From Haloferax litoreum (GTDB lineage Archaea; Halobacteriota; Halobacteria; Halobacteriales; Haloferacaceae): a DNA stretch of 64,000 nt. The DNA is taken from NCBI RefSeq assembly GCF_009674605.1, contig NZ_WKJO01000001.1, positions 1,178,001 to 1,242,000 of the forward strand. Direction: 5' to 3'. A program made the translations under genes and the position numbers. The notes under the pieces were generated by a model. That model did no database searches. It was not told the DNA's origin and saw only the letters and a program-made list of their open reading frames with translations. Positions 1-64,000 of the stretch are shown piece by piece; within the stretch, counting starts at the first letter, position 1, and each line of letters starts with the position of its first letter.

Positions 1-317
1 TTGAGGTTCGGAAGTTCCGGTGCCTCGATTTCCGTCTGACAGGAGTCGCCGGACGATGCCTTGATGGCGGCGTCGACGATGGCGTGCCCCAGTTGGTCTT
101 TGCCGCGATACGCCCCTGCACAGCCCCGAAGTCGACCACGCCCACGTGTCGACTTGATACGCACGAACGCCCCCGTTCGTGCGTAGAAGGCATCTCGCAT
201 GCTGCCCGGTTGTTCCCGTTGCCCGTGAAGAACGTACGATTCGACCGATTCCCGCGCCAGTTCGACCGCCCGCGCCCCATCCTCGTAGGTGAGGTGTACG
301 GTCTGCGCCTCGGACAT
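1..317 (-). CDS. AMMECR1-domain protein (3' part off the left edge)
   Basis: Partial gene. It starts at ATG 317 and runs off the left edge, leaving about 105 N-terminal residues. The visible protein begins MSEAQTVHLTYEDGARAVEL and carries the family signature LRGCAG at residues 63-68, inside RGRLRGCAGAYRG, typical of the AMMECR1 / TIGR00296 family. Members are conserved in archaea and eukaryotes; their biochemical role is not settled. It is transcribed away from the RNase P RNA gene, with which it shares a 150-bp intergenic region. I see no clear TATA box at the usual leaderless distance. The family call is firm for the visible part; nothing can be said about the C-terminus. Confidence 0.85.
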   Translation of the reverse strand, partial: MSEAQTVHLTYEDGARAVELARESVESYVLHGQREQPGSMRDAFYARTGAFVRIKSTRGRGRLRGCAGAYRGKDQLGHAIVDAAIKASSGDSCQTEIEAPELPNL

Positions 318-437
318 ATTACTATTCAAGGCCTGTGGTGACTTCAACGCTTCCCTCGAATGTTAATCGATTGTTAGGTGGGTTAATGTCCACATAAGTA
401 CCCATATACGGGTCGTTCGACCGGACCAATCGAACCG

Positions 438-443
438 CTTATC
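438..443 (+). promoter_or_regulatory. TATA box of the RNase P RNA gene
   Basis: CTTATC lies 24-29 bp upstream of the predicted first base of the RNase P RNA (467), which is the archaeal TATA position. The preceding CGAAC could serve as the BRE. The call rests on spacing and sequence only. Confidence 0.5.
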
Positions 444-466
444 CGACGGACGCGGCTACAATACCT

Positions 467-883
467 CGGCAGAGAGAGCCCAGTTCCCGTGCCCACTTCG
501 GGCATGAGGAAAGTCCCCCCACCGTCTGGACAGGTGACCGGGCGCAAGCCCGGAGTCGGAGACGGCTGGCTCTGGAACAGAAACGACACCCCTCGACCCG
601 ACCGATGATGCGCGCGCGGCGGCCACCGGTCGCCGGCGGTGCGTCCGAGGTAACTCGGTCGCACGCGAACCGACCCGTGAGGGAAGGGAGATAACCCGCG
701 AAGGGAAGACGGTCGAGAATGGATGGAACGGTGAATCCTCACCGGTGCAAGTCCGCGCCGTGAAGGTAGTCCGGACGGCACGCTCGGGTTCACCCGACGT
801 GCCCTCGGGTTTCGACCCGAGAAGGACGCGGACGCTTAGCCGAATGCTGGGACGAACAGAAGGGGGCTTACTCCTCTCAGCCG
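467..883 (+). ncRNA. rnpB: RNase P RNA, archaeal type A
   Basis: This is the catalytic RNA of ribonuclease P, which removes 5' leaders from pre-tRNAs. The universally conserved 5' block GAGGAAAGTC is at 505-514, and the 3' block ACAGAAGGGGGCTTA at 857-871. The ends were set by the P1 helix: CGGC-AGAGAG at 467-476 pairs with CTCTC-AGCCG at 875-883. About 417 nt is within the usual range for haloarchaeal type A molecules. A TATA-like box sits at -27. No protein-coding frame here is convincing. End positions could be off by a few bases. Confidence 0.95.
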
Positions 884-968
884 ATTTCGACCAGTGAGCG
901 ACTGCGCTGTCTCGTCACCCGTCTGACGAGGACAAACCTTCTTGCCATCTCCCCGCCCCTGTTCGCGT

Positions 969-2141
969 ATGCGTGGTCTCCCGATTTTTGTCGTCCTCCT
1001 CGTGGCTCTTGCCGGGTGTACGGCACCGGTATCGCTAGACGGTGATTCGCCGACAACCGTCACTCCGACAGCGACGTCGACGCCGACGCCGGCGACACCA
1101 GTCTCGACCACCGATTCGACGGAGACCACACCAACGCCATCGACGACGGCCGAGACGACGACATCAGTATCCACCACGTCACCGCCAGCGACAGAGACGA
1201 CAGCGCCACAGACCACGACGGCGGAACCTGAGGTAGTAACGACGTACCCGCCCGCGTCGGGATATGGTCCGTGGGGGTCTGACCCGGTTATCATCGAGGT
1301 ACGTGCGCCGAACGACGGGCGAGATTACGAGACACTGGTCCGAGAGGCGACAGTGTTCTGGGAGCGAAACGACGCGCGGTACCTCGGCTACGAAGTCGAA
1401 TACGCGGTGTCGTCCGACGTTCGAAATCCCGACATCATCCTCCAGTTTTCGGACACTATCCCCGAGTGTAGTGGACAGGCCGACGCCGTCGGGTGTGCTC
1501 CCTACATAACCGATGCCAGCCAAATCGACCGCCCGGAGACGGTCTACGTCAAGACGGGATTCGGTGACGATTCGACGGTCGAAATCGTCGAACACGAGTT
1601 GGGCCACACGCTCGGCCTCGCCCACGGCGACGAACCGGCCGACCTGATGAACGCGACGGGCATCCTCTTCACGCTCCCCCGGACGGACGCGACCGAGAAG
1701 GCGTTCCCGTGGGACGACCCGGAGTTCACCGTCTACGTGAACGAATCCAACGCCAAAGACCCCGACGGAGCACGCGAGCAGGTCGGACACGCCTTCGACT
1801 ACTACGCTGCGGGTGCACCGGGAATGCCCGACAACCTCTCCTTCACCTACGTCGACGACCCCAAGGCCGCGGACGCACACATCTCGTTTTCCGACACCTC
1901 TCCGTGTGGGGCGGGGGCCGCTTCGTGTGCTGCCGTCACCGGATACGACCCCGACGGCGACGGCGCACTCGAGACCTACGACAGTTTCCGAATCGTCCTC
2001 GTGGACCTCGATACCGAGGCAGTCGGATGGCACGTCGGATACTGGACGGCCCACTACCTCGGTGCAGAAGACGACGCCGACAAACCTGACCCCTTCCAGA
2101 ACGCCACGTACACCGAGCGTCGCAGTGAGTGGTGGGCCTAA
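969..2141 (+). CDS. Secreted lipoprotein metalloprotease with metzincin zinc site
   Basis: Predicted secreted zinc protease of 390 aa. The start at ATG 969 gives a lipoprotein signal, MRGLPIFVVLLVALAGCTAP, with lipobox LAGC cleaved before Cys17. A roughly 75-residue Thr/Ser/Pro-rich linker follows, as in many haloarchaeal surface lipoproteins. The catalytic motif HELGHTLGLAH is at residues 209-219 (zinc ligands H209, H213, H219; catalytic E210), with a candidate Met-turn at M227. This is the metzincin HExxHxxGxxH pattern, closest to matrixin-like enzymes. A second copy-like stretch after residue 250 (FTVYVN..., then DDPKAADAHISFSD) suggests an extra beta domain. Target proteins are unknown. 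It stands alone between rnpB and a membrane protein gene. Confidence 0.8.
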   Translation: MRGLPIFVVLLVALAGCTAPVSLDGDSPTTVTPTATSTPTPATPVSTTDSTETTPTPSTTAETTTSVSTTSPPATETTAPQTTTAEPEVVTTYPPASGYGPWGSDPVIIEVRAPNDGRDYETLVREATVFWERNDARYLGYEVEYAVSSDVRNPDIILQFSDTIPECSGQADAVGCAPYITDASQIDRPETVYVKTGFGDDSTVEIVEHELGHTLGLAHGDEPADLMNATGILFTLPRTDATEKAFPWDDPEFTVYVNESNAKDPDGAREQVGHAFDYYAAGAPGMPDNLSFTYVDDPKAADAHISFSDTSPCGAGAASCAAVTGYDPDGDGALETYDSFRIVLVDLDTEAVGWHVGYWTAHYLGAEDDADKPDPFQNATYTERRSEWWA

Positions 2142-2206
2142 GTCGAGCGGATAGTCGCTCGCGACGCGACGTGAATTGAAGTATTATCGAGACGAACGTC
2201 GGTGAT

Positions 2207-3085
2207 GTGTCTCCCTCTGCGTCACGGTCGCCGCCGCCGACAGTCGTCTCGTGGTCGCGTCGCGACCAGCGCCGACTTGCCGATAGCCTCCGGTATGGCG
2301 CGACTGGTCTCGTCGGGGGAACGATTCTCGTCGCCCTCACTCTGGTCGCCGTCGCTGCCGCCGGTGCGGTCCGAACGGGGGAGTACAGACTCGTCGCGTT
2401 CGTGGTTCTGGCGCTCGTCTTGGGTGGGCCGTTCTCGCTCGTCGTCCTCGCGGTAGTCGCGTCACGAAGTCGACTACGAGACCTGTTTCCGGGCCTCGAC
2501 GCGCTTCGACTCGGACCACTCGTCCTCGCAAGTGTCGTCGGTGCTGCTGCGGTGTTCGTCGCGTTCCGGTACCCACCGGTGTTGTTCGGGTACCTCGTCG
2601 CCGGTTTGCTCGCCGCCGTCGTCGTCTCGGCCCGGAACGCGTCCGGAACCATCGACGTCGAGACGGGGACGCTCGTCGTCCCGACGGGTACCGGCGAAGA
2701 ACGGGTGTTCGACTTGTCGGGCCTCCGCTCTGTCACTAGACACCGAGTCGGCGGTGTCGTCGTATTTCGTCTCCGATTCGTCGGAACCAGAGGGTTGTCT
2801 GGCCCATCGTTCGTGTCGGTTCCCGCGGAGCGTGCCGAGGACGTCCGGGCGGCGTTCGAGGCCATCTCCAACCGGACGAGCGACGCGTCGGGCGTCTCCT
2901 CGGCCGCATCGGCCGTTCTCGCTGTCTTCGGTGTCGGGACACTCGCGCTGGCGGTCGGTTCGTTCGTCCTGTTCTCTCGTGGATACTCCGCCGCCGGGCG
3001 AACGGCCCTCGGAGTCTACGTCCCGTCGTTTCTGGCCTTCTTCGGTGTCTTGTTCCTCTTCGTCGCCGTCCGGTCACGTCGGTGA
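2207..3085 (+). CDS. Haloarchaeal membrane protein with PH-like middle domain
   Basis: Unrecognised membrane protein of 292 aa. Hydrophobic segments lie near residues 35-55, 60-85, 95-112 and 118-138. A soluble stretch with PH-domain-like character follows (residues about 145-225, starting SGTIDVETGTLVVPTG), and two more hydrophobic segments end the protein (about 235-255 and 265-285). I chose GTG 2207 because a TATA-like GTATTATCG at 2181-2189 then sits at leaderless distance. ATG alternatives lie in other frames. Bacterial PH-domain membrane proteins have a similar layout, but no function can be assigned. It is not in an obvious operon. Confidence 0.7.
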   Translation: MSPSASRSPPPTVVSWSRRDQRRLADSLRYGATGLVGGTILVALTLVAVAAAGAVRTGEYRLVAFVVLALVLGGPFSLVVLAVVASRSRLRDLFPGLDALRLGPLVLASVVGAAAVFVAFRYPPVLFGYLVAGLLAAVVVSARNASGTIDVETGTLVVPTGTGEERVFDLSGLRSVTRHRVGGVVVFRLRFVGTRGLSGPSFVSVPAERAEDVRAAFEAISNRTSDASGVSSAASAVLAVFGVGTLALAVGSFVLFSRGYSAAGRTALGVYVPSFLAFFGVLFLFVAVRSRR

Positions 3086-3141
3086 GTCCCTCCGGGTGAT
3101 GTGGCCGAGCCATTCTTTGTCACAGGCCACATAGAGCGAGT

Positions 3142-3453
3142 GTGATTCCCACCGATAGGCATGACAACCAACACTCCTCGTTCGACGAGGAATCGTTCCG
3201 TGAGGCTCTCGCGGAGTTCGGGGGCACCGACGCGGAGCGCCGGGTCGTCGCACGCCAAGCCCGCGACCTCGCCGACTCGGGGCAAGCCGAAGCAGACCGT
3301 GGTGCGGCACTCACGTCCGACGAAATCATCCGAAACCTTCGCGACGCGCCCGAAGGAAGTCCGGCGACGCGCTGGAACTGGTGGCTCGGTGCACTCGAAG
3401 CAGCCTACGGGAGTTATCGAGAGTTCCAAGTTCGGCGTATTCCCAAGGCCTGA
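3142..3453 (+). CDS. Small haloarchaeal protein of unknown function
   Basis: A 103-aa acidic protein with a mostly helical N-terminal half and a conserved-looking C-terminus, ATRWNWWLGALEAAYGSYREF. The start is GTG 3142; there is no in-frame ATG near it. The frame was preferred over the overlapping +1 frame because it shows the acidic composition of halophilic proteins, while the alternative is Arg/Ser-rich. I recognise no domain. The following 200 bp up to the reductase gene holds no other gene. Confidence 0.65.
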   Translation: MIPTDRHDNQHSSFDEESFREALAEFGGTDAERRVVARQARDLADSGQAEADRGAALTSDEIIRNLRDAPEGSPATRWNWWLGALEAAYGSYREFQVRRIPKA

Positions 3454-3657
3454 CTCCACGTCCTCGCCCACATCGATTCCTGTTCTGTATTCCCACGGTC
3501 GAACTCACGGACACCACACAATTCTGTCGTCACGTGGAGGACGAACGCCAACATATTCACCACTGGGTGAGCGTTCAAAACCAAAGCAGATTACACGCTC
3601 GTTTCAGAAAGAGTGTGTAGCGCGTACGAACAACCTACCGGTGATGCCTACTCTACA

Positions 3658-4890
3658 ATGACAGACAACTATGACGTGATTATTGCAGGTGCGGGCCCTG
3701 CGGGTGGACAGGCGGCACGAGACCTCGCCTCGCGCGGGTACGACGTGTGCGTCCTCGAGACCGAATCCCGAGACGAATTCCCCTCGCGGAGTAACAAGTC
3801 CACTGCAGGGACGTTCCCCTCGACGATGGCCTCTTTCAACATCCCGGACGACGTCGTCATGCACTTCACCGACGACGTAATCTTGGAGTCTCCGAACCAC
3901 CACTACCGCCGACACCAACCCGGCGCAGTCCTCGAGTTCGCCGACTTCAAGAACTGGTTGGTCGAGGAGTCCGAAGCAGACGGTGCCGAGTACCGCTTCG
4001 ACGCTCGGGTCTCCAAACCGATTATGGAGGGTGGCGAAATCGTCGGCGTCCGATACAACGGAGACGAAGAAGTCTACGGTGACATCGTCATCGACGCGAC
4101 TGGCCCGAGCGCACCGTTGGCGAAGGCGCTCGACGTCTGTAACCTGCGACGGGAGAAACAAGCAATCGGTATCGAATACGAGTTCGAAGGGATGAACCTC
4201 GACCCCGATGGGTACGCAGACCTCACGGACACGATGATGCTCCGTCTCGACCACGACATGGCTCCGGGTGGCTACTCGTGGATTTTCCACACCGGCGAGG
4301 ACACCGCGAAGGTTGGCGTCTGTTACATCCAGAACGACGGGCACCGAACCAACGCCAAGTCTGGATTCACCATCGACGACTACCTCCAGTACTGGGTCGA
4401 CACCGACCCCCGATTCGAGGGCGCCGAGCGCATCGCGGGCAAACAGCACCGCGGGTCCGCACACATCCAACTCCCCGACCGGATGAGCACGGACAACTTC
4501 ATGGCTATCGGCGACACCGTCCCGACGGTCGACCCACTCTGGGGCGAGGGCATCGACAAGTGCATGCGCTCCGGTCGTGCCGCCGCCGTGACCGCCGACC
4601 GCACACTCATGCACACCAACCGCGACACGTCCGCGTCGGAACTCGCCATCTACGACCAACTGTGGCGCGAGCGTGTGGCACCGAAGGTGAAAAACCGACT
4701 GTTCATGACGGAGATGCTCTATCGCGCGTCCAACGAACGCTACGACGCACTACTGAAAGACCTCCACCGCTTCTCCGAAGAAGAGTTAGACGCCGCAAAC
4801 GGCGGCAACCCACTCGCGATGTTCCGGATGCTGAAGCTCGAAGACCTCTCTATCCTCGCTTCGACGGCGAGAGACTGGTTCTCGAACTAA
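3658..4890 (+). CDS. Geranylgeranyl-reductase-family flavoprotein
   Basis: FAD-dependent oxidoreductase of 410 aa, related to digeranylgeranylglycerophospholipid reductase, which saturates the isoprenoid chains of archaeal lipids. The start at ATG 3658 puts the Rossmann FAD motif GAGPAGG at residues 11-17, followed by a typical acidic strand end (VCVLE). The family motif PGGYSWIFH (YxWxF) lies in the substrate domain near residue 200, and the second FAD contact, AIGDTVPTVDPLWGEGI, is near 280. The ligand could be another polyprenyl compound such as menaquinone, since haloarchaea carry several paralogues. It is a single gene with no partner in the same direction. Confidence 0.85.
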   Translation: MTDNYDVIIAGAGPAGGQAARDLASRGYDVCVLETESRDEFPSRSNKSTAGTFPSTMASFNIPDDVVMHFTDDVILESPNHHYRRHQPGAVLEFADFKNWLVEESEADGAEYRFDARVSKPIMEGGEIVGVRYNGDEEVYGDIVIDATGPSAPLAKALDVCNLRREKQAIGIEYEFEGMNLDPDGYADLTDTMMLRLDHDMAPGGYSWIFHTGEDTAKVGVCYIQNDGHRTNAKSGFTIDDYLQYWVDTDPRFEGAERIAGKQHRGSAHIQLPDRMSTDNFMAIGDTVPTVDPLWGEGIDKCMRSGRAAAVTADRTLMHTNRDTSASELAIYDQLWRERVAPKVKNRLFMTEMLYRASNERYDALLKDLHRFSEEELDAANGGNPLAMFRMLKLEDLSILASTARDWFSN

Positions 4891-4980
4891 TCTGACTACA
4901 CCTCACGCCTGGCCGCAGGCGTAGACGTCTCGTCCGACGCTCTCTTCTCGCCAACACTGTTGACTCCGGTTCTTCGTCGG

Positions 4981-5277
4981 TCACTCGCGTCCGTCGAGCA
5001 CTGCGAGTGCATCGTCGAGGGCGGCACGTGCCGCGGCGACGTGTTCGTCAGCCTCGTCGTCTTCGGTCGCTTCGACGTTCGACAACAGGTGTTCGACGTG
5101 ACCGAGGCGGGTTCGAACGACGTCGTCCGGGGGGAGTGGACCGACGGTCAGGTCACCGGTGACGGCCTCCGCTTCGCCAAGCCACCTGCTCGCATCTTCT
5201 CGAACGGGACGCGTCGCCGTCGCGGCGAGGTGGTCGTGGAGCGTCGTCACCAGCGAGTCGAGAGTGCCGTCGACCAT
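4981..5277 (-). CDS. Small acidic helical protein, haloarchaeal
   Basis: A 98-aa, strongly acidic, all-helical protein starting MVDGTLDSLVTTLHDHLA. It converges with the reductase gene and is divergent from the nuclease gene (94 bp between starts). No domain recognised. Composition and position support a real gene; no function can be offered. Confidence 0.65.
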   Translation of the reverse strand: MVDGTLDSLVTTLHDHLAATATRPVREDASRWLGEAEAVTGDLTVGPLPPDDVVRTRLGHVEHLLSNVEATEDDEADEHVAAARAALDDALAVLDGRE

Positions 5278-5371
5278 ACGCTACGAGAGGCCCTCGACGG
5301 AGAAAAACGTCAGTTCTCACCCGCCGACCGGACCGACGGGCAAAAGCCCCTCCAGTCGGTACGGGCCACCA

Positions 5372-6604
5372 ATGCAACTTCAGTTCCTCGGCGGGGCCGG
5401 GGAAGTCGGTCGCAGCGCGATTCTCGTCAACGACTCGCTGCTACTCGACTACGGGATGATGACTGGGAACCCACCGCAGTTCCCCGTCGGGTCTGTCGAC
5501 CCGGACGCCATCGTCGTCTCTCACGGCCACCTCGACCACGTCGGGACGGTCCCTGCGCTCCTCTCCGGTTCCGAGTGGCCGGCAGTCCACTGGACGCCGC
5601 CAACGTACGAACTCGCGCTCACGCTCGCGCGCGACACGCTCAAACTCCACGGCGGGACCTACGATTGCCCCTTCACCGAGACCCACATCCGCCGGATGAC
5701 ACAGCAGTCCGAACCCCACGACTACGGTGAGACGTTCGAGGCCGCCGGGCACGAGGTCACGTTCTACAACGCGGGGCACATCCCCGGAAGCGCCCACGTC
5801 CTCGTCGACGATGGGGAGACGCGCTTGCTCTACACCGCGGACTTCCACACCGACGACCAGCGTCTCGTCTCGGGAACGACCGACCGCCCGGACGCGGACG
5901 TGGTCGTCTGCGAGTCCACCTACTCGGACGTCGAACACGAAGACCGGGCGAGCGTCGAAGAACGGTTCGTCGAGTCGGTTCGGACGACCATCTGGCAGGG
6001 CGGCACCGTCGTCGTCCCGGCGTTCGCTATCGGTCGGACACAGGAGATACTGATGGTCCTCGACGCCCACGACATCGACTGCTACGTGGATGGGATGGGG
6101 ACACAGGTGCTGAAGATGCTCCGCAATCATCCGGACTACGTCCGCGACCCGACTGCGCTCAAGCGGGCGAAGTCGAACGCGCGAATCGTCTCGGGGCGTG
6201 ACGGCCAGCGTCGCCGTATCGCGCGACAGAATTCGGTCATCGTCACGACGAGTGGGATGCTCTCTGGCGGGCCGGCGATGACGTACATCCCGGAGATTCG
6301 CCAGGACCCGACGAACAAAATCTGTCTCACCGGGTATCAGGTCGAAGGGACACCCGGCCGCGAACTCGTCGAACGTGGCAGATGCGAACTCAACGGCGGC
6401 GTGGTTCCCGTCGCCGCCCGCGCCGAGATGTACGACTTCTCTGCCCACGCGGACAAACACGGCCTCCGCGAGTTTCTCGCCGACTACCGTGAGACGCCCG
6501 TCTTCGTCAACCACGGCGACCGCTGTGCAGCGTTCGCCGAAGAACTCCAGACTGATGGATTCGAGGCAGTCGCTCCCGACGTCGGCGCTGTCGTCGAAGT
6601 CTAG
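5372..6604 (+). CDS. Beta-CASP metallo-beta-lactamase nuclease, aCPSF2-like
   Basis: Predicted RNA nuclease of the CPSF/beta-CASP family, 410 aa. The start at ATG 5372 begins directly with the fold (MQLQFLGGAGEVGRSAILV). Metal motifs are visible: HGHLDH at residues 51-56, HIPGSAH near 137, TADFHTD near 158, and the beta-CASP motifs CESTYSD, TSGML and SAHADKHGL towards the C-terminus. The length and the absence of N-terminal KH domains fit the shorter archaeal group (aCPSF2) rather than aCPSF1, which terminates transcription. A role in RNA maturation or turnover is inferred from the family. Distinguishing it from archaeal RNase J needs a phylogeny. Confidence 0.85.
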   Translation: MQLQFLGGAGEVGRSAILVNDSLLLDYGMMTGNPPQFPVGSVDPDAIVVSHGHLDHVGTVPALLSGSEWPAVHWTPPTYELALTLARDTLKLHGGTYDCPFTETHIRRMTQQSEPHDYGETFEAAGHEVTFYNAGHIPGSAHVLVDDGETRLLYTADFHTDDQRLVSGTTDRPDADVVVCESTYSDVEHEDRASVEERFVESVRTTIWQGGTVVVPAFAIGRTQEILMVLDAHDIDCYVDGMGTQVLKMLRNHPDYVRDPTALKRAKSNARIVSGRDGQRRRIARQNSVIVTTSGMLSGGPAMTYIPEIRQDPTNKICLTGYQVEGTPGRELVERGRCELNGGVVPVAARAEMYDFSAHADKHGLREFLADYRETPVFVNHGDRCAAFAEELQTDGFEAVAPDVGAVVEV

Positions 6605-6610
6605 CTCGTC

Positions 6611-6621
6611 TGAAAAATCGG
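6611..6621 (-). terminator. U-tract after the candidate iron-regulated mini-ORF
   Basis: On the minus strand the sequence reads CCCGATTTTTCAG just after the stop codon of the 6629-6766 ORF. A run of five T is enough for an archaeal terminator. On the plus strand it could also serve the convergent nuclease gene. Confidence 0.35.
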
Positions 6622-6628
6622 GACTCGG

Positions 6629-6766
6629 TTACGCAGGCTCGTCGTCTGACTCATCTCGAATCGACCGACTCGCAGCGACACACGCCGAGACGCGGAGCCG
6701 GGTTCGTTGCGGCCGGAAACGCTTGAATACGCTGAGTGGACCACCTGATGACGAGTTCGAAGCCAT
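6629..6766 (-). CDS. Candidate iron-regulated mini-ORF (45 aa) or sRNA
   Basis: A 45-codon reading frame, starting MASNSSSGGPLSVFKRF and ending SDDEPA. It is unusual for this genome in being Ser/Arg-rich with an acidic tail. I list it for its promoter: the palindrome TTTAGG-N4-CCTAAA ends 4 bp upstream of the ATG, and an AT-rich TATA-like ATTATTT (minus strand, 6784-6790) overlaps its upstream end. A T5 tract follows the stop. Promoter, operator, short unit and terminator together suggest an iron-responsive transcript of about 150 nt. Whether the product is the peptide or the RNA cannot be decided from sequence. Confidence 0.4.
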   Translation of the reverse strand: MASNSSSGGPLSVFKRFRPQRTRLRVSACVAASRSIRDESDDEPA

Positions 6767-6769
6767 ACT

Positions 6770-6785
6770 TTTAGGTTGGCCTAAA
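6770..6785 (-). promoter_or_regulatory. DtxR/Idr-type iron box
   Basis: TTTAGGTTGGCCTAAA has arms TTTAGG and CCTAAA around four bases. DtxR/IdeR/SirR-family repressors bind TTAGG...CCTAA palindromes, and haloarchaea carry such regulators (Idr1/Idr2, SirR). The site overlaps the predicted promoter of the minus-strand mini-ORF. No iron-transport gene is next to it. Confidence 0.6.
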
Positions 6786-6859
6786 TAATGATAGTCGTTT
6801 CGGTCAGCAGTCGTCGGAGCGTGACGCGTCTCGTGAACGCCGAGAGTGACGCTCGTCTG

Positions 6860-6897
6860 TCTTCTTTTCTTCTCTTTTCTTCTCTTCTCCCCTCTCC
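6860..6897 (+). repeat. 38-nt pure pyrimidine tract
   Basis: An uninterrupted C/T run containing two tandem copies of CTTTTCTTCT. Such homopyrimidine tracts can adopt triplex (H-DNA) structures at high supercoiling. It lies in the 470-bp gap between the nuclease gene and the TSP3-repeat protease gene, upstream of both the mini-ORF promoter and the protease promoter. No gene overlaps it. Confidence 0.6.
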
Positions 6898-6960
6898 ATT
6901 CCGTGCGGACAAACCGCTTGAACCCCCGTCTCACGCCACCTAGGCTGTGTCTAATGGTGT

Positions 6961-6979
6961 CATAGATTCTATAACTATG
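6961..6979 (+). promoter_or_regulatory. TATA box inside a small palindrome
   Basis: CATAG and CTATG flank an AT core with TCTATAAC (6968-6975). This resembles a TATA box embedded in an operator. It is about 100 bp upstream of the protease start at 7074, which would give a 5' leader of roughly 75 nt. Confidence 0.35.
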
Positions 6980-7073
6980 GCGGTTCCTCGCCTCTATCCT
7001 GTCGTTCAGACGAGAACTTCGGTCTCGTTCTCGTGCGATAGCCCGCTTGACCGCCCCTGCTCCCCGTCACTCG

Positions 7074-8363
7074 ATGGTTCCCATTCGCCTCGTCGTCGTC
7101 GTCGCACTCCTCAGTCTTCCAGTGACGGCCGGTGCGGCGGTTTCGTTTTACCCTGCTGCCGTGGTTTCGTCGTTCGACGCCAACACCGGTGACGTCCCAG
7201 TGGTGGTGGACCTCTCCAGCGAGGCAGAGCGAACGCCCATCGAAACACTCGACGACGCCGAGTCGTACGTGACAGTGCCCAGTACCGCCAGTGTGGGTAC
7301 GTCAACGCTAGTCCCCGAACCGACGTGGACGGACACCGACGCCGACGGCCTCACCGACCGTCTGGAAGTGTCGCTCGGAACGGACTCGACCGCCGCAGAC
7401 ACCGATTCCGACGGTCTGGACGACTGGACCGAGGTACTCAGACACGACACTGACCCACTTGACGCCGATTCGGACGGCGATTCTTTCTTCGACGGTACCG
7501 AACACCGACTCGGCCTCGACCCGACTGTCCCAGAGCGTCCATCCACGCTCGACACGGACGGAGACGGCCTCCCAGACGATATCGAACGGCGCATCGGGAC
7601 CAACCGTACCGTCGCCGACACTGACGGAGATGGCCTCAGCGACGGGGCGGAAGTGTACGGCGCGCCGCGACAGTTCCCTGACGCTGACCCACTCCACAAG
7701 GACCTCTACTTCGAAGTCGACGCGTACCACACGGTCACGGTGAATCAGACGGCACTCGACCGAACTGCGGCATTCTTTGCGTCGGCACCGGTGGACAACC
7801 CCGACGGGACAACCGGCTTTGCGGTTCACTTCGTCGTCGACGAGACAGACCTCACGACGCCTCCGGCGGCGAACGTGCGTGACAACGGCGCAGTCACTGC
7901 GCACTTCGACGGGGCGGCGCGCGGGTACCTGTACATCTACCTCGCCGAAACCGTCTCCATCGGTGACCGTGGCGTCCGCGCCTCCGCTAACTACGGTCGC
8001 ATCGCCATGGCGGGAGACGACCAGACTGACCGACTGTACGTCCACGAGATTGGTCACCTACTTGGCGTCCACGGGAGCGACGGCCCCGGCGTGGACTCCT
8101 ACGAGGCGTCGGTCGACGAGTATCCGAGCATCATGTCCTACGAGTACCTCAACTCGAACCGAAAACTCCGGATGGCGGCGGGAGACGAATCGCCGAAGTC
8201 GAACGACGACTGGGACGACATTAGTCGGCGATTCGCCCGGTGGATAGACACCGCTGGCCTCGACTCGGAACCCGTCGCGAATCGACAGACTGCGTCGGAT
8301 ACGGCTCCACCCTCGCAGGCAACCGACCGCCACACCCGCGAGCAGCACGCTCGATTCCGCTGA
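7074..8363 (+). CDS. Secreted calcium-repeat metalloprotease
   Basis: Predicted secreted zinc protease of 429 aa. The start at ATG 7074 gives a Sec signal peptide, MVPIRLVVVVALLSLPVTAGA. Five thrombospondin type 3-like calcium repeats of the form D-x-D-x-DGL-x-D occupy residues about 87-190 (DTDADGLTD, DTDSDGLDD, DADSDGDSF, DTDGDGLPD, DTDGDGLSD). The catalytic motif HEIGHLLGVHG is at residues 324-334, followed by a Met-turn SIMSYEY, as in pappalysin-like metzincins. It resembles secreted haloarchaeal proteins that need calcium for folding. It is convergent with the SHOCT gene and has no operon partner. The real substrate is unknown. Confidence 0.8.
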   Translation: MVPIRLVVVVALLSLPVTAGAAVSFYPAAVVSSFDANTGDVPVVVDLSSEAERTPIETLDDAESYVTVPSTASVGTSTLVPEPTWTDTDADGLTDRLEVSLGTDSTAADTDSDGLDDWTEVLRHDTDPLDADSDGDSFFDGTEHRLGLDPTVPERPSTLDTDGDGLPDDIERRIGTNRTVADTDGDGLSDGAEVYGAPRQFPDADPLHKDLYFEVDAYHTVTVNQTALDRTAAFFASAPVDNPDGTTGFAVHFVVDETDLTTPPAANVRDNGAVTAHFDGAARGYLYIYLAETVSIGDRGVRASANYGRIAMAGDDQTDRLYVHEIGHLLGVHGSDGPGVDSYEASVDEYPSIMSYEYLNSNRKLRMAAGDESPKSNDDWDDISRRFARWIDTAGLDSEPVANRQTASDTAPPSQATDRHTREQHARFR

Positions 8364-8374
8364 TTTTCAGGTCG

Positions 8375-8767
8375 TCAGTCTCGGCCACGCTCCCGTTCGA
8401 GACGGGCCTGTCGCCGGTCGAACTCTTCGTCATCGATGTCGCCGCGGGCGTACGCGCGCCGGAGTTCCTCGAGGGCGTCGTCGCCGCCGTTGTCACCGCT
8501 TACGACGCGGAACAAGAGGATTCCGCCGCCAGCCAGCACCGCGAGGACGAGCAGTTGGCCGAAGAGGCCCATGCCCCACATCCACCACGGGACGGACCCG
8601 CCGGTGCCACCGTGCATCCACGTGTCGTGCATCCATCCGCCGCCCCACCCCATCGGTCCCATACCGAAGACCCCGGACATCCCGAGGAGTGCGGGGAAGA
8701 CGAATAGTGCAACGAGCGCGAGCAATACGATTCCAATGAGTCGCGTTGAAGATTGTGTCGTCGTCAT
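8375..8767 (-). CDS. SHOCT-domain membrane protein
   Basis: A 130-aa protein with two transmembrane segments (about residues 8-32 and 60-88), separated by a Gly/Met/Trp/His-rich loop (GMGPMGWGGGWMHDTWMHGG). A C-terminal SHOCT motif follows: ALEELRRAYARGDIDDEEFDRRQ, residues about 98-120. SHOCT helices are short oligomerisation or interaction modules. The Met/His-rich outside loop could bind metal, which is speculative. A second SHOCT membrane protein occurs at 52457-52879. Confidence 0.8.
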   Translation of the reverse strand: MTTTQSSTRLIGIVLLALVALFVFPALLGMSGVFGMGPMGWGGGWMHDTWMHGGTGGSVPWWMWGMGLFGQLLVLAVLAGGGILLFRVVSGDNGGDDALEELRRAYARGDIDDEEFDRRQARLERERGRD

Positions 8768-8957
8768 ATGCGTGTCACCTCGGCGGCGCTCCGCCGTCTA
8801 CACATATCCTTACGTGTTCGACGTTTACGTCGTTTGTTGCTCTGTTGTTGGGCATTCCTCCACACGCTACCTTTGGTATCGAAAGCCCAGATGGTGTTCG
8901 AGTTTGCAAATGGGGGCTCGATGACCCGACATCCGCCGATCGGAGACGGTTCAGTGT

Positions 8958-9233
8958 TCACTCCACGAGCGAACGGAGCAAGACGATGAACCCGGCGGCG
9001 ATAGCGAGACTCTCGACGGTGTGGACCTGCGTCAACGTGAGCGACGCCACCTGAAAGAGGACACCTTCGACGAAGACGCCGACAGTGATGAGTCCGAATC
9101 CGGCCGTCGCAGCACGGAGGTGCGCCGCACCGGTGGTTCGGTACGCTCGGTACGCGACACCCGTCGTTGCGATACCGACGACCAAGAGGACGAGGCGAGC
9201 GACGACCAGAACGCCAGTCCACACGTCGATCAC
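8958..9233 (-). CDS. Three-helix membrane protein, second gene of a paralogous pair
   Basis: A 91-aa membrane protein with about three hydrophobic helices, starting MIDVWTGVLVVARLVLLVVG. It is homologous over its length to its upstream neighbour: both share a pattern like G(L)ITVGVFVEGVLFQVASL. The start overlaps the neighbour's stop by 4 bp, so translation is probably coupled. It belongs to a haloarchaeal family that I believe is catalogued as DUF7521. Function unknown. Confidence 0.75.
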   Translation of the reverse strand: MIDVWTGVLVVARLVLLVVGIATTGVAYRAYRTTGAAHLRAATAGFGLITVGVFVEGVLFQVASLTLTQVHTVESLAIAAGFIVLLRSLVE

Positions 9234-9517
9234 GACTCGTCACCATCGATGCCGATACCGTACAGTGAGTAGAGGACCGAGAGCATGCCGAGCGCCACGA
9301 CGCCCGTCTGGATAGTTCCAGCCTGAAAGAGCGACAGGCCGACGACTTCGAAGAGGACTCCCTCGAGGACCGCGCCGAAACTGATGAGCAAGAATCCGAT
9401 GGCGACGAAGAGCATCGGTTCGCTGTCGTACTCGGCGTACCCTTTGTACGCTTGATACGCGATGAGGAACCCGAGCGCCATCGTGACGAGTTTTGCCACG
9501 ACGAGTTCAATGTGCAT
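9230..9517 (-). CDS. Three-helix membrane protein, first gene of a paralogous pair
   Basis: A 95-aa membrane protein starting MHIELVVAKLVTMALGFLIAYQAYKG. The key segment FLLISFGAVLEGVLFEVVGL matches the equivalent segment of the downstream paralogue. It starts 2 bp after the stop of the winged-helix gene and overlaps the next gene by 4 bp, so the three genes form one operon. The likely role is a small membrane sensor or transporter acting with the regulator, an inference from context only. Confidence 0.75.
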   Translation of the reverse strand: MHIELVVAKLVTMALGFLIAYQAYKGYAEYDSEPMLFVAIGFLLISFGAVLEGVLFEVVGLSLFQAGTIQTGVVALGMLSVLYSLYGIGIDGDES

Positions 9518-9519
9518 AC

Positions 9520-9870
9520 TCACTGCCTCCTGATGTCGTCCCAGATTTGCGTGAATCGCTCGGCAGGCGACGGTTCCACGTCGGTGTCGACGCGTATCTC
9601 GCCGTCGACCACGTCGATGTCGAGGTGCGTGAGTTTCGCCTCGTAGACGCTGTGGTGACTCCCGTCTGCGACGAGTTCGGTCTGCTCGACGAGTAAGTCG
9701 TGGGCGAGCATGTCGTCCAGTCGCCGATAGACCGTCGACTGTGCGACCCCACAACGCTCACTGAGGTCCTTGACGGACTGCGGTTCGAGACTCGCTGCGG
9801 CGAGAATCGACCGAACGTACTCGTCGCCGAGGAGGTCGAGCAGTTCGTCGGAATCTTGAGAGCCTGCCAC
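9520..9870 (-). CDS. Winged-helix transcriptional regulator heading the membrane-pair operon
   Basis: A 116-aa ArsR-like winged-helix protein. The recognition region SVKDLSERCGVAQSTVYRRL is at residues about 32-51, followed by a wing containing DGSHHSVYEAKL. The C-terminus (AERFTQIWDDIRRQ) may dimerise. It is the first gene of an operon with two paralogous membrane proteins and is divergent from halocyanin (124 bp between starts). A TATA-like TTTAAG lies near 9902-9907 on the minus strand. It may regulate its own operon and perhaps the halocyanin promoter; effector unknown. Confidence 0.8.
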   Translation of the reverse strand: MAGSQDSDELLDLLGDEYVRSILAAASLEPQSVKDLSERCGVAQSTVYRRLDDMLAHDLLVEQTELVADGSHHSVYEAKLTHLDIDVVDGEIRVDTDVEPSPAERFTQIWDDIRRQ

Positions 9871-9994
9871 ACGCTTCTCACCAGAAGGTGGCTCGGTTTC
9901 CTACTTAAACCCTCTCCGGATTTGCCGACCCAGCAAAACAGCAGTGCTTCATAACCACTACCGAATCCAACTCTCACGTGTCGGGTGACCTATC

Positions 9995-10672
9995 ATGACT
10001 GACCAACTCTCTCGGCGGCGCGTATTGAAGGCAACCGGCGGTCTGGCCGTGCTTGGCTTCGCCGGGTGTACCGGCAGTGCTGCACCGGACGCAGAAGACG
10101 ACGGTTCGCACGACGAATCGAACCACACCGAGGAGTCGCACACCGAAGAAGCGACCACCGAGGAGAACGGCGACCACCACCACGAGGGTGGAACTATCGG
10201 TGACCCCGCCGAACACGCGACGGTCACGATGGTGACCGAAGACGGGGAGTACCACTTCCACCCGCACGTCGTCCACGTGGAGGAAGGTGGGACCGTCACC
10301 TTCGAACTCGAAAGTGGTACCCACACGGCGACGGCGTACCATCCCGACAACGACGCTCCGCGTCGCGTTCCCGAGGGGACCGATGCGTGGGACAGCGGGA
10401 TGCTCTCGGAGGGCGGTGCGACCTACGAGGTGACGTTCGACACGGCCGGCGTCTACGATTACTACTGCGTCCCGCACGAGGCACTGGGGATGATTGGTAG
10501 CGTCGTCGTCGGCGACGCTCCCCTCGACGGCCCGGGGATGTCGGCACCGTCTGACGAGATTCCCGAGGATGCCCACGGGAAGATTACCGAACTGAACGAG
10601 ATGGTCGAACACGGGGTCGGTTCCGGTTCCTCTGGCCACGACGATGGCCACGACGATGGCCACGGAGAGTAG
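9995..10672 (+). CDS. Halocyanin-like blue copper lipoprotein
   Basis: Membrane-anchored type I copper protein of 225 aa, an electron carrier on the outer face of the membrane. The N-terminus has a twin-arginine signal (SRRRVLKATGG) followed by a lipobox ending at Cys25 (LGFAGC), so it is exported folded and lipid-anchored. A His/Glu/Asp-rich linker follows. Copper ligands are visible as H110 (GTHTATAYH) and C158-x2-H161-x4-M166 (CVPHEALGM). The C-terminus ends in a short repeat, HDDGHDDGHGE. It stands alone, divergent from the winged-helix operon. Confidence 0.9.
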   Translation: MTDQLSRRRVLKATGGLAVLGFAGCTGSAAPDAEDDGSHDESNHTEESHTEEATTEENGDHHHEGGTIGDPAEHATVTMVTEDGEYHFHPHVVHVEEGGTVTFELESGTHTATAYHPDNDAPRRVPEGTDAWDSGMLSEGGATYEVTFDTAGVYDYYCVPHEALGMIGSVVVGDAPLDGPGMSAPSDEIPEDAHGKITELNEMVEHGVGSGSSGHDDGHDDGHGE

Positions 10673-10787
10673 TCACTGCGGACCTTCCTGAGGGTCCTCG
10701 TCTTTCCTGTCTCTTCGACCCACACGCTCGTTCTCGCGCCGTCGCACCGTCCGGTTCATACTTGACCTAGGATTGCGTCTCACCGGT

Positions 10788-12896
10788 ATGTCCGGTAGAG
10801 TGAACGTTCTCGTCGTCGCCGAGAACGAACCAGTCTGTGAGCGTCTCGCGGCGTCCCTCCCTTCGGCAGTTGGCGACCAGACAACGACTGTCCACGTCGA
10901 GACTGCCGAGAGCATCGACGCTGCACAGACGACGCTCGAACACTCGCGTGTCGATTGTCTCGTCGTCTCGACGGAACTGACGAACTCCGAGGGAGAACCG
11001 CTCGCCTCTGCGTTGCGCACAGACGGTGTCCCACTCGTCTCGTTCGAACGGCCGAATCCGTCTTCTCTCGATATCGAAAATCTGGGACAGGTCGTCTACG
11101 ATGCGGTCCAGAACACGGTCGGGTCGTTGGACCACCGAGCACTGTTCGAGGCAGTGAACGTCGGCCTCGCCGTTCGCGACCCAGACACGCTCGAACTGGT
11201 GGATATCAACCAGCACTATCTCGACATCCTCGGTACCACCCGGGACGACGTCATCTCGACGGCACCTGTCGAACTCACTGCCGACGTTCCGGGGTTCTCA
11301 CGAGCAGACGCTCGCGCGGAAGTCGAACGCGCAATCGAGACGGGGACGAACGTGTTTCCGTGGCCAATCGAGCGACCAGACGGTGACCTCGTTTGGCTTC
11401 GAGTGAGTCTCTCGATTGCGGAACTTTCCGGGCATCGACGCCTCGTCTCGACGGTCCAAGACGTGACCGACGAACGGGTTCGCGAACGGGACCTCGAAGC
11501 GCTCAAGAGTGCTGTAGATTCGGTCGACGCCGGCATCGCACTCACCGAAGGAGATGGTCATACCTACATCAACGAGACTGGCGCGCACATCTGCGGGTAT
11601 CCCGATTCCGAGTCGATGGTCGGTCTCTCGTGGCACGAACTCCACACCGAATCCGAGGCACAGCGACTTCAGGAGGAACTCTACTCCTCACTCGACCAGA
11701 TGGGACGGTGGCAAGGTGAAGCGACGATTCAGCGGCCCGACGGAACGTCCGTTCCGGTTCGTCTCTCTGTCACCTCCCTCTCAGACGACCGGAACGTCGT
11801 CGTGTTTCAAGACCTCTCCAAACAGAAAGCACGCGAACGAGAACTCGAACGCAGTCGCGACTTCCTCGAACGGACTCAGCGCATCTCGAAGGTCGGCGGG
11901 TGGGAACTGGACCTCGAGGACGAGACGCTCGAGTGGACCGACCAGACGAAGCACATCCACGGGGTTCCGTTGGACTACGACCCGTCGCTCGACGACGCGG
12001 TTTCGTTCTACGCCGCAGACGAACGAGACGTGGTTCGTGAACTGGTCGAGCGGTGCCGAAACGAGGGGGCCGCGTGGGAAGACGACTTCCGCATTGTCAC
12101 CGCCGACGGGACGGAACGCTGGGTTCGGACGCGCGGCGAACCGGTCATCCGGAACGGTCGCGTTGCCGCCCTTCGTGGGACGATTCAAGACGTTACGGCG
12201 CGCCGGTCCCGCGAACGCGAATTAGAGCGCACCAACGCCGAGTTGGAGGCGCTCAATCGCATCATCCGGCACGACATCAGAAACGACATGGCCGTCATCG
12301 TTGGCTGGTCCGAGTTACTCGAAGACCACGTCGACGACGAGGGGCGTGATATCCTCTCGCGGGTCCTCTCGACTGGGCGACACACCATCGAGATAACCGA
12401 GGTCGCTCGTGACCTCATCGAGACGATGAGTGGGGGCGCAGTCGAGACGCGCCCACTCTCACTGGCTGAGACGCTGAACCGCGAACTCGTCGTCCGGCGC
12501 GAGGCGTTTCCGAAGGCGACTATCGAAGTCGACGGGGAGGTTCCGGACGTCGCCGTTCGCGCGAATCCGCTTCTCACCTCGGTGTTCGGAAACGTCCTCA
12601 ACAACGCGATTCAACACAACGGCGACGACACGACTGTCACTATCTCTGTGGACGTAGACAACGACGACGAGGTTGCTATCGTCCGAATCGCGGACGACGG
12701 AGTCGGTATCCCCGACAACAGAAAGTCGGTCGTCTTCGGGAAGGGTGAGAAGGGATTGGAGAGTTCGGGAACGGGCCTCGGACTCTACCTCGTCAACAAA
12801 CTCGTCGAGTCGTTCGGCGGACGGGTCCTCATCGAGGACAACGACCCGTCAGGAACCGTCGTCGTCGTCGAATTACCACTCGCGACGGCGGCGTAA
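10788..12896 (+). CDS. PAS-domain histidine kinase with a degenerate N-terminal receiver
   Basis: Cytosolic sensor kinase of 702 aa; no transmembrane segment seen. Order: a receiver-like domain (residues 1-110), three PAS domains (about 120-230, 240-355, 365-480), HisKA with phosphoacceptor H495 (IIRHDIRNDM), and HATPase with the N box (NVLNNAIQHN) and G boxes (ADDGVGIP, SGTGLGLYLV). In the receiver the acidic pair reads AENE, the phospho-Asp position reads S (LVVSTEL) and the usual Lys is missing, so it is probably a pseudo-receiver. ATG 10788 was chosen because upstream codons add nothing to the fold. No response regulator is adjacent. Confidence 0.85.
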   Translation: MSGRVNVLVVAENEPVCERLAASLPSAVGDQTTTVHVETAESIDAAQTTLEHSRVDCLVVSTELTNSEGEPLASALRTDGVPLVSFERPNPSSLDIENLGQVVYDAVQNTVGSLDHRALFEAVNVGLAVRDPDTLELVDINQHYLDILGTTRDDVISTAPVELTADVPGFSRADARAEVERAIETGTNVFPWPIERPDGDLVWLRVSLSIAELSGHRRLVSTVQDVTDERVRERDLEALKSAVDSVDAGIALTEGDGHTYINETGAHICGYPDSESMVGLSWHELHTESEAQRLQEELYSSLDQMGRWQGEATIQRPDGTSVPVRLSVTSLSDDRNVVVFQDLSKQKARERELERSRDFLERTQRISKVGGWELDLEDETLEWTDQTKHIHGVPLDYDPSLDDAVSFYAADERDVVRELVERCRNEGAAWEDDFRIVTADGTERWVRTRGEPVIRNGRVAALRGTIQDVTARRSRERELERTNAELEALNRIIRHDIRNDMAVIVGWSELLEDHVDDEGRDILSRVLSTGRHTIEITEVARDLIETMSGGAVETRPLSLAETLNRELVVRREAFPKATIEVDGEVPDVAVRANPLLTSVFGNVLNNAIQHNGDDTTVTISVDVDNDDEVAIVRIADDGVGIPDNRKSVVFGKGEKGLESSGTGLGLYLVNKLVESFGGRVLIEDNDPSGTVVVVELPLATAA

Positions 12897-12911
12897 GGAC
12901 GCGAAGTCGGG

Positions 12912-13187
12912 TCACACCACGTCTGTCGGGTCGTGTGACTCGGCCATCTTCGTCGCCGCGGCGGCGTACTCCGCCTGTGTCTCCTCGTCGCCGACGTGCC
13001 CTAACTCGTCTTCAGGGATGTCGAGCGCGGCGTAGGTGTCGCGGATGTCCGAGTCGAAACTCGTCAGTGACCGCTCTTTTCTGTGATACCTCGTCCCGTC
13101 TGTCGTCGCGTACACGAGGATGATGATGTTCTGTTCGTCGTCCGAGTACGTGCGCTCGACGAGCCACGTGGTGACTGTGTCCGACAT
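12912..13187 (-). CDS. Small haloarchaeal protein of unknown function
   Basis: A 91-aa acidic protein starting MSDTVTTWLVERTYSDDEQNI, with a beta-rich N-terminal half and a helical C-terminus (ETQAEYAAAATKMAES). It converges with the kinase gene (15 bp between stops) and precedes nothing in the same direction. No domain recognised. Composition supports a real gene. Confidence 0.65.
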   Translation of the reverse strand: MSDTVTTWLVERTYSDDEQNIIILVYATTDGTRYHRKERSLTSFDSDIRDTYAALDIPEDELGHVGDEETQAEYAAAATKMAESHDPTDVV

Positions 13188-13231
13188 AGCGGAGAGTACG
13201 CGTCAGAACTCCGTAAGCAGTCGGGGGATTC

Positions 13232-13720
13232 TCAGTCTTCGATTCCGAGTTCGTCGAGAAGGGTCTCCAACGTGTAACTCTGGAGTGCGCGGTGACTGTC
13301 TCGCATCGTCGAGATGACGAACGTGGAGTTCGTCCGCTCGACTTCGGGGACTGCCTCGAAGTTGCTGATGAGTCGTTCGACGCGGTCGGAGTCTGCGAGG
13401 TGGGCGACGACGATGAAGTCCGTCTCTCCCATCGTGAAGTACAGTTGCGTGACGCCTTCTATCTCCAGAAGTTTGTTTCCGACTTCTTCGTACGGCCCGC
13501 TGTAATCGGCCAGCACTTCCACCACGACGGTGACGCCGAGTCCAAACGACTCGAGGTCGATGTCGTAGAGGTCGTTCTCGATGACGCCGTCGTCTTTCAG
13601 GTTGTTCAACCGGTAGTGGATGGTCGATACTGGGATGCCGGTCGCGTCGTGTAACTTCTCGGGACTGCCGGTCCCGAGGTCCGCGATGGCCTTCAACAGG
13701 CGCACGTCGCGTTCGTCCAT
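13232..13720 (-). CDS. Lrp/AsnC-family transcriptional regulator
   Basis: A 162-aa regulator. The N-terminal HTH is seen in PVSTIHYRLNNLKDDGVI (residues about 30-47), and the C-terminal RAM/ligand-binding domain in VVVEVLADY...YFTMGETDFIVVAHL...TNSTFVIST. Lrp proteins form octamers and respond to amino acids or other small molecules. It is divergent from an EamA-type exporter, sharing a 204-bp promoter region. By analogy with bacterial Lrp-type regulators of amino-acid exporters, it may control that exporter. The ligand cannot be predicted. Confidence 0.9.
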   Translation of the reverse strand: MDERDVRLLKAIADLGTGSPEKLHDATGIPVSTIHYRLNNLKDDGVIENDLYDIDLESFGLGVTVVVEVLADYSGPYEEVGNKLLEIEGVTQLYFTMGETDFIVVAHLADSDRVERLISNFEAVPEVERTNSTFVISTMRDSHRALQSYTLETLLDELGIED

Positions 13721-13924
13721 ACCTACAGTGGGCAGGTGGTGGGACGTAAGTCCTTGTGCTATCCGTCATCTCCAACTGTCCTCTCTCGCTCTCGAACATT
13801 CACGGATTATTCAAACACCAGAACAGCAACAGACAGATTTCCAAATGAAAAATCCAACCAATACGATTTCTTTTGTAGAAGGATTTAACAACGTCGGCCC
13901 CTGACGGTTGAAGCAGATTCGACC
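13721..13924. promoter_or_regulatory. Divergent promoter region between Lrp and the DMT exporter
   Basis: This 204-bp AT-richer region contains GGATTTAACA at 13881-13890, a TATA candidate for the exporter, and spaced half-sites AAATCC...GGATTT about 28 bp apart. Such an arrangement could bind the neighbouring Lrp protein. This is an inference from position and sequence symmetry. Confidence 0.35.
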
Positions 13925-14863
13925 ATGACGCATATCTCTTGGAGAAACCTTCCGACGACGCCGCTGATGTTCGTCGCTCTCGCAGCGATGTGGGGGACGT
14001 CGTTCGTCGCCATCGAAGTCGGCTTGGAGTTCTTCCCGACGCTGACGTTCGCGGCGATACGCTACGAGGCCGCTGGCCTGATAATGCTCGCGTACGCCGT
14101 GTACTCGACCGACCGGTGGCGGCCACAGACCAGAGACGAACTGCTCGCGACGGCCATCAGTGCGGTGTTCATCATCGGTGCGTACCACGGACTGCTCTAC
14201 CTCGGCCAGAACCACGTCCCCGGTGCCATCGCCTCGATTATCATCAGTCTCTCGCCCATCCTGACCGCCGTCTTCGCGTCGGCCATTCTCTCGGGCGATT
14301 CGCTCGGCAAGACGGGTGTCCTCGGCCTCCTCGCAGGCTTCGCAGGTGTCGTGCTCGTCGCCGACCCGGGCGTTGGCATCCTCGGCTCTGCACAGGGCCT
14401 CGGTATCGTCCTCATCTTCCTCGGTGCCGTCTCGTTCGCCCTCGGGTCGGTCCTCACCCGGCCGCTTCGAACGGACCTTCCGGTCCAGTCGATGCAGGCG
14501 TGGACGATGTTCGGCGGCGGTGTCATCCTCCACGTCTGGGGACTACTCCGCGGTGAGTCACTCGCCGCAATCGAGTGGGCACCCGTCGGTATCGCATCGT
14601 TCCTCTACTTGACACTCGTCTCGGGTGCGGTGGCGTTCCTGCTCTACTTCGAACTCTTAGACCGCCTCGGCCCGACGGAACTCAATCTCATCGGCTACCT
14701 CGAACCCGTCGTCGCGGCGGTGTTGAGTCTCGTCCTCCTCGGCCACGCCATCGAGACGACCGCGTTCGTCGGATTCGGCGCTATCTTCGTCGGATTCGCG
14801 GCGATGAAAAAAGACGCGCTCGTCGACGTCGCTGCCACGATTCGGCGGCGCGTCACGGTCTGA
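13925..14863 (+). CDS. EamA/DMT-family exporter
   Basis: Drug/metabolite transporter of 312 aa with about ten transmembrane helices in two EamA repeats. Start-of-fold features are MFVALAAMWGTSFVAIEVGL (helix 1) and the inter-helix motif GAYHGLLYLGQNHVPG. The second repeat begins near residue 155. Family members export amino acids, nucleobases or other metabolites. It is divergent from an Lrp regulator and convergent with a second DMT gene. Substrate unknown. Confidence 0.85.
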   Translation: MTHISWRNLPTTPLMFVALAAMWGTSFVAIEVGLEFFPTLTFAAIRYEAAGLIMLAYAVYSTDRWRPQTRDELLATAISAVFIIGAYHGLLYLGQNHVPGAIASIIISLSPILTAVFASAILSGDSLGKTGVLGLLAGFAGVVLVADPGVGILGSAQGLGIVLIFLGAVSFALGSVLTRPLRTDLPVQSMQAWTMFGGGVILHVWGLLRGESLAAIEWAPVGIASFLYLTLVSGAVAFLLYFELLDRLGPTELNLIGYLEPVVAAVLSLVLLGHAIETTAFVGFGAIFVGFAAMKKDALVDVAATIRRRVTV

Positions 14864-14908
14864 GCGTCGCGGTCGGTCGGCTCTGCGAGCCGATTCTGGG
14901 CATCTCTG

Positions 14909-15829
14909 CTACTCTGTTTCTGCGGGCCGTTTGACCCGCGTCCCGAGGACGTTCGCCACGCTCTCGCGGTGGACCAACAGGAACCCGGAGACGATGACAC
15001 CGAACCCGAGAACCGTCCCTGCCGAGATGGACTCGCCGAGGAACGCCCATCCCGAGAGTGTCGCCACGATTGGCATCGCGTAGGCGACGAGGTTGCCGCG
15101 AACCGGGCCTGCCTCTGCGAGCAGGGCGAAGTACACCGGGTACGCTGCCGCCGTCGCTGGCATCCCCACGTAGAGGATTGCCGCGACGATAGTCGGCGAC
15201 CACGCCACCTGCGAGGGAAGTTCGCCGAGTCCGAGACTGACGGCGTGAATTCCGACACCTGCGACGGCCATCGCCCACGCAGTCATCGGAATCGTCCCGA
15301 TGGTCGGGGCAACGCGCTTGAGCAAGACGGTCCCGAAGGCGACAGAGAGTGCCGCACCAGCGACGAGTGCCTGTCCGACACTCCCACCGCCGAGGACGCT
15401 CTGTGGGCCGACGATGACGACGACGCCTGCGAGTCCGAAGAGGATGCCCACGGCGTCGACGGCCGAGATTCGCTCGTCGTCGAGGAGGAAGACGGCGAAC
15501 ATCGGCGAGGCGATGGGCAGGATACTGTACATGACTGCCGCAGCGCCCGACGTCGCGTTCTGCTGGCCGAGGAACAACAGGACGTTGTTCGCGCCGAGGA
15601 CGAACGCGGCACTCACGAGGATACCGAGCACGTCGGCACGTGTCCGGGGACGCCAGTACCCACCGCGGACTGCGACGAGCGTCAGCAAGACGACGGCGGC
15701 GACGTCGACGCGGAAGGCCGCGAACAGGACTGGTGGAATCGCACCGATGGCCGCTTTGATGCCGACGAAGGAGGTGCCGAACAGCACCGCGGCGGCGACG
15801 AAGAGGACGAGGGTCCGGTGACGACTCAC
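14909..15829 (-). CDS. EamA/DMT-family exporter, second paralogue
   Basis: DMT transporter of 306 aa when started at GTG 15829 (MSRHRTLVLFVAAAVLFGTS). A longer frame reaches GTG 15958, but its extra 43 residues are Pro/His/Ser-rich and unlike an export helix, so the short start is preferred. Ten hydrophobic segments form two EamA repeats. Motifs such as AVLFGTSFVGIKAA and NNVLLFLGQQNATSGAAAV match the convergent paralogue at 13925-14863. Substrate unknown. Confidence 0.8.
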   Translation of the reverse strand: MSRHRTLVLFVAAAVLFGTSFVGIKAAIGAIPPVLFAAFRVDVAAVVLLTLVAVRGGYWRPRTRADVLGILVSAAFVLGANNVLLFLGQQNATSGAAAVMYSILPIASPMFAVFLLDDERISAVDAVGILFGLAGVVVIVGPQSVLGGGSVGQALVAGAALSVAFGTVLLKRVAPTIGTIPMTAWAMAVAGVGIHAVSLGLGELPSQVAWSPTIVAAILYVGMPATAAAYPVYFALLAEAGPVRGNLVAYAMPIVATLSGWAFLGESISAGTVLGFGVIVSGFLLVHRESVANVLGTRVKRPAETE

Positions 15830-16143
15830 GCCACCACCCCCCGCGCTGTGGCCGGCGTTCGATTCGCCGGGTGAGCGCGGGAGGTAGTGAGGGGTCGACG
15901 GGCAATGCGTGGACGGCGTGAAGGCCTCGTCTTTAGCACGACCTATCGTTTGGCTCACTTCGCCATATGTCTAACGATTGGGTGTGTGGGTGGATGAATC
16001 ATTACCAAACAGAGGTTGTTTCGGGACAATTTGAACCAAATCGAGAGAAAAGTAACCATGGTGCGTGTTGCCAGTGCCCCCTCTGGCTGTCGACTTGGTT
16101 CACTGGCGGGGCGGCGAATCAGGAGAAAATCAGGAGGTGTTGG
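15830..16143. other. Gene-free stretch upstream of the second DMT exporter
   Basis: About 310 bp without a convincing gene. The left 130 bp is the possible N-terminal extension of the exporter. The part at 15967-16080 is AT-richer than its surroundings, and no palindrome or TATA box stands out. Confidence 0.5.
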
Positions 16144-16428
16144 TCAGTCGTCTCTCGCCGCTTCGACGCGGTCGGCGTGTTTTTCGAGGTCGGCCGCCAG
16201 CGTTCGCGCTTCGTCGGGTGACAGCGAAACGCGGTCTGCGTGCGGTGGCAGTGCGTCGAGTTGCGTCCCGTCGAGTTCGAGTTCGAGCGTCACGGCGTCG
16301 GGGTTCTTCCGCGGTGAGGTGACGTTGAGCACCGCGAACGCGGACTCGTCGAAGTCGTGACCCTGTGCGGTTCCGTCGACCAAGTCGAGGGTGGTGTAGG
16401 CGTTGACGGTGAGGATACGGTCTGGCAT
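16144..16428 (-). CDS. Small haloarchaeal protein (DUF6360-type)
   Basis: A 94-aa acidic protein, MPDRILTVNAYTTLDLVDGTA..., with beta strands followed by a C-terminal helix (SPDEARTLAADLEKHADRVEAA). I recognise it as a conserved haloarchaeal family, I believe DUF6360, from the pattern VNAYTT.D..DG.A.GHDFD..AFAVLN. No biochemical function is known to me. It is divergent from the MaoC-like gene. Confidence 0.75.
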   Translation of the reverse strand: MPDRILTVNAYTTLDLVDGTAQGHDFDESAFAVLNVTSPRKNPDAVTLELELDGTQLDALPPHADRVSLSPDEARTLAADLEKHADRVEAARDD

Positions 16429-16569
16429 GGATGGGTGAGTGTGTGGTGGTGTCCGGAGTTACGTGTGGTGTCTGCGGGTTCCGTGTGTGTGGCCTCTGTC
16501 GTGCTCGCTTCGGCAGTCGTTCGCGTGCGCGGGTGAAGAACTATCCCGCGGTCGGCCGTCGGGCAGGAT

Positions 16570-16962
16570 ATGTCCACCCCCGACGTGCCGACGGAGGGAG
16601 AGACGCTCGTCAGAGAGCGAACGTTCACCACGGCGGAAGTCGACGCGTTCGCGGTCCTCTCCGGTGACGAGCAACCGATTCACACCGACCCCGACGACGA
16701 CGGCCGACTCGTCGTCCACGGGTTGTTGACTGCAACGCTCCCGACGCAAATCGGCGGCGAACTGGAAGTCCTCGCCCGGTCGATGGAGTTCGAGTTCCTC
16801 GCCCCGGTGTACACCGGCGAGACGATTCGCTGTGAAGTGACACCGACCAGTGTCGTCGCTCGCGAGGACCGCTACGACGTCGAGACCGACATCGTCTGTC
16901 GGAAGGTGGCCGACGAGTCCGTCGTCCTCCGCGGCGGGTTCGAAGGCCTCATCTGGAAGTGA
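16570..16962 (+). CDS. MaoC-like hot-dog hydratase
   Basis: A 130-aa single hot-dog domain. The hydratase signature lies in FAVLSGDEQPIHTDPDDDGR (residues about 30-50, catalytic D/H pair in GDEQPIHTD), followed by LVVHGLLTATL. This resembles (R)-specific enoyl-CoA hydratases and MaoC dehydratases acting on acyl-CoA. It converges with the nitrite/sulfite reductase gene (15 bp apart). Thioesterase activity is an alternative within the fold. The substrate is not predictable. Confidence 0.8.
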   Translation: MSTPDVPTEGETLVRERTFTTAEVDAFAVLSGDEQPIHTDPDDDGRLVVHGLLTATLPTQIGGELEVLARSMEFEFLAPVYTGETIRCEVTPTSVVAREDRYDVETDIVCRKVADESVVLRGGFEGLIWK

Positions 16963-16977
16963 GGCGGTGGCCGGTAG

Positions 16978-18750
16978 TCAGTCGTCGCTCGTGATGGGCG
17001 TCCCGTCGGCCAGACTCGGCGCGGGACTCGCGTCCAAATCGTCGTCTTCGGCGTAGGGGTACCACGTGCGCTTCGTGTTGTGCATCATCGGGTCCTCGTA
17101 ACTGGTCTCTTCGGGCTCGACAAGGTCGGCGAGTTCGTCGTCGTCATGTCGCAGGACGAACTCGCGGAACGTCTCGTCACCGTCGCGTTGGTCGTCGAAG
17201 TTGGCGAGGAGGTTCTCGATTGCGCCCGGCACCTCGTCCACGGGGACGCGCTGGGTGACCCAGCGGGTGAACTGCGGTTCTTCGCCGAGGCCGCCGCCGA
17301 GGCCGATGTCGAGGGCCTCGACTGGCTCTCCGTCTTTGCGAGTCTTCATGCCGCGGAGGCTCACGTCCGCAATCTGTGGCTGAGCGCACGAGGCCGTACA
17401 CCCCGAGAGGTGGATGTGGAACTCGTCGATTCCGTCTGGGAGTTCGACGTTCTCCTTCAGCCAACGCGCGAAGCGCACCTGCCGGTTCTTCGTCTCTACG
17501 ATGGAGAGCGAACAGAACTCGGTTCCCGTACAGGCGACAGACCCGCGCATGAACGGCGATGGCTCGGGCGAGTAGTGTTCGAGCAGGCCTTCGGCGAGGA
17601 AGTCGTCCAGTTCACCGTCCGGGATGTCCGGGACGATGACGTTCTGACGCTGGGTCAAGCGGGCCGCACCCGACCCGTACTGTTCTGCGAGGTCGGCGAG
17701 TTCCAACACGTCGTCTGCGCCCATCCGACCGACGAGGACGTTCAGGCCGACGAAGTTCGACCCGTCTTTCTGCTCGTGGACGCCGAGGAGGTCGTTTCGG
17801 CCCTCGCCACCGGCGTTGTAGGTGTACTGGTCACGCACGTCTTCGCCAGCGGTCTCCAGTTCGAAGTCCACGTAGTCCGCTTGGAGCGTCTCGCGCAGTT
17901 TCTCGGTGCCCCACTCGTCGACGAGGAACTTGATGCGGGCGTTGTAGCGGTTCTCGCGGTCACCGTGGTCGCGGAAGAGTGCAGACAGACCGCCGGCGAC
18001 GGCCGAAGCGTCTTCTGGTGCGACCCACACGTCGATGTCGCGGGCGAGGCGCGGTTCGTTGCGGGCGAGGCCACCGCCCACGCGGACGTTGAAGCCGACC
18101 TGTTCTTCGCCGTCGATTTCCTTGTACGCCGGTTCGAGGGCGAGGTCGTTGATGTCGCCTTGCCCGGACCCGTCGGGCGTCCCCGTGACCGACACCTTCC
18201 ACTTCCGAGGGAGGTTCGAGTGGTCGTCGTTCCCTTTGAACGTCTCGTTGAGTTCCTGAATCACGGGCCACGCGTCGACGACTTCGGTGGCGTCGTCGCC
18301 GGCCATCGGGTTCCCGACGATGTTTCGCCACGAGTCACCACACGCTTGCTGTGCGGAGAGGCCGTGTGCTTCGAGTTTCTCGAAGACTGCAGGCACGTCT
18401 TCGAGCTTAATCCAGTGCAGTTGAATCGACTGGCGGGTGGTGAAGTCGGCGTAGGCGTCACCGAAGATGGGGTTCGTTCCCGGCCCCGTCGCGTACTCTT
18501 TGGCGACTTCGCCGACGACGCGGAGTTGGCCGGGTTCGAGACGGCCGTTCGGCGTCCCGATGCGCAGCATGAAGTACGACTCCTGTCCGTTCCGCTGGTG
18601 GTACAGGCCCCACCACTTGAAGCGCTCGAACCACGCGTCTCGCTCGTCTTCGGGGATGAACTCCCACCCCTCTTCGGCGAACTGGAACAGATGCTCTCGT
18701 ATCTCGGTACCGTAGACTTCTGACTTCCACCGTTCGACGTCCGTGGGCAT
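16978..18750 (-). CDS. nirA: Siroheme-[4Fe-4S] ferredoxin-nitrite (or sulfite) reductase
   Basis: Six-electron assimilatory reductase of 590 aa, cytosolic. Cluster ligands are C407 and C413 (CTGTEFC) and C451 and C455 (CTASC), the siroheme/4Fe-4S pattern of nitrite and sulfite reductases. Two ferredoxin-like halves and two nitrite/sulfite domains follow in order (RQSIQLHWI near residue 110, TQRQNVIVPDI near 360). ATG 18750 starts MPTDVERWKSEVYG; upstream codons are not fold-like. Whether nitrite or sulfite is the substrate cannot be told by eye. No nitrate reductase lies nearby. A Cys-rich 106-aa protein gene precedes it by 90 bp in the same direction. Confidence 0.85.
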   Translation of the reverse strand: MPTDVERWKSEVYGTEIREHLFQFAEEGWEFIPEDERDAWFERFKWWGLYHQRNGQESYFMLRIGTPNGRLEPGQLRVVGEVAKEYATGPGTNPIFGDAYADFTTRQSIQLHWIKLEDVPAVFEKLEAHGLSAQQACGDSWRNIVGNPMAGDDATEVVDAWPVIQELNETFKGNDDHSNLPRKWKVSVTGTPDGSGQGDINDLALEPAYKEIDGEEQVGFNVRVGGGLARNEPRLARDIDVWVAPEDASAVAGGLSALFRDHGDRENRYNARIKFLVDEWGTEKLRETLQADYVDFELETAGEDVRDQYTYNAGGEGRNDLLGVHEQKDGSNFVGLNVLVGRMGADDVLELADLAEQYGSGAARLTQRQNVIVPDIPDGELDDFLAEGLLEHYSPEPSPFMRGSVACTGTEFCSLSIVETKNRQVRFARWLKENVELPDGIDEFHIHLSGCTASCAQPQIADVSLRGMKTRKDGEPVEALDIGLGGGLGEEPQFTRWVTQRVPVDEVPGAIENLLANFDDQRDGDETFREFVLRHDDDELADLVEPEETSYEDPMMHNTKRTWYPYAEDDDLDASPAPSLADGTPITSDD

Positions 18751-18840
18751 TCGTACGAACTCCAAATATTCGCCCACGTAAGGTCCCGAGCGTACCGTCA
18801 ACCCTTCCCGGTGCTGCCGAACACCGGAGAATGTTGCCGT

Positions 18841-19161
18841 CTACCTGTCGTCGCCGTCGTACACCGGGAGAACGGTGTTCTCACGGTCGATATCCGCGAA
18901 TCTCCCGTCAGAGAGGCGGCCAACGGGAACCCACCCGGGGACGCCCGTCTCACCACACCCGATGCACTGGCCATACACGCTCGCGGTGACGGTTCGTCCG
19001 TCCACGCCGACCGAGAGGACGTTCTCGACGACGAAGTCTGGCAGGTCACACCCACAGAATGACGGGTCGTCGAGGCGCCAGAGTTCACTTACGCTCACTT
19101 CCCTCGCGTCGTTCACGGAGACCCACGCCCCGTCGTCGAGGACGCGTAGCGAGACACTCAT
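18841..19161 (-). CDS. Cys-motif small protein upstream of the nitrite/sulfite reductase
   Basis: A 106-aa protein starting MSVSLRVLDDGAWVSVNDAR at ATG 19161. It carries two short Cys motifs, FCGCDLPDF near residue 36 and GQCIGCGETG near 67, which could form a zinc or Fe-S site. It lies in the same direction as the reductase and 90 bp ahead of it, so it may be a small partner or maturation factor. This is context inference; I do not recognise the family. Confidence 0.65.
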   Translation of the reverse strand: MSVSLRVLDDGAWVSVNDAREVSVSELWRLDDPSFCGCDLPDFVVENVLSVGVDGRTVTASVYGQCIGCGETGVPGWVPVGRLSDGRFADIDRENTVLPVYDGDDR

Positions 19162-19309
19162 ACTCCCCACTCCGTGGTCCGAGTACCTATGCGGGACGAC
19201 GGCCGCAATCCCCGCAGGAGGGCGCGACGGCCTGTCGTCACCGCACGGTGCCTTCGTCGGTCGATTTTGGTCGTAAAACCCTGTCCGAGGTAGTGGCAAC
19301 CGGTTCCGA

Positions 19310-19327
19310 TACCCGGGAGTACGGGTA
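19310..19327. promoter_or_regulatory. Inverted repeat in a divergent promoter region
   Basis: TACCCG and CGGGTA arms separated by six bases lie between the divergent starts at 19161 and 19381. It may be an operator. It is short, so chance is possible. Confidence 0.25.
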
Positions 19328-19348
19328 CACCTTACAGGTGCGGATTCC

Positions 19349-19354
19349 CTTATG
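19349..19354 (+). promoter_or_regulatory. TATA box of the mini-ORF pair
   Basis: CTTATG ends 27 bp upstream of ATG 19381, the standard spacing for a leaderless haloarchaeal transcript. It supports expression of the 28-codon ORF. Confidence 0.5.
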
Positions 19355-19380
19355 CGTCTCCCCTCGTTACCGAGGAAGTG

Positions 19381-19467
19381 ATGAGTGACCGCCGCACCGC
19401 CGCCCGACAACACGCCTCCGCCGACGCCGCTCCCGAACTGTTCGAATCGACGGAGGACGACGAATGA
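19381..19467 (+). CDS. 28-aa mini-protein, translationally coupled to the next ORF
   Basis: A 28-codon frame (MSDRRTAARQHASADAAPEL...), too short for routine gene calling. Support comes from a TATA box at the leaderless distance, halophile-like acidic composition (STEDDE end) and an ATGA overlap with the next mini-ORF. No family recognised. Confidence 0.5.
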   Translation: MSDRRTAARQHASADAAPELFESTEDDE

Positions 19468-19613
19468 CGACGGACGTCGAACTCGAACCTGAACCCGAGC
19501 ATGCAGACGACGAAGACGACGAACGCGACCCCGCCGCCCACCTCGACGACCTCGAAGACGGTGCCGGGTGTACCGAAATCTGGTCGCATCTCTCGGAATC
19601 CCGTGAGGAGTGA
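19464..19613 (+). CDS. 49-aa acidic mini-protein
   Basis: A 49-aa highly acidic protein starting MTTDVELEPEPEHADDEDDE, with a C-terminal segment GAGCTEIWSHLSESREE containing one Cys and one Trp. It starts within the stop codon of the 28-codon ORF (ATGA), a common sign of translational coupling. The gene for a ParB-HTH protein follows 67 bp later with its own promoter. The conserved-looking C-terminal segment suggests a protein-binding peptide, which is speculative. Confidence 0.55.
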   Translation: MTTDVELEPEPEHADDEDDERDPAAHLDDLEDGAGCTEIWSHLSESREE

Positions 19614-19647
19614 GCGCTCGCGCGCGAAACTCGCCACGCAGGGGGAC

Positions 19648-19656
19648 GTTTTTAAC
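19648..19656 (+). promoter_or_regulatory. TATA box of the ParB-HTH gene
   Basis: The T-rich element GTTTTTAAC ends about 25 bp before ATG 19681, which fits a leaderless promoter. The 67-bp gap between the mini-ORFs and this gene therefore contains its own promoter. Confidence 0.5.
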
Positions 19657-19680
19657 CGAGAACGCGAAATCCTCCCGTAG

Positions 19681-20352
19681 ATGACGAACGACGAACACCG
19701 ACGCACCAGTCGGGCCCCGGCCGACCGGCGAGAACCGGTCGGTGAACCGGTCGTCCGCGGTGACCCTGCCGTCACGGGTGACCGTGCCCGTGAGGCAGTC
19801 GGGTTCGACCCGAACGACCCGGCCAGTGTCGAGGAGGCCGCCCGCACAGTCCGCTCGTTCGCCGAATCGTCGGCGGGCGACGACCACGTCTTCATGCTCA
19901 GGGGTGCCGCCGCCTGTGCCGCACTGGTCCGTGGTGTCGGTTCCTACAAACAGGCCGCCGAGATGGCCGGCGGCGACGTCTCCGTCTCGTTCATCCGCAA
20001 GTGGGCGCGCGTCCACGACCTGCCGCAGTCGGTCCGTCGACACGTCGCGCGCGGCAACATCGCGCCGACGGCCGCGAAACACATCGCTCGCGTCCCCGGT
20101 GACGCTCGACTCCACCTCGCGTGGGCGACGCTGGACGGTGACTTGACGGTTCGAGAGGTCCGCCGCCTCGCCAGCGAAGTCAACGACGGCACGCCGGTCA
20201 CCGACGCTCTCGCCGACCACGGCGTCGCCGTCGGAACGGTAGGCGTGTCGCTCCCACCGGACGTCTACCTCGAACTCCGCCGCCGCGCCTCGTTAGACGA
20301 CACCGACCCGGGCGACGTGGTTGCCGAGGCACTGTCGGCCTACTTCGACTGA
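19681..20352 (+). CDS. ParB-type HTH DNA-binding protein (DUF7119-type)
   Basis: A 223-aa protein. The N-terminal 70 residues are charged and probably disordered. The centre contains an HTH like that of ParB/KorB proteins: MAGGDVSVSFIRKWARVHDL (residues about 98-117), then NIAPTAAKHIARVPGD. The C-terminus (VSLPPDVYLELRRRASLDDTDPGDVVAEAL) looks like a ribbon-helix-helix-type segment. I believe it belongs to the haloarchaeal DUF7119 family. DNA binding is likely; the target is unknown. Its 3' end overlaps the convergent peptidase gene by 13 bp. Confidence 0.75.
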   Translation: MTNDEHRRTSRAPADRREPVGEPVVRGDPAVTGDRAREAVGFDPNDPASVEEAARTVRSFAESSAGDDHVFMLRGAAACAALVRGVGSYKQAAEMAGGDVSVSFIRKWARVHDLPQSVRRHVARGNIAPTAAKHIARVPGDARLHLAWATLDGDLTVREVRRLASEVNDGTPVTDALADHGVAVGTVGVSLPPDVYLELRRRASLDDTDPGDVVAEALSAYFD

Positions 20353-21584
20353 AGGAATCGTTGTGCCGTCTCTCGAATCACGTCGCGGGCAGTCTCGACT
20401 TCGGCCCACTCGATAGTCTCGTCGGGGAAGTGCGCTTGGTCGATGTTCCCCGGTCCGAACACGACGGTTGGGATACCCGCTTCTACGTAGAGTCGCGAAT
20501 CCGCGCCGTAGGTCGCACCCACCGGTTCGTCGCCGAGCGAGTGGTCTCGGAGCGTGGCCCGGAGCGCTTCGACGACCGGTTCGTCGACGTCGACTTCGGC
20601 GGGTTCGAACTGGACGGAGAATCGCTCGAACGTCGGCGGGTGCTCGGAGAGCCATTCGTCTTCGGCGACGACCCGTTCGAGTCGCGCTTCGAACGCTCGT
20701 TCCACCTCGGCGACGCTCTCACCCGGTGCGACCCCCAGTCGCCACTCCGCGGTGAGCGTCCCGGCGACGCTGGACGCCCACGACCCCGCCTCGACGCGCC
20801 CGACGCAGATTGGCCACGGAACCGGGTAGTCGTACAGCGGGTGCGAGACGTGGTCGCAGCGTTCGGTTTCGAGGTCGAAGAAGGCCTCACGAATCGCCTC
20901 GAACTTCGGGAGCACGTCCACGCCGCGCCACCGTGAGGCCGCGTGTGCGGTCCGACCGGTCAGGTGGAGTCGCTTCATCACCGACCCTTCGGTGGCGACG
21001 ACGGGTTCGAGTCGCGTCGGTTCGGCCACGAGTGCGGCGTCTCGGTCGAATGGGTACGGGTTGTCCAGCGCGGCGGCCGCCGCGCCGATTCCACCTTCTT
21101 CTTCGCCGACGACGCTCTCTACGACGACACGGCCGTCGAGTTCGAGCGACCCAGATTCGACTGCGTCTTTGAGGTCGAGTGCGGCGAAGACGCACGCTGA
21201 AAGTCCCGACTTCATGTCGGCGGCACCGCGGGCACTGACCGTCCCGGCGTCGTCGTCCCACCGCGGCAGGAACGGTGCGTGCGACCACAGTTCCGCGTCG
21301 GCGGGGACGACGTCGACGTGGCCGTTGAGGACGATGGTCTTCCCTGCGTCAGGGTCGCCGAACTCCAAGACTCCCGCGACGCTCGGGCGGTTTATCGTCA
21401 CGATATCGTCGGAGTCGTCCGGAAACGACGGATGCTCGGCGAGTCGACGGGGGTTCGCGCTCCACTCGTACGTCTCGAACCCGAAGTCGTGCAGGCGGTT
21501 TTTGAACCACGTCTGTGCGGGCGCTTCGGCGTGGCCGACGCTCTCGAATCGGAGGAGCGTGTCGACGAAGTCGCGTAGGTCCAT
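20340..21584 (-). CDS. M20-family metallopeptidase (ArgE/DapE/CPG2 type)
   Basis: Cytosolic amidohydrolase of 414 aa from ATG 21584 (MDLRDFVDTLLRFESVGHAE). Metal ligands are visible: H in LNGHVDVVPA, D in GAADMKSGL, the catalytic/bridging acidic run GEEEGG, and a later D/H in the dimerisation and catalytic halves. Substrates in this family are N-acyl amino acids, N-succinyl-diaminopimelate or peptides. It has no pathway neighbours, so the substrate is open. It ends inside the convergent ParB-HTH gene and starts 84 bp from tRNA-Lys. Confidence 0.85.
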   Translation of the reverse strand: MDLRDFVDTLLRFESVGHAEAPAQTWFKNRLHDFGFETYEWSANPRRLAEHPSFPDDSDDIVTINRPSVAGVLEFGDPDAGKTIVLNGHVDVVPADAELWSHAPFLPRWDDDAGTVSARGAADMKSGLSACVFAALDLKDAVESGSLELDGRVVVESVVGEEEGGIGAAAAALDNPYPFDRDAALVAEPTRLEPVVATEGSVMKRLHLTGRTAHAASRWRGVDVLPKFEAIREAFFDLETERCDHVSHPLYDYPVPWPICVGRVEAGSWASSVAGTLTAEWRLGVAPGESVAEVERAFEARLERVVAEDEWLSEHPPTFERFSVQFEPAEVDVDEPVVEALRATLRDHSLGDEPVGATYGADSRLYVEAGIPTVVFGPGNIDQAHFPDETIEWAEVETARDVIRETAQRFLQSK

Positions 21585-21636
21585 ACATGGGAGACGGGAA
21601 CGGGGTACAAAGCAGGTGGGGGAACGAAAATAAACG

Positions 21637-21642
21637 CTTATC
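21637..21642 (+). promoter_or_regulatory. TATA box of tRNA-Lys
   Basis: CTTATC is centred 29 bp upstream of the first base of tRNA-Lys (21669), within an AT-rich AAATAAACGCTTATC stretch. Confidence 0.5.
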
Positions 21643-21668
21643 AGTATCCCCACCCTCGAATCGGACGA

Positions 21669-21776
21669 GGGCTGGTAGCTCAGTTAGGCAGAGCGTCTGG
21701 CTTTTAACGGGGCTACGCAGGTTGCGTGGTTTCGGAAGACACCAGACGGTCGGGGGTTCAAGTCCCTCCCAGCCCG
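21669..21776 (+). tRNA. tRNA-Lys(UUU) with a 34-nt intron
   Basis: The acceptor stem GGGCTGG (21669-21675) pairs with CCAGCCC (21769-21775), with discriminator G21776. Anticodon TTT is at 21703-21705. An intron interrupts the anticodon loop after position 37: exon 1 ends at A21706, the intron is 21707-21740, and exon 2 resumes at A21741. The archaeal splicing endonuclease motif is visible: CTTT (21701-21704) pairs with GAAG (21735-21738), flanked by 3-nt bulges TAA and ACA, with outer helix CTGG/CCAG. The mature anticodon loop becomes CTTTTAA. A TATA box lies at -29. Confidence 0.95.
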
Positions 21777-21816
21777 TTCTTACATTCGCGAGCGACAGCG
21801 AGCGATAGTCGAACTA

Positions 21817-21883
21817 CTGGGAGGACTTGAATCAGGGAGCGAACGGAGTGAGCGACTGAGGTTCACGTCTCTCCCAGCCCGTT
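21817..21883 (+). repeat. tRNA-Lys-derived hairpin (inverted plus direct copy of the tRNA 3' end)
   Basis: CTGGGAGGACTTGAATC (21817-21833) is an inverted copy of the tRNA-Lys T-arm/acceptor. GTTCACGTCTCTCCCAG begins a direct copy (21861-21883) matching the tRNA at 21 of 23 bases, including the two bases after the tRNA end. The two arms can form about 16 bp (7, then a U bulge, 3, one mismatch, 6). The 26-nt loop contains GGGAGCGAACGGAGTGAGCG. The unit starts 40 nt after the tRNA and ends in GTTTT, a possible terminator. Confidence 0.75.
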
Positions 21884-22114
21884 TTCACACACCTGAGTGA
21901 TTTCTCCCGGTACAGTCTGTCTGCTGAGTGCCTCTCGCTGATGGCGTTCGCCGAGTCACCCTCGATAGCTCGTTGTGGCACTGCCGAGGTATTCCAATTG
22001 CTGATGGGTTTTTCGAGGCCGTGCTGAATGGTGAGCACCTAGTCAGCATCCGGAGTGTGGGTGTGGTGTGCCGAAGGACAACACCTCTAAACACGCATTC
22101 TCCGTTTTTTGAAT

Positions 22115-22324
22115 ATGCCCTCCAAAACGGCTGAAAAACTCCAGTCAATTCGCACCCAGACAGACCTCCAGACGTTGATTCATGCCCTCGCACTGATTGT
22201 ACTTGCTGATATTGGATACTTCGTTTCTGATGGTAATGAACACTTTTTCCTGTTTGCCACAGTTGGAATTGTTGTCGGTATCATCGCCGTTAGTGCCGCC
22301 ATCTCTGTCATACGTCGATTCTGA
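22115..22324 (+). CDS. Small two-helix membrane protein in the accessory patch
   Basis: A 69-aa protein from ATG 22115 (MPSKTAEKLQSIRTQTDLQT) with two hydrophobic helices (about residues 22-38 and 45-66) and a short extracellular loop SDGNEHFF. It lacks the acidic composition of its chromosomal neighbours and lies in AT-richer DNA downstream of tRNA-Lys, both signs of transfer. No family recognised. Confidence 0.6.
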   Translation: MPSKTAEKLQSIRTQTDLQTLIHALALIVLADIGYFVSDGNEHFFLFATVGIVVGIIAVSAAISVIRRF

Positions 22325-22393
22325 TTCCGTCCGACCGTGGTTTGCAATGCTACGTGAATCGTGCCCGTCGGGTCGATTGACATCCCTCGGTGG

Positions 22394-22420
22394 TGCTGAA
22401 CTCACCCTCTCTATTCAGCA
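22394..22420 (+). terminator. Stem-loop TGCTGAA/TTCAGCA
   Basis: A perfect 7-bp inverted repeat with a 13-nt loop is followed closely by ATTCTTTT. It lies 70 bp after the two-helix membrane protein gene and could end its transcript. Archaeal termination relies mainly on T-runs, so the stem may be incidental. Confidence 0.3.
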
Positions 22421-22518
22421 TGCCATTCTTTTCAGATTCCATATGATTCTGTCTTCTCTGTCATAACCACTTTCGCCGCACGGTAGACATTCATGTATAG
22501 TTGGCAAGTTGTGAAACC

Positions 22519-22971
22519 ATGGAGGGTGTGACACATCCAAAACAACGTGGTCAGTGCAGTGAAGCCGCGGTTCTCTTCGAATTCGTTCGTACCGGCGTCA
22601 CAGTATTGGAGCCATTTGGCGACAACGAGCGGTACGATTTTGTCATCCAACTCTGCGGAGAGTTCTATCGCGTGCAGGTGAAAACTGGACGGCTAACAGA
22701 TGGACGAGTCCAATTCGAGACACGGAGTTCGGGTACGCTGACCCGACGAGTGAAAAAAGAAGGGTACGACGGTCAAATCGATATATTTGCCGTCTACTCT
22801 CCCGACCTCGAACAGTCGTACATCGTTCCCATCGATGAGGCACCAAATACCTCGATGGGTCTTCGTGTAGAAGCTGCACGGAAATCCTCACCGAATATCA
22901 ATTGGGCCGAAGACTTTCTGCTGGCTGACTGGATTGACCGGAAGCGCTCGCTGTCAGATATGGACCACTGA
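22519..22971 (+). CDS. PD-(D/E)XK nuclease (group I intron endonuclease-like family)
   Basis: A 150-aa nuclease-fold protein from ATG 22519 (MEGVTHPKQRGQCSEAAVLF). The active-site pattern is visible: E in QCSEAAVLFEFVRTG, D in RYDFVIQL (near residue 41) and VQVKTG (Q-x-K near residues 52-55). This matches the small PD-(D/E)XK family that includes the I-Ssp6803I homing endonuclease (PDDEXK_5 type) and is common in accessory haloarchaeal DNA. A TATA-like TGTATAG lies about 22 bp upstream. It could be a homing or restriction-related enzyme; no methylase or intron accompanies it. Confidence 0.7.
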   Translation: MEGVTHPKQRGQCSEAAVLFEFVRTGVTVLEPFGDNERYDFVIQLCGEFYRVQVKTGRLTDGRVQFETRSSGTLTRRVKKEGYDGQIDIFAVYSPDLEQSYIVPIDEAPNTSMGLRVEAARKSSPNINWAEDFLLADWIDRKRSLSDMDH

Positions 22972-23091
22972 TTCGTGGCCTGTACGACTACTCTTCTCGC
23001 TGGATGTGTCCACTCGTCTGTGCCGGCTGAGTCCACTCGAGTACCACCATACTCGAGTGGCCTGCTCCGACGAACCCGACACACCACACCA

Positions 23092-23232
23092 CTACCGTTC
23101 TTGCAACGTTGCTTCGACTGGCGGGGTAATCGAGACGAGTTCGTGGAACTCTCCTCGCATCCGAAAGCCGAGGACGATCTCTTCGACTTCGGTTGGTTCG
23201 TCTATCATCAGCCGAAAGCAGTCGTCAGTCAC
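23092..23232 (-). CDS. Possible 46-aa acidic protein
   Basis: Short frame from GTG 23232 (MTDDCFRLMIDEPTEVEEIV), more acidic than the opposite strand. A TATA-like ACATATC is centred about 25 bp upstream. It sits between the nuclease gene and the fix operon. The evidence is thin; no homologue recognised. Confidence 0.35.
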   Translation of the reverse strand: MTDDCFRLMIDEPTEVEEIVLGFRMRGEFHELVSITPPVEATLQER

Positions 23233-23370
23233 GTCTCTATGGCCTCCCGTGATATGTAGACTAGCTAACCTTATGTGATTTGTGGCCGACGACAAAGTAG
23301 CCAACTGGCTGGAGACGCGTCTCTCACGTGCTCTCGTGACGAAAAATGGTTGTCGAGGGCCGAACTACCC

Positions 23371-23682
23371 TCACCCTTGTTTGAACACGACGCCACCGCC
23401 AGTCTTCGGGTACTCCCATCTGACGTTGTCGTGGGGGCACCCGAACCGGCAGGTCCCACATTCGAGGCAGTTCTCGTAGGCGATGGATGGAACGCCGTCG
23501 CTATCTTCTTCGACTGTCCAGACCGCCGCCGGACAGACCTGCGTACACTCGTTCGACGTGCACTCGACGCAGATGTCCGGGTCCTTGACGCCGAGGTGTG
23601 ACTCACCGGCGTCGCGGTACTTGACCGTGTAGAGACGGTCCTCGATGCTTACGTCTGGGACGTGGGGTTGTGCTGTGCTCAT
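23371..23682 (-). CDS. fixX: FixX ferredoxin-like protein
   Basis: A 103-aa iron-sulfur protein of the FixABCX (EtfABCX) complex. Cysteines are at 38, 41, 46, 50 and at 72, 75, 78, 82; the second set reads CLECGTCRFGCP, a complete [4Fe-4S] motif. FixX passes electrons between FixC and the quinone pool. ATG 23682 overlaps the fixC stop by 4 bp (ATGA). It is the last gene of the fixABCX operon. Confidence 0.9.
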   Translation of the reverse strand: MSTAQPHVPDVSIEDRLYTVKYRDAGESHLGVKDPDICVECTSNECTQVCPAAVWTVEEDSDGVPSIAYENCLECGTCRFGCPHDNVRWEYPKTGGGVVFKQG

Positions 23683-25049
23683 GATAACATCCTCCGGTAA
23701 CGCCACGCACGCTTCGCCGCGCCGTACCACCCGCCGGCGGCGTCGAGGAGGCGGTCACGTGCCGCGTCAGTGTGTTCGTCTTTCGCCGTGCGGTCCATCT
23801 TGAAGTACTCCGTCTCGGCGTCGGCCAGTGCGCGCGGTAAGTCCTCGAAGAGGAACTTCCGGTCGTCCGCGATGGTCTGTTGGAACCAGTCGTAGTGCCG
23901 CAGGTTTTCGACCACGAAGGAGTCCTTCAGGTCGCGCGGATAGGCCGCGAGTGCTGCTTCGTCGCTCCGGCCGTCTGCGAGGGCGGACGCAATCGCCTTG
24001 CCGGCGTGGTACCCACTCTCGACGGCCATGTTGGTCCCTTCGAGGTGGACGCCGCTGTTCAGCACCAGTCCGGCGGCGTCGCCGACGACGACGGCCCCGT
24101 CGTGGACGAGGTCCGGCATCGCCTTCGCCCCGCCTTCTGGGATGACGTGCGCAGAGTATTCGATGCGTCGACCACCGCGGATGAGCGGTGCGACTGCCGG
24201 GTGCGATTCGAAGGCGTCGAGGGTCGCTTCGGGCGTCTGGCCGTTCGCGGCGTCTTCGATGCGGTAGGCCACACCGACGCTGACGGAGCGTTTGTTCGTG
24301 TAGACGAACCCGCCGCCGACCGCGTCGCCGACAGCACCTTCGCCGAAGTAGTTGTAGGCCGCACCGGCGTCGCCGTCGAGGCGGAACCGGTCGTCGATGG
24401 TCTCTCGGTCGAGTTTGAACACCTCTTTGACCGAGACGGCGACCGCTTCGCGCTCTTGGCGGTCTTTCAGGCCTTCGCCTTCGCTCACGAGCGAGTTCGC
24501 CCCTTCGGCGAGGACGACCACCGGAGCGCGAATCTCTCCGTCTGGTCGGTCGGTCTTCACGCCGACGATTTTCCGCCCGTCGCGGACGAGTCCCGTCACC
24601 GTCGTCTCGGTGATGAGCGTCGCGCCTGTTTCGACTGCCTGTTTGGCGAACCACTCGTCGAACCGACGCCTGAGGACGGTGTACGAGTCGTTGTGTGGTT
24701 CGTCGCGCCACGCGCCGGGCCGCATCGAGACGGCCGTCTCGTCACCGTCCGAGGTGAGCATCGAGAAGCGCTTTTCGGCGATGTAACGCTCTGTCGGCGC
24801 ACTGTCGACGTCGACCAACTCGCGGATGGTCGGCGTGTAGAGCACCCCGCCGAAGACGTTCTTCGTCCCCGGTGCGGGGCCGCGTTCGAGCATCAGGACG
24901 TCGAGTCCTTCGCGTGCCATCGTCAGCGCCGCGGCGGTCCCTGCCAGACCCGCACCGACGATGATTGCGTCGTAGGCGTCGTTGTAGTCCGGCGTCTCGG
25001 ACTGCATCTTCGGGAGTTGCAGGCTTCCGTTGGTCTCTTGGGCGCTCAT
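23679..25049 (-). CDS. fixC: FixC flavoprotein (ETF-quinone oxidoreductase-like)
   Basis: FAD enzyme of 456 aa, homologous to ETF:quinone oxidoreductase, that reduces menaquinone in the bifurcating FixABCX complex. ATG 25049 begins MSAQETNGSLQLPKMQSE. FAD motif GAGLAGTAAAL is near residues 33-43, the second FAD site VVVGDAAGLVLNSGVHLEGTN near 315, and a C-terminal segment contacts FixX. It overlaps fixB and fixX by 4 bp each, showing tight coupling. Confidence 0.9.
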   Translation of the reverse strand: MSAQETNGSLQLPKMQSETPDYNDAYDAIIVGAGLAGTAAALTMAREGLDVLMLERGPAPGTKNVFGGVLYTPTIRELVDVDSAPTERYIAEKRFSMLTSDGDETAVSMRPGAWRDEPHNDSYTVLRRRFDEWFAKQAVETGATLITETTVTGLVRDGRKIVGVKTDRPDGEIRAPVVVLAEGANSLVSEGEGLKDRQEREAVAVSVKEVFKLDRETIDDRFRLDGDAGAAYNYFGEGAVGDAVGGGFVYTNKRSVSVGVAYRIEDAANGQTPEATLDAFESHPAVAPLIRGGRRIEYSAHVIPEGGAKAMPDLVHDGAVVVGDAAGLVLNSGVHLEGTNMAVESGYHAGKAIASALADGRSDEAALAAYPRDLKDSFVVENLRHYDWFQQTIADDRKFLFEDLPRALADAETEYFKMDRTAKDEHTDAARDRLLDAAGGWYGAAKRAWRYRRMLS

Positions 25050-26059
25050 ACTGCCACCTCCTGTTTCTCGCGAATCATCGCAGTGAGTGCTGGAAGCACC
25101 TCGTGGAGGTCGCCGACGATGCCGTAGTCGGCGTGTTCGAAGATGGCCGCGTTCGGGTCGGTGTTGACGGCGACGACGTAGTCGCTGTCGTTCATCCCTT
25201 CGAGGTGCTGGACGGCACCCGAGATGCCGGCAGCGATGTAGAGATGCGGGCGGACGGTCTTGCCTGTCTGGCCGACCTGTCGGGCGGGTTCGACCCACCC
25301 CTCGTCGACGGCGGCACGACTGGCGGCGACTTCGCCACCGAGGGCCTCAGCGAGTTCGACGATGGGTTCGAAGTCACCTTCTGCCCCCGCGCCACCGGCG
25401 ACGACTACGTCGGCGTCGGTGATGTCGACCACGTCGCTGACGACGCGTTCGATGACCGTCGAGAGTGTGTCTTCTTCGGTGACGACGACGTTGACTTCTT
25501 CGACGGCGGCCGCAGCGTCGACGTCGTCTTTAGTCGCCTCGCTGGCGTCGAAGACACCGGCGCGGACCGTTGCCATCTGTGGGCGGTGCGACGGGCACTT
25601 GATGGTCGCCATCGCGTCGCCGCCGAAGGTCGGGCGACTCGCGAGGAGGAGTCCTTCGTCGTCCACGGCGAGTTCGGTACAGTCGGCGGTGAGTCCGGCG
25701 TGTGCCGGGACGGCGACGCGGCCCGCGAAGTCGCGGCCGGTGTGCGTCCCGCCGATGAGGACGATACTCGGTTTTCGTTCTTCCACGAGTGCGCGGAACT
25801 GCTCGCCGTACGGGTCGGCCCGGTAGGGTTCGAACACCGGGTCGTCGGCGAGGAGTGCGTGGTCGGCACCGCGCGCGACGGCCTCTTCTGCGAGGTGCGA
25901 GACGCCGTCACCCATGACGAGTGCGATGAGCGATTCGCCCGTCTCGTCGGCGAGTTCGCGTCCCTTCGAGAGCAGTTCCCACGAGACGGGGGCCGCGTCC
26001 CCTTCGTGCTGTTCGACGAACACCCAGACGTCTCGGTAGTCGTCGATGTCGATTGTCAT
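25046..26059 (-). CDS. fixB: FixB, electron transfer flavoprotein alpha subunit
   Basis: A 337-aa ETF alpha-type subunit. The FAD-binding C-terminal segment AAGISGAVQHLEGMND...VAVNTDPNAAIFEHADYGIV spans residues about 270-315. With FixA it forms the NADH-oxidising, flavin-bifurcating heterodimer. It abuts fixA (stop and start adjacent) and overlaps fixC by 4 bp. Confidence 0.92.
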   Translation of the reverse strand: MTIDIDDYRDVWVFVEQHEGDAAPVSWELLSKGRELADETGESLIALVMGDGVSHLAEEAVARGADHALLADDPVFEPYRADPYGEQFRALVEERKPSIVLIGGTHTGRDFAGRVAVPAHAGLTADCTELAVDDEGLLLASRPTFGGDAMATIKCPSHRPQMATVRAGVFDASEATKDDVDAAAAVEEVNVVVTEEDTLSTVIERVVSDVVDITDADVVVAGGAGAEGDFEPIVELAEALGGEVAASRAAVDEGWVEPARQVGQTGKTVRPHLYIAAGISGAVQHLEGMNDSDYVVAVNTDPNAAIFEHADYGIVGDLHEVLPALTAMIREKQEVAV

Positions 26060-26839
26060 TCAGAGCACCTCCATGATGTGTTCGTACAGGTCGTCCACGT
26101 CGTCGACGCGGACGCGTTCGCGTTCGACCGGTGACGCCGTGTCCATGCCGCCGACTTTCGTCGGCGAGTTGGCGAGGCCCACTCGGTCTTCGATGCAGAG
26201 GTCCGAGGCAGTCCATTCGACCGGTTCGAACTCCGTCTCGGCGAAGATTTTCCGGTGGAGTCCGGCGGGTCGCGGCCTGTTGGCACCGAACTCCATCGCC
26301 ACCACGACGGGGAGTTTCGCCGCGACACGCTCGTAGCCACCTTCGACGTCTCGTTTGCCGACGAGAACGTCCTCGTCGGGTCGCGGTTCGAGCGACTCGA
26401 CGTAGGTGAGTTGTGACCACCCGTTGTGGGCGGCGATGCCGGGCGGTACCTGTCCGGTCGAAGAGTCGGTACTCTCTTCGCCGCAGATGACGACGTCGGC
26501 GTCGAGTTCTTCTGCCGCCCGCGCGAGTGCGAGGCTCGTCGGCCACGTGTCACTGCCGCCGAAGGCACGGTCGGTCAGCAAGACGCCACCGTCGGCACCG
26601 GCACCGACTGCCGTCTGGAGGACGGCCTTCGCCGGCGGCGGGCCCATCGTAATCGCAGTCACCGTCCCGCCGACCGCTTCGCGGAGTGCGAGCGCCGACT
26701 CGACGGCGTTGTGGTCGGGCCTGTTCAGGACCGCGGGCGCGTCGGATCGGTTCAACGTCCCTGTATCGGGGTCGATCGTGACGTCGTCCGCGTCGGGTAC
26801 CTGTTTGACGCAGACGACGATGTTCCATCCGTCATTCAT
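26060..26839 (-). CDS. fixA: FixA, electron transfer flavoprotein beta subunit
   Basis: A 259-aa ETF beta-type subunit starting MNDGWNIVVCVKQVPDADDV, the typical N-terminus. The nucleotide motif (GVLLTDRAFGGSDTWPTSLALARA) and the signature VVICGEESTDSSTGQVPP are present. First gene of fixABCX. The upstream CTTTTA at 26884-26889 (minus strand TAAAAG) is a TATA candidate, giving a short leader. In other organisms the complex couples NADH oxidation to reduction of both quinone and ferredoxin. Confidence 0.92.
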   Translation of the reverse strand: MNDGWNIVVCVKQVPDADDVTIDPDTGTLNRSDAPAVLNRPDHNAVESALALREAVGGTVTAITMGPPPAKAVLQTAVGAGADGGVLLTDRAFGGSDTWPTSLALARAAEELDADVVICGEESTDSSTGQVPPGIAAHNGWSQLTYVESLEPRPDEDVLVGKRDVEGGYERVAAKLPVVVAMEFGANRPRPAGLHRKIFAETEFEPVEWTASDLCIEDRVGLANSPTKVGGMDTASPVERERVRVDDVDDLYEHIMEVL

Positions 26840-26982
26840 GATTGGACGGCGCCGTCGTACGCGGCGCTCGGCTCGAACTACGCGCTTTTAGACTACATAC
26901 CGGGGACATCGTTCTCGAAAAATAGGAACGGAATAAGCGCTATTACCCCCTTCACGACGTATCCCCGTTCAGGAGGGTTACA

Positions 26983-27594
26983 ATGTACACTCACATCCTC
27001 GTCCCCGTCGATGGTAGTCCAGAAGCCGAGAACGCCGTGGGCCACGCCGTCCACCTCGCCGACGCCGTCGGCGCGGAGATTCACGCACTGTACGTCGCGG
27101 GTCCCCACTCCGGCGACGAATCGGCCGACAAGTCGGTCGCCGAACGCGGACGGCGCGCACTCGAAGACGTTCGCGAACGCGCCGACGAACACGGCGTCAC
27201 AGTGGATACGACCGTCGCCGAGGGTGACCCAGCGACGACCATCGCCGAGTACGCGGAGACGGGGGACGTGGACCTCATCGTCATGGGAACCCACGGCCGC
27301 GAGGGCGTCGACAGACTCCTGAATGGAAGCGTCGCAGAACGCGTCGGCCGACACGTCTCGATTCCCGTGACGACGATTCGACTCGGCGACGGCGAGCAGA
27401 CGGTGAAGTCACCGCTTCAGGCACAGCAAATCGCCCGCGAGAAACTCCAACTCGCCGGCCACGAAGACGCCGTCGTCGAGTCGCCGTCGCACCAACGGAC
27501 CGCGTGGGTCGTCCACGCGAGCGACGAACAAGGTGAGTACAACGTCCACATCAACAGCGTCTCTGGACGGGCGAAAATCGTCCAACTCGGCTAA
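26983..27594 (+). CDS. UspA-family protein with an extra C-terminal domain
   Basis: A 203-aa universal stress protein. The USP domain (residues 1-137) has the start MYTHILVPVDGSPEAENAV and the ATP-binding motif GTHGREGVDRLLNGSVAERV near 105-125. A further 60-residue segment ends in EYNVHINSVSGRAKIVQLG and looks like a small beta domain; it is longer than the usual 140-150 aa. It is divergent from fixA (143 bp). The role is stress response or nucleotide sensing, by family. Confidence 0.85.
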   Translation: MYTHILVPVDGSPEAENAVGHAVHLADAVGAEIHALYVAGPHSGDESADKSVAERGRRALEDVRERADEHGVTVDTTVAEGDPATTIAEYAETGDVDLIVMGTHGREGVDRLLNGSVAERVGRHVSIPVTTIRLGDGEQTVKSPLQAQQIAREKLQLAGHEDAVVESPSHQRTAWVVHASDEQGEYNVHINSVSGRAKIVQLG

Positions 27595-27612
27595 CCGCCG
27601 CTGTTTTTCGGG

Positions 27613-29409
27613 CTACAGGTCGAGAAGCGTCTCCGCTTCGGCGAGGAACGACTCGTACACCGACATCGCGTCTTCTATCGGTTCGGGTTCGGTCATGTCC
27701 ACACCGGCCGTCTTCAGCACGTCGAGGGGATACTCGCTGCCGCCGAGTGCGAGGGCGTCACGGTAGTCTGCGGCCGCAGACTCGCCGTTCTCGCGGATGC
27801 GTTCGACGATTGCCGCCGCCGCCGAGATACCCGTCGCGTACTGGTAGACGTAGTAATTGTAGTAGAAGTGAGGGATACGCATCCACTCGCGGGCGATGTG
27901 GTCGTCTGTCTCCGCCGGGGCGTAGTATTCGGCCTTCAGGTCGCCGTAGAGTTGGTCGAAGCGGTCCGGGGTGAGCGCACCGTCTTCTTCGACGATTTCG
28001 TGAATCTGGAGTTCGAAGTCCGCGAACATCGTCTGGCGGAACAGCGTGGAGCGGAAGCGTTCGAGGTACTCGTCGAGGACGTGCATCCGAAGTTCGTCGT
28101 CGTCGACGTTCTCCAACAGGTACTCGGTGAGGAGCGTCTCGTTGACCGTTGAGGCGACTTCCGCAGTGAAGATGTCGTAACTCGCGTCGTGCCACGGTTG
28201 GGCGTCGTTGGCGAGTTCAGAGTGCATCGAGTGGCCCAACTCGTGTGCGAGGGTGAACATGGACGCCGCGTCGTCCTGATAGTTCATCATGATGAACGGC
28301 TGGGTGTCGTAGGTGCCCGCCGAGAACGCACCGGCGCGCTTGCCACGGTTCTCGTACACGTCGACCCAGCGGGTTTCGAGGCCTTCGGCCATCCGTGACT
28401 GGTACTCCTCGCCGAGTGGTTCGACGGCCTCGACGATGTACTCCTTCGCTTGCTCGTATGGAATCTCCGGGCCGTGGTCTCCCGTCAGTGAGACGTAGAG
28501 GTCCCACATCTGCAACTCGTCGGCACCGATTGCCTTCCGCTTCAGTTCCGCGTGGTGGTGGAGGTGTTCGAGGTTGTCGCGGACGGTGTCGAGGAGGTTA
28601 TCGTACACGTCGACCGGCACGTTCGGGCCGTCGAGTGCGGCCTCCCGAGCAGTCTCGTAGTTGCGGATGCGGGCCTTCTTCACGTCGGCTTTGACGCTGT
28701 TCTTCAGCGACGACCCGACGGTGTTGCGCACGTCCGCCCAGCGGTCGTAGAACTCCTCGTGGACCGTCCGACGGAACGCTCTGTCGGGGTGCTTCTGGAG
28801 TTTCGTGAAGTTGCCCTGCGTAATCTCGACGGCGGTGCCGTCGGGCTTTTCGACACTCGGGAACTCCAAGTCGGCGTTCGCGAGCATCGAGTAGATGTCG
28901 CTCGGTGACCCAGTCACGTCCGAGAGGTCGGCGAGGACCGCTTCGACTTCGGCCGAGCGCGTGTGTTCTTTCGTCCGAAGCACGTCGTCGAAGTAGTGTT
29001 CGTAGGCTTCGAGCGCCGGTTCCTCGTCGACGAACGCCTGAATCTCGTCGCGGTCGAGTTCCTGCAGTTCGGGGTCGAGATAGCTGACCGCACTTCGGGC
29101 TTTCGACGCCAGCGCCTCGGCGCGACCGGACTGCGCTTGGTACTCCTGATTTCGGGTGTCTTCGCTACTTCGGAGGTTGGCGTAGGAGACGACCATCGAT
29201 ACCTCGCGGAGGACCGACTCCATCGTCTCGAGGAGTTCGAGGAGCGTCTCGGCGTCTTCCGTCGCCTGACCCTCGTACGCTTCGAGTTCGGGGATTCGCT
29301 CGGCAACGTCCTCGTACGCGCGTTCCCACTCCTCGTCGGAGGTGTAGATGCTGTCGAGGTCCCACTTGTACTCCTCGTCGATGTCGCTCCGCTCGGGAAC
29401 CGAACTCAT
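27613..29409 (-). CDS. pepF: Oligoendopeptidase F
   Basis: Cytosolic M3-family zinc oligopeptidase of 598 aa. The catalytic motif is HELGH at residues 389-393 within FTLAHELGHSMHSELAND, with a downstream Glu ligand in the helix after EVASTVNETLL. The N-terminal helical lid is typical of PepF. It degrades short peptides from protein turnover. It converges with the UspA gene (18 bp between stops). Confidence 0.92.
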   Translation of the reverse strand: MSSVPERSDIDEEYKWDLDSIYTSDEEWERAYEDVAERIPELEAYEGQATEDAETLLELLETMESVLREVSMVVSYANLRSSEDTRNQEYQAQSGRAEALASKARSAVSYLDPELQELDRDEIQAFVDEEPALEAYEHYFDDVLRTKEHTRSAEVEAVLADLSDVTGSPSDIYSMLANADLEFPSVEKPDGTAVEITQGNFTKLQKHPDRAFRRTVHEEFYDRWADVRNTVGSSLKNSVKADVKKARIRNYETAREAALDGPNVPVDVYDNLLDTVRDNLEHLHHHAELKRKAIGADELQMWDLYVSLTGDHGPEIPYEQAKEYIVEAVEPLGEEYQSRMAEGLETRWVDVYENRGKRAGAFSAGTYDTQPFIMMNYQDDAASMFTLAHELGHSMHSELANDAQPWHDASYDIFTAEVASTVNETLLTEYLLENVDDDELRMHVLDEYLERFRSTLFRQTMFADFELQIHEIVEEDGALTPDRFDQLYGDLKAEYYAPAETDDHIAREWMRIPHFYYNYYVYQYATGISAAAAIVERIRENGESAAADYRDALALGGSEYPLDVLKTAGVDMTEPEPIEDAMSVYESFLAEAETLLDL

Positions 29410-29491
29410 GACTCACCCGTCGCACGCGTGGGTGGTAAGCCTTGCCAATCGACCGCCGGCGAGGAGAAGAGTGGGTGAAGTGGTGCCGAGA

Positions 29492-29647
29492 TTAGTGTCG
29501 CGTCGCTCGCGCTTGACGGACCTGCGCACCGTCACGAACCATGTCCTCACAGTGAGGGCAGACTCGTGGCTCCTCCATGCCTTCGGGGGCGAACACCCTG
29601 ACGTAGCCTTCCGTCACGAAAGAACTGCAATTCTGACATTGTGGCAT
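29492..29647 (-). CDS. 51-aa zinc-ribbon mini-protein (DUF7563-type)
   Basis: A 51-aa protein, MPQCQNCSSFVTEGYVRVFA then PEGMEEPRVCPHCEDMVRDG. Two CxxC knuckles (CQNC at 4-7, CPHC at 30-33) make a zinc ribbon. I recognise the pattern as the haloarchaeal DUF7563 family of zinc-finger mini-proteins. The gene is short and easily missed. It is divergent from the M28 peptidase gene, sharing a promoter region with a perfect palindrome at 29687-29703. Confidence 0.85.
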   Translation of the reverse strand: MPQCQNCSSFVTEGYVRVFAPEGMEEPRVCPHCEDMVRDGAQVRQARATRH

Positions 29648-29686
29648 GGTAATCGTCGCTACCACGTCAAATTAGTTAGAAGTTAG

Positions 29687-29703
29687 GGATAAATTTTTTA
29701 TCC
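29687..29703. promoter_or_regulatory. Perfect AT palindrome in a divergent promoter
   Basis: GGATAAA and TTTATCC arms surround TTT. Either strand reads as a TATA box (TTTTTTATCC), so the element may place TBP in both directions, towards the zinc-ribbon gene (start 29647) and the M28 peptidase gene (start 29759). Confidence 0.45.
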
Positions 29704-29758
29704 GAGTTGTCGGCACCTTCGGCACAAGCCACTTGACGTGAGGGAGAGTGGACGGTGC

Positions 29759-31102
29759 ATGGACGACCTCTCTCCTCCCGCCCGTGCGGCGTTCGCTCGA
29801 ACGTGGACCGATGGCCGCCCGTGGGAGTTCCTCACTCGACTGACCGCACTCGGCGACCGAATGGCGGGTGGACAGGGGGACGCCCGCGCGGGCGACATCG
29901 TCGCCGACGCCTTCGCCGACGCCGGCGTCGAACGCGTCGCGTTCGACCCGTTCGAGATGGCTCACTGGACGCGCGGTGAGACGACGCTCGAACTCACAGC
30001 ACCCGACGAACGGTCCTTCGAGACGATTGCACTCCCGTACTCCCCGCCTGCCGACGTGTCGGGACCACTCGTGGACGTCGGCTACGGGACACCCGCCGAA
30101 ATCGACGACCACGACGTAGACGGTGCAATCGTCGTCGCGAGTACGACGACACCTCCCGGCGGTCGGTTCGTCCACCGCATGGAGAAGTTCAACTACGCAA
30201 TCGACTCGGGTGCGGTGGCGTTCGTCTTCGTCAACCACGTCCCGGGGCAACTCCCACCGACGGGTGCACTTCGCTACGACGAGGAGGCACTCGCACCCGC
30301 GGTGGGGGTGAGCAACGAGACGGGGTCGTGGCTGCGTGACTACGCGAACCGAGGTGGACAGGCCCGTCTCACGGTCGATGCCGACACCGAACCGGGCGAG
30401 AGTCGAAACGTCGTCGGTCACCTCGGCCCGGACACGGACCGCGAACTCGTCTTCTGTGCGCACTACGACGCCCACGATATCGCCGAAGGTGCGCTGGACA
30501 ACGGATGCGGCATCGCTACCGTCGTCACCGCCGCACGAATCCTCGCCGAGATGGACCTCGCACTCGGTGTCCGCGTCGTTGGCGTCGGTGCCGAAGAACT
30601 CGGGTTGACCGGCGCGGAACACCTCGTCGAGACGCTCGACCTCGACCGTGTCGCCGCCGTGGTGAACGTCGACGGCGCGGGACGATTTCGGGACCTCGTG
30701 GCGATGACGCACGCCTCAGAGGCGACGGCCGAGGTAGCGACCCGCGTCGCCGACGAGACGCGCCACCCGATTCGTGTCGAACCCGAACCACACCCGTTCA
30801 GCGACCAGTGGCCGTTCGTCCGCGTCGGGATTCCGGCGGTCCAACTCCACAGCGACAGCGGTGAACGCGGGCGCGGATGGGGTCACACCCACGCGGACAC
30901 GCGCGACAAAGTAGACGACCGGAACATCCGCGAACACGCGATGTTGACCGCGCTTCTCGTGCGAGAACTCGCGGCCGATGCGGCCGACGGAACAGTCCCG
31001 CGACTCGACGACGACGAACTCGCCGCCGCCTTCCGACGGGAGAACTTCGAGACGGGGATGAAGGCGGCGGGTATCTGGCCCGACGGGTGGAACGAGGGCT
31101 GA
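29759..31102 (+). CDS. M28-family zinc aminopeptidase
   Basis: A 447-aa peptidase from ATG 29759 (MDDLSPPARAAFARTWTDGR). Metal-site motifs are visible: H and D in FCAHYDAHDIAEGALDNGCG, EE in VGAEELGLTGAEHL, D in VVNVDGAGRF, and a late H in RGWGHTHADTRDKV. An inserted PA-like domain occupies residues about 75-200. There is no signal peptide, so it is probably cytosolic. The family removes N-terminal residues from peptides. It converges with a small membrane protein gene. Confidence 0.88.
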   Translation: MDDLSPPARAAFARTWTDGRPWEFLTRLTALGDRMAGGQGDARAGDIVADAFADAGVERVAFDPFEMAHWTRGETTLELTAPDERSFETIALPYSPPADVSGPLVDVGYGTPAEIDDHDVDGAIVVASTTTPPGGRFVHRMEKFNYAIDSGAVAFVFVNHVPGQLPPTGALRYDEEALAPAVGVSNETGSWLRDYANRGGQARLTVDADTEPGESRNVVGHLGPDTDRELVFCAHYDAHDIAEGALDNGCGIATVVTAARILAEMDLALGVRVVGVGAEELGLTGAEHLVETLDLDRVAAVVNVDGAGRFRDLVAMTHASEATAEVATRVADETRHPIRVEPEPHPFSDQWPFVRVGIPAVQLHSDSGERGRGWGHTHADTRDKVDDRNIREHAMLTALLVRELAADAADGTVPRLDDDELAAAFRRENFETGMKAAGIWPDGWNEG

Positions 31103-31109
31103 TTACAGG

Positions 31110-31433
31110 TCAGGAACCACCTGTGGAGTCGCTGTCGTCCCCTTCTGTGTCTGTGTTCCTGCGGTCGGTCCCCGCCTGCTGACGTGTCTCGTCGACGGTC
31201 ACGACCGACTGTTCGAGTGCGCTCTTCGTCCCCGCCTCGACGACCATTCCGGCACCGACGACGACGTAGAACATCCCGTAGACGAACGTCGGCACCGCCA
31301 CGAGCAAGTAGAGAGCGAGGCCGAAGATGCCCGTCGTACTCGCGAGAAAGCCACCGACTGCGTTTCCGATTCCGACGACGAAGAGGCCGAAGACGATTCG
31401 GAGGGTTGCGTCCCACGCGGTAGACCGGTCCAT
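31110..31433 (-). CDS. Small membrane protein with an acidic tail
   Basis: A 107-aa protein with about three hydrophobic helices (residues 10-32, 38-56, 60-72) and a charged C-terminal tail, DRRNTDTEGDDSDSTGGS. It converges with the M28 gene (7 bp). No family recognised. Confidence 0.65.
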   Translation of the reverse strand: MDRSTAWDATLRIVFGLFVVGIGNAVGGFLASTTGIFGLALYLLVAVPTFVYGMFYVVVGAGMVVEAGTKSALEQSVVTVDETRQQAGTDRRNTDTEGDDSDSTGGS

Positions 31434-31507
31434 AGCGACCCGTGGGAAAGCGGAGTAATGTGTCTATCGCCCGACTCTTTACTGCAGTCGTGGGACCTGT
31501 CGAGTTG

Positions 31508-31786
31508 TCAGCCTTCGACGTTCAACGCGCCTTCGTCGGCAGTCTCGGCCGCAGTCCACCACACCAACTCGAACTCGATGCTCTGTTTCGCCTCTGTGTC
31601 TCCGTGCGACCAGTCGGACTCGCCTTCGAGTTTGAACGTCACGGGGTCTGTCGGCGTCAACGACACCTGTTGACCACCGAGTTCTAGCGTCACCGCACCG
31701 TCACCATCGAGTTGGTCGGCGAGTTCTCGGAGATACGATGCAATCTCTGTACGCGTCATCTCGGCTTCAGTCTCTAGTTCTCCCAT
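31508..31786 (-). CDS. Amphi-Trp domain protein
   Basis: A 92-aa protein of the amphi-Trp family: an N-terminal helix (TRTEIASYLRELADQLDGDG), a strand pair with GAVTLELGGQQVSLTP, and the Trp-containing amphipathic strand SIEFELVWW. Members are widespread in haloarchaea with no assigned biochemistry. A TATA-like GAATAAGT is centred about 27 bp upstream of ATG 31786, so the transcript is probably leaderless. Confidence 0.85.
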   Translation of the reverse strand: MGELETEAEMTRTEIASYLRELADQLDGDGAVTLELGGQQVSLTPTDPVTFKLEGESDWSHGDTEAKQSIEFELVWWTAAETADEGALNVEG

Positions 31787-31879
31787 ACGGAGACGACGCT
31801 GCCCACGCGAATAAGTGTCAGTTCAACATCTCTTATAGGTCATCCTTCGGTCACGTTTCGACGTCGGTGTCTGCGCGAC

Positions 31880-32527
31880 TCAGCACACTGCGAGTAACTC
31901 GTCGAGTGAGTCGAGTTCGTACGTCGGTTCGGCCGCGAGGGCGTACCCGTCCCTGTGTGGGCGACGGACGAACGCCGAGTCGATGCCAGCGCGATTCGCG
32001 GCCACCACGTCGACGTTGCTGTCGCCGACGTAGAGTGCCTTCTCGACGTCGAGTCGGTCCATCGCTCGCTCGATGTAGTGTGGATCCGGTTTCTTCACGC
32101 GTGCACCCTCGACTGTCGGGTCGCGCCCGTAGGCAACCTCGAAGTGGTCGGTCATGTCGTACACGTTGAGGATGTGTTCGATGGTCGCGTGCTGATTGTT
32201 GCTCACGATGCCGAGTGGGTGGTCGAGTTCGTCGAGTGTCTGCACGTCGTCGTACAGCGGTTTCGTCCCATTCTCCAGACACTCCAGTTGGACTTCGGCG
32301 GCGTGGGTCTCGTGGCGTGGCCAGAACTCGTCGACCGAGACTTCGTGGACCGAACAGATGCGTCGCAGGCGCGTGAGGCCGCCGTGAATGACGCCGTCGA
32401 TTGCTTCGGTCGTCGGGTCGACGTCGAACTCGGCGAACGCTCGTCGGACCGCCTCACGCTGCACTTCGAGCAACGTGGGTTCCGTCAGTACGCCGTCGTT
32501 GTCGAAGATGACAGCGTCGTACGTCAT
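31880..32527 (-). CDS. HAD-superfamily hydrolase
   Basis: A 215-aa phosphatase-like protein from ATG 32527 (MTYDAVIFDNDGVLTEPTLL). The nucleophile motif is D9-x-D11 (FDNDGVLT). Motif II is in LGIVSNNQ, the Lys in VKKPDPHYIERA, and motif IV in LYVGDSNVDVVAANRAG. It resembles phosphoglycolate phosphatase or beta-phosphoglucomutase subfamilies. The substrate is not predictable. It is downstream of TruA in the same direction, with a 130-bp gap. Confidence 0.85.
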   Translation of the reverse strand: MTYDAVIFDNDGVLTEPTLLEVQREAVRRAFAEFDVDPTTEAIDGVIHGGLTRLRRICSVHEVSVDEFWPRHETHAAEVQLECLENGTKPLYDDVQTLDELDHPLGIVSNNQHATIEHILNVYDMTDHFEVAYGRDPTVEGARVKKPDPHYIERAMDRLDVEKALYVGDSNVDVVAANRAGIDSAFVRRPHRDGYALAAEPTYELDSLDELLAVC

Positions 32528-32656
32528 ACCAGAGCGTTCAGACGCCGAGAACGATAGGCTTGCTATGAGCGAAACCAACCCCTCTGGAGAGCTATTGACC
32601 CGTTTCCGGCCGAACCCACGGCAGCGACGCCTCGCTCCCCGGTCCCGAACATCTCG

Positions 32657-33469
32657 CTACTCGGCCCCGATTCCATCACGGATACGCGACCCGACGCGCC
32701 ACCCGATACGGTCTTCGAGTGCTCGCTCGCCGAACGCGTCGACGGCACTCTCGGCCGCGTCGGGGTCGGCTTCGAACGCGACGCCGGGATAGTCGACTGC
32801 CGTGAGGACGAGTGGTGTGGGTGGGGCGGGCGGGATGCCGTCGGGACCTTTCAGGTGCGCCGGGCCGAGGACGTCGTCAATCTTCGACATTGGGGCCGCT
32901 CCCGACGCCACGATGTGGAGGAGCGAGACGAACCGGCGGACGAACTCGCGGGCGAACCCCCCTGCTTCGACGCGGACGACGAGGAAGTCGCCGTCTCTGG
33001 TCAGGTCGCCATCTATCGTTCTAACGGTGCCGTGGGAGTCGGGTGTGAGGTTGTGAAAGTCGTGTTCGCCGCGGAGGGCGTCGAACGCGTCTGTCGCTCG
33101 CCCGTCGTCGAACGACTCGGCCGGTGCGTGAAGGTCGTAGACGTACTCCCGCCTGTTCGGGCGGTGCCTGGCGTGAAAGTCGCCCGGAACGTCCGCGGCG
33201 GCCCACGCTCTGACCGTCCCCGGCAGTTCGGAGTTCAACGCGCGCGGCGTACACCAGTCGGGGCACTCGAACGCGACGGTCTGCGCGAGCGCCGAGACAC
33301 CTGCGTCTGTTCGCCCCGCGGCGGCGTACCCTGTGGGCACGGCGTCTCCCTCACAGACCCCGAGCGAACGGCAAGCGTCGAGAATCGCGTCTTCGACGGT
33401 TGGCACGTCCGGTTGCCGCTGAAACCCGTAGTACGGGCGGCCATCGTAGGCGATACGGAACGCGCGCAT
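32657..33469 (-). CDS. truA: tRNA pseudouridine synthase TruA
   Basis: A 270-aa enzyme that converts uridine 38-40 of tRNA anticodon arms to pseudouridine. The catalytic Asp is D55 in GRTDAGVSA. Other motifs present are FHARHRPNRREYVY, LRGEHDFHNLTP and GGFAREFVRRFV. A TATA-like CTTAACG lies near 33496-33502, at the right distance for a leaderless start at 33469. The protein is complete. Confidence 0.93.
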   Translation of the reverse strand: MRAFRIAYDGRPYYGFQRQPDVPTVEDAILDACRSLGVCEGDAVPTGYAAAGRTDAGVSALAQTVAFECPDWCTPRALNSELPGTVRAWAAADVPGDFHARHRPNRREYVYDLHAPAESFDDGRATDAFDALRGEHDFHNLTPDSHGTVRTIDGDLTRDGDFLVVRVEAGGFAREFVRRFVSLLHIVASGAAPMSKIDDVLGPAHLKGPDGIPPAPPTPLVLTAVDYPGVAFEADPDAAESAVDAFGERALEDRIGWRVGSRIRDGIGAE

Positions 33470-33544
33470 GTCTGGGCGTTTCCCCTGACTGTACTTAACG
33501 GTCTATCTCTGGGGCGACGTGACTGCGTTCGAAAAATGGGTCGG

Positions 33545-33991
33545 TTATTCGGACTCCATCGGCGAGTCTTCGCCTCGGATGGTGAGTATCGGGGTATCAG
33601 ACATCCGCAGGACGCGTTCGGTGACGCTCCCGATGAGGTAACGCTCCAGTCCACGTCGACCGTGCGTGCCCATCACGATGAGGTCCACGTCGTGTTCGTC
33701 GGCGTACCGAAGGATGCCGCGATGCGGCGACCCGTGTTCGACTGCCGTGACGACTTCGACGCCCGCCTCTTCACCGGCCTCGGTGGCCTTCGAGACGATT
33801 CGGTCGCCCTCTTTTTCGTAGGCGCGCACGAGGCCACCGGCGTCGAGTTGTGTCGCGTGGAGGACGCGTTCGTCGACGATGTAGAGTGCGTGAACCGTCG
33901 CGTCGACGGCCTGTGCGAGGTCGAGTGCTTCGTCGAGTGCAGCGTCACTGGGACCACTTCCGTCCAGCGGGACGAGGATAGTGTCGTACAT
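33545..33991 (-). CDS. UspA-family stress protein
   Basis: A single-domain universal stress protein of 148 aa from ATG 33991 (MYDTILVPLDGSGPSDAALD), with the ATP-binding motif GTHGRRGLERYLIGSVTERV near residues 112-131. Normal family length, unlike the longer UspA at 26983. It lies between hisS and truA, in their direction. Confidence 0.9.
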   Translation of the reverse strand: MYDTILVPLDGSGPSDAALDEALDLAQAVDATVHALYIVDERVLHATQLDAGGLVRAYEKEGDRIVSKATEAGEEAGVEVVTAVEHGSPHRGILRYADEHDVDLIVMGTHGRRGLERYLIGSVTERVLRMSDTPILTIRGEDSPMESE

Positions 33992-34115
33992 GTCAGTCGT
34001 CGATACGCTGGCGAGAGAGAAAAGCGCGTTCGCGACTACCACGCGGCGAGAATCGTGCGCACAGGATGGGTCGAGGGACCACCGAACGAAGGCCGCCGAC
34101 CCGACTCCCGGTGGC

Positions 34116-35408
34116 CTATTCGTAGTCTTCGTAGGTGGGTTCGCCGCGGTCACCCGGGAAGTCGTCGACGGGTGCGGTCGTCTGGTCGCCCGATTCCATG
34201 TCCTTGATGGTCACTTCGCCGTTCTCTAAGTCGCGTTCGCCGACGATGACGACACTGGCGGCGTTGATGGAGTCGGCGTAGGACATCTGCGCGCCGAAAC
34301 TCCGACCCGACACGTCCACTTCGACGACGTTGCCCGACGCCCGGAGGTCACGGGCGATACGAGAGGCGACGTCGCGGGTGTCGCCGACGGTGAGGACGTA
34401 GTAGTCCGTGCTGAGTTCTTCTTCCCAGACACCGGCGCGTTGGCAGAGGAGTTGGAGCGGTGCAGCGCCGATGCCGACACCGACAGCAGGTGTCGGTTGG
34501 CCGCCGAAGGACTCGATGAGGTCGTCGTATCGGCCGCCGCCGAAGGCCGCGCGGGAGACTTCGCCCGTCGAGTCGAAACACTCGAAGACGACGCCGGTGT
34601 AGTAGTCGAGGCCACGGGCGGTGGTCAACGACACGTGACAGACGTCGCCGGCACCGAAGTCCTCGGCCGCCGCGAGGACGTTCTGGAGGTTTTCGACCGC
34701 CGCCTCGACGTTCTCGCCGCCGAATTCGGCGATTTCGTCGAGGTCACCACGCTCGATGAGCGTGGCGAACTCGTCGGCCTGGTCGTACGAGAGACCCGCG
34801 TCGGTGAGCAGTCCGAGGTACTCTTCGCGTTCGACCTTCTCGGACTTGTCGACGGCGCGGATGGCGTCTCGAAGGTCCACGTCGGCGTCGAACGAGCGCA
34901 GGAGACCACCGAGGATGTCGCGGTGGGAGACGCGGAACTCGAAATCGTCGGCCGTGAGGCCGAGGTCGAAGAGGGCGTCGGCCGCGAACGCAAGAATCTC
35001 GGCGTCGGCCTCCGGTTCGGTCGACCCGAAGATGTCGGCGTTCGTCTGATAGAACTCGCGGAACCGGCCCTGTTGGACCTGCTCGTACCGCCAGAACGGA
35101 CGGGTCGAGACCCACTTGATGGGCTTCGACAGTTCCTGCTGCTTCGCGACGACCATCCGGGCGACAGTCGGCGTCAACTCCGGGGTGAGAGAGATTTCGC
35201 GCCCGCCCTTGTCCTCGAAGGCGTACAACTCGTCGACGATTTCCTCGCCGGACTTGTCGACGTACATCTGCGTCCGTTCGAGGTGCGGCGTCCCGATTTC
35301 GCGGAACCCGTACCGGGCCGCGGTGGTCTCGACGGTGTCGAAGACCGCTCGTCGGGCCGACATCTCTTCGGGATAGAAATCACGAAATCCCTTGAGTCGC
35401 TCGTACAT
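34116..35408 (-). CDS. hisS: Histidyl-tRNA synthetase
   Basis: Class II synthetase of 430 aa. Motifs: MYERLKGFRDFYPEEM at the N-terminus, motif 2 in RPFWRYEQVQQGRFREFYQT, the histidine-specific signatures near TTARGLDYYTGVVFE and AAFGGGRYDDLIESFGG, and an anticodon-binding C-terminal domain. It is complete. The N-terminal MYERLKGFRD is the standard start. Confidence 0.95.
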   Translation of the reverse strand: MYERLKGFRDFYPEEMSARRAVFDTVETTAARYGFREIGTPHLERTQMYVDKSGEEIVDELYAFEDKGGREISLTPELTPTVARMVVAKQQELSKPIKWVSTRPFWRYEQVQQGRFREFYQTNADIFGSTEPEADAEILAFAADALFDLGLTADDFEFRVSHRDILGGLLRSFDADVDLRDAIRAVDKSEKVEREEYLGLLTDAGLSYDQADEFATLIERGDLDEIAEFGGENVEAAVENLQNVLAAAEDFGAGDVCHVSLTTARGLDYYTGVVFECFDSTGEVSRAAFGGGRYDDLIESFGGQPTPAVGVGIGAAPLQLLCQRAGVWEEELSTDYYVLTVGDTRDVASRIARDLRASGNVVEVDVSGRSFGAQMSYADSINAASVVIVGERDLENGEVTIKDMESGDQTTAPVDDFPGDRGEPTYEDYE

Positions 35409-35480
35409 GGACAGTGGTTGGCGAAGGCCGCGCTTGAAACCTGTTGTTCGGGCGCGCGGACCCCGTGTGGCCTCTTCGGG

Positions 35481-36386
35481 CTACCTGACGGCAGCGACGA
35501 GCATCCCCACGTCGCCGATGGCGATGAGTGCCACACCGGCGACGGCGAGGAACGCCGCGACGAGGCGGGTGCCGAACTGGGATTCGCGGAGGATGACGCC
35601 GCCGAGGATGACCGCCACGACGGCCTGCGTGTTGATGATGGGCGACCCGATACTTGCGGGAACCAGCGAGAACGCCACCGAGGTGACGTGCTCACTGCCG
35701 GCGACGAGGAGGCCGGCGGCAGCGAATCGCGGGAGTTCCTGTCGAATCGGTCGCCAGTCGCGGACGGCGAGTGGGAACAAGACGAGTGCACCGCCGACGA
35801 ATAGAATCGGCACCCAGAGCGTCGTCGGGATGGCCAGTTCCTGTAACCCGACGCGCTTTCCCACGTCGCTCGCGGCGTAGCAGGCCGCACTCGCCAGTGC
35901 GAACTGCGCTGGCCGAGAGGTTGCGGCCCGGCGAAGCGGGTCGAAGAGGCCGCCGCCTTCGTAGTTGGCGACGTACACCGCCATCGTCGCCACGGCGACG
36001 CCACCGAGTTGAAGCGCAGTCAGATGCTCCGACAACAGGAGAATCTCGATAGGCAAGACGAACACCGGGACGAGTTTGTTTATGGGTGCGACGTAGGACA
36101 CGTCACCGCCGTCGAGCGCGTAGATGAACAAGACGAACCCGAGGCCGATGAACACGATTGTCGCGGCAACGACGGCGATACCGGACACTCCGAGCGTCGC
36201 GAGGGAGGGAACCGAATCGGGGTCGAGTCTCGTCGCCGTGACCGGTGCGTACCAGAGGAGGGCGAACGCGTTCACCGCGACGGCGATTTGCGCACCCGAG
36301 TACGCACTGAAGAACCGCTTGAGGACGAAGATGTAGACGCCCCAGCCGAGGGCGGCGAGGACGGCGTAGAAGATACCGGGGTCCAT
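35481..36386 (-). CDS. EamA/DMT-family transporter, third in the window
   Basis: A 301-aa membrane protein with about ten helices in two EamA repeats. It starts MDPGIFYAVLAALGWGVYIF; the conserved segment KLVPVFVLPIEILLLSEHLT in the first repeat is typical. It lies upstream of hisS and downstream of the PP-loop gene, all in the same direction. Substrate unknown. Confidence 0.85.
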   Translation of the reverse strand: MDPGIFYAVLAALGWGVYIFVLKRFFSAYSGAQIAVAVNAFALLWYAPVTATRLDPDSVPSLATLGVSGIAVVAATIVFIGLGFVLFIYALDGGDVSYVAPINKLVPVFVLPIEILLLSEHLTALQLGGVAVATMAVYVANYEGGGLFDPLRRAATSRPAQFALASAACYAASDVGKRVGLQELAIPTTLWVPILFVGGALVLFPLAVRDWRPIRQELPRFAAAGLLVAGSEHVTSVAFSLVPASIGSPIINTQAVVAVILGGVILRESQFGTRLVAAFLAVAGVALIAIGDVGMLVAAVR

Positions 36387-36462
36387 GATTTACTCGGTGA
36401 CGGGTACCGTGAAAAGCGACGCGATACCGATGTGAGCGGAGCGTCTCCCCGACAGCGACCGA

Positions 36463-37053
36463 CTATCGGCGTCCGTGGACGTAACTCTGGACGTGGGCGG
36501 GGAACACTTCTTCGACGGCGTCGGGCCCGTGTTCTGTTGCGATGAGGGTTCGGAGTTCGCCTTCGTAGTCGGCCTTGGGTATCTCTTCGGACGGTCCGGT
36601 CTCGACGTGGAGGTGGGATTCCACGAGGCGGTCGACCGCACTGCGTCCGAATCCCGACAGGGGAGAGAGGTAATCGACGCCGTGGCGGTCTTCGAGGCTC
36701 TGTGCCTGCGCCCGCGAGATGGACGGGACTCGGTCGTCTCGGCGTGTTCCGTCGGCGACGGCGTCGAATCCCATCCCACACACGGATTCGAGAGCGTGCT
36801 CGTGGACCTGCTGGATGCCGTTTCGTGGGTAGCCATCTTCGACCATGCGCGTCGCGGCGCTCTCGGCCACGTCGTGGTCCAGTTCGAGCGTCTCGAACTC
36901 GTAGCCGAGTTCGAGCGCGGCGTCTCTGGCGTGTTTCCAGTCGTCGGTGACGTCGAAGTGTGCGGTCACGAGCGTCACGTCGTAGAACGTATCGAGAAGC
37001 AGTGCGGCGAGCGAAGAGTCCTTGCCGCCGCTGTAGAGGAGCGCGAGGTCCAC
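36463..37053 (-). CDS. PP-loop ATPase beside PDCD5 and S19e
   Basis: A 196-aa protein of the N-type ATP pyrophosphatase fold. The PP-loop is SGGKDSS at residues 8-14, and a conserved GMGFDAVADGTRRDDRVPS segment is near 93-111. The fold adenylates a substrate, often tRNA or a small molecule. It starts 4 bp after the stop of PDCD5, so it is probably cotranscribed with PDCD5 and S19e. Because of that company, a role in tRNA modification or translation is plausible but unproven. Confidence 0.8.
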   Translation of the reverse strand: MDLALLYSGGKDSSLAALLLDTFYDVTLVTAHFDVTDDWKHARDAALELGYEFETLELDHDVAESAATRMVEDGYPRNGIQQVHEHALESVCGMGFDAVADGTRRDDRVPSISRAQAQSLEDRHGVDYLSPLSGFGRSAVDRLVESHLHVETGPSEEIPKADYEGELRTLIATEHGPDAVEEVFPAHVQSYVHGRR

Positions 37054-37057
37054 GTGC

Positions 37058-37417
37058 TTACCGACGGCGGATGTTGAAGCTCTTGGACTCCGGTTGGAGT
37101 TCCTTCAGTAGCGCTTTCATCTTCTCGTCGTCGATGCGGCCCTGAATGCGGCCGCTCTGAGCGAGTGCGACGATTTGGCGTTCGACCTGGTCGGCGAAGT
37201 CCGGCTTGGACATCTGGACTGCGTTGAGGCGCTGGCGGGCCTCGTCGGTCAGATACTGTTTGAGCAGGGCCTGCTTCTGCTGTTCGGCACGCTGCTGTGC
37301 CGCCTCTTCTGCCTGCTGTTGCTCCGCGGAACCGCCTTGCCCGGCCTGTTCCTGGAGTTCCTGCATCTTCTTGCGTCGAAGCTCCTCCAGTCGCTCGTCG
37401 TCTGGGCTGCCACTCAT
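37058..37417 (-). CDS. PDCD5-family DNA-binding protein
   Basis: A 119-aa protein homologous to eukaryotic PDCD5/TFAR19. It has a Gln-rich helical N-terminus ([20 protein letters not shown]) and the core [42 protein letters not shown]. In archaea it is conserved next to ribosomal protein S19e, as seen here. Proposed roles are nucleic-acid binding or help in protein folding. Confidence 0.92.
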
Positions 37418-37521
37418 ATCCTAGGGCACGGTCTGATGTCTGAAAACCATTACGGACCCGTATAACGACCGCTCTCCGTGGGGTTCACGGTCGAAGAAGA
37501 ACTCTCGGTGTGTCGAAACGT

Positions 37522-37977
37522 CTACGCGTAGCGTTCGAGTTCCGGACGGTCGAGGTCCGCGAGAACGTCGGAAGCAGCGTTGTCGAGGAAGCTCGTTCCC
37601 TCGGCAGTGATGCGGCGGCCTTCACCCTTGGCGGTCTCGACGAGACCCTCGTCTTCGAGTTGCTGGAGGAGCTTGCGAATGATCTTCTTGCTCCCGGTGT
37701 CGCTGTGTGCGCCCGCGACGCTGTAGCGGTTGGAGCCACGCTTGAGGCCACCGTACTCAGTAGCGAGACGGTCGACACCGACTGGGCCGTTCATCGCGAC
37801 CTTGCGGAGCAGGCTCGCGCCGCGGATGAACCAGAAGTTGTCCTGCTGTGGGGGCAGTTCACGGGTCTGGCCGGTCTTAGCGAAGGCCATCCAGTCGGGT
37901 TGCTCGATACGGTCCTCGAGTCGTCCGGCGACCTCTTCGATGAGGGCGTCCGCCGGGACGTCATAGATGGTTACCAT
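37522..37977 (-). CDS. rps19e: Ribosomal protein S19e
   Basis: A 151-aa small-subunit protein, starting MVTIYDVPADALIEEVAGRL at ATG 37977. Features are the WMAFAKTGQTRELPPQ motif and the DNA-binding-like winged helix GLKRGSNRYSVAGAHSDTGS. GTTTAAAG at 38001-38008 sits 27 bp upstream, so it is leaderless. PDCD5 and a PP-loop protein follow in the same direction. Confidence 0.96.
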   Translation of the reverse strand: MVTIYDVPADALIEEVAGRLEDRIEQPDWMAFAKTGQTRELPPQQDNFWFIRGASLLRKVAMNGPVGVDRLATEYGGLKRGSNRYSVAGAHSDTGSKKIIRKLLQQLEDEGLVETAKGEGRRITAEGTSFLDNAASDVLADLDRPELERYA

Positions 37978-38093
37978 GGCTATTGGTTCATAATCGCGGC
38001 GTTTAAAGGCATCGTATTCGCCCGATACGGGCAGTTGGAGGCTCCTGCGCCCCGCCCGGCGTGTGTCGGAGACACACCCTGAGACGCGGGTGT

Positions 38094-39122
38094 TTAGGCT
38101 CGCCATCCACGGGCGCTCTCGAGGCCCATCACGAGACCACCGAGGAGTGTCGGCACCCAGTAGACGAACCCGCGGAAGAGGACGACGCCGGCAGTCGCCA
38201 CGTCGAATCCGACGGCGGGACTGGCCGCCGCGACGAGGATGGCGAGCGTCCACTCGATGCCACCTGCACCGCCCGGAAGCGGTGTCACACCAGCAATCGC
38301 GCCGATGGGAACGACGAACAACGCGATGGAGAACGCGATTGGTGCGCCGATGGCGTGGAACGCAGTCCAGAGGCCAATCATCTGACAGAGCCACCCGAAC
38401 CCAGAGAGGCCCAGCGCAACCGCCAGCCCACGCGGGTTTCGACCCACACGCTCGATAGAGCGGAAGAAGCCGTTGATACGGCGTTCGACGCCGTCCGTGG
38501 ACGGAACCGAGATGCGCGGAATGTACCGTGCGACGGTCTGGATGACCGGTGTCAGCGCTCGAATGATTTTCTGTTCGAGTTCGTAGCGCCGTTCCCAGAC
38601 GACGTAGACAGCGGTCGGAACGCCGATTGCGAGGCCGACGACGGCGATAAAGGCGATTTCGAGGTTACGTCCGAGAGTGACTTCGGTGGCGTAGTACCCC
38701 ACGCCGATGAGGGCGATAGTGATAGACGGGACGAAGTTGAGTGTGTCCACGCTGGCGATTGCGGCGAGTCCCGTCTCGTACTCGGTGTCGGTACTCCGCG
38801 AGATGAGGAGGGCGGTCACAGGCTCGCCGCCGGCCTGTCCAAACGGCGTGATGTTGTTGGAGAACATCGCGCCCGTGAAGACGAGGAACGACCGCAACAC
38901 GGAGATGTCGACGCCGAGGACGCCGAGGACTGTCTTTAGCGAGGTTCCCCACGCGACCAGCCAGACGAGCGTGATGGCGAAGAGGCCGACCAGGAACACG
39001 GGGCTCACCATCGTCAACCGGCTGACGAGTTCGTCCACGCCCGCAAAGTAGAACAAGACGGCGAAGACGACGAACGCGGCGGCGAACCCGAGGAGCGTCG
39101 CACGAATGTTCTCGCGGGCCAT
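38094..39122 (-). CDS. Flippase-like membrane protein (UPF0104/LPG_synthase_TM)
   Basis: A 342-aa protein with about eight transmembrane helices, starting MARENIRATLLGFAAAFVVF. Family signatures are SNNITPFGQAGGEPVTALLISR in the first half and GAIAGVTPLPGGAGGIEWTLAIL in the second. The family is related to the lysylphosphatidylglycerol synthase membrane domain and is thought to move lipids or polyprenol intermediates. CATTAAGG near 39151 is a suitable TATA box. It is divergent from thiL. Confidence 0.85.
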   Translation of the reverse strand: MARENIRATLLGFAAAFVVFAVLFYFAGVDELVSRLTMVSPVFLVGLFAITLVWLVAWGTSLKTVLGVLGVDISVLRSFLVFTGAMFSNNITPFGQAGGEPVTALLISRSTDTEYETGLAAIASVDTLNFVPSITIALIGVGYYATEVTLGRNLEIAFIAVVGLAIGVPTAVYVVWERRYELEQKIIRALTPVIQTVARYIPRISVPSTDGVERRINGFFRSIERVGRNPRGLAVALGLSGFGWLCQMIGLWTAFHAIGAPIAFSIALFVVPIGAIAGVTPLPGGAGGIEWTLAILVAAASPAVGFDVATAGVVLFRGFVYWVPTLLGGLVMGLESARGWRA

Positions 39123-39302
39123 CTGCCTGAAATGTGTCTACGACGAGCATTAAGGCACCGGATTACGCGGCCGAGAACGGCCTTCGGTCCGGCGAAGTGC
39201 CGTGTTCTGGCTCGTGGTTCGACGTGGTTTGGACCTACACCGTGCCGGATTCGACCGCCGGGGATAGATGGACATTTCCGCCGGGAGAGACACGTCGAAC
39301 GT

Positions 39303-40184
39303 ATGGACGAGCGCACCGCCCTCCGACTGCTCGCTGCGGACCTGCCCGGCGCGGGCGACGACGCCGCCATCGTCGATGGTCTCGTCGTCACGACGGACAT
39401 GCTCCACGAGGCCACGGACTTTCCCGATGGCACGACCCGCTACACTGCCGGGTGGCGGGCAGTCGGCGCATCCTTGTCAGACGTTGCTGCGATGGGGGCC
39501 ACAGCGACGTGCGCAGTCGCCGTCTACGCCGCGGCCGAACTCGACGAGACGGAACTCCGTGACTTCGTGCAGGGCGCTCGTGACGTGTGTGAGGCCGTCT
39601 CCGCGGAGTACGTCGGCGGTGACCTCGACACCCACCGGGAGTTCACGACGGTCAGTACGGCTATCGGTCGCACCGACGACCCGGTTCTCCGGTCGGGTGC
39701 GCGTCCGGGTGACCTCCTCTGTGTGACGGGCGAACTCGGCCGCTCGGCCGCCGCCGTTCGTCTGTTCGACGCCGGCGAGACAGAACGCGCAAACGACCTG
39801 TTTCGGTTCACGCCGCGCGTCGCTGCCGGCGTCCGACTCGCGGCGTCGGCGACGGCGATGATGGACTCCAGCGATGGACTCGCCCGGTCTGTCCACCAAC
39901 TCGCCGAGGCGAGCGAGTGCGGATTCGAACTCGACTGGGACGCGCTCCCGGTCCACGACGCCGTCGACGAAGTCGCCACCGACGCCGCCGACAGACGTGA
40001 CCTCTCTGCGTACTTCGGCGAAGACTTCGAACTCGTGTTCACCATCCCCGAAGACGAACTCGCCGCCGTCCGCGACGACGTGGCCGTTCCGCTCACTGTG
40101 GTCGGACGAGTGACGGAGGATGAGACAATCGTCGCCGACGGGGAACCGCTCCCGGACCGTGGGTACACTCACGGCGGTGACTGA
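39303..40184 (+). CDS. thiL: Thiamine-monophosphate kinase
   Basis: A 293-aa ATP-dependent kinase that makes thiamine diphosphate from thiamine monophosphate. Motifs: GAGDDAAIVDG at residues about 16-26, TTDMLHEATDFP near 30, GWRAVGASLSDVAAMGA near 50, CVTGELG in the middle, MMDSSDGLARSVHQLAEAS near 190 and YFGEDFELVFTI near 240. Length and order fit ThiL. ATG 39303 begins at MDERTALRLLAADLPG. Confidence 0.93.
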   Translation: MDERTALRLLAADLPGAGDDAAIVDGLVVTTDMLHEATDFPDGTTRYTAGWRAVGASLSDVAAMGATATCAVAVYAAAELDETELRDFVQGARDVCEAVSAEYVGGDLDTHREFTTVSTAIGRTDDPVLRSGARPGDLLCVTGELGRSAAAVRLFDAGETERANDLFRFTPRVAAGVRLAASATAMMDSSDGLARSVHQLAEASECGFELDWDALPVHDAVDEVATDAADRRDLSAYFGEDFELVFTIPEDELAAVRDDVAVPLTVVGRVTEDETIVADGEPLPDRGYTHGGD

Positions 40185-40291
40185 GTGCCGACCGCCTGTC
40201 GGTTCCAAACCGCTGTTCCCGACGTTTGACACGTTCTCGTGACGAGAGAACCACTGGGGTGTGCTATCGTAATGGCGGGGAATCTTCTAGT

Positions 40292-41137
40292 ATGGCTTCT
40301 GAATCCACGCTTCAGCGGCAGGTGTCCCGGTTCACGCAGAGTGCCGCGTGGACACCACGAGACGCGTTGTTCGTCGCAGTGGGTGTCTACGCCCTCTGGG
40401 TTATCGCGACGTTCGTCTTCGAAGGGCGAATCCAGACGCTCTTACGGCCGGACGCGACGTTCGACAGGTTAGTGTACGCTGTCGTGGCGAACCTCCTCGT
40501 AGGAACTGTTCTTGCGATGTGGGTAGTCCGGCGCATCGTCGCAGCAGACGTGGTCGAACAGGTGCGAGCCGGCTTCCAGTCGGCCCTTCGAACTGTCGGT
40601 GGTGTCGTCGTCGCCGCCGCAGTCGGCCTGACGCTATACGTCGTACAGAACCCACCGTCTACGGACCCGATGGTCGTCGGAAACGTCTTCGCGCAGGTCC
40701 TTCCGACTTCTATCGCCGAAGTGGTCGTCTGCTGGGTACTGGTCGGCGCGACTGTCGAGGCGGTTCTCCGCGGCCGTGGGTCGAACAGGTACCTCGCAAT
40801 CGGTGTCGCAATCGTGACTGCGAGCGTCCTCTTCGGTGTCTACCACGTCGCACATAGCCCACCGTTCAACACGCTCTCACAGGTCGTATTGCTCACCGTC
40901 GTCGGCGTCGTCACGAGTCTCGTGTTCTTCCTGACCCGAGACGTGTACGCGACTGTCGTCTTCCACACGATGCTGGCCCTCACCGGTGTCACGCAGTCGC
41001 TCGCGGACGCTGGACGACTCGGGACGTTTACCGACCCGGTAGTCCCACTGTTCGTCGTTGCACTCGTGGCAGTGGCCGTCCTCGTCGCGGCCGACGTTGG
41101 ATTCGTTCGGCGCGCGCGGGGCGAACTGCACGCGTAA
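40292..41137 (+). CDS. CPBP-like intramembrane protease family protein, degenerate
   Basis: A 281-aa membrane protein with about seven helices. The start at ATG 40292 (MASESTLQRQVSRFTQSAAW) is preferred over an upstream GTG 66 bp earlier. The CPBP region includes GATVEAVLRGRGSN, a weak version of the EExxxR motif with only one Glu, then FGVYHVAHSPPFNTL (FxxxH) and VVFHTMLALTG. The missing Glu suggests loss of protease activity or a diverged subfamily. Confidence 0.7.
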   Translation: MASESTLQRQVSRFTQSAAWTPRDALFVAVGVYALWVIATFVFEGRIQTLLRPDATFDRLVYAVVANLLVGTVLAMWVVRRIVAADVVEQVRAGFQSALRTVGGVVVAAAVGLTLYVVQNPPSTDPMVVGNVFAQVLPTSIAEVVVCWVLVGATVEAVLRGRGSNRYLAIGVAIVTASVLFGVYHVAHSPPFNTLSQVVLLTVVGVVTSLVFFLTRDVYATVVFHTMLALTGVTQSLADAGRLGTFTDPVVPLFVVALVAVAVLVAADVGFVRRARGELHA

Positions 41138-41201
41138 CGTGCCCCGAACGCCCCAGAAAACGCCCCTCACTCACGCCGTGGACGACATCACTGCCCGCTG
41201 A

Positions 41202-42341
41202 TTATCCCGGAATCACTTGAATCGGCACGAGCAGGAAGCACGCCGCACCGAGGGCGAACGTGAACAACCCGATAGCGATGCGACCCGCACCGAGGGGCGT
41301 CTCGTCCACTGGGTCCGCCGGTCCGTTGTAGGCGATGAACGTCGAGAGGAGGCCCCAGAAGAACCAGAGGCCGACAGACTCGTTGATGCCGAGGCCACGA
41401 ACGTAGTGAAGGTAGCCCGCGATTCCGAACAGGACGAGCGGGACGGCCGCAGCGAGTGATTCCTGTCGCTCACCGAGCATCGCGCGGACCATGTGCCCCC
41501 CGTCGAGTTGGCCGACCGGGAGCAGGTTCAAGACGGTGAAGAACATCCCCACCCATCCGCCGATGACGACGGGGTGGACGACGGTTCGCGGGTCGGGGTA
41601 CTCCGTCGGGCGGCCGAGGAGCGTGGCGATGGCGTCCAAGAGCGGTGGATTGTTGAAGATGATGACGTCACTCGAACTCGAAAAGGCCCACGCCGGGACC
41701 GTCATCGGTTCGAGCGAGAGGCCGACGGCGGTGACCACGATGGTCGCCGCGAGACCAGCGAGGGGGCCGGCGACACCGATATCGAACAACGCCTTTCGGT
41801 CCGGCATCTGTCCGCGCATGCGAATGATTGCACCCAGCGTCCCGAACGGGAAGATGAACGGGATGAGGTACGGGAGCGAGACGTTGACACCGTGGTACTT
41901 TCCCATGAGGTAGTGGCCCAGTTCGTGGACGGAGAGGACGCCGAGGATAGCGGCCGTGAAGGGCCACGCTTGGAGGGCGAGAAGCGGGTTGGCGGCGAGG
42001 TCAGACAGCGGAACGTAGTACCACCCAACCGCCCCGACGAACAGTGTCGAGACGATTGTCGCGACGAACAGGGCGAGGTTCTTCCACGGAACACCGTCGA
42101 TGCCATTCGAGATAGGTTCGGCGACGACGACGTCGGTTCCGCCGAATCCGGTCGTCTGTGCCTGTACTTCGTACCCGGCCCGTCGGAATGCCGGCCAGAC
42201 CTCCCGGACGAGCATCTGCTCCGGGACCAACGACTCACCGTAGTAGACCAGTCGCTCTCCATCGGTCCGTGTCTCGTGAACGTCGAAGACAGCACGAAGT
42301 GCCTCGACCGGCGGCCCGTCCGCCGATTCGACCTGTTCCAT
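41202..42341 (-). CDS. Site-2 protease family (M50) membrane metallopeptidase
   Basis: A 379-aa intramembrane zinc protease. An 80-residue soluble N-terminal domain (YYGESLVPEQMLVREVWPAF) precedes about seven helices. Catalytic HELGH is at residues 139-143 and the third ligand is in GQLDGGHMV near 286. No PDZ domain is visible, unlike the S2P at 48696. GCATAAATCC at 42368-42377 is a TATA box at leaderless distance. The substrate is unknown. Confidence 0.9.
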   Translation of the reverse strand: MEQVESADGPPVEALRAVFDVHETRTDGERLVYYGESLVPEQMLVREVWPAFRRAGYEVQAQTTGFGGTDVVVAEPISNGIDGVPWKNLALFVATIVSTLFVGAVGWYYVPLSDLAANPLLALQAWPFTAAILGVLSVHELGHYLMGKYHGVNVSLPYLIPFIFPFGTLGAIIRMRGQMPDRKALFDIGVAGPLAGLAATIVVTAVGLSLEPMTVPAWAFSSSSDVIIFNNPPLLDAIATLLGRPTEYPDPRTVVHPVVIGGWVGMFFTVLNLLPVGQLDGGHMVRAMLGERQESLAAAVPLVLFGIAGYLHYVRGLGINESVGLWFFWGLLSTFIAYNGPADPVDETPLGAGRIAIGLFTFALGAACFLLVPIQVIPG

Positions 42342-42672
42342 TACCCATCGCTAGGGGTGCAACGTGCATAAATCCCGTGACGGTATACCTCCCCGCGTGA
42401 CCGGTCTCAGCAGTGCGACTGTGGGGTGTCAGGAGAAGGGAGACTGTCCGCGAGGAGGTCGTCAGGAACCACCCGGGTCGTGGGGGGTGCGCCGAGTGGT
42501 CGGGGGAACGAGGTTTGGGTGGGGTGTGTGGGTATTCGAACGGAACCGTGTGTTCTGTCGGTTGGTGTGGACTGGGCGTGAGTTCGTGGTGCGCCTTCAG
42601 GCCCGAGGTGGTCTCTATCAGGGCCGTGTGGGGGCTATTCGGGGCTTCAGGACGGTACATCCACTGTCCGAG
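42342..42672. other. Gene-free stretch, G/T-rich plus strand
   Basis: A 331-bp stretch between the site-2 protease and the DUF7123-type gene without a convincing gene. The plus strand is G/T-rich (for example GTTTGGGTGGGGTGTGTGGG near 42516-42535). No tRNA, palindrome or TATA box stands out, apart from the site-2 protease promoter at its left end. Confidence 0.5.
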
Positions 42673-42918
42673 TTAGGCAGACTCGACGCGCCACGTGGTC
42701 GCACTCGTGTACGACCACTTCTCGATGGTCAACTCCGTCGCAGAGTCGCGGAGTTTGACCATCAGCGCGCCGATCTCCTTGGGCGACAGCCCGACGTCGT
42801 CGGCGATGAACTTACTCTTGAAGTACATCTCGCCGTCTTTGGCGCGGTCAAGCAGATACTGCTTGAGGCGGTCTTCTTTGGAGCTGCCATCGGTGGAGGG
42901 GGATGCTGTAACGCTCAT
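42673..42918 (-). CDS. Small winged-helix-like protein (DUF7123-type)
   Basis: An 81-aa protein from ATG 42918. The pattern YFKSKFIADDVGLSPKEIGA (residues about 32-51) resembles a winged-helix recognition segment, followed by LTIEKWSYTSATTWRVES. I recognise it as a conserved haloarchaeal family, I believe DUF7123. It may bind DNA. TTATAAA at 42956-42962 is a good TATA box giving a 14-nt leader. Confidence 0.8.
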   Translation of the reverse strand: MSVTASPSTDGSSKEDRLKQYLLDRAKDGEMYFKSKFIADDVGLSPKEIGALMVKLRDSATELTIEKWSYTSATTWRVESA

Positions 42919-43032
42919 CTGATACACCTCACTCCACTGTATCCCCCAGAAGGTGTTATAAAGGAAGGACCGTTGAGATTAGTTCGACCGCTTTCAGCCT
43001 GAATCTACGAAAAGGGTTCATTTCACGACTCT

Positions 43033-43066
43033 TTTAGAATCCTTTAGATATTTTAGAAAGGAATCT
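43033..43066. promoter_or_regulatory. Phased TTTAGA repeats within an inverted repeat
   Basis: TTTAGA occurs at 43033, 43043 and 43052, about one helical turn apart. The same interval contains an imperfect inverted repeat, AGAATCCTTT (43036-43045) and AAAGGAATCT (43057-43066), matching in 9 of 10 pairs. It lies 75-105 bp upstream of the TATA box of the DUF7123-type gene, in the 307-bp AT-rich gap before the MoaE gene. It looks like a regulator binding site. Confidence 0.4.
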
Positions 43067-43225
43067 GAGAGATTATTTCATTGTGCTTTTTGGTGGTTCT
43101 ATATACCGAAAACACGCCTCGAATCCGGTCGAAAAACCGCCATTTCACGGCAACATCGCCCGCAAACGGTCCAAAATGTGAACACCGCGTCGCCACACGA
43201 CTCACATCGGCGCTCGTCGGCGGCC

Positions 43226-44011
43226 TCACCGCTCGTGGACCCAGAACTGCTCGTCGACTGTCGTCTCCTTCTTGAATATCGGAACTTCGTCCTTCAACCG
43301 GTTGATGCCGTCTTCGACGGTCCTGAACGCTTCCGTCCTGTGTCCGGCGAGGACGACGACGAACACGATGTCTTGTCCGTCCTCGATGACGCCGACTCGG
43401 TGGTGCATGAGAACCCGGTAGACTCCGTCGCGTGATTCGAGTTCTTCGGAGATGGTCGCCATCGTGGACTCGGCGACGCCGTCGTACTTCTCGAATTCGA
43501 GGCTCGTGGTCGGCGCGTCGTCTTCGGACTCCTTCGCGCGGACGCGACCAGTGAACGTCGCAATGGCTCCGGCGTACTCCGCTTGCGGGTCTGTTTTGGC
43601 CTGCTCGACGAGGGCTTCGAGCGAGATGTGTGGTTCGAACGACTCGATGTCGGCTGTGAGTTTGTCGAGGTCCACTTCGTTCGTGCCGTCTGCCGACACG
43701 ACCACGTTTTCGGCGTCAGTGTCGCCGAGAGAGAGTGTCGGGATGTGTGCGTCGGGGAACCCGGAGAGAAGCGCGTAATCGTATCGCGTCGAGAGTTCGT
43801 CGAGCAGGCCGTCGAGGTCACGGTCCGCTCCGACGGCAACCCACTTTCCGGCGGGTGTGAGACCGTAGGCACCGCTCACTGAGTCGGGTGCATCAGACTC
43901 GGCCGCATCGTGCGGCAGCGATTCGACGGTTGCGACGCGCCCGTCCAAGTGTGGAGCGAGTCGCTCACAGAGGACGGTCGCGCCCGGACCGACCACGCCA
44001 AGTACGTGCAT
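43226..44011 (-). CDS. moaE: MobB-MoaE fusion, molybdopterin synthase large subunit
   Basis: A 261-aa protein. The C-terminal MoaE domain (residues about 125-261) has GAIATFTGRVRA, LMHHRVGVIE, the LAGHR signature and the catalytic lysine region RLKDEVPIFKKE (K240, K247/K248). It transfers sulfur to form molybdopterin. The N-terminal part resembles MobB, but the P-loop reads GPGATV, with the Walker Lys replaced by Ala, so GTP binding is doubtful. From memory, Haloferax volcanii MoaE has the same fusion and reacts with the small modifier SAMP1. Confidence 0.9.
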   Translation of the reverse strand: MHVLGVVGPGATVLCERLAPHLDGRVATVESLPHDAAESDAPDSVSGAYGLTPAGKWVAVGADRDLDGLLDELSTRYDYALLSGFPDAHIPTLSLGDTDAENVVVSADGTNEVDLDKLTADIESFEPHISLEALVEQAKTDPQAEYAGAIATFTGRVRAKESEDDAPTTSLEFEKYDGVAESTMATISEELESRDGVYRVLMHHRVGVIEDGQDIVFVVVLAGHRTEAFRTVEDGINRLKDEVPIFKKETTVDEQFWVHER

Positions 44012-44036
44012 ACTGTGGGTCACGTCCCGCGTCGGT

Positions 44037-44354
44037 TTAAGATTGCTCCGAGTGGTGGGTGTCGTCGGATGCTGTCGGTCGTGTTCGATAGAGGTGGACG
44101 GCGATTCCGACACCGACGAACCCGATTGCGGTGGCGACCCATGGGGCCAGCGCACCGACGAGAGTGTCGGCCGTCTGGGGGAGTGTATCGTACTGCCAGA
44201 GTGCCCATCCGACGGAGAAACACGCCACCATCGCCCAGTTGAGGGTCGAGCGCCGACCGAACTCGCCGCGGCGCTGGCGGACGTAGAGTGCGCCGAGTGC
44301 GAGGACCCACCCGACGACGATGAGGGTGACCGTCTCCACGGTGACGAGTCGCAT
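44037..44354 (-). CDS. Small three-helix membrane protein
   Basis: A 105-aa protein from ATG 44354 (MRLVTVETVTLIVVGWVLAL); a GTG four codons earlier is possible. About three hydrophobic helices (residues 8-24, 42-54, 65-88) and a polar tail (TRPTASDDTHHSEQS). It precedes the MobB-MoaE gene by 25 bp in the same direction. No family recognised. Confidence 0.65.
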   Translation of the reverse strand: MRLVTVETVTLIVVGWVLALGALYVRQRRGEFGRRSTLNWAMVACFSVGWALWQYDTLPQTADTLVGALAPWVATAIGFVGVGIAVHLYRTRPTASDDTHHSEQS

Positions 44355-44447
44355 ACCGGTAGTCACCGCGAGACTGGTTTAAACCCCCCGACACGGGCGT
44401 CTCGCACTTGATAACCCTTAAGATGCGCTCCCGGATATCCGTGTGCA

Positions 44448-45161
44448 ATGAGAGTCGTCATCTCCATCGGCGGAAGCGTACTCGCGCCGGACCTCGACTC
44501 AGAACGCGTCGAAGCGCACGCGTCGGTCGTCGAGACACTCGCGCGAGAGGGGTGCGAAATCGGTGCAGTCGTCGGCGGCGGCGGTGTCGCCCGCGATTAC
44601 ATCGGTGCGGCCCGTGAACTCGGCGCGAACGAAGTCCAACTCGACCAAATCGGTATCGACGTGACCCGAATCAACGCCCGTCTGCTCATCGCGGCGCTCG
44701 GGTCGCAGGTGGACCCGAAAGTCGCCCACGACTACGAAGATGCAGGTGACGCCATCCGCCGCGGTGACATCTCCGTGATGGGCGGCGTCATGCCCGGGCA
44801 GACCACCGACGCCGTCGCGGCGGCGTTCGCGGAGTACGTCGACGCCGACCTGCTCGTTTACGCGACGAGCGTGGATGGCGTGTTCAGCGCCGACCCGAAG
44901 AGCGACCCCGACGCGACGAAATTCGAGGAGATGACCGCTGGCGAACTCGTCAACGTCATCGCCGACATCGAGATGAGTGCCGGGTCGTCCGCACCGGTCG
45001 ACCTCCTCGCCGCGAAACTCATCGAACGCGCGAAGATGCGGACTATCGTCCTCGACGGAACGGACCCCTCGCGCATCGAACCCGCGGTTCTTCGCGGCGA
45101 GCACTCGGGGACGGACATCATCCCCGAGGGCGGCGACGAACCGACGTACTGGGCGCAGTGA
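44448..45161 (+). CDS. pyrH: Uridylate kinase
   Basis: A 237-aa UMP kinase of the amino-acid kinase fold, acting in pyrimidine nucleotide synthesis. Motifs: ISIGGSVLAPDLD at residues 5-17, VVGGGGVARDYIGAAR near 42-57, GQTTDAVAAAFAEYVDADLL near 122-141 and VDGVFSADPKSDPDA near 147-161. CCCTTAAGA at 44415-44423 is a leaderless TATA box. LysRS follows after one base. Confidence 0.95.
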   Translation: MRVVISIGGSVLAPDLDSERVEAHASVVETLAREGCEIGAVVGGGGVARDYIGAARELGANEVQLDQIGIDVTRINARLLIAALGSQVDPKVAHDYEDAGDAIRRGDISVMGGVMPGQTTDAVAAAFAEYVDADLLVYATSVDGVFSADPKSDPDATKFEEMTAGELVNVIADIEMSAGSSAPVDLLAAKLIERAKMRTIVLDGTDPSRIEPAVLRGEHSGTDIIPEGGDEPTYWAQ

Positions 45162-45162
45162 G

Positions 45163-46839
45163 ATGACGACAGACGAATCCACCGCCACCGACGCGCCCGC
45201 GGACGACGCCATCGACGCCTTCGAGACCGGGTCCAACGACGGACACCGCGACTTCTGGGCAGACGACGTTGCAGACGAAATCGAGGCGCGAGACCCCGAC
45301 GACCCCATCGTCATCAAAGGCGGCGTCTCGCCGTCCGGCGTCGCCCACCTCGGCAACTTCAACGAGATTATTCGCGGCTACTTCGTCGCCGAAGTCCTCC
45401 GCGAACGCGGCCACGAGGTCCGACAGGTCTTCACGAGCGACGACAAGGACCCGCTTCGAAAGCTTCCCCGAAAACTCGCCGACGAAGACGGCAACATCGT
45501 CGGCCTTGGCGAAGTCGACGCCGGCGCACTCGGCCGAAACCTCGGCAAGCCATACACGTCGATTCCTGACCCCTTCGGCGAGACGGACTCTTACGCGGCC
45601 CACTTCGCGGCCTTGCTCAAGGCCGACGCCGACCGCCTCGGGATTCCTGTCGAGATGCTCTCGAACACCGAGATGTACGAGAACGGAGATTTCGACCCCG
45701 TCGTCGAACACGTCCTCGAAAACATCGACACCGCGCGCGAGGTACTCTCGAAGTACCAGTCGAAGGTCGACGAAGACTACGTCCCGTTCAACCCGGTCTG
45801 CGAGGAGTGCGGGAAGATTACGGAGACCATCACGTCAGTCGACGTGGACGACGGTACCGTGGACTACGTCTGTACCGACATGACCGTCGGCGACAACACT
45901 ATCGACGGGTGTGGTCACGAAGGGACGGCGACGTTCCGCGAGGGCAAACTGCCGTGGCGCTTCGAGTGGCCCGGCCAGTGGCAGGTCCTCGGTGTCGACT
46001 TCGAACCGTTCGGCAAGGACCACGCCGAAGGGTCGTGGCCGTCCGGCGACGACATCGCTCGCAACGTCCTCGGCATCAATCCGCCGGTCCCGATGGTCTA
46101 CGAGTGGTTCACGCTCAACGGAAAGGCACTGTCGTCCTCGGCCGGGAACATCGTCACCGTCTCCGAGATGCTCGAACTGCTCGAACCTGAGGTGCTTCGG
46201 TACTTCTTCGCGCTCAACCCGCGGAAGGCCCGTGACCTCGACTTGACGCGCCTCGACCAACTGGTCGACGACTTCGACCGGTTCGAACGAGCGTACTTCG
46301 GCGAGGTGGACGACGAAAACCTCACGCGATTCGCCAAGCGCGCGTATCCGTTCGTCGTGGACGACGTACGGGAAGACCGCATCCGCCTCCCCTACACGTT
46401 CGCTGCCGTCCTTGGGATGACCGACGACGAGGACCTGCGCGAGCAGATGGCTCGAAACGAGGGCTTCTTCGACGAGGACACGCCGGACGACGTCGTCGAA
46501 GAGGCACTCGCCCGCGTCGAACGCGCCCGCAACTGGGCCGAGAAGATGGACAATCAGTTCAACTACCGCTTGCAGGTCGACCTCCCCGAGTTCGACTTCG
46601 ACCCGGCCGTCGAGGCGGCACTGGACGAACTCGCCGACTTCGTGGCAGAGAACCACGACGGTGAGGCAATCCAGGGTGAAATCTACGAGACGGCCCGCCG
46701 CAACGACATCGAGATGGGTGACTTCTTCGCCGCCGGGTATCGCCTGTTCTTCGACGACACGCAGGGACCACGTCTCGGCGAGTTCCTCGGCGAGTTAGAA
46801 CAGGACTTCGTCGTCACGCGTCTCCGTCGCGAGGCCTGA
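45163..46839 (+). CDS. lysS: Class I lysyl-tRNA synthetase
   Basis: A 558-aa class I LysRS, the archaeal type distinct from the class II bacterial/eukaryotic enzyme. The HIGH-like motif is PSGVAHLGN (residues 57-65) and the KMSKS-like loop is KALSSSAGN (321-329). A zinc ribbon (CEECGK, VCTDM, CGHEG) lies near 210-250. It overlaps the operon of pyrH (1 bp gap). It charges tRNA-Lys, including the intron-containing gene at 21669. Confidence 0.95.
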   Translation: MTTDESTATDAPADDAIDAFETGSNDGHRDFWADDVADEIEARDPDDPIVIKGGVSPSGVAHLGNFNEIIRGYFVAEVLRERGHEVRQVFTSDDKDPLRKLPRKLADEDGNIVGLGEVDAGALGRNLGKPYTSIPDPFGETDSYAAHFAALLKADADRLGIPVEMLSNTEMYENGDFDPVVEHVLENIDTAREVLSKYQSKVDEDYVPFNPVCEECGKITETITSVDVDDGTVDYVCTDMTVGDNTIDGCGHEGTATFREGKLPWRFEWPGQWQVLGVDFEPFGKDHAEGSWPSGDDIARNVLGINPPVPMVYEWFTLNGKALSSSAGNIVTVSEMLELLEPEVLRYFFALNPRKARDLDLTRLDQLVDDFDRFERAYFGEVDDENLTRFAKRAYPFVVDDVREDRIRLPYTFAAVLGMTDDEDLREQMARNEGFFDEDTPDDVVEEALARVERARNWAEKMDNQFNYRLQVDLPEFDFDPAVEAALDELADFVAENHDGEAIQGEIYETARRNDIEMGDFFAAGYRLFFDDTQGPRLGEFLGELEQDFVVTRLRREA

Positions 46840-46909
46840 ACGCCCCCCACTCGACTGCGAACTTCTCCGACTTCTCCGACTATCTACCTTTCTCCCACAT
46901 CGTCCGTCG

Positions 46910-47446
46910 TTAGATGGTGCGCCGAGCGAGGTACGCGAACCCACTCACGCCGGCCACGGCGAGAACGCTGACGGTCACACCGAACCCCGGAACACGTGTG
47001 TTGGTGTCGGGGTCGGTCGTCTCGCTCGCAGTCGTCGTCGCGTCCGTCGTCGTGGATTCGACTACGACGCCGCTGGTCTCCCCGACGACAGTCCCGTTTT
47101 CGAGGACGGTGACAGTGAACGTTGACTCCGTCGGAATGTCCGAGAAGTCGAAGCGTGCGGTGAAGTCACCGTTCTCGCCGACGGTGGCGTCACTCACCTT
47201 GAGGAATTTCGGGCTCGTGTCGGCCGTCGCTCTGACACGAACGGTGACCGTGGTCCCCGCACTGAGGTTCGACATGCCGCGAATCGTCGCGTCGTCGCTC
47301 TGTGGGACCGTCACGTTCTCGCTGTGAGTCAAGAACGTCACGTCTGCGTCCGCCGCGTCGGCGACTGCCACCCCGCCGACCAGCACGCTCGCGAGGACGA
47401 CGACAGCGAGGAAGACACCGAATTCGGGACCAGTTCGTGAAGACAT
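46910..47446 (-). CDS. PGF-CTERM surface protein
   Basis: A 178-aa exported protein. It has an N-terminal signal (FGVFLAVVVLASVLVGGVAVA) and a beta-sandwich domain (residues about 35-130). A Thr-rich stalk and the C-terminal tripartite signal VPGFGVTVSVLAVAGVSGFAYLARR follow. PGF-CTERM proteins are cleaved and lipid-anchored by archaeosortase ArtA. The beta domain resembles BGTF-type surface domains. It is single-copy here, with no sortase nearby. Confidence 0.85.
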   Translation of the reverse strand: MSSRTGPEFGVFLAVVVLASVLVGGVAVADAADADVTFLTHSENVTVPQSDDATIRGMSNLSAGTTVTVRVRATADTSPKFLKVSDATVGENGDFTARFDFSDIPTESTFTVTVLENGTVVGETSGVVVESTTTDATTTASETTDPDTNTRVPGFGVTVSVLAVAGVSGFAYLARRTI

Positions 47447-47549
47447 CGTCTACCCCGCGTTTCTCGAACGGAGGAAAAATAGCTACGCTAAGGTCAAAGA
47501 GGTCTTTGAGCTACTTCGGGTAGCGCGGTGGAGACGCGTTTGAGACCGT

Positions 47550-48089
47550 TCAGTTCTCTTCTATCGCGTCGATGACGACGGCACCGACGACGAGCAGTCG
47601 CGGGTCTATCTCGTCGGTGTCGGCTTCGATAGTGTACGTGTCTCGGAGCGCGAACTGTTCGGAAATCTCTCCGACTGGGGTTCCGCTGGCGTCTTCGACG
47701 CGGTACGAGAAGGGGATGAGCGTCGTGATGGCCCGTCGGGCGACGGCCATCGGTACGTTGTCCTCCACGATTCGGCCGACGACTGACCCGTTCGGGCCGA
47801 GCAATTGGTAGGTGTGTTTCGCGAACGAGAACGCGCCACGTTTGACTGCGCCGACTCGGTCATCGGTCTGGCTATCGACGATATCGTACGCGGCTGACAC
47901 GTCGAGGACGCTGTCGGCTTTGACGCGGAAGCGCTCGTCGCCCGTCTCGTAGTCGTTCAAGCGGAAGTCTTCTTTCAGTTTGAACTTCTTCTTCTTCGCG
48001 GAGAGAATCGGGTCCCTATCGTCGTAGACGACGTACGTGGTGCCGATAGACACCTTCTGGCGGACTTCGTAGCGGGAACTGTCGAACAT
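47550..48089 (-). CDS. LURP-one-related protein
   Basis: A 179-aa protein of the LURP-one/tubby-like family, from ATG 48089 (MFDSSRYEVRQKVSIGTTYV). The start was chosen because GGATAAAG at 48112-48119 is centred 27 bp upstream, a leaderless promoter; longer alternatives start at 48110 or 48257. The core has repeating beta strands such as YDIVDSQTDDRVGAVKRGAF. The family is thought to bind membranes or ligands, but its function is unknown in archaea. Confidence 0.8.
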   Translation of the reverse strand: MFDSSRYEVRQKVSIGTTYVVYDDRDPILSAKKKKFKLKEDFRLNDYETGDERFRVKADSVLDVSAAYDIVDSQTDDRVGAVKRGAFSFAKHTYQLLGPNGSVVGRIVEDNVPMAVARRAITTLIPFSYRVEDASGTPVGEISEQFALRDTYTIEADTDEIDPRLLVVGAVVIDAIEEN

Positions 48090-48111
48090 GCGTTCCGATG
48101 CAACCTCCATC

Positions 48112-48119
48112 GGATAAAG
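48112..48119 (-). promoter_or_regulatory. TATA box of the LURP-one gene
   Basis: On the minus strand the element reads CTTTATCC, centred 27 bp upstream of ATG 48089. It decides the start codon of that gene. Confidence 0.55.
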
Positions 48120-48215
48120 ACCTTCTGGGGGACGACTTATGTTCTCGTCGTACGTACTGCCGACAGGTTCGTTCCCCGTGGACGACCCGCCGCGGCCGTG
48201 CCGCAGTGATTTCAC

Positions 48216-48626
48216 ATGTCCCTCATCGACTTCATCCGGACCGTCGAGGAATCGCAAGACGAATTCGACGTCGAGTTAGAAGAGTTCGACGCCGACTCAG
48301 ACCAGACAGACGTGGACGACGCGTCCAGTGGGCGCTCACTCGGACGCCTCTTCCTCCTCGTGGTGCTCCTCGCGGGGGCCGCGTACGTCGTCTACCGCCT
48401 TCGCTCGTCGTCGGATGGCGAGTCGTACACCGACATCGACCTCGACACCGAGGGCGAAACGACAGCAGAGACAGACGACACGGCGACTGTCTCCGTCGAA
48501 CACGACCCCGACGAGGAGACGACTGACGAGACGGTGACTGGAGATGAAGCGGATTCGGAGACTGACGACGCCGTCGAAGTCGAAATCGAATCACCGGACG
48601 ACGAGACCGAAGAAGACGAAGAGTAA
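48216..48626 (+). CDS. Single-TM acidic membrane protein ahead of the PDZ site-2 protease
   Basis: A 136-aa protein with one transmembrane helix (residues about 43-62, LGRLFLLVVLLAGAAYVVYR) between an acidic N-terminal segment and an extremely acidic Thr/Glu/Asp tail. No family recognised. It precedes the M50 protease by 69 bp in the same direction. A role as its substrate or adaptor is only a suggestion. Confidence 0.6.
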   Translation: MSLIDFIRTVEESQDEFDVELEEFDADSDQTDVDDASSGRSLGRLFLLVVLLAGAAYVVYRLRSSSDGESYTDIDLDTEGETTAETDDTATVSVEHDPDEETTDETVTGDEADSETDDAVEVEIESPDDETEEDEE

Positions 48627-48695
48627 GCGCCTGTTCGACTCTCTTCGGTACCGTAACCCGAACGCCTTTTGGCGCGCGCCGCTTCCTTTCGGCCG

Positions 48696-50489
48696 ATGAA
48701 TACGCTGCTGTGGATCCTCGCCGGATTCATCGCCTACTCTCTCCTCGCGGCGCTGTTGCGCACTCGTGGGATTCTCCCCGAATACGTCCGCGTACAGGGC
48801 CCACTCACGACGATTCACACCCGTCGCGGCCGCGAGTTACTCGACAGACTCGCCGAACCCAAGCGGTTCTGGCGTGCGTGGAGTAACATCGGCCTCGGTA
48901 TCGCCCTCGTAATCATGGTCGGGACGTTCGCCCTCCTGTTGTATCAGGCCGTCCTCATCGTCCAGAATCCGCCTGCTCCTTCGCAGGTCAACCAGCCCCA
49001 GAACTTCCTCGTCATCCCCGGCGTCAACGACTTCCTCCCGCTGTCCGTCGCGCCCGAGATTCTCTTTGGCCTCCTCGTGGGCCTCGTCGTTCACGAAGGT
49101 GGTCACGGCATCCTCAGTCGCGTCGAAGGTATCGACGTGGAGTCGATGGGCATCGTCCTCTTGACGATTCTCCCGGTCGGCGCGTTCGTCGAACCGTCCG
49201 AAGAGAGTCAACGCCGCGCCGACCGTGGCGGGAAGTCACGGATGTTCGCCGCCGGCGTGACGAACAACTTCGCCGTCACTATCGTCGCGTTCGCACTCCT
49301 GTTCGGCCCGGTCATCGGGTCGATTTCGGTCGCCCCCGGCGTCGCGGTGGCAGGCGCGTACGCGGGGTCCCCCGCCGACGCCGCAGGTATCGGCGGTGGC
49401 GACAGAGTGACTGCAATCGACGGCACATCGGTCAACACGACACAGGAACTCGACGCGGCGTTACTCGCCGCCGCCGACCGGACTGTCTCCGTCGAACTCG
49501 ACGGCGAACGGACGGTGTCGGTCCAGCGCCAACTCATCGTCGCTGGGTCCGTCGCCGGCAACCCGGCGAATCTCACCGTCGAGTCTGGTAGCGACCCGAT
49601 TCGCGTGACTGCGGTCAACGGGACGCCAGTCTCCACTCGCGCCGGGTTCGAAGCGGTCGTCGGTGACTCTCGGTTCGCCCGTCTCGAAACGTCTGCCGGC
49701 GAGCGAACGATTCCCGTCGGCGCGTACATCACGAACGTCGCCGAAGAGCAACCACTCGCCAATGCGACGGGTGCGACTGAACCGCTCATCGTCACGAGCC
49801 TCGACGGGACGCGTATCACGTCTTCGACCGACTTACAGGTCGCACTCGACGGAACCGACCCCGGCCAGACCGTCCCCGTCGAGGTGTACGTCGACGGCGA
49901 GTTCCGAACCGTCGACGTGACGCTCGGTGAGAACCCACAGGACGGCAACGGGTTCCTCGGCGTCAACATCTTCGACGGCACGAGTGGTCTCCTGCTCACT
50001 GACTTCGGGATGCAGGAGTACCCTGCCGCGACGTATCTCTCGCTCCTCGGTGGTGACGGCGGCGACGGCGCAGGTGGCCTCGCCAACGCGTTCGGCGGGT
50101 CGCCGCTGCAACTCGTCTACGTCTCGCTGTTGCTCCCGCTGGCCTCCGTCGTCCTCGGCATCCCGAACTTCCCCGGATTCACGGGCGAGGTCATCAACTT
50201 CTATCAGGTGGGTGGCCCCTTCGGGTTCCTCGGTGGCGGCGTCTTCATCCTCGCTAACCTGCTGTTCTGGACGGCGTGGATTAACCTGCAACTCGGATTG
50301 TTCAACTGTATCCCCGGCTACCCGCTCGACGGCGGCAGAATCCTGCGGACTGGGGCAGAGGCAATCGTCTCGCGCCTCCCGGTCGACGACCGACACACGG
50401 TGGTCCGAACCATCACCACGTCTATCGGGTTGACGATGCTCGCGTCGCTCCTGCTCATGATATTCGGCCCGACGCTCCTCGGCGGATAA
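48696..50489 (+). CDS. Site-2 protease (M50) with PDZ domain
   Basis: A 597-aa intramembrane zinc protease from ATG 48696 (MNTLLWILAGFIAYSLLAAL). Catalytic HEGGH is at residues 133-137 and the third ligand is D545 in GYPLDGGR. Between them lies a long extracellular region with PDZ-like repeats (AGSPADAAGIGGGDRVTAID near 220-240). GCCTTTTGG at 48664-48672 is a TATA candidate at leaderless distance. Such enzymes cut membrane-bound substrates in signalling. It is unrelated in layout to the S2P at 41202. Confidence 0.9.
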   Translation: MNTLLWILAGFIAYSLLAALLRTRGILPEYVRVQGPLTTIHTRRGRELLDRLAEPKRFWRAWSNIGLGIALVIMVGTFALLLYQAVLIVQNPPAPSQVNQPQNFLVIPGVNDFLPLSVAPEILFGLLVGLVVHEGGHGILSRVEGIDVESMGIVLLTILPVGAFVEPSEESQRRADRGGKSRMFAAGVTNNFAVTIVAFALLFGPVIGSISVAPGVAVAGAYAGSPADAAGIGGGDRVTAIDGTSVNTTQELDAALLAAADRTVSVELDGERTVSVQRQLIVAGSVAGNPANLTVESGSDPIRVTAVNGTPVSTRAGFEAVVGDSRFARLETSAGERTIPVGAYITNVAEEQPLANATGATEPLIVTSLDGTRITSSTDLQVALDGTDPGQTVPVEVYVDGEFRTVDVTLGENPQDGNGFLGVNIFDGTSGLLLTDFGMQEYPAATYLSLLGGDGGDGAGGLANAFGGSPLQLVYVSLLLPLASVVLGIPNFPGFTGEVINFYQVGGPFGFLGGGVFILANLLFWTAWINLQLGLFNCIPGYPLDGGRILRTGAEAIVSRLPVDDRHTVVRTITTSIGLTMLASLLLMIFGPTLLGG

Positions 50490-50585
50490 CTCCGTTTCAG
50501 TCGGCGAAACAACGCTTTTCGCACCCGTTCCCGCCCAGCGAAAAGACTCGCAACTTCAATACCGGATGAATCCTAAGGCCACGGT

Positions 50586-52121
50586 ATGGTAGAGGCCCCA
50601 CAGACCGACGAGGGCTGGTTCGCGCTGCACGACTTCCGAACCGTCGATTGGGACGCCTGGCGGGATGCACCCGACCACGAGCGCAAGCGAGCAATCGACG
50701 AAGGCGTCGCCTATCTCGACGCGCACGAAGCGGTCGAAGACGACGAGGAAGGAACTTCCGCTGTCTTCTCCGTCCTCGGCCACAAGGCCGACTTCGTCGT
50801 CGTCCACTTCCGTCCGACGCTGGACTCCCTCTCGCGCGCCGAACGCCAGTTCGAACAGACTGCTTTCGCTGCGTTCACGGAGCAACCCACGTCGTACGTC
50901 TCCGTCACCGAGGTGTCGGGATACGTCTCGGACGACTACTTCGAGGGCAATAAAGAAGACATCGACACCGGACTCCTCCGCTATATCGAGGGCAAACTCA
51001 AGCCCGACATCCCGGACGACACCTACATGTCGTTCTACCCGATGTCGAAACGTCGCGGCGAGACGGACAACTGGTACGACCTGCCGTTCGACGAGCGTCG
51101 CGAGATGATGTCCACTCACGGTGACACGGGCCGCAAGTACGCCGGCAAAATCAAGCAGGTCATCGCGTCGTCTGTCGGCTTCGACGACTGGGAGTGGGGT
51201 GTCACGCTCTTCGGCGACGACCCGACGGACATCAAGGACATCGTCTACGAGATGCGCTTCGACGAGGTGTCGAGCAAGTACGGCGAGTTCGACCAGTTCT
51301 ACGTCGGCCGTCGGTTCCCGCCGTCTGACCTCGGCGCGTTCCTCGCGGGCGACGCTGTCCCGACGAGCGAGTTCGCGGACGAATCGCACCACCACGCGCA
51401 CGCACACGGTGAAGGCGGACACCACGGCGAAGGCGGACACCACGGCGAAGGCGGACACCACGGACACCACGGCGAAGGCGGACACCACGGTGAGGGTGGC
51501 CACGGCCACGGAGACAGCGACGACGACGAGAGCGCGGACGAAGACATCCGCGGCCAACTCGAAGACCTGAACATCTACGCCGGAAAGCCACACGGCGAAG
51601 ACGTGTACGCGACGGTGCTGTACTCCGAAGCGGACGCCGACGAGGTGTTCGACGAAGTCGACGGCCTCCGCGGGAACTTCGACCACTACCCGACGCACGT
51701 CAAGACGGCCGTCTACGAGGCCAACGAGCGTGGCCGCGTCGCCGTCGTCTCCATCTGGGAGACGGCGTCGGCCGCCGAGACTGCCGCAGGGTTCCTCTCG
51801 GAGCTCCCCGGTATCGTCGAGCGCGCCGGTGAGGAGTCTGGATTCGGGACGATGGGGATGTTCTACACCACCAAGCCCGAATACCACGACGACTTCGTCG
51901 AGAAGTTCGGCGTCGTCGGTGGTCTCCTCGAAGACATGGACGGACACTTCGACACCGACCTGATGGTCAACGTCGAAGACGAGAACGACATGTTCATCGC
52001 CAGTCAGTGGCGCTCGCAGGAAGACGCCATGGGCTTCTTCCGCTCCGACGCCTTCCGCGACACGGTCCAGTGGGGCCGTGACGTGCTTGCGGACCGGCCG
52101 CGACACGTGTTCTTGGCGTAA
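50586..52121 (+). CDS. pitA: PitA-type protein: chlorite dismutase-like and monooxygenase-like domains joined by a His-rich linker
   Basis: A 511-aa protein. The N-terminal half (residues about 1-260) is a chlorite-dismutase/HemQ-type heme-binding domain. The middle (about 268-310) is extremely His/Gly-rich with the unit GEGGHH repeated. The C-terminal half is a domain similar to antibiotic-biosynthesis monooxygenases (KTAVYEANERGRVAVVSIWE, then FIASQWRSQEDAMGFFRSDA). Haloarchaeal PitA has this architecture. The linker could bind heme or metals. The complete frame starts at ATG 50586. Confidence 0.92.
   Translation: MVEAPQTDEGWFALHDFRTVDWDAWRDAPDHERKRAIDEGVAYLDAHEAVEDDEEGTSAVFSVLGHKADFVVVHFRPTLDSLSRAERQFEQTAFAAFTEQPTSYVSVTEVSGYVSDDYFEGNKEDIDTGLLRYIEGKLKPDIPDDTYMSFYPMSKRRGETDNWYDLPFDERREMMSTHGDTGRKYAGKIKQVIASSVGFDDWEWGVTLFGDDPTDIKDIVYEMRFDEVSSKYGEFDQFYVGRRFPPSDLGAFLAGDAVPTSEFADESHHHAHAHGEGGHHGEGGHHGEGGHHGHHGEGGHHGEGGHGHGDSDDDESADEDIRGQLEDLNIYAGKPHGEDVYATVLYSEADADEVFDEVDGLRGNFDHYPTHVKTAVYEANERGRVAVVSIWETASAAETAAGFLSELPGIVERAGEESGFGTMGMFYTTKPEYHDDFVEKFGVVGGLLEDMDGHFDTDLMVNVEDENDMFIASQWRSQEDAMGFFRSDAFRDTVQWGRDVLADRPRHVFLA
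51414..51495 (+). repeat. In-frame tandem repeat encoding the PitA His-rich linker
   Basis: GGACACCACGGCGAAGGC-type 18-nt units are repeated several times, with a 9-nt variant, in the same reading frame. Each unit encodes Gly-His-His-Gly-Glu-Gly. The array is short and perfect enough to vary in length between strains. Confidence 0.7.
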
Positions 52122-52157
52122 AGACTGGGCAGAACCGAGAAACTGCGGTTTACTTTT

Positions 52158-52412
52158 TCAGGCCTGTGCGAGCGCAGACCGAACGTCGCGTAACTTCGGG
52201 CGGAACTTGTCCGTCCCGATGAGGTACGCGAAGTAGAGCACCGCCGCGCCCATGACGACGGCCCACGCGCCGAATCCGAGGTTTCCGTGTTCGATGGTGA
52301 GCAGTGCGAAGCGTTCGATGTACGCGCCGGCGACAGAGAGTGCGGCGCTTCCGAGGCCGAAGACGAGGAGTTCGAGCAGGTCGGGCAGTAATTCGACGAA
52401 TGACGGTCGCAT
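52158..52412 (-). CDS. Small two-helix membrane protein
   Basis: An 84-aa protein with two hydrophobic helices (residues about 12-32 and 46-66), starting MRPSFVELLPDLLELLVFGL. It follows the SHOCT gene in the same direction (44 bp). No family recognised. Confidence 0.65.
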   Translation of the reverse strand: MRPSFVELLPDLLELLVFGLGSAALSVAGAYIERFALLTIEHGNLGFGAWAVVMGAAVLYFAYLIGTDKFRPKLRDVRSALAQA

Positions 52413-52456
52413 CGTCTCTCTCCAACCCGCGGGTGAATGAGACTCTTTTGGTCGTG

Positions 52457-52879
52457 CTACACCTGCTCACGCTCAGGCTCAGTGCTGGTCTGCGAGACGT
52501 ACTCACGTGCGGAGGGTACCGTTTCTGTCTCCAGCAGTCGCTCCAGTCGCATCTCGAACTCGGCGTCTGTCACCTCGCCGTCGGCGTAGCGCTCACGGAG
52601 GCGGTGAAGCGCCTGTTCTGGGTCCGCATCCGCTGGCTCAGTCTGTCGGTTCCTGCCGGTCCATTGGAGGTCTCCCGTGAGGAAGTCCATCGCGTAGGAG
52701 TAGCCGAGGCCAAGGACGGCACCGACGAGGAACATGCCGAAGAACGCGGGAAAGATTGCCGCACCGTTGGAGACGGCGAGAGCGGCACCGACGAATCCAA
52801 TCGCGATTGCAAACTGCCACGGGTGGTCGTGGACGAATCCACCGACTCCACGCTCGCGGAGGGTGTCGAGCGAAGACAT
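52457..52879 (-). CDS. SHOCT-domain membrane protein, second in the window
   Basis: A 140-aa protein with two hydrophobic helices (residues about 22-40 and 43-64) and a C-terminal SHOCT motif, ALHRLRERYADGEVTDAEFE. It is not closely similar to the SHOCT protein at 8375. Function unknown. Confidence 0.8.
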   Translation of the reverse strand: MSSLDTLRERGVGGFVHDHPWQFAIAIGFVGAALAVSNGAAIFPAFFGMFLVGAVLGLGYSYAMDFLTGDLQWTGRNRQTEPADADPEQALHRLRERYADGEVTDAEFEMRLERLLETETVPSAREYVSQTSTEPEREQV

Positions 52880-52933
52880 ACGTGATTGTTGTCAGGGGAT
52901 GAAAAAGTAGTTCGGGGGTCCGGCCGCCGACAG

Positions 52934-53104
52934 TTAGCGACCGTTTCGGACGTAGTCGACAGCACCGAATACCCCGGTCAGGAGCGTCTTGGCGACCCAC
53001 TGGCCGGCGTCGTCACCGCGTTTTCTGGCGTCGAGGCTGACCAACCACGCGAGAAGCGCGTGGGCGACGGCGGTGACAGCGAGGATGGTCCGCAGGTGAA
53101 CCAT
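52934..53104 (-). CDS. 56-aa membrane mini-protein abutting the aldo/keto reductase
   Basis: A 56-aa protein, MVHLRTILAVTAVAHALLAW followed by a basic patch (DARKRGDDAG) and a second short hydrophobic stretch (VAKTLLTGVFGAVDYV). It starts directly after the stop codon of the aldo/keto reductase gene, with no gap, so it is probably translated from the same transcript. It resembles small tail proteins of haloarchaeal operons; function unknown. Confidence 0.65.
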   Translation of the reverse strand: MVHLRTILAVTAVAHALLAWLVSLDARKRGDDAGQWVAKTLLTGVFGAVDYVRNGR

Positions 53105-54178
53105 CTACGCTTCGTTGCGAGCGCCTTCGGCGACGCGCTTGTCGAGGCCGGCGTCGCGGATGTCGTCCCCGCCGATGGACGAGCGAAGGGCGTCCATGCC
53201 GTCGAAGCGGTCGATGCCGAAGTTGTCTTCGTAGAGGTCGGCGACGCGTTGCATCTCCTCGTCGGAGAGCTTCGGCACGTCGGAGGCGGCCGCCCACTCG
53301 GTGATGTCGTCTTTCGTTCGGAAGGTGGGCGTGACCGCCGCCGTGGCGTCGTGGCCGAGGAGCCACGCGATAGAGGCCTGTGCCATGGAACGCTCGCCGT
53401 CGCGTTCGAGGAAGCGCAGAGTTTCGAGCTTCTCCCAGCCGGTTTCGTACCACTCGTCGGGGCGGAAGCCGCGGTGGTCGCCGCTGCCGAGTTCCGTCTC
53501 GGGGCGGACCTGCTCGTTCAGGAGTCCCGAGGAGTGCGGGACGCGAGCGATGAGGCTCGTCTGCGACCCCGTCTCTTCGATGGTGTCGAGGAAGTGGTTC
53601 CCGACTTCCTGTTCGAACATGTTCCAGACGATTTGGAGTGCGTCGAACTCCTCTTCGATGGACATGTCGCCTTCGGCCAACCAGCCGATGGAGGGACCGA
53701 GTGCCCAGCCAGTGGCCTCGATGAGGCCCTCTTCTTTCAGTTCGTCCAGCGCTTCGAGCACGTCTGGCGTGACTTCGTCCACGTTCGCGTTGTGGAGTTG
53801 GAGCAGGTCGACGTACTCCATGTCGAGCCGTTCGAGGCTCTTTTCGGTCGCCTCGCGAACCCACTCGCCGGTAATCTCCTTGGGGAGTTCGCCGTGGCCG
53901 GCCTGCGGGTTGTTGTAGAAGTCGTAGCCGACTTTCGTCGCGACGGTGACCTCGTCGCGGTAGTCTGCGAGCGCCTCGCCGACGACTTCCTCGGAGTGGC
54001 CGAGGCCGTACACGTCTCCCGTATCGAAGAAATTGATTCCCTGGTCGATGGCGTGGTGAATCATCTCGATGGAGTCTTCGTCGGAGCGGTCGCCCCACCA
54101 GTCGGTCCCGACGACCCACGCACCGAAGCCAACCTCACTGACTTCGATACCGGAGGTCCCGAGTTCGCGGTAGTGCAT
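53105..54178 (-). CDS. Aldo/keto reductase
   Basis: A 357-aa NADPH-dependent oxidoreductase of the TIM-barrel AKR superfamily, from ATG 54178 (MHYRELGTSGIEVSEVGFGA). The catalytic tetrad region includes FFDTGDVYGLGHSEEVVGEA (Asp, Tyr), the Lys in VATKVGYDF and the His in DLLQLHNANVD. The element ACTTATT centred near 54205 (minus strand AATAAGT) is a TATA box 27 bp upstream, so the transcript is probably leaderless. The substrate is unknown. Confidence 0.9.
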   Translation of the reverse strand: MHYRELGTSGIEVSEVGFGAWVVGTDWWGDRSDEDSIEMIHHAIDQGINFFDTGDVYGLGHSEEVVGEALADYRDEVTVATKVGYDFYNNPQAGHGELPKEITGEWVREATEKSLERLDMEYVDLLQLHNANVDEVTPDVLEALDELKEEGLIEATGWALGPSIGWLAEGDMSIEEEFDALQIVWNMFEQEVGNHFLDTIEETGSQTSLIARVPHSSGLLNEQVRPETELGSGDHRGFRPDEWYETGWEKLETLRFLERDGERSMAQASIAWLLGHDATAAVTPTFRTKDDITEWAAASDVPKLSDEEMQRVADLYEDNFGIDRFDGMDALRSSIGGDDIRDAGLDKRVAEGARNEA

Positions 54179-54308
54179 AGCCGGTCGTAGGGAACGAGGT
54201 GACTTATTGGGTGTGTTTCGCTCCCGTGAGACGAGGCCCCGACCACTCCGTCTGATTTTGACTGTGTGTGCGTTTCCCCGCACGAATCCGCAGATTCATG
54301 ACCGGTGA

Positions 54309-56519
<2,211 letters not shown>

Positions 56520-56546
56520 GTCCGAGACAACTGGCAACGCAGTCGA

Positions 56547-57839
56547 TTAGTAGTACCCGCCGCCGTCGCCCTCGCGGTCCGCTTGGTCCCACCACGAGGG
56601 TGGGAGCGATTCACGTCGGAGTGGCAGGTGTCCGTGGTCGAGGGTACCGACGAGGCCTGTCCGGTCGCCGTCGAGGCCGAGACGGACCGTCGGTGCGAGC
56701 GTTCCACCGAAGCGCCGCATCTGTTCGTCCGGTGGGAGGAGGGACACGTCGTCCAGATTCGGGCGGTTGTAGTCGAAGTAGTTGAAAAAGGACGTGACGA
56801 GGAGTTCGTCGCCGTGGTCGTAGACGAGCCACGAGTACGCCTGGAAGGGCGCGTTCTCGGGGTTGGTGAGGACCATCCCGTGGTCGTTCAGCGGTTCGTA
56901 GTCGCCGCGCAAGTCGTCGGCGACGAAGCCGTAGAGCGCGTCGTAACCCTCCAGACCGGGTGCGAACGTGTGGACGTGGCTGGAGATGAACAGGTAGTAG
57001 GTGCCGTCGCGGACGACGAGGTGTGGTCGTTCGAGTTCTTGGTTGACACAGACGGAGTCGAGGAGCGGTGGCCGAAGTTCGAACTCGGTCGGGTCCCCAG
57101 ACGGTGAATGCGCGATGCCGATGCTCCCGTTGAACTCCTCCCAGACGGAGTCCCCGCACTCGCCTGCGCCTTCGGGGACGGGCGTGTTGGCTTCGAAGAG
57201 GAGGTACGTCTCACCCGACTGTGGGTCCTCGAAGAACCACGGGTCGCGGAAGGTGTATATCATCCCGCGCGACTGGGCTTCGCGCTCGTACCAGTCGCCG
57301 TCGGGCGTGAGGATGACGCGGTGGTCCCACGTGCCGTCGATTCGGAGGCCCGACTCGTCGGTGTGGACCGTTCCGCCCGTCGCGAGGGCGATGCGCTGGG
57401 TGTAGGTCAGTTCCTCGGCGTCGTCTTCGCCCGCCGCGGTGTAGTAGAAGTACACCTCACCGTCGTCGCCGTCTGGGTCGTACATCGCGGACCCGGCCCA
57501 CTGGCGTTGTCCGAGTGTGCCGTCGTCGAAGACGCGGCCACCAGTCGTCCAGTTTTCGCCGTCGGTCGAGTAGAAATACCGGATGGTCGCCACGTCGTGG
57601 CGCTTACCCGGGAGCAGGTCAGACGGTGACGTGAGCGCGAAGATGACGCGACGGCCGTCGATTTCGGCGATAGACCCGTCTCGGTTGCGGAGCAACCACG
57701 TATCCCAGATGTGGAGTCCGTCGTCCAGTCGCTCGTCCGGTGGATAGATGATGGGCGCGACGTTCGAATCGTCGCGGTGGAGTCCGGCGGCGTGGTCCCG
57801 TGTCCACGCCGGCGTGTCTCCTGCGAACTCTTCACTCAT
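56547..57839 (-). CDS. GH68 levansucrase/fructosyltransferase
   Basis: A 430-aa enzyme from ATG 57839 (MSEEFAGDTPAWTRDHAAGL). The catalytic triad is visible: nucleophile D46 in WDTW, transition-state stabiliser D199 in FRDPWFF, and acid/base E270 in the QELERPH signature (E268, E270). It transfers fructosyl units from sucrose to make levan or fructo-oligosaccharides. No signal peptide is visible, which is odd for an enzyme usually secreted. GGATATG at 57863-57869 (minus strand CATATCC) is a TATA box 27 bp upstream. Its neighbour GH32 can degrade the product. Confidence 0.92.
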   Translation of the reverse strand: MSEEFAGDTPAWTRDHAAGLHRDDSNVAPIIYPPDERLDDGLHIWDTWLLRNRDGSIAEIDGRRVIFALTSPSDLLPGKRHDVATIRYFYSTDGENWTTGGRVFDDGTLGQRQWAGSAMYDPDGDDGEVYFYYTAAGEDDAEELTYTQRIALATGGTVHTDESGLRIDGTWDHRVILTPDGDWYEREAQSRGMIYTFRDPWFFEDPQSGETYLLFEANTPVPEGAGECGDSVWEEFNGSIGIAHSPSGDPTEFELRPPLLDSVCVNQELERPHLVVRDGTYYLFISSHVHTFAPGLEGYDALYGFVADDLRGDYEPLNDHGMVLTNPENAPFQAYSWLVYDHGDELLVTSFFNYFDYNRPNLDDVSLLPPDEQMRRFGGTLAPTVRLGLDGDRTGLVGTLDHGHLPLRRESLPPSWWDQADREGDGGGYY

Positions 57840-57860
57840 AGATGGATGAACTTTGTCGGG

Positions 57861-57868
57861 TGGGATAT
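57861..57868 (-). promoter_or_regulatory. TATA box of the GH68 gene
   Basis: The minus-strand element ACATATCCC is centred about 27 bp upstream of ATG 57839, giving a leaderless promoter and supporting that start. Confidence 0.5.
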
Positions 57869-58023
57869 GTCTCACCATTCTCGGTCGTCGTTGCTGTCAG
57901 TGGTCGCTCACGACGCCGAGTTCGACCTCGACCACCGAATCCAGAGAATGTTGCCGTTTCACGGGCTGTCGCGGGTGATGCACAACCGAACCCCTTTGAA
58001 CGTCGACGGCTAACGAGGGTGTA

Positions 58024-58941
58024 ATGACGAAGGTACAGGTTTCGCTTCCGGAAGACGCCGAAGACGGTTTGCAGGCTTTTATCGACGACGTAGACGGTCG
58101 CCTCTCTTCGGAGGAAGATACGTGCCAGGTCGTCCAAGACACACTCATCGACCTCTTCGGCGACCGGGAAGCGTGGGAGCGTTGGCAGAACGGGAAACCC
58201 GTCTCGCCCGCGACACGGGTCCGACTACAGGGATACGACCCGTGCAACGCGACCCTCGAAGCCGAGTACTACGCGGAAAAAGACGACGAGAAGTTCAAAC
58301 GCTCGAAACAACTCCAGTGGCTCTGGCGGCAGTTCGACGCGACGCCGATGGCCGACAACGTCGACTTCGCCCTCCGGTTCCGGCAGATGCTCGCCAACCA
58401 CCTCTTCGAAGACGCCGGCGACAATCTCCGTATCTTCAAGGGCGTCACGTTCTCGTTCGGCCACAACATCACCGTCGGCGACAACACCGTCATCCACGAC
58501 GACGTTCACCTCGACGACCGAGGCAAACTCACCATCGGTGACCGCGTCTCCATCTCCGACAACGTCCACATCTACAGTCACGCCCACGACGTCGTCGACC
58601 AGACCGAAGTCCGAAACTACCACACGAAAATCGGTGATGACGCCCGCATCACCTACGACGCGATGGTGAACGCCGGGAACCACGTCGGCGAGAACGCTAT
58701 CGTCGGTGCTCGGGCTATCGTTCAGGGCGACGTGCCTGCCCACCACATCGCCGTCGGTGCGCCAGCGAAGAGCGTGAAAATCAAGCCCGGATTCGAAGAC
58801 GTCGCCGAACCCCTCGACGCGGGCGGTGAGCGACTGGCCGACGACCGAGAGATTCCGTACAAACTGCCGGACGACATCGAAACGTTCGACGAGTTCGGCC
58901 GTGACCTCGGCGGTCCGGTCAACCCCCACCGAACCGGGTAG
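58024..58941 (+). CDS. Hexapeptide-repeat acyltransferase
   Basis: A 305-aa protein. The N-terminal 120 residues are helical (MTKVQVSLPEDAEDGLQAFI...). A left-handed beta-helix follows, with hexapeptide repeats such as ITVGDNTVIHDDVHLDDRG, LTIGDRVSISDNVHIYSHAH and VGENAIVGARAIVQGDVPAH. It ends with an active-site region typical of maltose/galactoside/serine-type O-acetyltransferases. The acetylated substrate is unknown. It is divergent from the levansucrase gene (184 bp between starts). Confidence 0.85.
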   Translation: MTKVQVSLPEDAEDGLQAFIDDVDGRLSSEEDTCQVVQDTLIDLFGDREAWERWQNGKPVSPATRVRLQGYDPCNATLEAEYYAEKDDEKFKRSKQLQWLWRQFDATPMADNVDFALRFRQMLANHLFEDAGDNLRIFKGVTFSFGHNITVGDNTVIHDDVHLDDRGKLTIGDRVSISDNVHIYSHAHDVVDQTEVRNYHTKIGDDARITYDAMVNAGNHVGENAIVGARAIVQGDVPAHHIAVGAPAKSVKIKPGFEDVAEPLDAGGERLADDREIPYKLPDDIETFDEFGRDLGGPVNPHRTG

Positions 58942-59070
58942 TCTCGCGGCCAGCGTCGTGCGCCGTCCGTGCTTCTGTGAAACCTTCTGTGAGACCACGC
59001 ACCCTTCCCCACTGTTTCTGCGTGTTGCACGGCTATGATGCGATTACGACCTGAAAATGACCGAAGAACC

Positions 59071-59077
59071 GATATAG
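59071..59077 (+). promoter_or_regulatory. TATA box of the zinc-ribbon membrane gene
   Basis: GATATAG is centred 28 bp upstream of ATG 59102 and supports that start for a leaderless transcript. Confidence 0.5.
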
Positions 59078-59101
59078 CATGCTAACGTAGGTCAATGTGT
59101 G

Positions 59102-59398
59102 ATGGACGTCTGGGGTTGGATCGTCATTTACGCCCTCGGCTTGACCCTGCTCCAGCTGTTGGTCTATCGGTACCTCGTCAACGGCGGTGAACCCACGATG
59201 AGCGACGGGACCGGCCGCGACGCCGACCGGATGGACCGCTACGTCCACCCGGAAATCGCGGCGTCCTTCGACGACCGGTCTCGGATGGGCGTTCGTACGA
59301 CACCGACGGGTGAGCGCATTTGCCCCGAGTGTGGTGCTGAAAACGAAGCCGATACGACGTTCGACCTCTGCTGGAACTGTACGCGCCGCCTCCGGTGA
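59102..59398 (+). CDS. Membrane-anchored zinc-ribbon protein
   Basis: A 98-aa protein: one N-terminal helix (WGWIVIYALGLTLLQLLVYRYL), then a soluble linker, then a C-terminal zinc ribbon with CPEC and CWNC (residues about 75-93). It resembles a haloarchaeal DUF7577-type protein; the designation is from memory. The TATA box at 59071 fixes the start. Confidence 0.8.
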   Translation: MDVWGWIVIYALGLTLLQLLVYRYLVNGGEPTMSDGTGRDADRMDRYVHPEIAASFDDRSRMGVRTTPTGERICPECGAENEADTTFDLCWNCTRRLR

Positions 59399-59449
59399 CT
59401 GGTCTCGGCCGAGTCCATTTTATCGCTCCCCACCAATCTTCGTAGTAGC

Positions 59450-59629
59450 ATGGCCGAAAATCAAGATTTTCACGACGAACTCGATACGCTTGCACGCGAT
59501 ATCGAGCGGGCGATTCTCGAATTCGACGCCGCCCTCGAACGTCACACTGCGGTTCGGCAGCGTGCACACGAACCCGTGTTCCGTTCGGACTCGGTCGAAT
59601 TCGACGACGTACAGGAATTGTTCTTCTGA
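59450..59629 (+). CDS. 59-aa acidic helical mini-protein
   Basis: A 59-aa acidic, helical protein, MAENQDFHDELDTLARDIER then AILEFDAALERHTAVRQRAH. TTTTATC at 59418-59424 is centred about 29 bp upstream of ATG 59450 (leaderless). No family recognised. It is followed by the tRNA-Gly repeat region. Confidence 0.7.
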   Translation: MAENQDFHDELDTLARDIERAILEFDAALERHTAVRQRAHEPVFRSDSVEFDDVQELFF

Positions 59630-59672
59630 GGTCTGCGGCCGGGGAATTCTCTGTTGTCGCTCTTCGTCGAGT

Positions 59673-59698
59673 TTCGTCGCAGAATGCGCCGACCGGGA
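59673..59698 (-). repeat. Direct copy of the tRNA-Gly 3' end and trailer
   Basis: TTCGTCGCAGAATGCGCCGA-type sequence matches 59837-59862 at 25 of 26 positions. It covers the last 14 bases of tRNA-Gly plus 12 bases of its 3' trailer. It is the second, more distant copy of the tRNA end. Confidence 0.7.
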
Positions 59699-59757
59699 CT
59701 CACGCGAGCGAAGCGAGTGTGAGTACGTCGGGTAGCGAACGTAGTGAGCGAACCGAC

Positions 59758-59808
59758 GGGAATTGAACCCCAATCGCTCCCTTGCGGTCGCTCCTTGATT
59801 CAATTCCC
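59758..59808 (-). repeat. tRNA-Gly-derived hairpin (inverted plus direct copy of the T-arm)
   Basis: On the minus strand GGGAATTGAATC (59797-59808) pairs with GGTTCAATTCCC (59758-59769) over 12 bp, with one G-U pair. Both arms derive from the tRNA-Gly T-arm. The enclosed 27-nt loop reads AAGGAGCGACCGCAAGGGAG then CGATTGG, similar to the tRNA-Lys loop. The unit starts 40 nt after the tRNA end. The inverted copy can be extended to 59821. Confidence 0.75.
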
Positions 59809-59848
59809 TCCGGAGCGCATTCGCTCCTCACATTCGTTCGTCACAGAA

Positions 59849-59919
59849 TGCGCCGACCGGGAATTGAACCCGGGCTTCGAGCTTGGGAAGCTCGTGTCCT
59901 ACCACTGGACCATCGGCGC
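59849..59919 (-). tRNA. tRNA-Gly(CCC)
   Basis: A 71-nt tRNA on the minus strand. The 7-bp acceptor is GCGCCGA/TCGGCGC with discriminator A. The anticodon stem CGAGC/GCTCG encloses the loop TTCCCAA, giving anticodon CCC. The T-loop is TTCAATT. No intron. The sequence GTTATC at 59945-59950 is a TATA candidate on the minus strand, 27-32 bp upstream of 59919. Confidence 0.93.
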
Positions 59920-60018
59920 ACGTCGCTTCGCTCGTGCCCCGAGCGTTATCTTACTTCGTTCGACAACACATCGGCGCTCATCTCATTCGCACTGGGCTCG
60001 ACCTTACTTCGTTCGGTC

Positions 60019-60040
60019 GACCATGGCGCACATCGCTTCG
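60019..60040 (-). repeat. Partial copy of the tRNA-Gly 5' end
   Basis: GACCATGGCGCACATCGCTT resembles 59908-59930, the 5' end of tRNA-Gly plus upstream bases, with one deletion and one substitution. A 13-nt CTTACTTCGTTCG repeat (59950 and 60003) lies in the same stretch. The region 59920-60180 contains no gene, and duplicated pieces occur on both sides of this tRNA. Confidence 0.5.
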
Positions 60041-60180
60041 TTCCGAAGCAAAAATTCGTAGACTGCGCTGGCACTTGAACGTAGCGCTTCACCAGAACCC
60101 GGGGTGGACGGAACTGGACGGCCGTCCACTCTTTCTCGCCGACGAGTGACTATTTGCCCTCTGGGTTCTAATCGGATTCA

Positions 60181-61011
60181 ATGACAGAAATCGACGTTCT
60201 CTCGGAGAGTGCGCCCATCGACCTTCGTCTTTCGGAGGCCGAACTGGAAGCCCACCGCGAACACATCACGACGTTCATCCGTGACACCGTCGACGCCGCA
60301 GGTGCCGACGGCGCGGTGCTCGGTCTCTCCGGTGGCATCGACTCGACGCTCACTGCCTTCCTCGCCGTCGAGGCCCTCGGTGAAGACGGCCTCCACGGCC
60401 TCGTCATGCCGAGCGTGGCGAACGCCGAAGACATGATGAGCGACGCGGAGGGTGTCGCCGAGATGCTGGGCATCGAGTACGATGTGGTCGAAATCCAGCC
60501 CATCGCGGAGACGTTCTTCGACACGTTCCCCGAGGCGGCGAACGACCGGATGGCCGCCGGCAACGTCTACGTTCGCACTCGCGGCGTCCTCAACTACTTC
60601 GTCGCAAACCACGAGAACCGTATCGTCCTCGGGACGGGCAACCGCTCTGAGGCCATGACGGGGTACTTCACGAAGTACGGCGACCAAGCAGTCGACTGCA
60701 ACCCCATCGGAAACCTCTACAAACAACAGGTCCGCCAACTGGCCGCCCACGTCGGCGTCCCCGAAGACCTCGTCCTCCAGACCCCCTCTGCCGAGATGTG
60801 GAGCGGCCAGACCGACGAGTCAGAACTGGGGCTCACCTACGACGTCCTCGACGCCATCCTCGCACTCCACATCGATGGCCCACTGTCGAAATCTGCCACC
60901 ATCCGGCACCTCGACGTGACCGACGAGCAAATCGACCGTGTGGTCGAACTCTACGAACGGAGCGCCCACAAGCGTTCCATGCCGCCCGCACCGTCCGAAC
61001 TGAACCTGTAA
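60181..61011 (+). CDS. nadE: NH3-dependent NAD+ synthase
   Basis: A 276-aa enzyme that amidates deamido-NAD+ with ammonia. PP-loop SGGIDS is at residues 50-55. GNVYVRTRGVLNYFVANHEN and VLGTGNRSEAMTGYFTKYGD are conserved active-site segments. It lacks a glutaminase domain. Complete. The enoyl-CoA hydratase gene converges directly (no gap). Confidence 0.95.
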   Translation: MTEIDVLSESAPIDLRLSEAELEAHREHITTFIRDTVDAAGADGAVLGLSGGIDSTLTAFLAVEALGEDGLHGLVMPSVANAEDMMSDAEGVAEMLGIEYDVVEIQPIAETFFDTFPEAANDRMAAGNVYVRTRGVLNYFVANHENRIVLGTGNRSEAMTGYFTKYGDQAVDCNPIGNLYKQQVRQLAAHVGVPEDLVLQTPSAEMWSGQTDESELGLTYDVLDAILALHIDGPLSKSATIRHLDVTDEQIDRVVELYERSAHKRSMPPAPSELNL

Positions 61012-61707
61012 CTATTCTTCTCGCGACGTCGCGATATCGTCGACGTTCGCCCGGTGCAGTTCTGCGAACCCGCGCGCTTCTTCGGCTAACCGCGCCTCGT
61101 CGTCACTCCGGTCTCGCAGACGCTCTTTGATGATTCGGAGCGACTGATGCTCGTTCTCGGCCATCGAAGCGGCAACCTCGTACGGGTCGTCGACGATTCG
61201 GGAGACGAGTCCCATCTGAAGTGCTTCGTCGGCGTCGACGACGCGGCCAGACAGCGAGAATTCGAGTGCGTGACCTTCGCCCACGATGCGCGGAAGACGA
61301 ACCGTTCCTCCCCACGCCCCGAAGAGACCGATTCGAACGCCCGGTTCGCCCAGTGTCGCTCGGGGTGTGGCCACTCGAACGTCGCAGGCGAGGGCGAGTT
61401 CGACACCACCGCCGCGGGCCGCACCGTCGATACCGGCGACGACGACCGACGATGACTGCTCTATGGTGTCCGCCACACGCTGGCCCTGTCTGGCGAACGC
61501 TTCCGGGTCGTCGAGTTCGGCGACGCTGTCGAGGTCAGCACCCGCGCAGAACGCTGGGCCACTTCCGCGGAGCAAGACGACCGGTGCGTCGGCGTCGTCG
61601 ATAGCGGCCCGCAAGTCGTCGAGGTCTGTCGGTCTGAGGGCGTTTCGTCGTTCGGGGCGTTCGATGGTCACGACCCGGAGGTCGCCATCGTCTGTCGTCC
61701 GTATCAT
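61012..61707 (-). CDS. Enoyl-CoA hydratase/isomerase family protein
   Basis: A 231-aa crotonase-fold enzyme from ATG 61707 (MIRTTDDGDLRVVTIERPER). Oxyanion-hole segments are AFCAGADLDSVAEL and IDGAARGGGVELALACDVRV. It converts unsaturated acyl-CoA in fatty-acid or amino-acid breakdown. It is shorter than typical (about 255 aa), lacking some C-terminal residues, but looks complete. Confidence 0.88.
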   Translation of the reverse strand: MIRTTDDGDLRVVTIERPERRNALRPTDLDDLRAAIDDADAPVVLLRGSGPAFCAGADLDSVAELDDPEAFARQGQRVADTIEQSSSVVVAGIDGAARGGGVELALACDVRVATPRATLGEPGVRIGLFGAWGGTVRLPRIVGEGHALEFSLSGRVVDADEALQMGLVSRIVDDPYEVAASMAENEHQSLRIIKERLRDRSDDEARLAEEARGFAELHRANVDDIATSREE

Positions 61708-61767
61708 ATCCACGTTGTGCCGTGGTTTTCCAAAGGTCTTTGGCCTCCCAACCGTAAGTCTCGGCCG

Positions 61768-62445
61768 ATGGACGACGCCGTGCGAGCCCGTGAGGCTGCG
61801 CGTGAGGCCCTGTCGGATATCGAGCCCGATGCCCTCCGTGCAGCGCTGGACGAACGCCTCGACGCCGCCTCCTTGACACCGGCGGTACTCACGTTCGTGA
61901 GCGCGCGGGCTGTCGAACCCAACGTCGACCTGAACGGCTTGGCAACGCGTGCCGCCGGAGTGCAACTCATCTACGAGGGGCTTCGGCTCACTCGACTGCT
62001 CGCCCGCGACGAACCGTGGGTGCACCTCGATTCGCCCGACGGCGACACCGACGCCGACTTGGACATCCTCGCTGCAGACGTGCTGGTCTCGCGCGGGTTC
62101 TACCTCCTCGCTCGGACGGAAGCGGCCGACCACGCTGTCGAGACGGTTCGGGCCTTCGGACGCGACCAGACGCGCCTCCGCAGTGCCCCCGACACCGACC
62201 GTGCTGTCCTCGACAGTAACCTCGAAGTCAACATCTGTACGTTGGCAGTCGTCGCCGGAACGACTGCAGTCGGGTCACCACCACCGACTGCGCTCGTCGA
62301 ATACGCGGCCGGGTTGGCGAAGACACAGGATGGTGATTTGCCGCCTGCCGCAGAGACGGTCTCCGAATCGACCGTCGAGCGTATCGCGGCACTCTATCGA
62401 GGCGGGTCCGGCGACGACCCGGTCACCTCGACAGCTGACCGATAA
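61768..62445 (+). CDS. Helical haloarchaeal protein (DUF7114-type)
   Basis: A 225-aa all-helical protein from ATG 61768 (MDDAVRAREAAREALSDIEP). Patterns such as GVQLIYEGLRLTRLLARDEP and DLDILAADVLVSRGFYLLA resemble prenyl-synthase-fold regulatory or accessory proteins. I believe it belongs to a haloarchaeal DUF7114 family. It is divergent from the enoyl-CoA hydratase gene (60 bp). Function unknown. Confidence 0.75.
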   Translation: MDDAVRAREAAREALSDIEPDALRAALDERLDAASLTPAVLTFVSARAVEPNVDLNGLATRAAGVQLIYEGLRLTRLLARDEPWVHLDSPDGDTDADLDILAADVLVSRGFYLLARTEAADHAVETVRAFGRDQTRLRSAPDTDRAVLDSNLEVNICTLAVVAGTTAVGSPPPTALVEYAAGLAKTQDGDLPPAAETVSESTVERIAALYRGGSGDDPVTSTADR

Positions 62446-62523
62446 TCGACATACGCTACCATGGTTCCGGGGCGATTCAAATCGAAACCCCTAAAGACAA
62501 ACCCGGACAACGAAGGAATGCGT

Positions 62524-62595
62524 GCCTGGGTAGCTTAGCGGTAAAGCGCGTCCTTGGTAAGGACGAGAGCCCGGGTTCAAATCCCGGCCTAGGCT
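62524..62595 (+). tRNA. tRNA-Thr(GGU)
   Basis: A 72-nt tRNA. The acceptor is GCCTGGG/CCTAGGC (one G-U) with discriminator T. The anticodon stem CGTCC/GGACG encloses the loop TTGGTAA, anticodon GGT. No intron. The T-loop is TTCAAAT. Archaeal tRNA-Thr typically carries discriminator U. Confidence 0.95.
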
Positions 62596-62630
62596 TTCTG
62601 CGAGGAACATCGTGACGAGCAGAAGCCGTA

Positions 62631-62694
62631 GCCGGATTTGAGCAGCGAGCAAATCTCCGATTTGCGAGTGAGTTCAAATCCCGGCCGAGGCTTT
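62631..62694 (+). repeat. tRNA-Thr-derived hairpin (inverted plus direct copy of the tRNA 3' end)
   Basis: GCCGGATTTGAGC (62631-62643) pairs with GTTCAAATCCCGGC (62672-62685) over 13 bp with one bulged C. The direct copy runs to 62694 and matches the tRNA at 22 of 23 bases. The 28-nt loop contains its own hairpin, GCAAATC/GATTTGC (62649-62655, 62659-62665). It starts 35 nt after the tRNA and ends in CTTTTT, a possible terminator. Confidence 0.75.
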
Positions 62695-62756
62695 TTCTGA
62701 AACTCACCATCGCGAGCTGTCGATGTCACTTATTCAGACAGCGAACACGCCCCAAA

Positions 62757-62987
62757 TCAGAAGACGAGTGAGAGGCCGACGAGTCCTAACGAGATGAAAA
62801 AGAGGCCGCCGAGGATTCCTGCGACACCGATTGCTCGATACGCGCGAATCGTCATTCGAGATGGGTTCGATGGGTTCAGCGGCATCAGAACCGCCATCGC
62901 ACGAGAAGGGGTTCGAACGATGAAGACACCCGTCGCAGTTCCGATCAGTCCGAATACGATTGAGAGCAACGGGTAGACAGGATTCAT
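62757..62987 (-). CDS. Small two-helix membrane protein
   Basis: A 76-aa protein from ATG 62987 (MNPVYPLLSIVFGLIGTATG). Two hydrophobic helices (residues about 5-23, 54-75) flank a basic central segment. The start was chosen by the TATA box (63011-63019) at the leaderless distance; longer starts exist at 63014 and 63023. No family recognised. Confidence 0.7.
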   Translation of the reverse strand: MNPVYPLLSIVFGLIGTATGVFIVRTPSRAMAVLMPLNPSNPSRMTIRAYRAIGVAGILGGLFFISLGLVGLSLVF

Positions 62988-63010
62988 CACTGCTATTTGT
63001 CGAACATGAT

Positions 63011-63019
63011 TCATAAAAT
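63011..63019 (-). promoter_or_regulatory. TATA box deciding the start of the 76-aa membrane protein
   Basis: The minus-strand element GGATTTTAT is centred about 28 bp upstream of ATG 62987 and supports that start over the two upstream in-frame ATGs. Confidence 0.5.
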
Positions 63020-63040
63020 CCACTCACTCTGGGTGTTCCC

Positions 63041-63544
63041 TCACCCCACGAACAACCGAATATCGTCGGCGACGACGCCCTCACACCCCGCCGGAACCGC
63101 GTCGAACCAGCTGATATCTCGAACTGGTTCGCCACCGACGTTCGGGTCCGCCGCGACCGGTCGTCCCTCGACAGTCGTCGTCCGGTACACGATATTGTAG
63201 ACTGTCCGTTTCCGGTCTGTGCCGGCCTCGCAATAGTCGAGACGGCGGACACGCTCAGGTGCGTTGAGTTCGACACTGCTGCCGGTCAACTGCTCGACTC
63301 CGTTCTGGGCGCGAACACTCCAGTCGTCGTCGGCATCGATAGAGAAGGCGGCGAGGGTCCACCCGTGGGACCCGTCATCCACCAGTAACACCGACCCGGT
63401 ATCGTTGACGACGCCCACGACGAGGTGACTCGTAAGCCCCTCGCAGACGGAGTCGAACGCCGTCGGTTCGATGACGTGAGATTCCTCGTGGAACGTGACG
63501 TCGTCTCTGTCTCGGAGTCGCGCTAGGTCGGTGAGCGAACCCAT
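63041..63544 (-). CDS. NUDIX-fold protein with a degenerate Nudix box
   Basis: A 167-aa protein from ATG 63544. CATAAATC at 63571-63578 sits at leaderless distance and rules out the longer start at 63607. The strand order (VVGVVNDTGSVLLVDDGSHG, then WTLAAFSIDADDDW, then RTVYNIVYRTTTVEGRP) is NUDIX-like, but the catalytic GxxxxxExxxxxxxREUxEExGU box is not recognisable. It may bind rather than hydrolyse nucleotides. Confidence 0.7.
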   Translation of the reverse strand: MGSLTDLARLRDRDDVTFHEESHVIEPTAFDSVCEGLTSHLVVGVVNDTGSVLLVDDGSHGWTLAAFSIDADDDWSVRAQNGVEQLTGSSVELNAPERVRRLDYCEAGTDRKRTVYNIVYRTTTVEGRPVAADPNVGGEPVRDISWFDAVPAGCEGVVADDIRLFVG

Positions 63545-63618
63545 CACGCACTCACTTCTCACTGGGCCGTCATAAATCAGAATCCCGTGTTCGGGCGCGG
63601 GTGCCACTCGGGTCGTCG

Positions 63619-64000
63619 CTACGGCGTAATCACCGCACGTCCTTCGATTTCGCCGTGTTCGAGATGTTCGGCGACGGTGTTCACTTCGTCGAGGCCGTAT
63701 CGAGTCGTTCTGAGTTCGACGTCGCCGCGTTCGACGAGGGCGACGAGTTCCTGTAGTTCGGTGTATTGGCCCACGAGCGTTCCACGGAACGAGAACTCGC
63801 CGTTGACGAGTGCTTGCGACGGTTCGTGGACGTGTCCACCGTACCCGATGATGTGGTGGTCGCCGCCGGCGGCGACGATATCAGGGGCGTACCCCGTCGT
63901 CTCGTCAGCGCCGACGAAGTCGAGTACCTGTGCCGCGCCGGTTCCATCGGTGAGTGCGTCGATTTCGGCCACTACGTCGTCCGTCGTCGGGTTAATCGTG
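63619..64000 (-). CDS. Zinc-type alcohol dehydrogenase family protein (5' part off the right edge)
   Basis: Partial gene; only the C-terminal 126 residues are in the window, with the N-terminus beyond the right edge. The visible part is the end of the NAD(P)-binding domain of the MDR family (VLDFVGADETTGYAPDIVAA, then FSFRGTLVGQYTELQELVAL). The zinc ligands and cofactor motif lie in the missing part, so the substrate cannot be predicted. Confidence 0.85.
   Translation of the reverse strand, partial: TINPTTDDVVAEIDALTDGTGAAQVLDFVGADETTGYAPDIVAAGGDHHIIGYGGHVHEPSQALVNGEFSFRGTLVGQYTELQELVALVERGDVELRTTRYGLDEVNTVAEHLEHGEIEGRAVITP

Follow-up and report, generated by a model that had tools for sequence, protein, structure and literature searches.

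Short non-coding units lie directly behind tRNA genes of haloarchaea, on the tRNA strand, singly or in arrays, and they vary between sister species. All three tRNA genes of the window, the 64,000-nt stretch of the 3.56-Mb Haloferax litoreum genome (G000) analysed here, carry such a unit immediately 3′, with its parts in the same order (Table 1): a first hairpin, H1; an inverted copy of the T-loop and 3′ T-stem, I; a structured loop, L2; and a direct copy of the tRNA 3′ end, D2, whose counterpart within the tRNA is its own tail, D1. We tentatively read these units, at a probability of about 0.4, as tiny cassettes exchanged at the T-loop, in which I-L2-D2 would be a folded, single-stranded recombination site similar to those of integrons. 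The anatomy of the units matches no known element or family among those tested. The window's NadE shares 99% identity with its Haloferax profundi counterpart, and a 2.3-kb stretch is 95% identical.

Table 1. Positions, within the window, of the three tRNA genes and of the parts of the units behind them.
Feature	Position	Strand	Basis and remarks
tRNA-Gly (CCC)	59848..59920	-	ARAGORN; Rfam 59849-59919; tail D1 (GTTC to last base) 59849-59869
Gly H1, potential hairpin directly 3′ of tRNA-Gly	59812..59848	-	By reading
Gly I, inverted copy of T-loop and 3′ T-stem	59797..59808	-	Sequence; pairs with D2 in fold
Gly L2, structured loop with 2x2 internal loops, separating I from D2	59769..59796	-	Fold
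Gly D2 part 1, direct copy of T-loop and 3′ T-stem	59753..59768	-	Sequence
Two extra inverted repeats splitting Gly D2	59698..59759 (59726-59759; 59698-59724)	-	By reading; not formed as such in fold
Gly D2 part 2, direct copy of 3′ T-stem and acceptor 3′ strand	59685..59697	-	Sequence
Beginning of another H1 (remnant) past last Gly tail copy	59673..59684	-	By reading
tRNA-Thr (GGT)	62524..62595	+	ARAGORN, Rfam; tail D1 62575-62595
Thr H1	62596..62627	+	Fold (z -4.6 for 62596-62700)
Thr I	62631..62643	+	Fold
Thr L2	62644..62671	+	Fold
Thr D2	62672..62692	+	Sequence
Intron-bearing tRNA, read as Lys (TTT)	21669..21776	+	Rfam; tail D1 21756-21776
Lys H1	21777..21813	+	By reading of sequence
Lys I	21819..21833	+	Sequence
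Lys L2	21834..21860	+	Loop comparison
Lys D2	21861..21881	+	Sequence

A first-pass annotation of this DNA had described a hairpin on the minus strand at tRNA-Gly, and its coordinates hold: GGGAATTGAATC at 59797-59808 stands opposite GGTTCAATTCCC at 59758-59769, enclosing the 27-nt loop that was noted. The stem does have 12 bp, but it was called perfect and is not, since it is made of 11 Watson-Crick pairs and one G.T wobble. The further tail copy reported at 59673-59698 is identical to 59837-59862 at 25 of 26 bases (96%), and the tRNA-Lys to which the hairpin had been likened is a real counterpart, with an Rfam match at 21669-21776 (+) and the same arrangement behind it. The arrangement is shared by tRNA-Thr (62524-62595), which went unmentioned. 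By itself the Gly locus is only moderately unusual: of 50 other tRNA ends, 1 does at least as well as its own for the direct copy and 3 do so for the inverted copy. It fails the strict hairpin test used below because D2 is interrupted and leaves no direct copy of sufficient length. The minimum-energy RNA fold of the 175-nt Gly segment contains the I:D2 stem and L2, but H1 is engaged with sequence farther downstream; a calculation with DNA energies retains the I:D2 stem and loses the L2 steps. Both hairpins form in the fold of the Thr unit.

Other features of these tRNA genes were seen in passing. Upstream of tRNA-Gly, at 59918-60030 (-), GA-loop hairpins with variable stems can be read, with loops GAGCGAAGCGA and GAACGAAGTAA; the leader of H. 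volcanii tRNA-Gly-CCC is described as exceptionally long, at 300 nt, in PMC4983044. Introns were read in the Lys(TTT) tRNA at 21669-21776 (+), which ARAGORN missed and Rfam found, and in an Asn(GTT) tRNA of the same genome (L042, G000:C1:559639-559742).

The recurring tRNA-linked hairpin is confirmed and is far wider than one tRNA. Our strict test asked whether the T-arm of a tRNA recurs within 350 nt downstream, first inverted and then direct, and in the control the arms of other tRNAs were substituted for its own. Such own-arm hairpins stand behind 16 of 52 tRNA genes in the window's genome (1.4 expected from the swap), 18 of 52 in G011 (2.9 expected) and 16 of 42 in G058, from another family (2.2 expected), and none was found in the 300 nt upstream of the tRNA genes in these three genomes. 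Inverted sites alone are weak evidence (23 own against 9.2 expected in G000), because the swap control shares the conserved T-loop. In other classes of the phylum, 24 tRNA loci in 11 genomes, which are the best-scoring tRNAs and no random draw, held no inverted, direct or hairpin sites; they are what was left of 28 loci when two haloarchaeal loci and two cut by contig ends had been dropped.

Motif searches point to the same place. Of 146 genomes of the order, 47 contain one form of H1, GCGACGAACGNANGTGAGGAGC, with 85 occurrences in all, and its reversed pattern turned up not once; the exact form is absent from all 19 genomes of the window's own family in this set, the window's genome among them. 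In all 30 loci examined a same-strand tRNA precedes it, at a distance of 3 to 281 nt, and ten more stretches, hand-picked mostly where matches to the motif cluster, likewise have a tRNA upstream (nine by ARAGORN, the tenth by Rfam), giving 40 of 40 examined. The L2 core GCGAGCGAACGAAGTGAGCGAGTGA, allowing up to 3 mismatches, is found at 5 places in the window's genome, all 5 downstream of tRNA genes by their coordinates. The 10-mer AGTCGCAGCC showed no enrichment over its reversed control in five genomes and is therefore no marker of units by itself. At the gathering score, Rfam matched only tRNA and RNase P RNA in the window, and only tRNA in 22 further loci.

Broader descriptions of the hairpins were considered and rejected. 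Hairpins scattered genome-wide independently of tRNA genes do not fit the 13 G.A-flanked mini-hairpin matches in the window, as the four with stems are all at tRNA loci (a long outer stem at 59706, short ones at 21841, 59737 and 59923); the remaining nine score below 1 for an outer stem, and a stricter mini-hairpin scan gave no GA/GA case. Nor is H1 supported as a general trailer hairpin of tRNA genes; a G.A hairpin in the first 70 nt tracks units unevenly among genomes: 9/13 with units against 7/35 without in G000, where the second class includes some units missed by the finder, 12/17 against 3/25 in G058, and 3/22 against 4/30, no association, in G011.

The edges of the unit were located in 125 units at 109 tRNA genes, out of 248 distinct tRNA loci, a set that is usable for structure and not for frequency because part of the loci was gathered through the H1 motif. 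The unit finder sought 11 nt of I (≤2 mismatches) and 15 nt of D2 (≤3 mismatches) and, being ungapped, may overlook units whose D2 has an additional base. Across the set, the stretch in which D2 corresponds to the host tRNA opens with the G of GTTC and closes with the final base of the tRNA. Position by position, identity to the host is 0.94-1.00 in the first 12 bases, 0.78-0.90 in the last 9 and at most 0.46 beyond them; left of GTTC the similarity is that of unrelated tRNAs. Since the search itself fixes the first 15 positions of D2, the free evidence consists of the edges and the last 6 positions. I is complementary over ~11 nt of T-loop and 3′ T-stem, a length that equals the search window, and has fallen to 0.36 by position 12. 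Both I and D2 fit the host tRNA better than they fit other tRNAs, and the first base of a unit directly follows the tRNA or the previous tail copy.

Some variants of this plan were noted. We considered I as a complete inverted copy of tail and trailer, which describes some units (the best being L228, in G058), but the average complementarity ends at ~11 nt. H1 reaches into the acceptor end with modest enrichment (8/52, 7/52 and 10/42 against 2.6, 2.6 and 2.1 expected). At one site of the T-loop copy D2 recurrently has an extra base (C, G or T, as in TTCA-N-AATC) that the tRNA itself lacks, seen at L022, L036, L031, L176, L315 and G011:2473113, and this base would bulge from the I:D2 stem.

The hairpins share a structural signature. 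When L2 is folded alone, 92 of 105 2x2 internal loops are GA/GA (mean 3.5, maximum 7 in 20 dinucleotide shuffles), and in folded H1 regions the count is 100 of 116 (maximum 8 in 20 shuffles); the antisense strands of L2 and H1 regions give 1 and 3 GA/GA loops, placing the tandem G.A on the tRNA-sense strand. Among 30 distinct type II L2 loops standard pairs fill 172 of 178 cells of the paired columns, where 300 shuffles, with relatedness ignored, never exceed 147, and each of the six pairs shows double changes; the type I/V loops, also 30 in number, have 115 of 120 cells paired, against at most 103 in shuffles, again with relatedness ignored. These counts support conserved pairing without proving it. 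The hairpin thus has what is expected of an integron site, a conserved structure with free stem sequence.

The same signature would suit a structured trailer RNA, co-transcribed with the tRNA and acting in trailer stability, in termination or as a small RNA freed by tRNase Z at the tRNA end, with arrays arising by ordinary recombination between the 21-bp tails. We regard this reading as doubtful, though an RNA role is nearly as likely as integron-like exchange. It is consistent with the tRNA strand being used in 30 of 30 loci, with a start at the base after the tRNA, and with G.A tandems and covariation of the kind found in RNA; three units fold better as RNA than their shuffles (z -3.3, -4.6 and -2.4), and the steps of Gly L2 form with RNA and not with DNA energies. 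Sense-strand G.U pairs in the I:D2 stem also outnumber A.C mismatches (68 against 26), but this wobble excess is due to the two positions next to L2 and is gone elsewhere in the stem. Moreover, most tRNA genes lack a unit by the strict test and sister species differ, and a hairpin would not need the D2 copy of the acceptor strand that extends past the reach of I.

Loops and arms combine in different ways. The same 30-nt L2 sits on differing arms at two neighbouring tRNA genes of G011 and at the tRNA-Gly of two named species, H. massiliensis and H. sulfurifontis, and 29 unit pairs, many of them near-copies of the same loci, have L2 within 3 mismatches of each other and arms that differ. Exact loop types are narrow in range, given that this L2 with its arms (a 45-mer, ≤3 mismatches) was found in 2 of 146 genomes, both of them Haloferax. 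One tRNA-Gly is followed by a five-unit array in the order A-B-A-B-C, one tRNA-Val by two units with a common H1 and different L2, and the longest array, of units 117-130 nt long, reaches ~620 nt. Single N bases within unit repeats in contigs of H. gibbonsii and H. prahovense (L097, L099) suggest that arrays trouble genome assembly.

Units also differ between close relatives. The first-pass annotation had proposed comparing the flanks of tRNA-Gly between related strains, and across 12 named Haloferax species the array there ranges from several units to no complete unit, as in H. mucosum and H. denitrificans; the copies, whose absence from all close relatives would have marked a one-off duplication, are thus represented by units in related Haloferax. 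At tRNA-Thr a unit stands in the window, in H. gibbonsii and in H. massiliensis; H. sulfurifontis has a decayed one, and H. prahovense, H. marisrubri and H. denitrificans have none. At these empty sites the sequence directly 3′ of the tRNA clearly resembles what follows D2 in H. gibbonsii and H. massiliensis. In the tree H. gibbonsii and H. prahovense are sisters, as are H. sulfurifontis and H. denitrificans, and loss through recombination between the 21-bp tails accounts for these differences as well as gain would. The earlier suggestion that the element spreads or is repeatedly rebuilt fits the many isotypes, several families, tandem arrays and sister-species differences, which may be gains or losses.

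Rebuilding could also be purely mutational, with template switching or snap-back copying near the palindromic T-arm yielding direct-inverted-direct blocks, the very order seen in the units, and with I and D2 kept matched by quasi-palindrome correction. The recurrence of H1 and L2 motifs across families is hard to reconcile with such an origin, as are the mismatched G.A steps, which are kept and not corrected, and the score of 0 in 24 tRNAs in other classes of the phylum; we consider it very improbable.

A more familiar source of tRNA-tail copies is the integration of proviruses or plasmids by tyrosine integrases, and the units could be ordinary att scars of elements formerly resident in the tRNA genes. 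D2 is the tRNA 3′ end, a classic att site, and so provides the direct downstream copy that a scar should leave; the haloarchaeal tRNA genes examined do host integrase elements. Element genes, however, do not lie between the copies, 144 of 151 tail copies being within 350 nt of the tRNA, 98 of these with I. Seven lie farther away: L101 (357 nt, with I), two in the L128 array, a 2-mismatch match in L031 at 1.1 kb, and L109, L126 and L127, 1.5-1.6 kb away and lacking I. An integrase-bearing element of 9.4 kb, its ends lacking I, sits at a tRNA of G058 that was read as Glu; the distal copy of this element shares ~67 nt with the tRNA and lies upstream of two cassettes, which follow this copy and not the working tRNA. 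As neither the far tail copies nor the ends of this element have the inverted T-arm, the units are not simply prophage att scars, and that origin, which also leaves unexplained the presence of I, the G.A hairpins and the sharing of L2 between tRNAs, is improbable.

No gene-carrying cassette was found in flanks of mostly 1.5 kb, where tail copies preceded by I are all within 357 nt of the tRNA, and Phage_integrase (PF00589) had no match within the window. With 217 nt as the query, covering one unit and most of the next, blastn had no match in plasmids or phages; an 801-nt query of a five-unit array with its tRNA matched three haloarchaeal megaplasmids and no phage. The units seen on plasmids stand behind tRNA sequences only, and one of the megaplasmid places consists of tRNA-Gly and a unit. 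By reading, a Natrinema thermotolerans megaplasmid (L391) has a tRNA-Glu-like gene, not called by ARAGORN, that is interrupted near the anticodon and followed by a unit, and a Natronococcus plasmid (L390) has a tRNA-Gly-like part with a broken T-arm and no unit behind it. Scanning viral contigs with a 16-mer yielded 58 loci, and none passed the context test. Two resident recombinases were scanned against integron integrase: L375 scored 19.9 bits against a cut-off of 265, and L374 had no match. An XerC/D-like family is common to three compared genomes, L374 and L357 being 97% identical in two Haloferax genomes and 46% identical to L376, with relatives of L374/L357 at ~38-46% identity in G000, G011 and G058; L374 falls far under the curated cut-offs of the named XerC, XerD and XerA models. 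As the enzyme acting on the units, this recombinase is only a candidate.

In the integron-like reading, recombination at G|TTC of the T-loop would insert and remove cassettes, the tRNA tail D1 would be the landing site, comparable to attI, and the sense-strand I-L2-D2 hairpin would be the folded recombination site of the cassette, comparable to attC. Because the tRNA must stay functional, a cassette would have to bring the host's tail with it, and this would account for the match of D2 to its own tRNA; I, having to pair with D2, would match the host for that reason. What we offer for exchange is the D1/D2 block running from GTTC to the last base, the host-matched I and D2, the G.A hairpins on the sense strand and the covariation in L2, together with shared L2 loops, swapped modules, occupied and unoccupied tRNA-Thr sites, larger elements devoid of I and candidate recombinases. 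Against the integron analogy, H1 has no role there, and the integron R-box consensus differs from the T-loop GTTC. D1 and D2 are moreover 21-bp direct repeats, so that precise loss and changes in the arrays could come from ordinary homologous recombination. Also speaking against this reading are the lack of a Phage_integrase match in the window, the lack of gene cargo in the flanks searched and of phage-borne cassettes in the scans made, and the loss of the Gly L2 steps with DNA energies. A bolder version, which we think rather unlikely, would make the tRNA genes of haloarchaea platforms of an integron-like system whose cassettes are pure structure, tiny hairpins exchanged as folded single strands at the T-loop, with arms re-templated from the tRNA entered; the same loop could then sit behind different tRNAs.

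Whatever their mode of origin, the units are a recurrent, structured and fast-changing element flanking essential genes in several haloarchaeal families, and they caution that haloarchaeal tRNA-tail repeats are not automatically prophage scars. If exchange were true, single-strand hairpin recombination would extend to an archaeal system anchored on tRNA genes; an RNA role would mean a new class of tRNA-linked non-coding RNA. In the titles and abstract openings of the open-access literature we found no description of these tRNA-tail hairpin units.

Several known systems resemble the units in part. Tandem 178-bp repeats follow the tRNA gene at E. coli tyrT, each with the tRNA 3′ end; to our knowledge these are confined to one locus and one group and have no inverted T-arm or G.A hairpins. 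The att duplications left by tRNA-integrating elements, through archaeal tyrosine recombinases, likewise double the tRNA 3′ end on a strand fixed to restore the tRNA, but the units have no genes between copies, add an inverted T-arm and G.A hairpins, and use a 21-nt block in place of the ~67 nt that the ends of the G058 element have in common. Haloarchaeal PATEs, MITEs and small mobile repeats are also short and non-coding, and PATEs have palindromes near their ends; as described in the excerpt of PMC3119063, they are dispersed, with end or target features of the transposon type, and are not linked there to tRNA tails.

Integrons come closest. Their cassettes, like the units, form ordered arrays of short units each ending in an imperfect hairpin, and PMC2727003 describes attC structure as kept over variable stem sequence, with ~9-11 paired outer bases and a variable terminal structure, features that the units share. 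Arrays and fixed boundaries are present at the units. The likeness reaches the letters of the R-box, in the inner arms AAC...GTT and the G|TT boundary. Unlike integrons, the units have a tRNA T-loop as landing site, with no integron integrase found and no coding cargo seen; the strand that folds is the tRNA strand, the outer arms follow the host tRNA, and the hairpin H1 comes first.

What the first reader, a model, noticed from the sequence alone, without database searches (positions are those of the whole stretch)
62524..62695. tRNA-Thr repeats the same arrangement with a nested hairpin
A 13-bp stem of inverted and direct tRNA-Thr 3' sequence starts 35 nt after the tRNA, encloses a 28-nt loop with an inner 7-bp hairpin, and ends in T5. 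Spacing (35-40 nt) and loop size (26-28 nt) are nearly constant across the three tRNAs although the arms differ. That argues for an element defined by structure and generated from each tRNA.
Basis: partly seen in the sequence, partly recalled or inferred. Interest (0 to 1): 0.65.

Follow-up and report, generated by a model that had tools for sequence, protein, structure and literature searches.

The report
tRNA-copied hairpins behind haloarchaeal tRNA genes
Behind about half of the tRNA genes in two salt-loving archaea, and in nearly all genomes of their order, sits a short DNA unit that copies the end of its own tRNA gene once backwards and once forwards, so it folds into a hairpin followed by a T-rich stop-like stretch; it changes in step with the tRNA, looks undescribed, and its function is unproven.

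Summary
In this Haloferax genome 28 of 51 tRNAs, and in Halogeometricum limi 27 of 48, carry a downstream copy of their own T-loop-to-3' end. The full unit is X–loop1–rc(X)–loop2–X, where X is the tRNA 3' end plus T-rich trailer and the loops are GA-capped hairpin tips. A covariance model built from 19 units hits 234 of 242 Halobacteriales genomes but only 1 of about 126 others in the phylum; 114 of 115 strong hits lie just downstream of a tRNA, in sense. Where the same tRNA differs between species, the direct copy carries its own tRNA's base in 61 of 65 cells. Paired compensatory drift away from the tRNA is absent (0 of 491 cells), so the arms are templated from the tRNA and homogenised, not a stem held together by covariation. 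Exact empty sites exist within the genus. A T-rich tract follows the copy as it follows the tRNA. Best reading: a duplicated-with-inversion tRNA end that supplies a second hairpin-plus-T terminator; the termination function is inferred. It fails the tests for integrase remnants, MITEs and known RNA families. No earlier description was found in the open papers searched.

The parts
62524..62595 (+). tRNA-Thr(GGT); its T loop to 3' end is the template X
   Evidence: ARAGORN and Rfam RF00005
62597..62623 (+). hairpin 1: trailer TTCTGC pairs with GCAGAA around loop1 GAACATCGTGA
   Evidence: sequence, fold
62624..62642 (+). inverted copy rc(X) of T loop / T stem 3' / acceptor 3'
62643..62671 (+). 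loop2 with inner 7-bp hairpin GCAAATC-TCC-GATTTGC and tandem GA steps
62672..62692 (+). direct copy X2 of the tRNA-Thr 3' end (20 of 21 nt)
62693..62696 (+). T tract after X2
   Evidence: statistics over 44 units
62627..62689 (+). match to covariance model R1 (63.4 bits, E = 1e-16); this unit's sequence is one of the 19 the model was built from
21669..21776 (+). tRNA-Lys(UUU) with intron
21817..21877 (+). same unit behind tRNA-Lys (R1 65.7 bits; in the training set); direct copy 21860-21881 then TTTT
59848..59920 (-). tRNA-Gly(CCC)
59752..59813 (-). same unit behind tRNA-Gly (R1 63.9 bits; in the training set)

Best explanation
The unit is a tRNA-end-templated repeat, X-loop1-rc(X)-loop2-X, found across Halobacteriales. 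Shown: X is the 3' end of the adjacent tRNA gene plus its T-rich trailer; it is copied once in inverted and once in direct orientation; arrays of 1-4 units occur; units are present or exactly absent among close relatives; copies stay in step with their own tRNA. Inferred origin: local copying with inversion (template switching at GA-capped hairpins on the sense strand), followed by expansion, collapse and homogenisation through recombination between the identical X copies, with the functional tRNA as the constant donor. Inferred function: because X ends in the tRNA's own T-rich stop signal and rc(X) gives it a pairing partner, each unit makes a second hairpin-plus-T-tract terminator for transcripts that read through the first.
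For: Direct copies behind 28/51 and 27/48 tRNAs. The own tRNA matches better than nearly all other tRNAs' ends, and upstream controls give only tandem tRNAs. 114 of 115 strong model hits lie 25-297 nt downstream of a tRNA in sense, including distant families. Restricted to Halobacteriales. Arms follow species differences of the same tRNA: direct 61/65, inverted 34 own vs 0 consensus. No compensatory drift. Exact empty site in the genus: unit in G076, tRNA joined directly to the homologous flank in G028, G102, G107, G117. Four and three tandem units in L140 and L083. T fraction 0.49 in the 8 nt after the tRNA, 0.44 after X2, 0.18 further down, p = 1e-12. The sense strand folds better than the antisense in both genomes (p = 0.019 and 2e-4) but upstream controls do not. 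Hairpins upstream of 503 transcript ends, one of them tested and terminating 59% of transcripts, are reported for H. volcanii (PMC7237163).
Against: No transcript or termination data were available here. Archaeal termination does not need a hairpin, and about half of the tRNAs manage without a unit. Some units (Ala-GGC type) carry the GA cap on the antisense strand and fold better as antisense. Equilibrium folding predicts that rc(X) invades the tRNA itself and that X2 rescues it only partly, which would be costly if read-through were common. The template-switch step was not observed. The Thr unit shared by Haloferax and Halogeometricum, with nearly the same loops, needs old age with homogenisation, selection, or transfer.
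Confidence: 0.5

Rival explanations
1. Neutral by-product: the same template-switch/recombination process makes and removes the units, with no function; T tracts and hairpins are carried along because they are part of the copied piece.
For: No compensatory changes and no G-U excess; frequent gain and loss; about half of tRNAs lack it; the same GA cap tops an unrelated dispersed palindromic repeat in Halorubrum.
Against: Near-universal presence in Halobacteriales, always in sense, T tract retained after X2, loops conserved between genera for Thr.
Confidence: 0.27
2. Attenuator: rc(X) can pair either with the tRNA's own 3' end (hairpin A) or with X2 (hairpin B plus T tract). A properly folded tRNA leaves rc(X) free to form the terminator; an unfolded or damaged tRNA captures rc(X), so transcription reads through or the bad transcript is trapped.
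For: The layout X-rc(X)-X is mutually exclusive by construction. Predicted loss of tRNA pairing from 0.78 to 0.13 when rc(X) is present without X2, and 0.25 with it.
Against: Equilibrium predictions only; pairing of rc(X) is poor at the acceptor/T-stem junction; nothing regulated downstream was identified.
Confidence: 0.12
3. Remnants of integrase-driven mobile elements that use the T loop of tRNAs as attachment site.
For: Direct repeats from T loop to 3' end and exact empty sites; real elements do integrate at these tRNAs; one orphan unit lies next to what reads as an integrase gene (unverified).
Against: The G076 unit is only 98 nt, too short for integrase or cargo. Real element copies at tRNA-Thr start at tRNA nt 15-39, not in the T loop. 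An inverted copy is not predicted. The loop motif occurs in 1 of 2.9 million viral contigs, without a tRNA. Elements integrate at the tRNA and push the unit aside.
Confidence: 0.08

Closest known systems
[quoted passage not shown]
   Same: Archaeal, palindromic, just downstream of about half of the tRNA genes, function unknown.
   Different: One fixed sequence at 10 bp in one species; not a copy of the tRNA, no direct copy, no array.
Haloferax volcanii terminators: T stretch, and hairpins upstream of transcript ends (PMC7237163)
   Same: Hairpin next to a T-rich stop region in the same genus.
   Different: tRNA-derived arms are not mentioned in the passages read.
tRNA 3' fragments left by integrative elements (PMC9897764, PMC3119063)
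   Same: Partial direct copy of the tRNA 3' end downstream of the gene.
   Different: Those lie kilobases away across an element and have no inverted copy; these are about 100-nt units, often in tandem.
Dispersed palindromic repeats with the same GA cap in Halorubrum (seen here)
   Same: Same loop motif GGGAGCGAACGNAGTGAGCGACYG at the hairpin tip.
   Different: Dispersed rather than tRNA-linked, with arms unrelated to tRNA.

Membership tests
Hairpin-plus-T-tract transcription terminator | stable hairpin on the transcribed strand | tested here: met
   Thr z = -5.4; sense better than antisense in both genomes
Hairpin-plus-T-tract transcription terminator | T-rich tract directly after the hairpin | tested here: met
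   30 of 44 units have 3 or more T in 6 nt; T fraction 0.44 vs 0.18
Hairpin-plus-T-tract transcription terminator | transcripts end there | not testable with these tools
   no RNA data for this species
Integrative-element attachment remnant | direct repeat of tRNA 3' end with exact empty site | tested here: met
Integrative-element attachment remnant | element or integrase between the repeats | tested here: not met
   the unit is 98 nt in G076
Integrative-element attachment remnant | same site carried by element or viral genomes | tested here: not met
   1 of 2.9 million viral contigs with the loop motif, no tRNA there
MITE / transposon with terminal inverted repeats | terminal repeats constant between copies | tested here: not met
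   arms differ by locus and follow the local tRNA
Curated RNA family (Rfam 15) | match above gathering score | tested here: not met
   only RNase P and three tRNAs in the window
Covariation-maintained RNA element | compensatory changes within orthologous copies | tested here: not met
   0 of 491 cells; A1 covariation across tRNAs reflects different templates

The most novel reading that the evidence does not exclude
A pan-haloarchaeal attenuator in which an antisense copy of the tRNA end chooses between the tRNA itself and a decoy copy, so that termination (or trapping of the transcript) depends on whether the tRNA has folded.
Probability: 0.15. Interest if true: 0.85.

Novelty: new variant of a known kind. 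Interest (0 to 1): 0.58.

Why it matters
If the copying is ongoing, tRNA genes in a whole archaeal order carry a self-renewing record of template switching and gene conversion that can be dated against the tRNA. If the terminator reading is right, haloarchaea solve tRNA read-through by copying the tRNA's own stop signal. Either way, partial-tRNA hits and supposed attachment sites next to haloarchaeal tRNAs should not be read as element remnants by default.

Tried and rejected
GA-capped hairpins as a genome-wide feature of this genome: only 1 with a perfect stem of 3 or more in 64 kb, at tRNA-Lys. G-U over A-C asymmetry as proof of RNA selection: 24 to 5 in the model-selected set but 11 to 12 in the unbiased set, so it was selection bias. 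Compensatory pairs in A1: expected from different tRNA templates, not independent evidence. Per-genome hit counts are upper bounds in Halorubrum, where the loop motif also tops a dispersed repeat. Of 122 loop-motif matches in named genomes only 23 were next to a tRNA, so the loop motif alone is not tRNA-specific. The Rfam tRNA set of 52 in G000 missed tRNA-Trp and lists two doubtful entries. 51 of these tRNAs were analysed, so fractions are approximate. Nine literature searches, including the loop sequence itself, found no description.

Full report
Where it is. The window is G000:C1:1178001-1242000 of a Haloferax genome. tRNA-Thr(GGT) is at 62524-62595.

The observation. After the tRNA comes a hairpin made of its trailer (62597-62623), then an inverted copy of the T loop, T stem 3' strand and acceptor 3' strand, a 28-nt loop with an inner 7-bp hairpin, a direct copy of the tRNA end (62672-62692) and T's. 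The fold is far better than shuffles on the sense strand (z = -5.4) and weaker on the antisense. Lys and Gly in the window repeat it.

How general. In G000, direct copies of the own tRNA end lie within 300 nt downstream of 28 of 51 tRNAs, and in G025 of 27 of 48 (a few are tandem tRNAs). Own ends score above nearly all other tRNAs' ends, and upstream controls show only tandem tRNAs. Nineteen units gave a consensus fold and model R1. R1 hits in 162 of 170 Haloferacaceae genomes, 234 of 242 Halobacteriales and only 1 weak case among about 126 other Halobacteriota. Of 115 strong hits read in context, 114 lie in sense 25-297 nt downstream of a tRNA, including loci from the other families of the order.

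Anatomy. Reading many loci side by side shows X–loop1–rc(X)–loop2–X. In tRNA-Gln, for instance, the trailer TTTTGC, loop GAACGATAGTGA, then GCAAA-TAGTC...GGATTCGAATC, loop2, and the tRNA end again. Loop1 is GAAC-N3/4-GTGA, or the same opened by a further hairpin, which gives two main spacing classes. Loop2 alternates 2-bp steps with tandem GA mismatches (GA-GC-GA-AC-GNA-GT-GA-GC-GA). Units can be tandem (four in L140, three in L083).

Evolution. Direct copies are 97.7% identical to their own tRNA on average in a set chosen without the model. Where one isoacceptor differs between species, the direct arm has its own tRNA's base in 61 of 65 cells and the inverted arm in 34, never the other species' base in the inverted arm. 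Positions where both arms agree against the tRNA are 0 of 491 unbiased and 1 of about 1440 in the model-selected set. So the arms are templated from the tRNA and kept equal to it; pairing follows from that and is not independently maintained. In tRNA-Thr of the same genus the unit is present in G076 and exactly absent in G028, G102, G107 and G117, whose flanks match what follows the unit in G076 (the G076 assembly has an N nearby).

Function. The T-rich tract after the tRNA is repeated after X2 (0.49, 0.44, background 0.18), the sense strand folds better, and hairpins are reported upstream of some H. volcanii transcript ends. A second terminator is therefore the likeliest effect, but it is inferred. 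Equilibrium folding also predicts competition between the tRNA and rc(X), the basis of the attenuator reading.

Not an element remnant. The G076 unit is 98 nt, true integrated copies at this tRNA start at nt 15-39, the loop motif is almost absent from viral contigs, and elements insert at the tRNA and displace units. At tRNA-Thr in G085 a copy of tRNA nt 39-72 lies 7.7 kb downstream, with a unit 66 nt behind it; at tRNA-Thr(CGT) in G000 a unit lies 18 kb downstream.

Known or new. Nine literature searches, one of them for the loop sequence, found no description. The nearest is a fixed palindrome behind M. kandleri tRNAs. Only openly licensed papers were searched.

Noticed in passing
window 59685-59750 (-): Second kind of hairpin behind tRNA-Gly: a copy of T stem plus acceptor end in which the T loop is missing, with the GA cap on the antisense strand. 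Also behind Ala-GGC, Arg, Tyr.
   Followed up: partly
window 59921-59945 (-): Just upstream of tRNA-Gly an inverted copy of the tRNA 5' start and GAGCGAAGCGA, as if the same copying happened at the 5' side.
   Followed up: no
L249-L367 (Halorubrum and others): Dispersed palindromic repeat of about 110 nt with the same GA-capped tip; arms differ between copies yet look complementary.
   Followed up: partly
G000:C1:112460-130550 (L106): A unit with a tRNA-Thr(CGT) end lies 18 kb behind that tRNA, so an 18-kb element probably sits between.
   Followed up: no
L166 3-855 (G101): The only strong unit without a tRNA beside it starts right next to an open frame that reads like a tyrosine integrase; not checked against a family library.
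   Followed up: partly
L118 200-450 (G000:C1:377.9 kb): Run of several GA-capped hairpins with different stems away from any tRNA, one with the same inner part as the Thr unit.
   Followed up: no
direct copies of Lys, Gly-GCC, Ser-TGA, Arg-TCG, Met: Several direct copies share an extra or changed C in the T loop (TTCAC), which would spoil a T loop.
   Followed up: no
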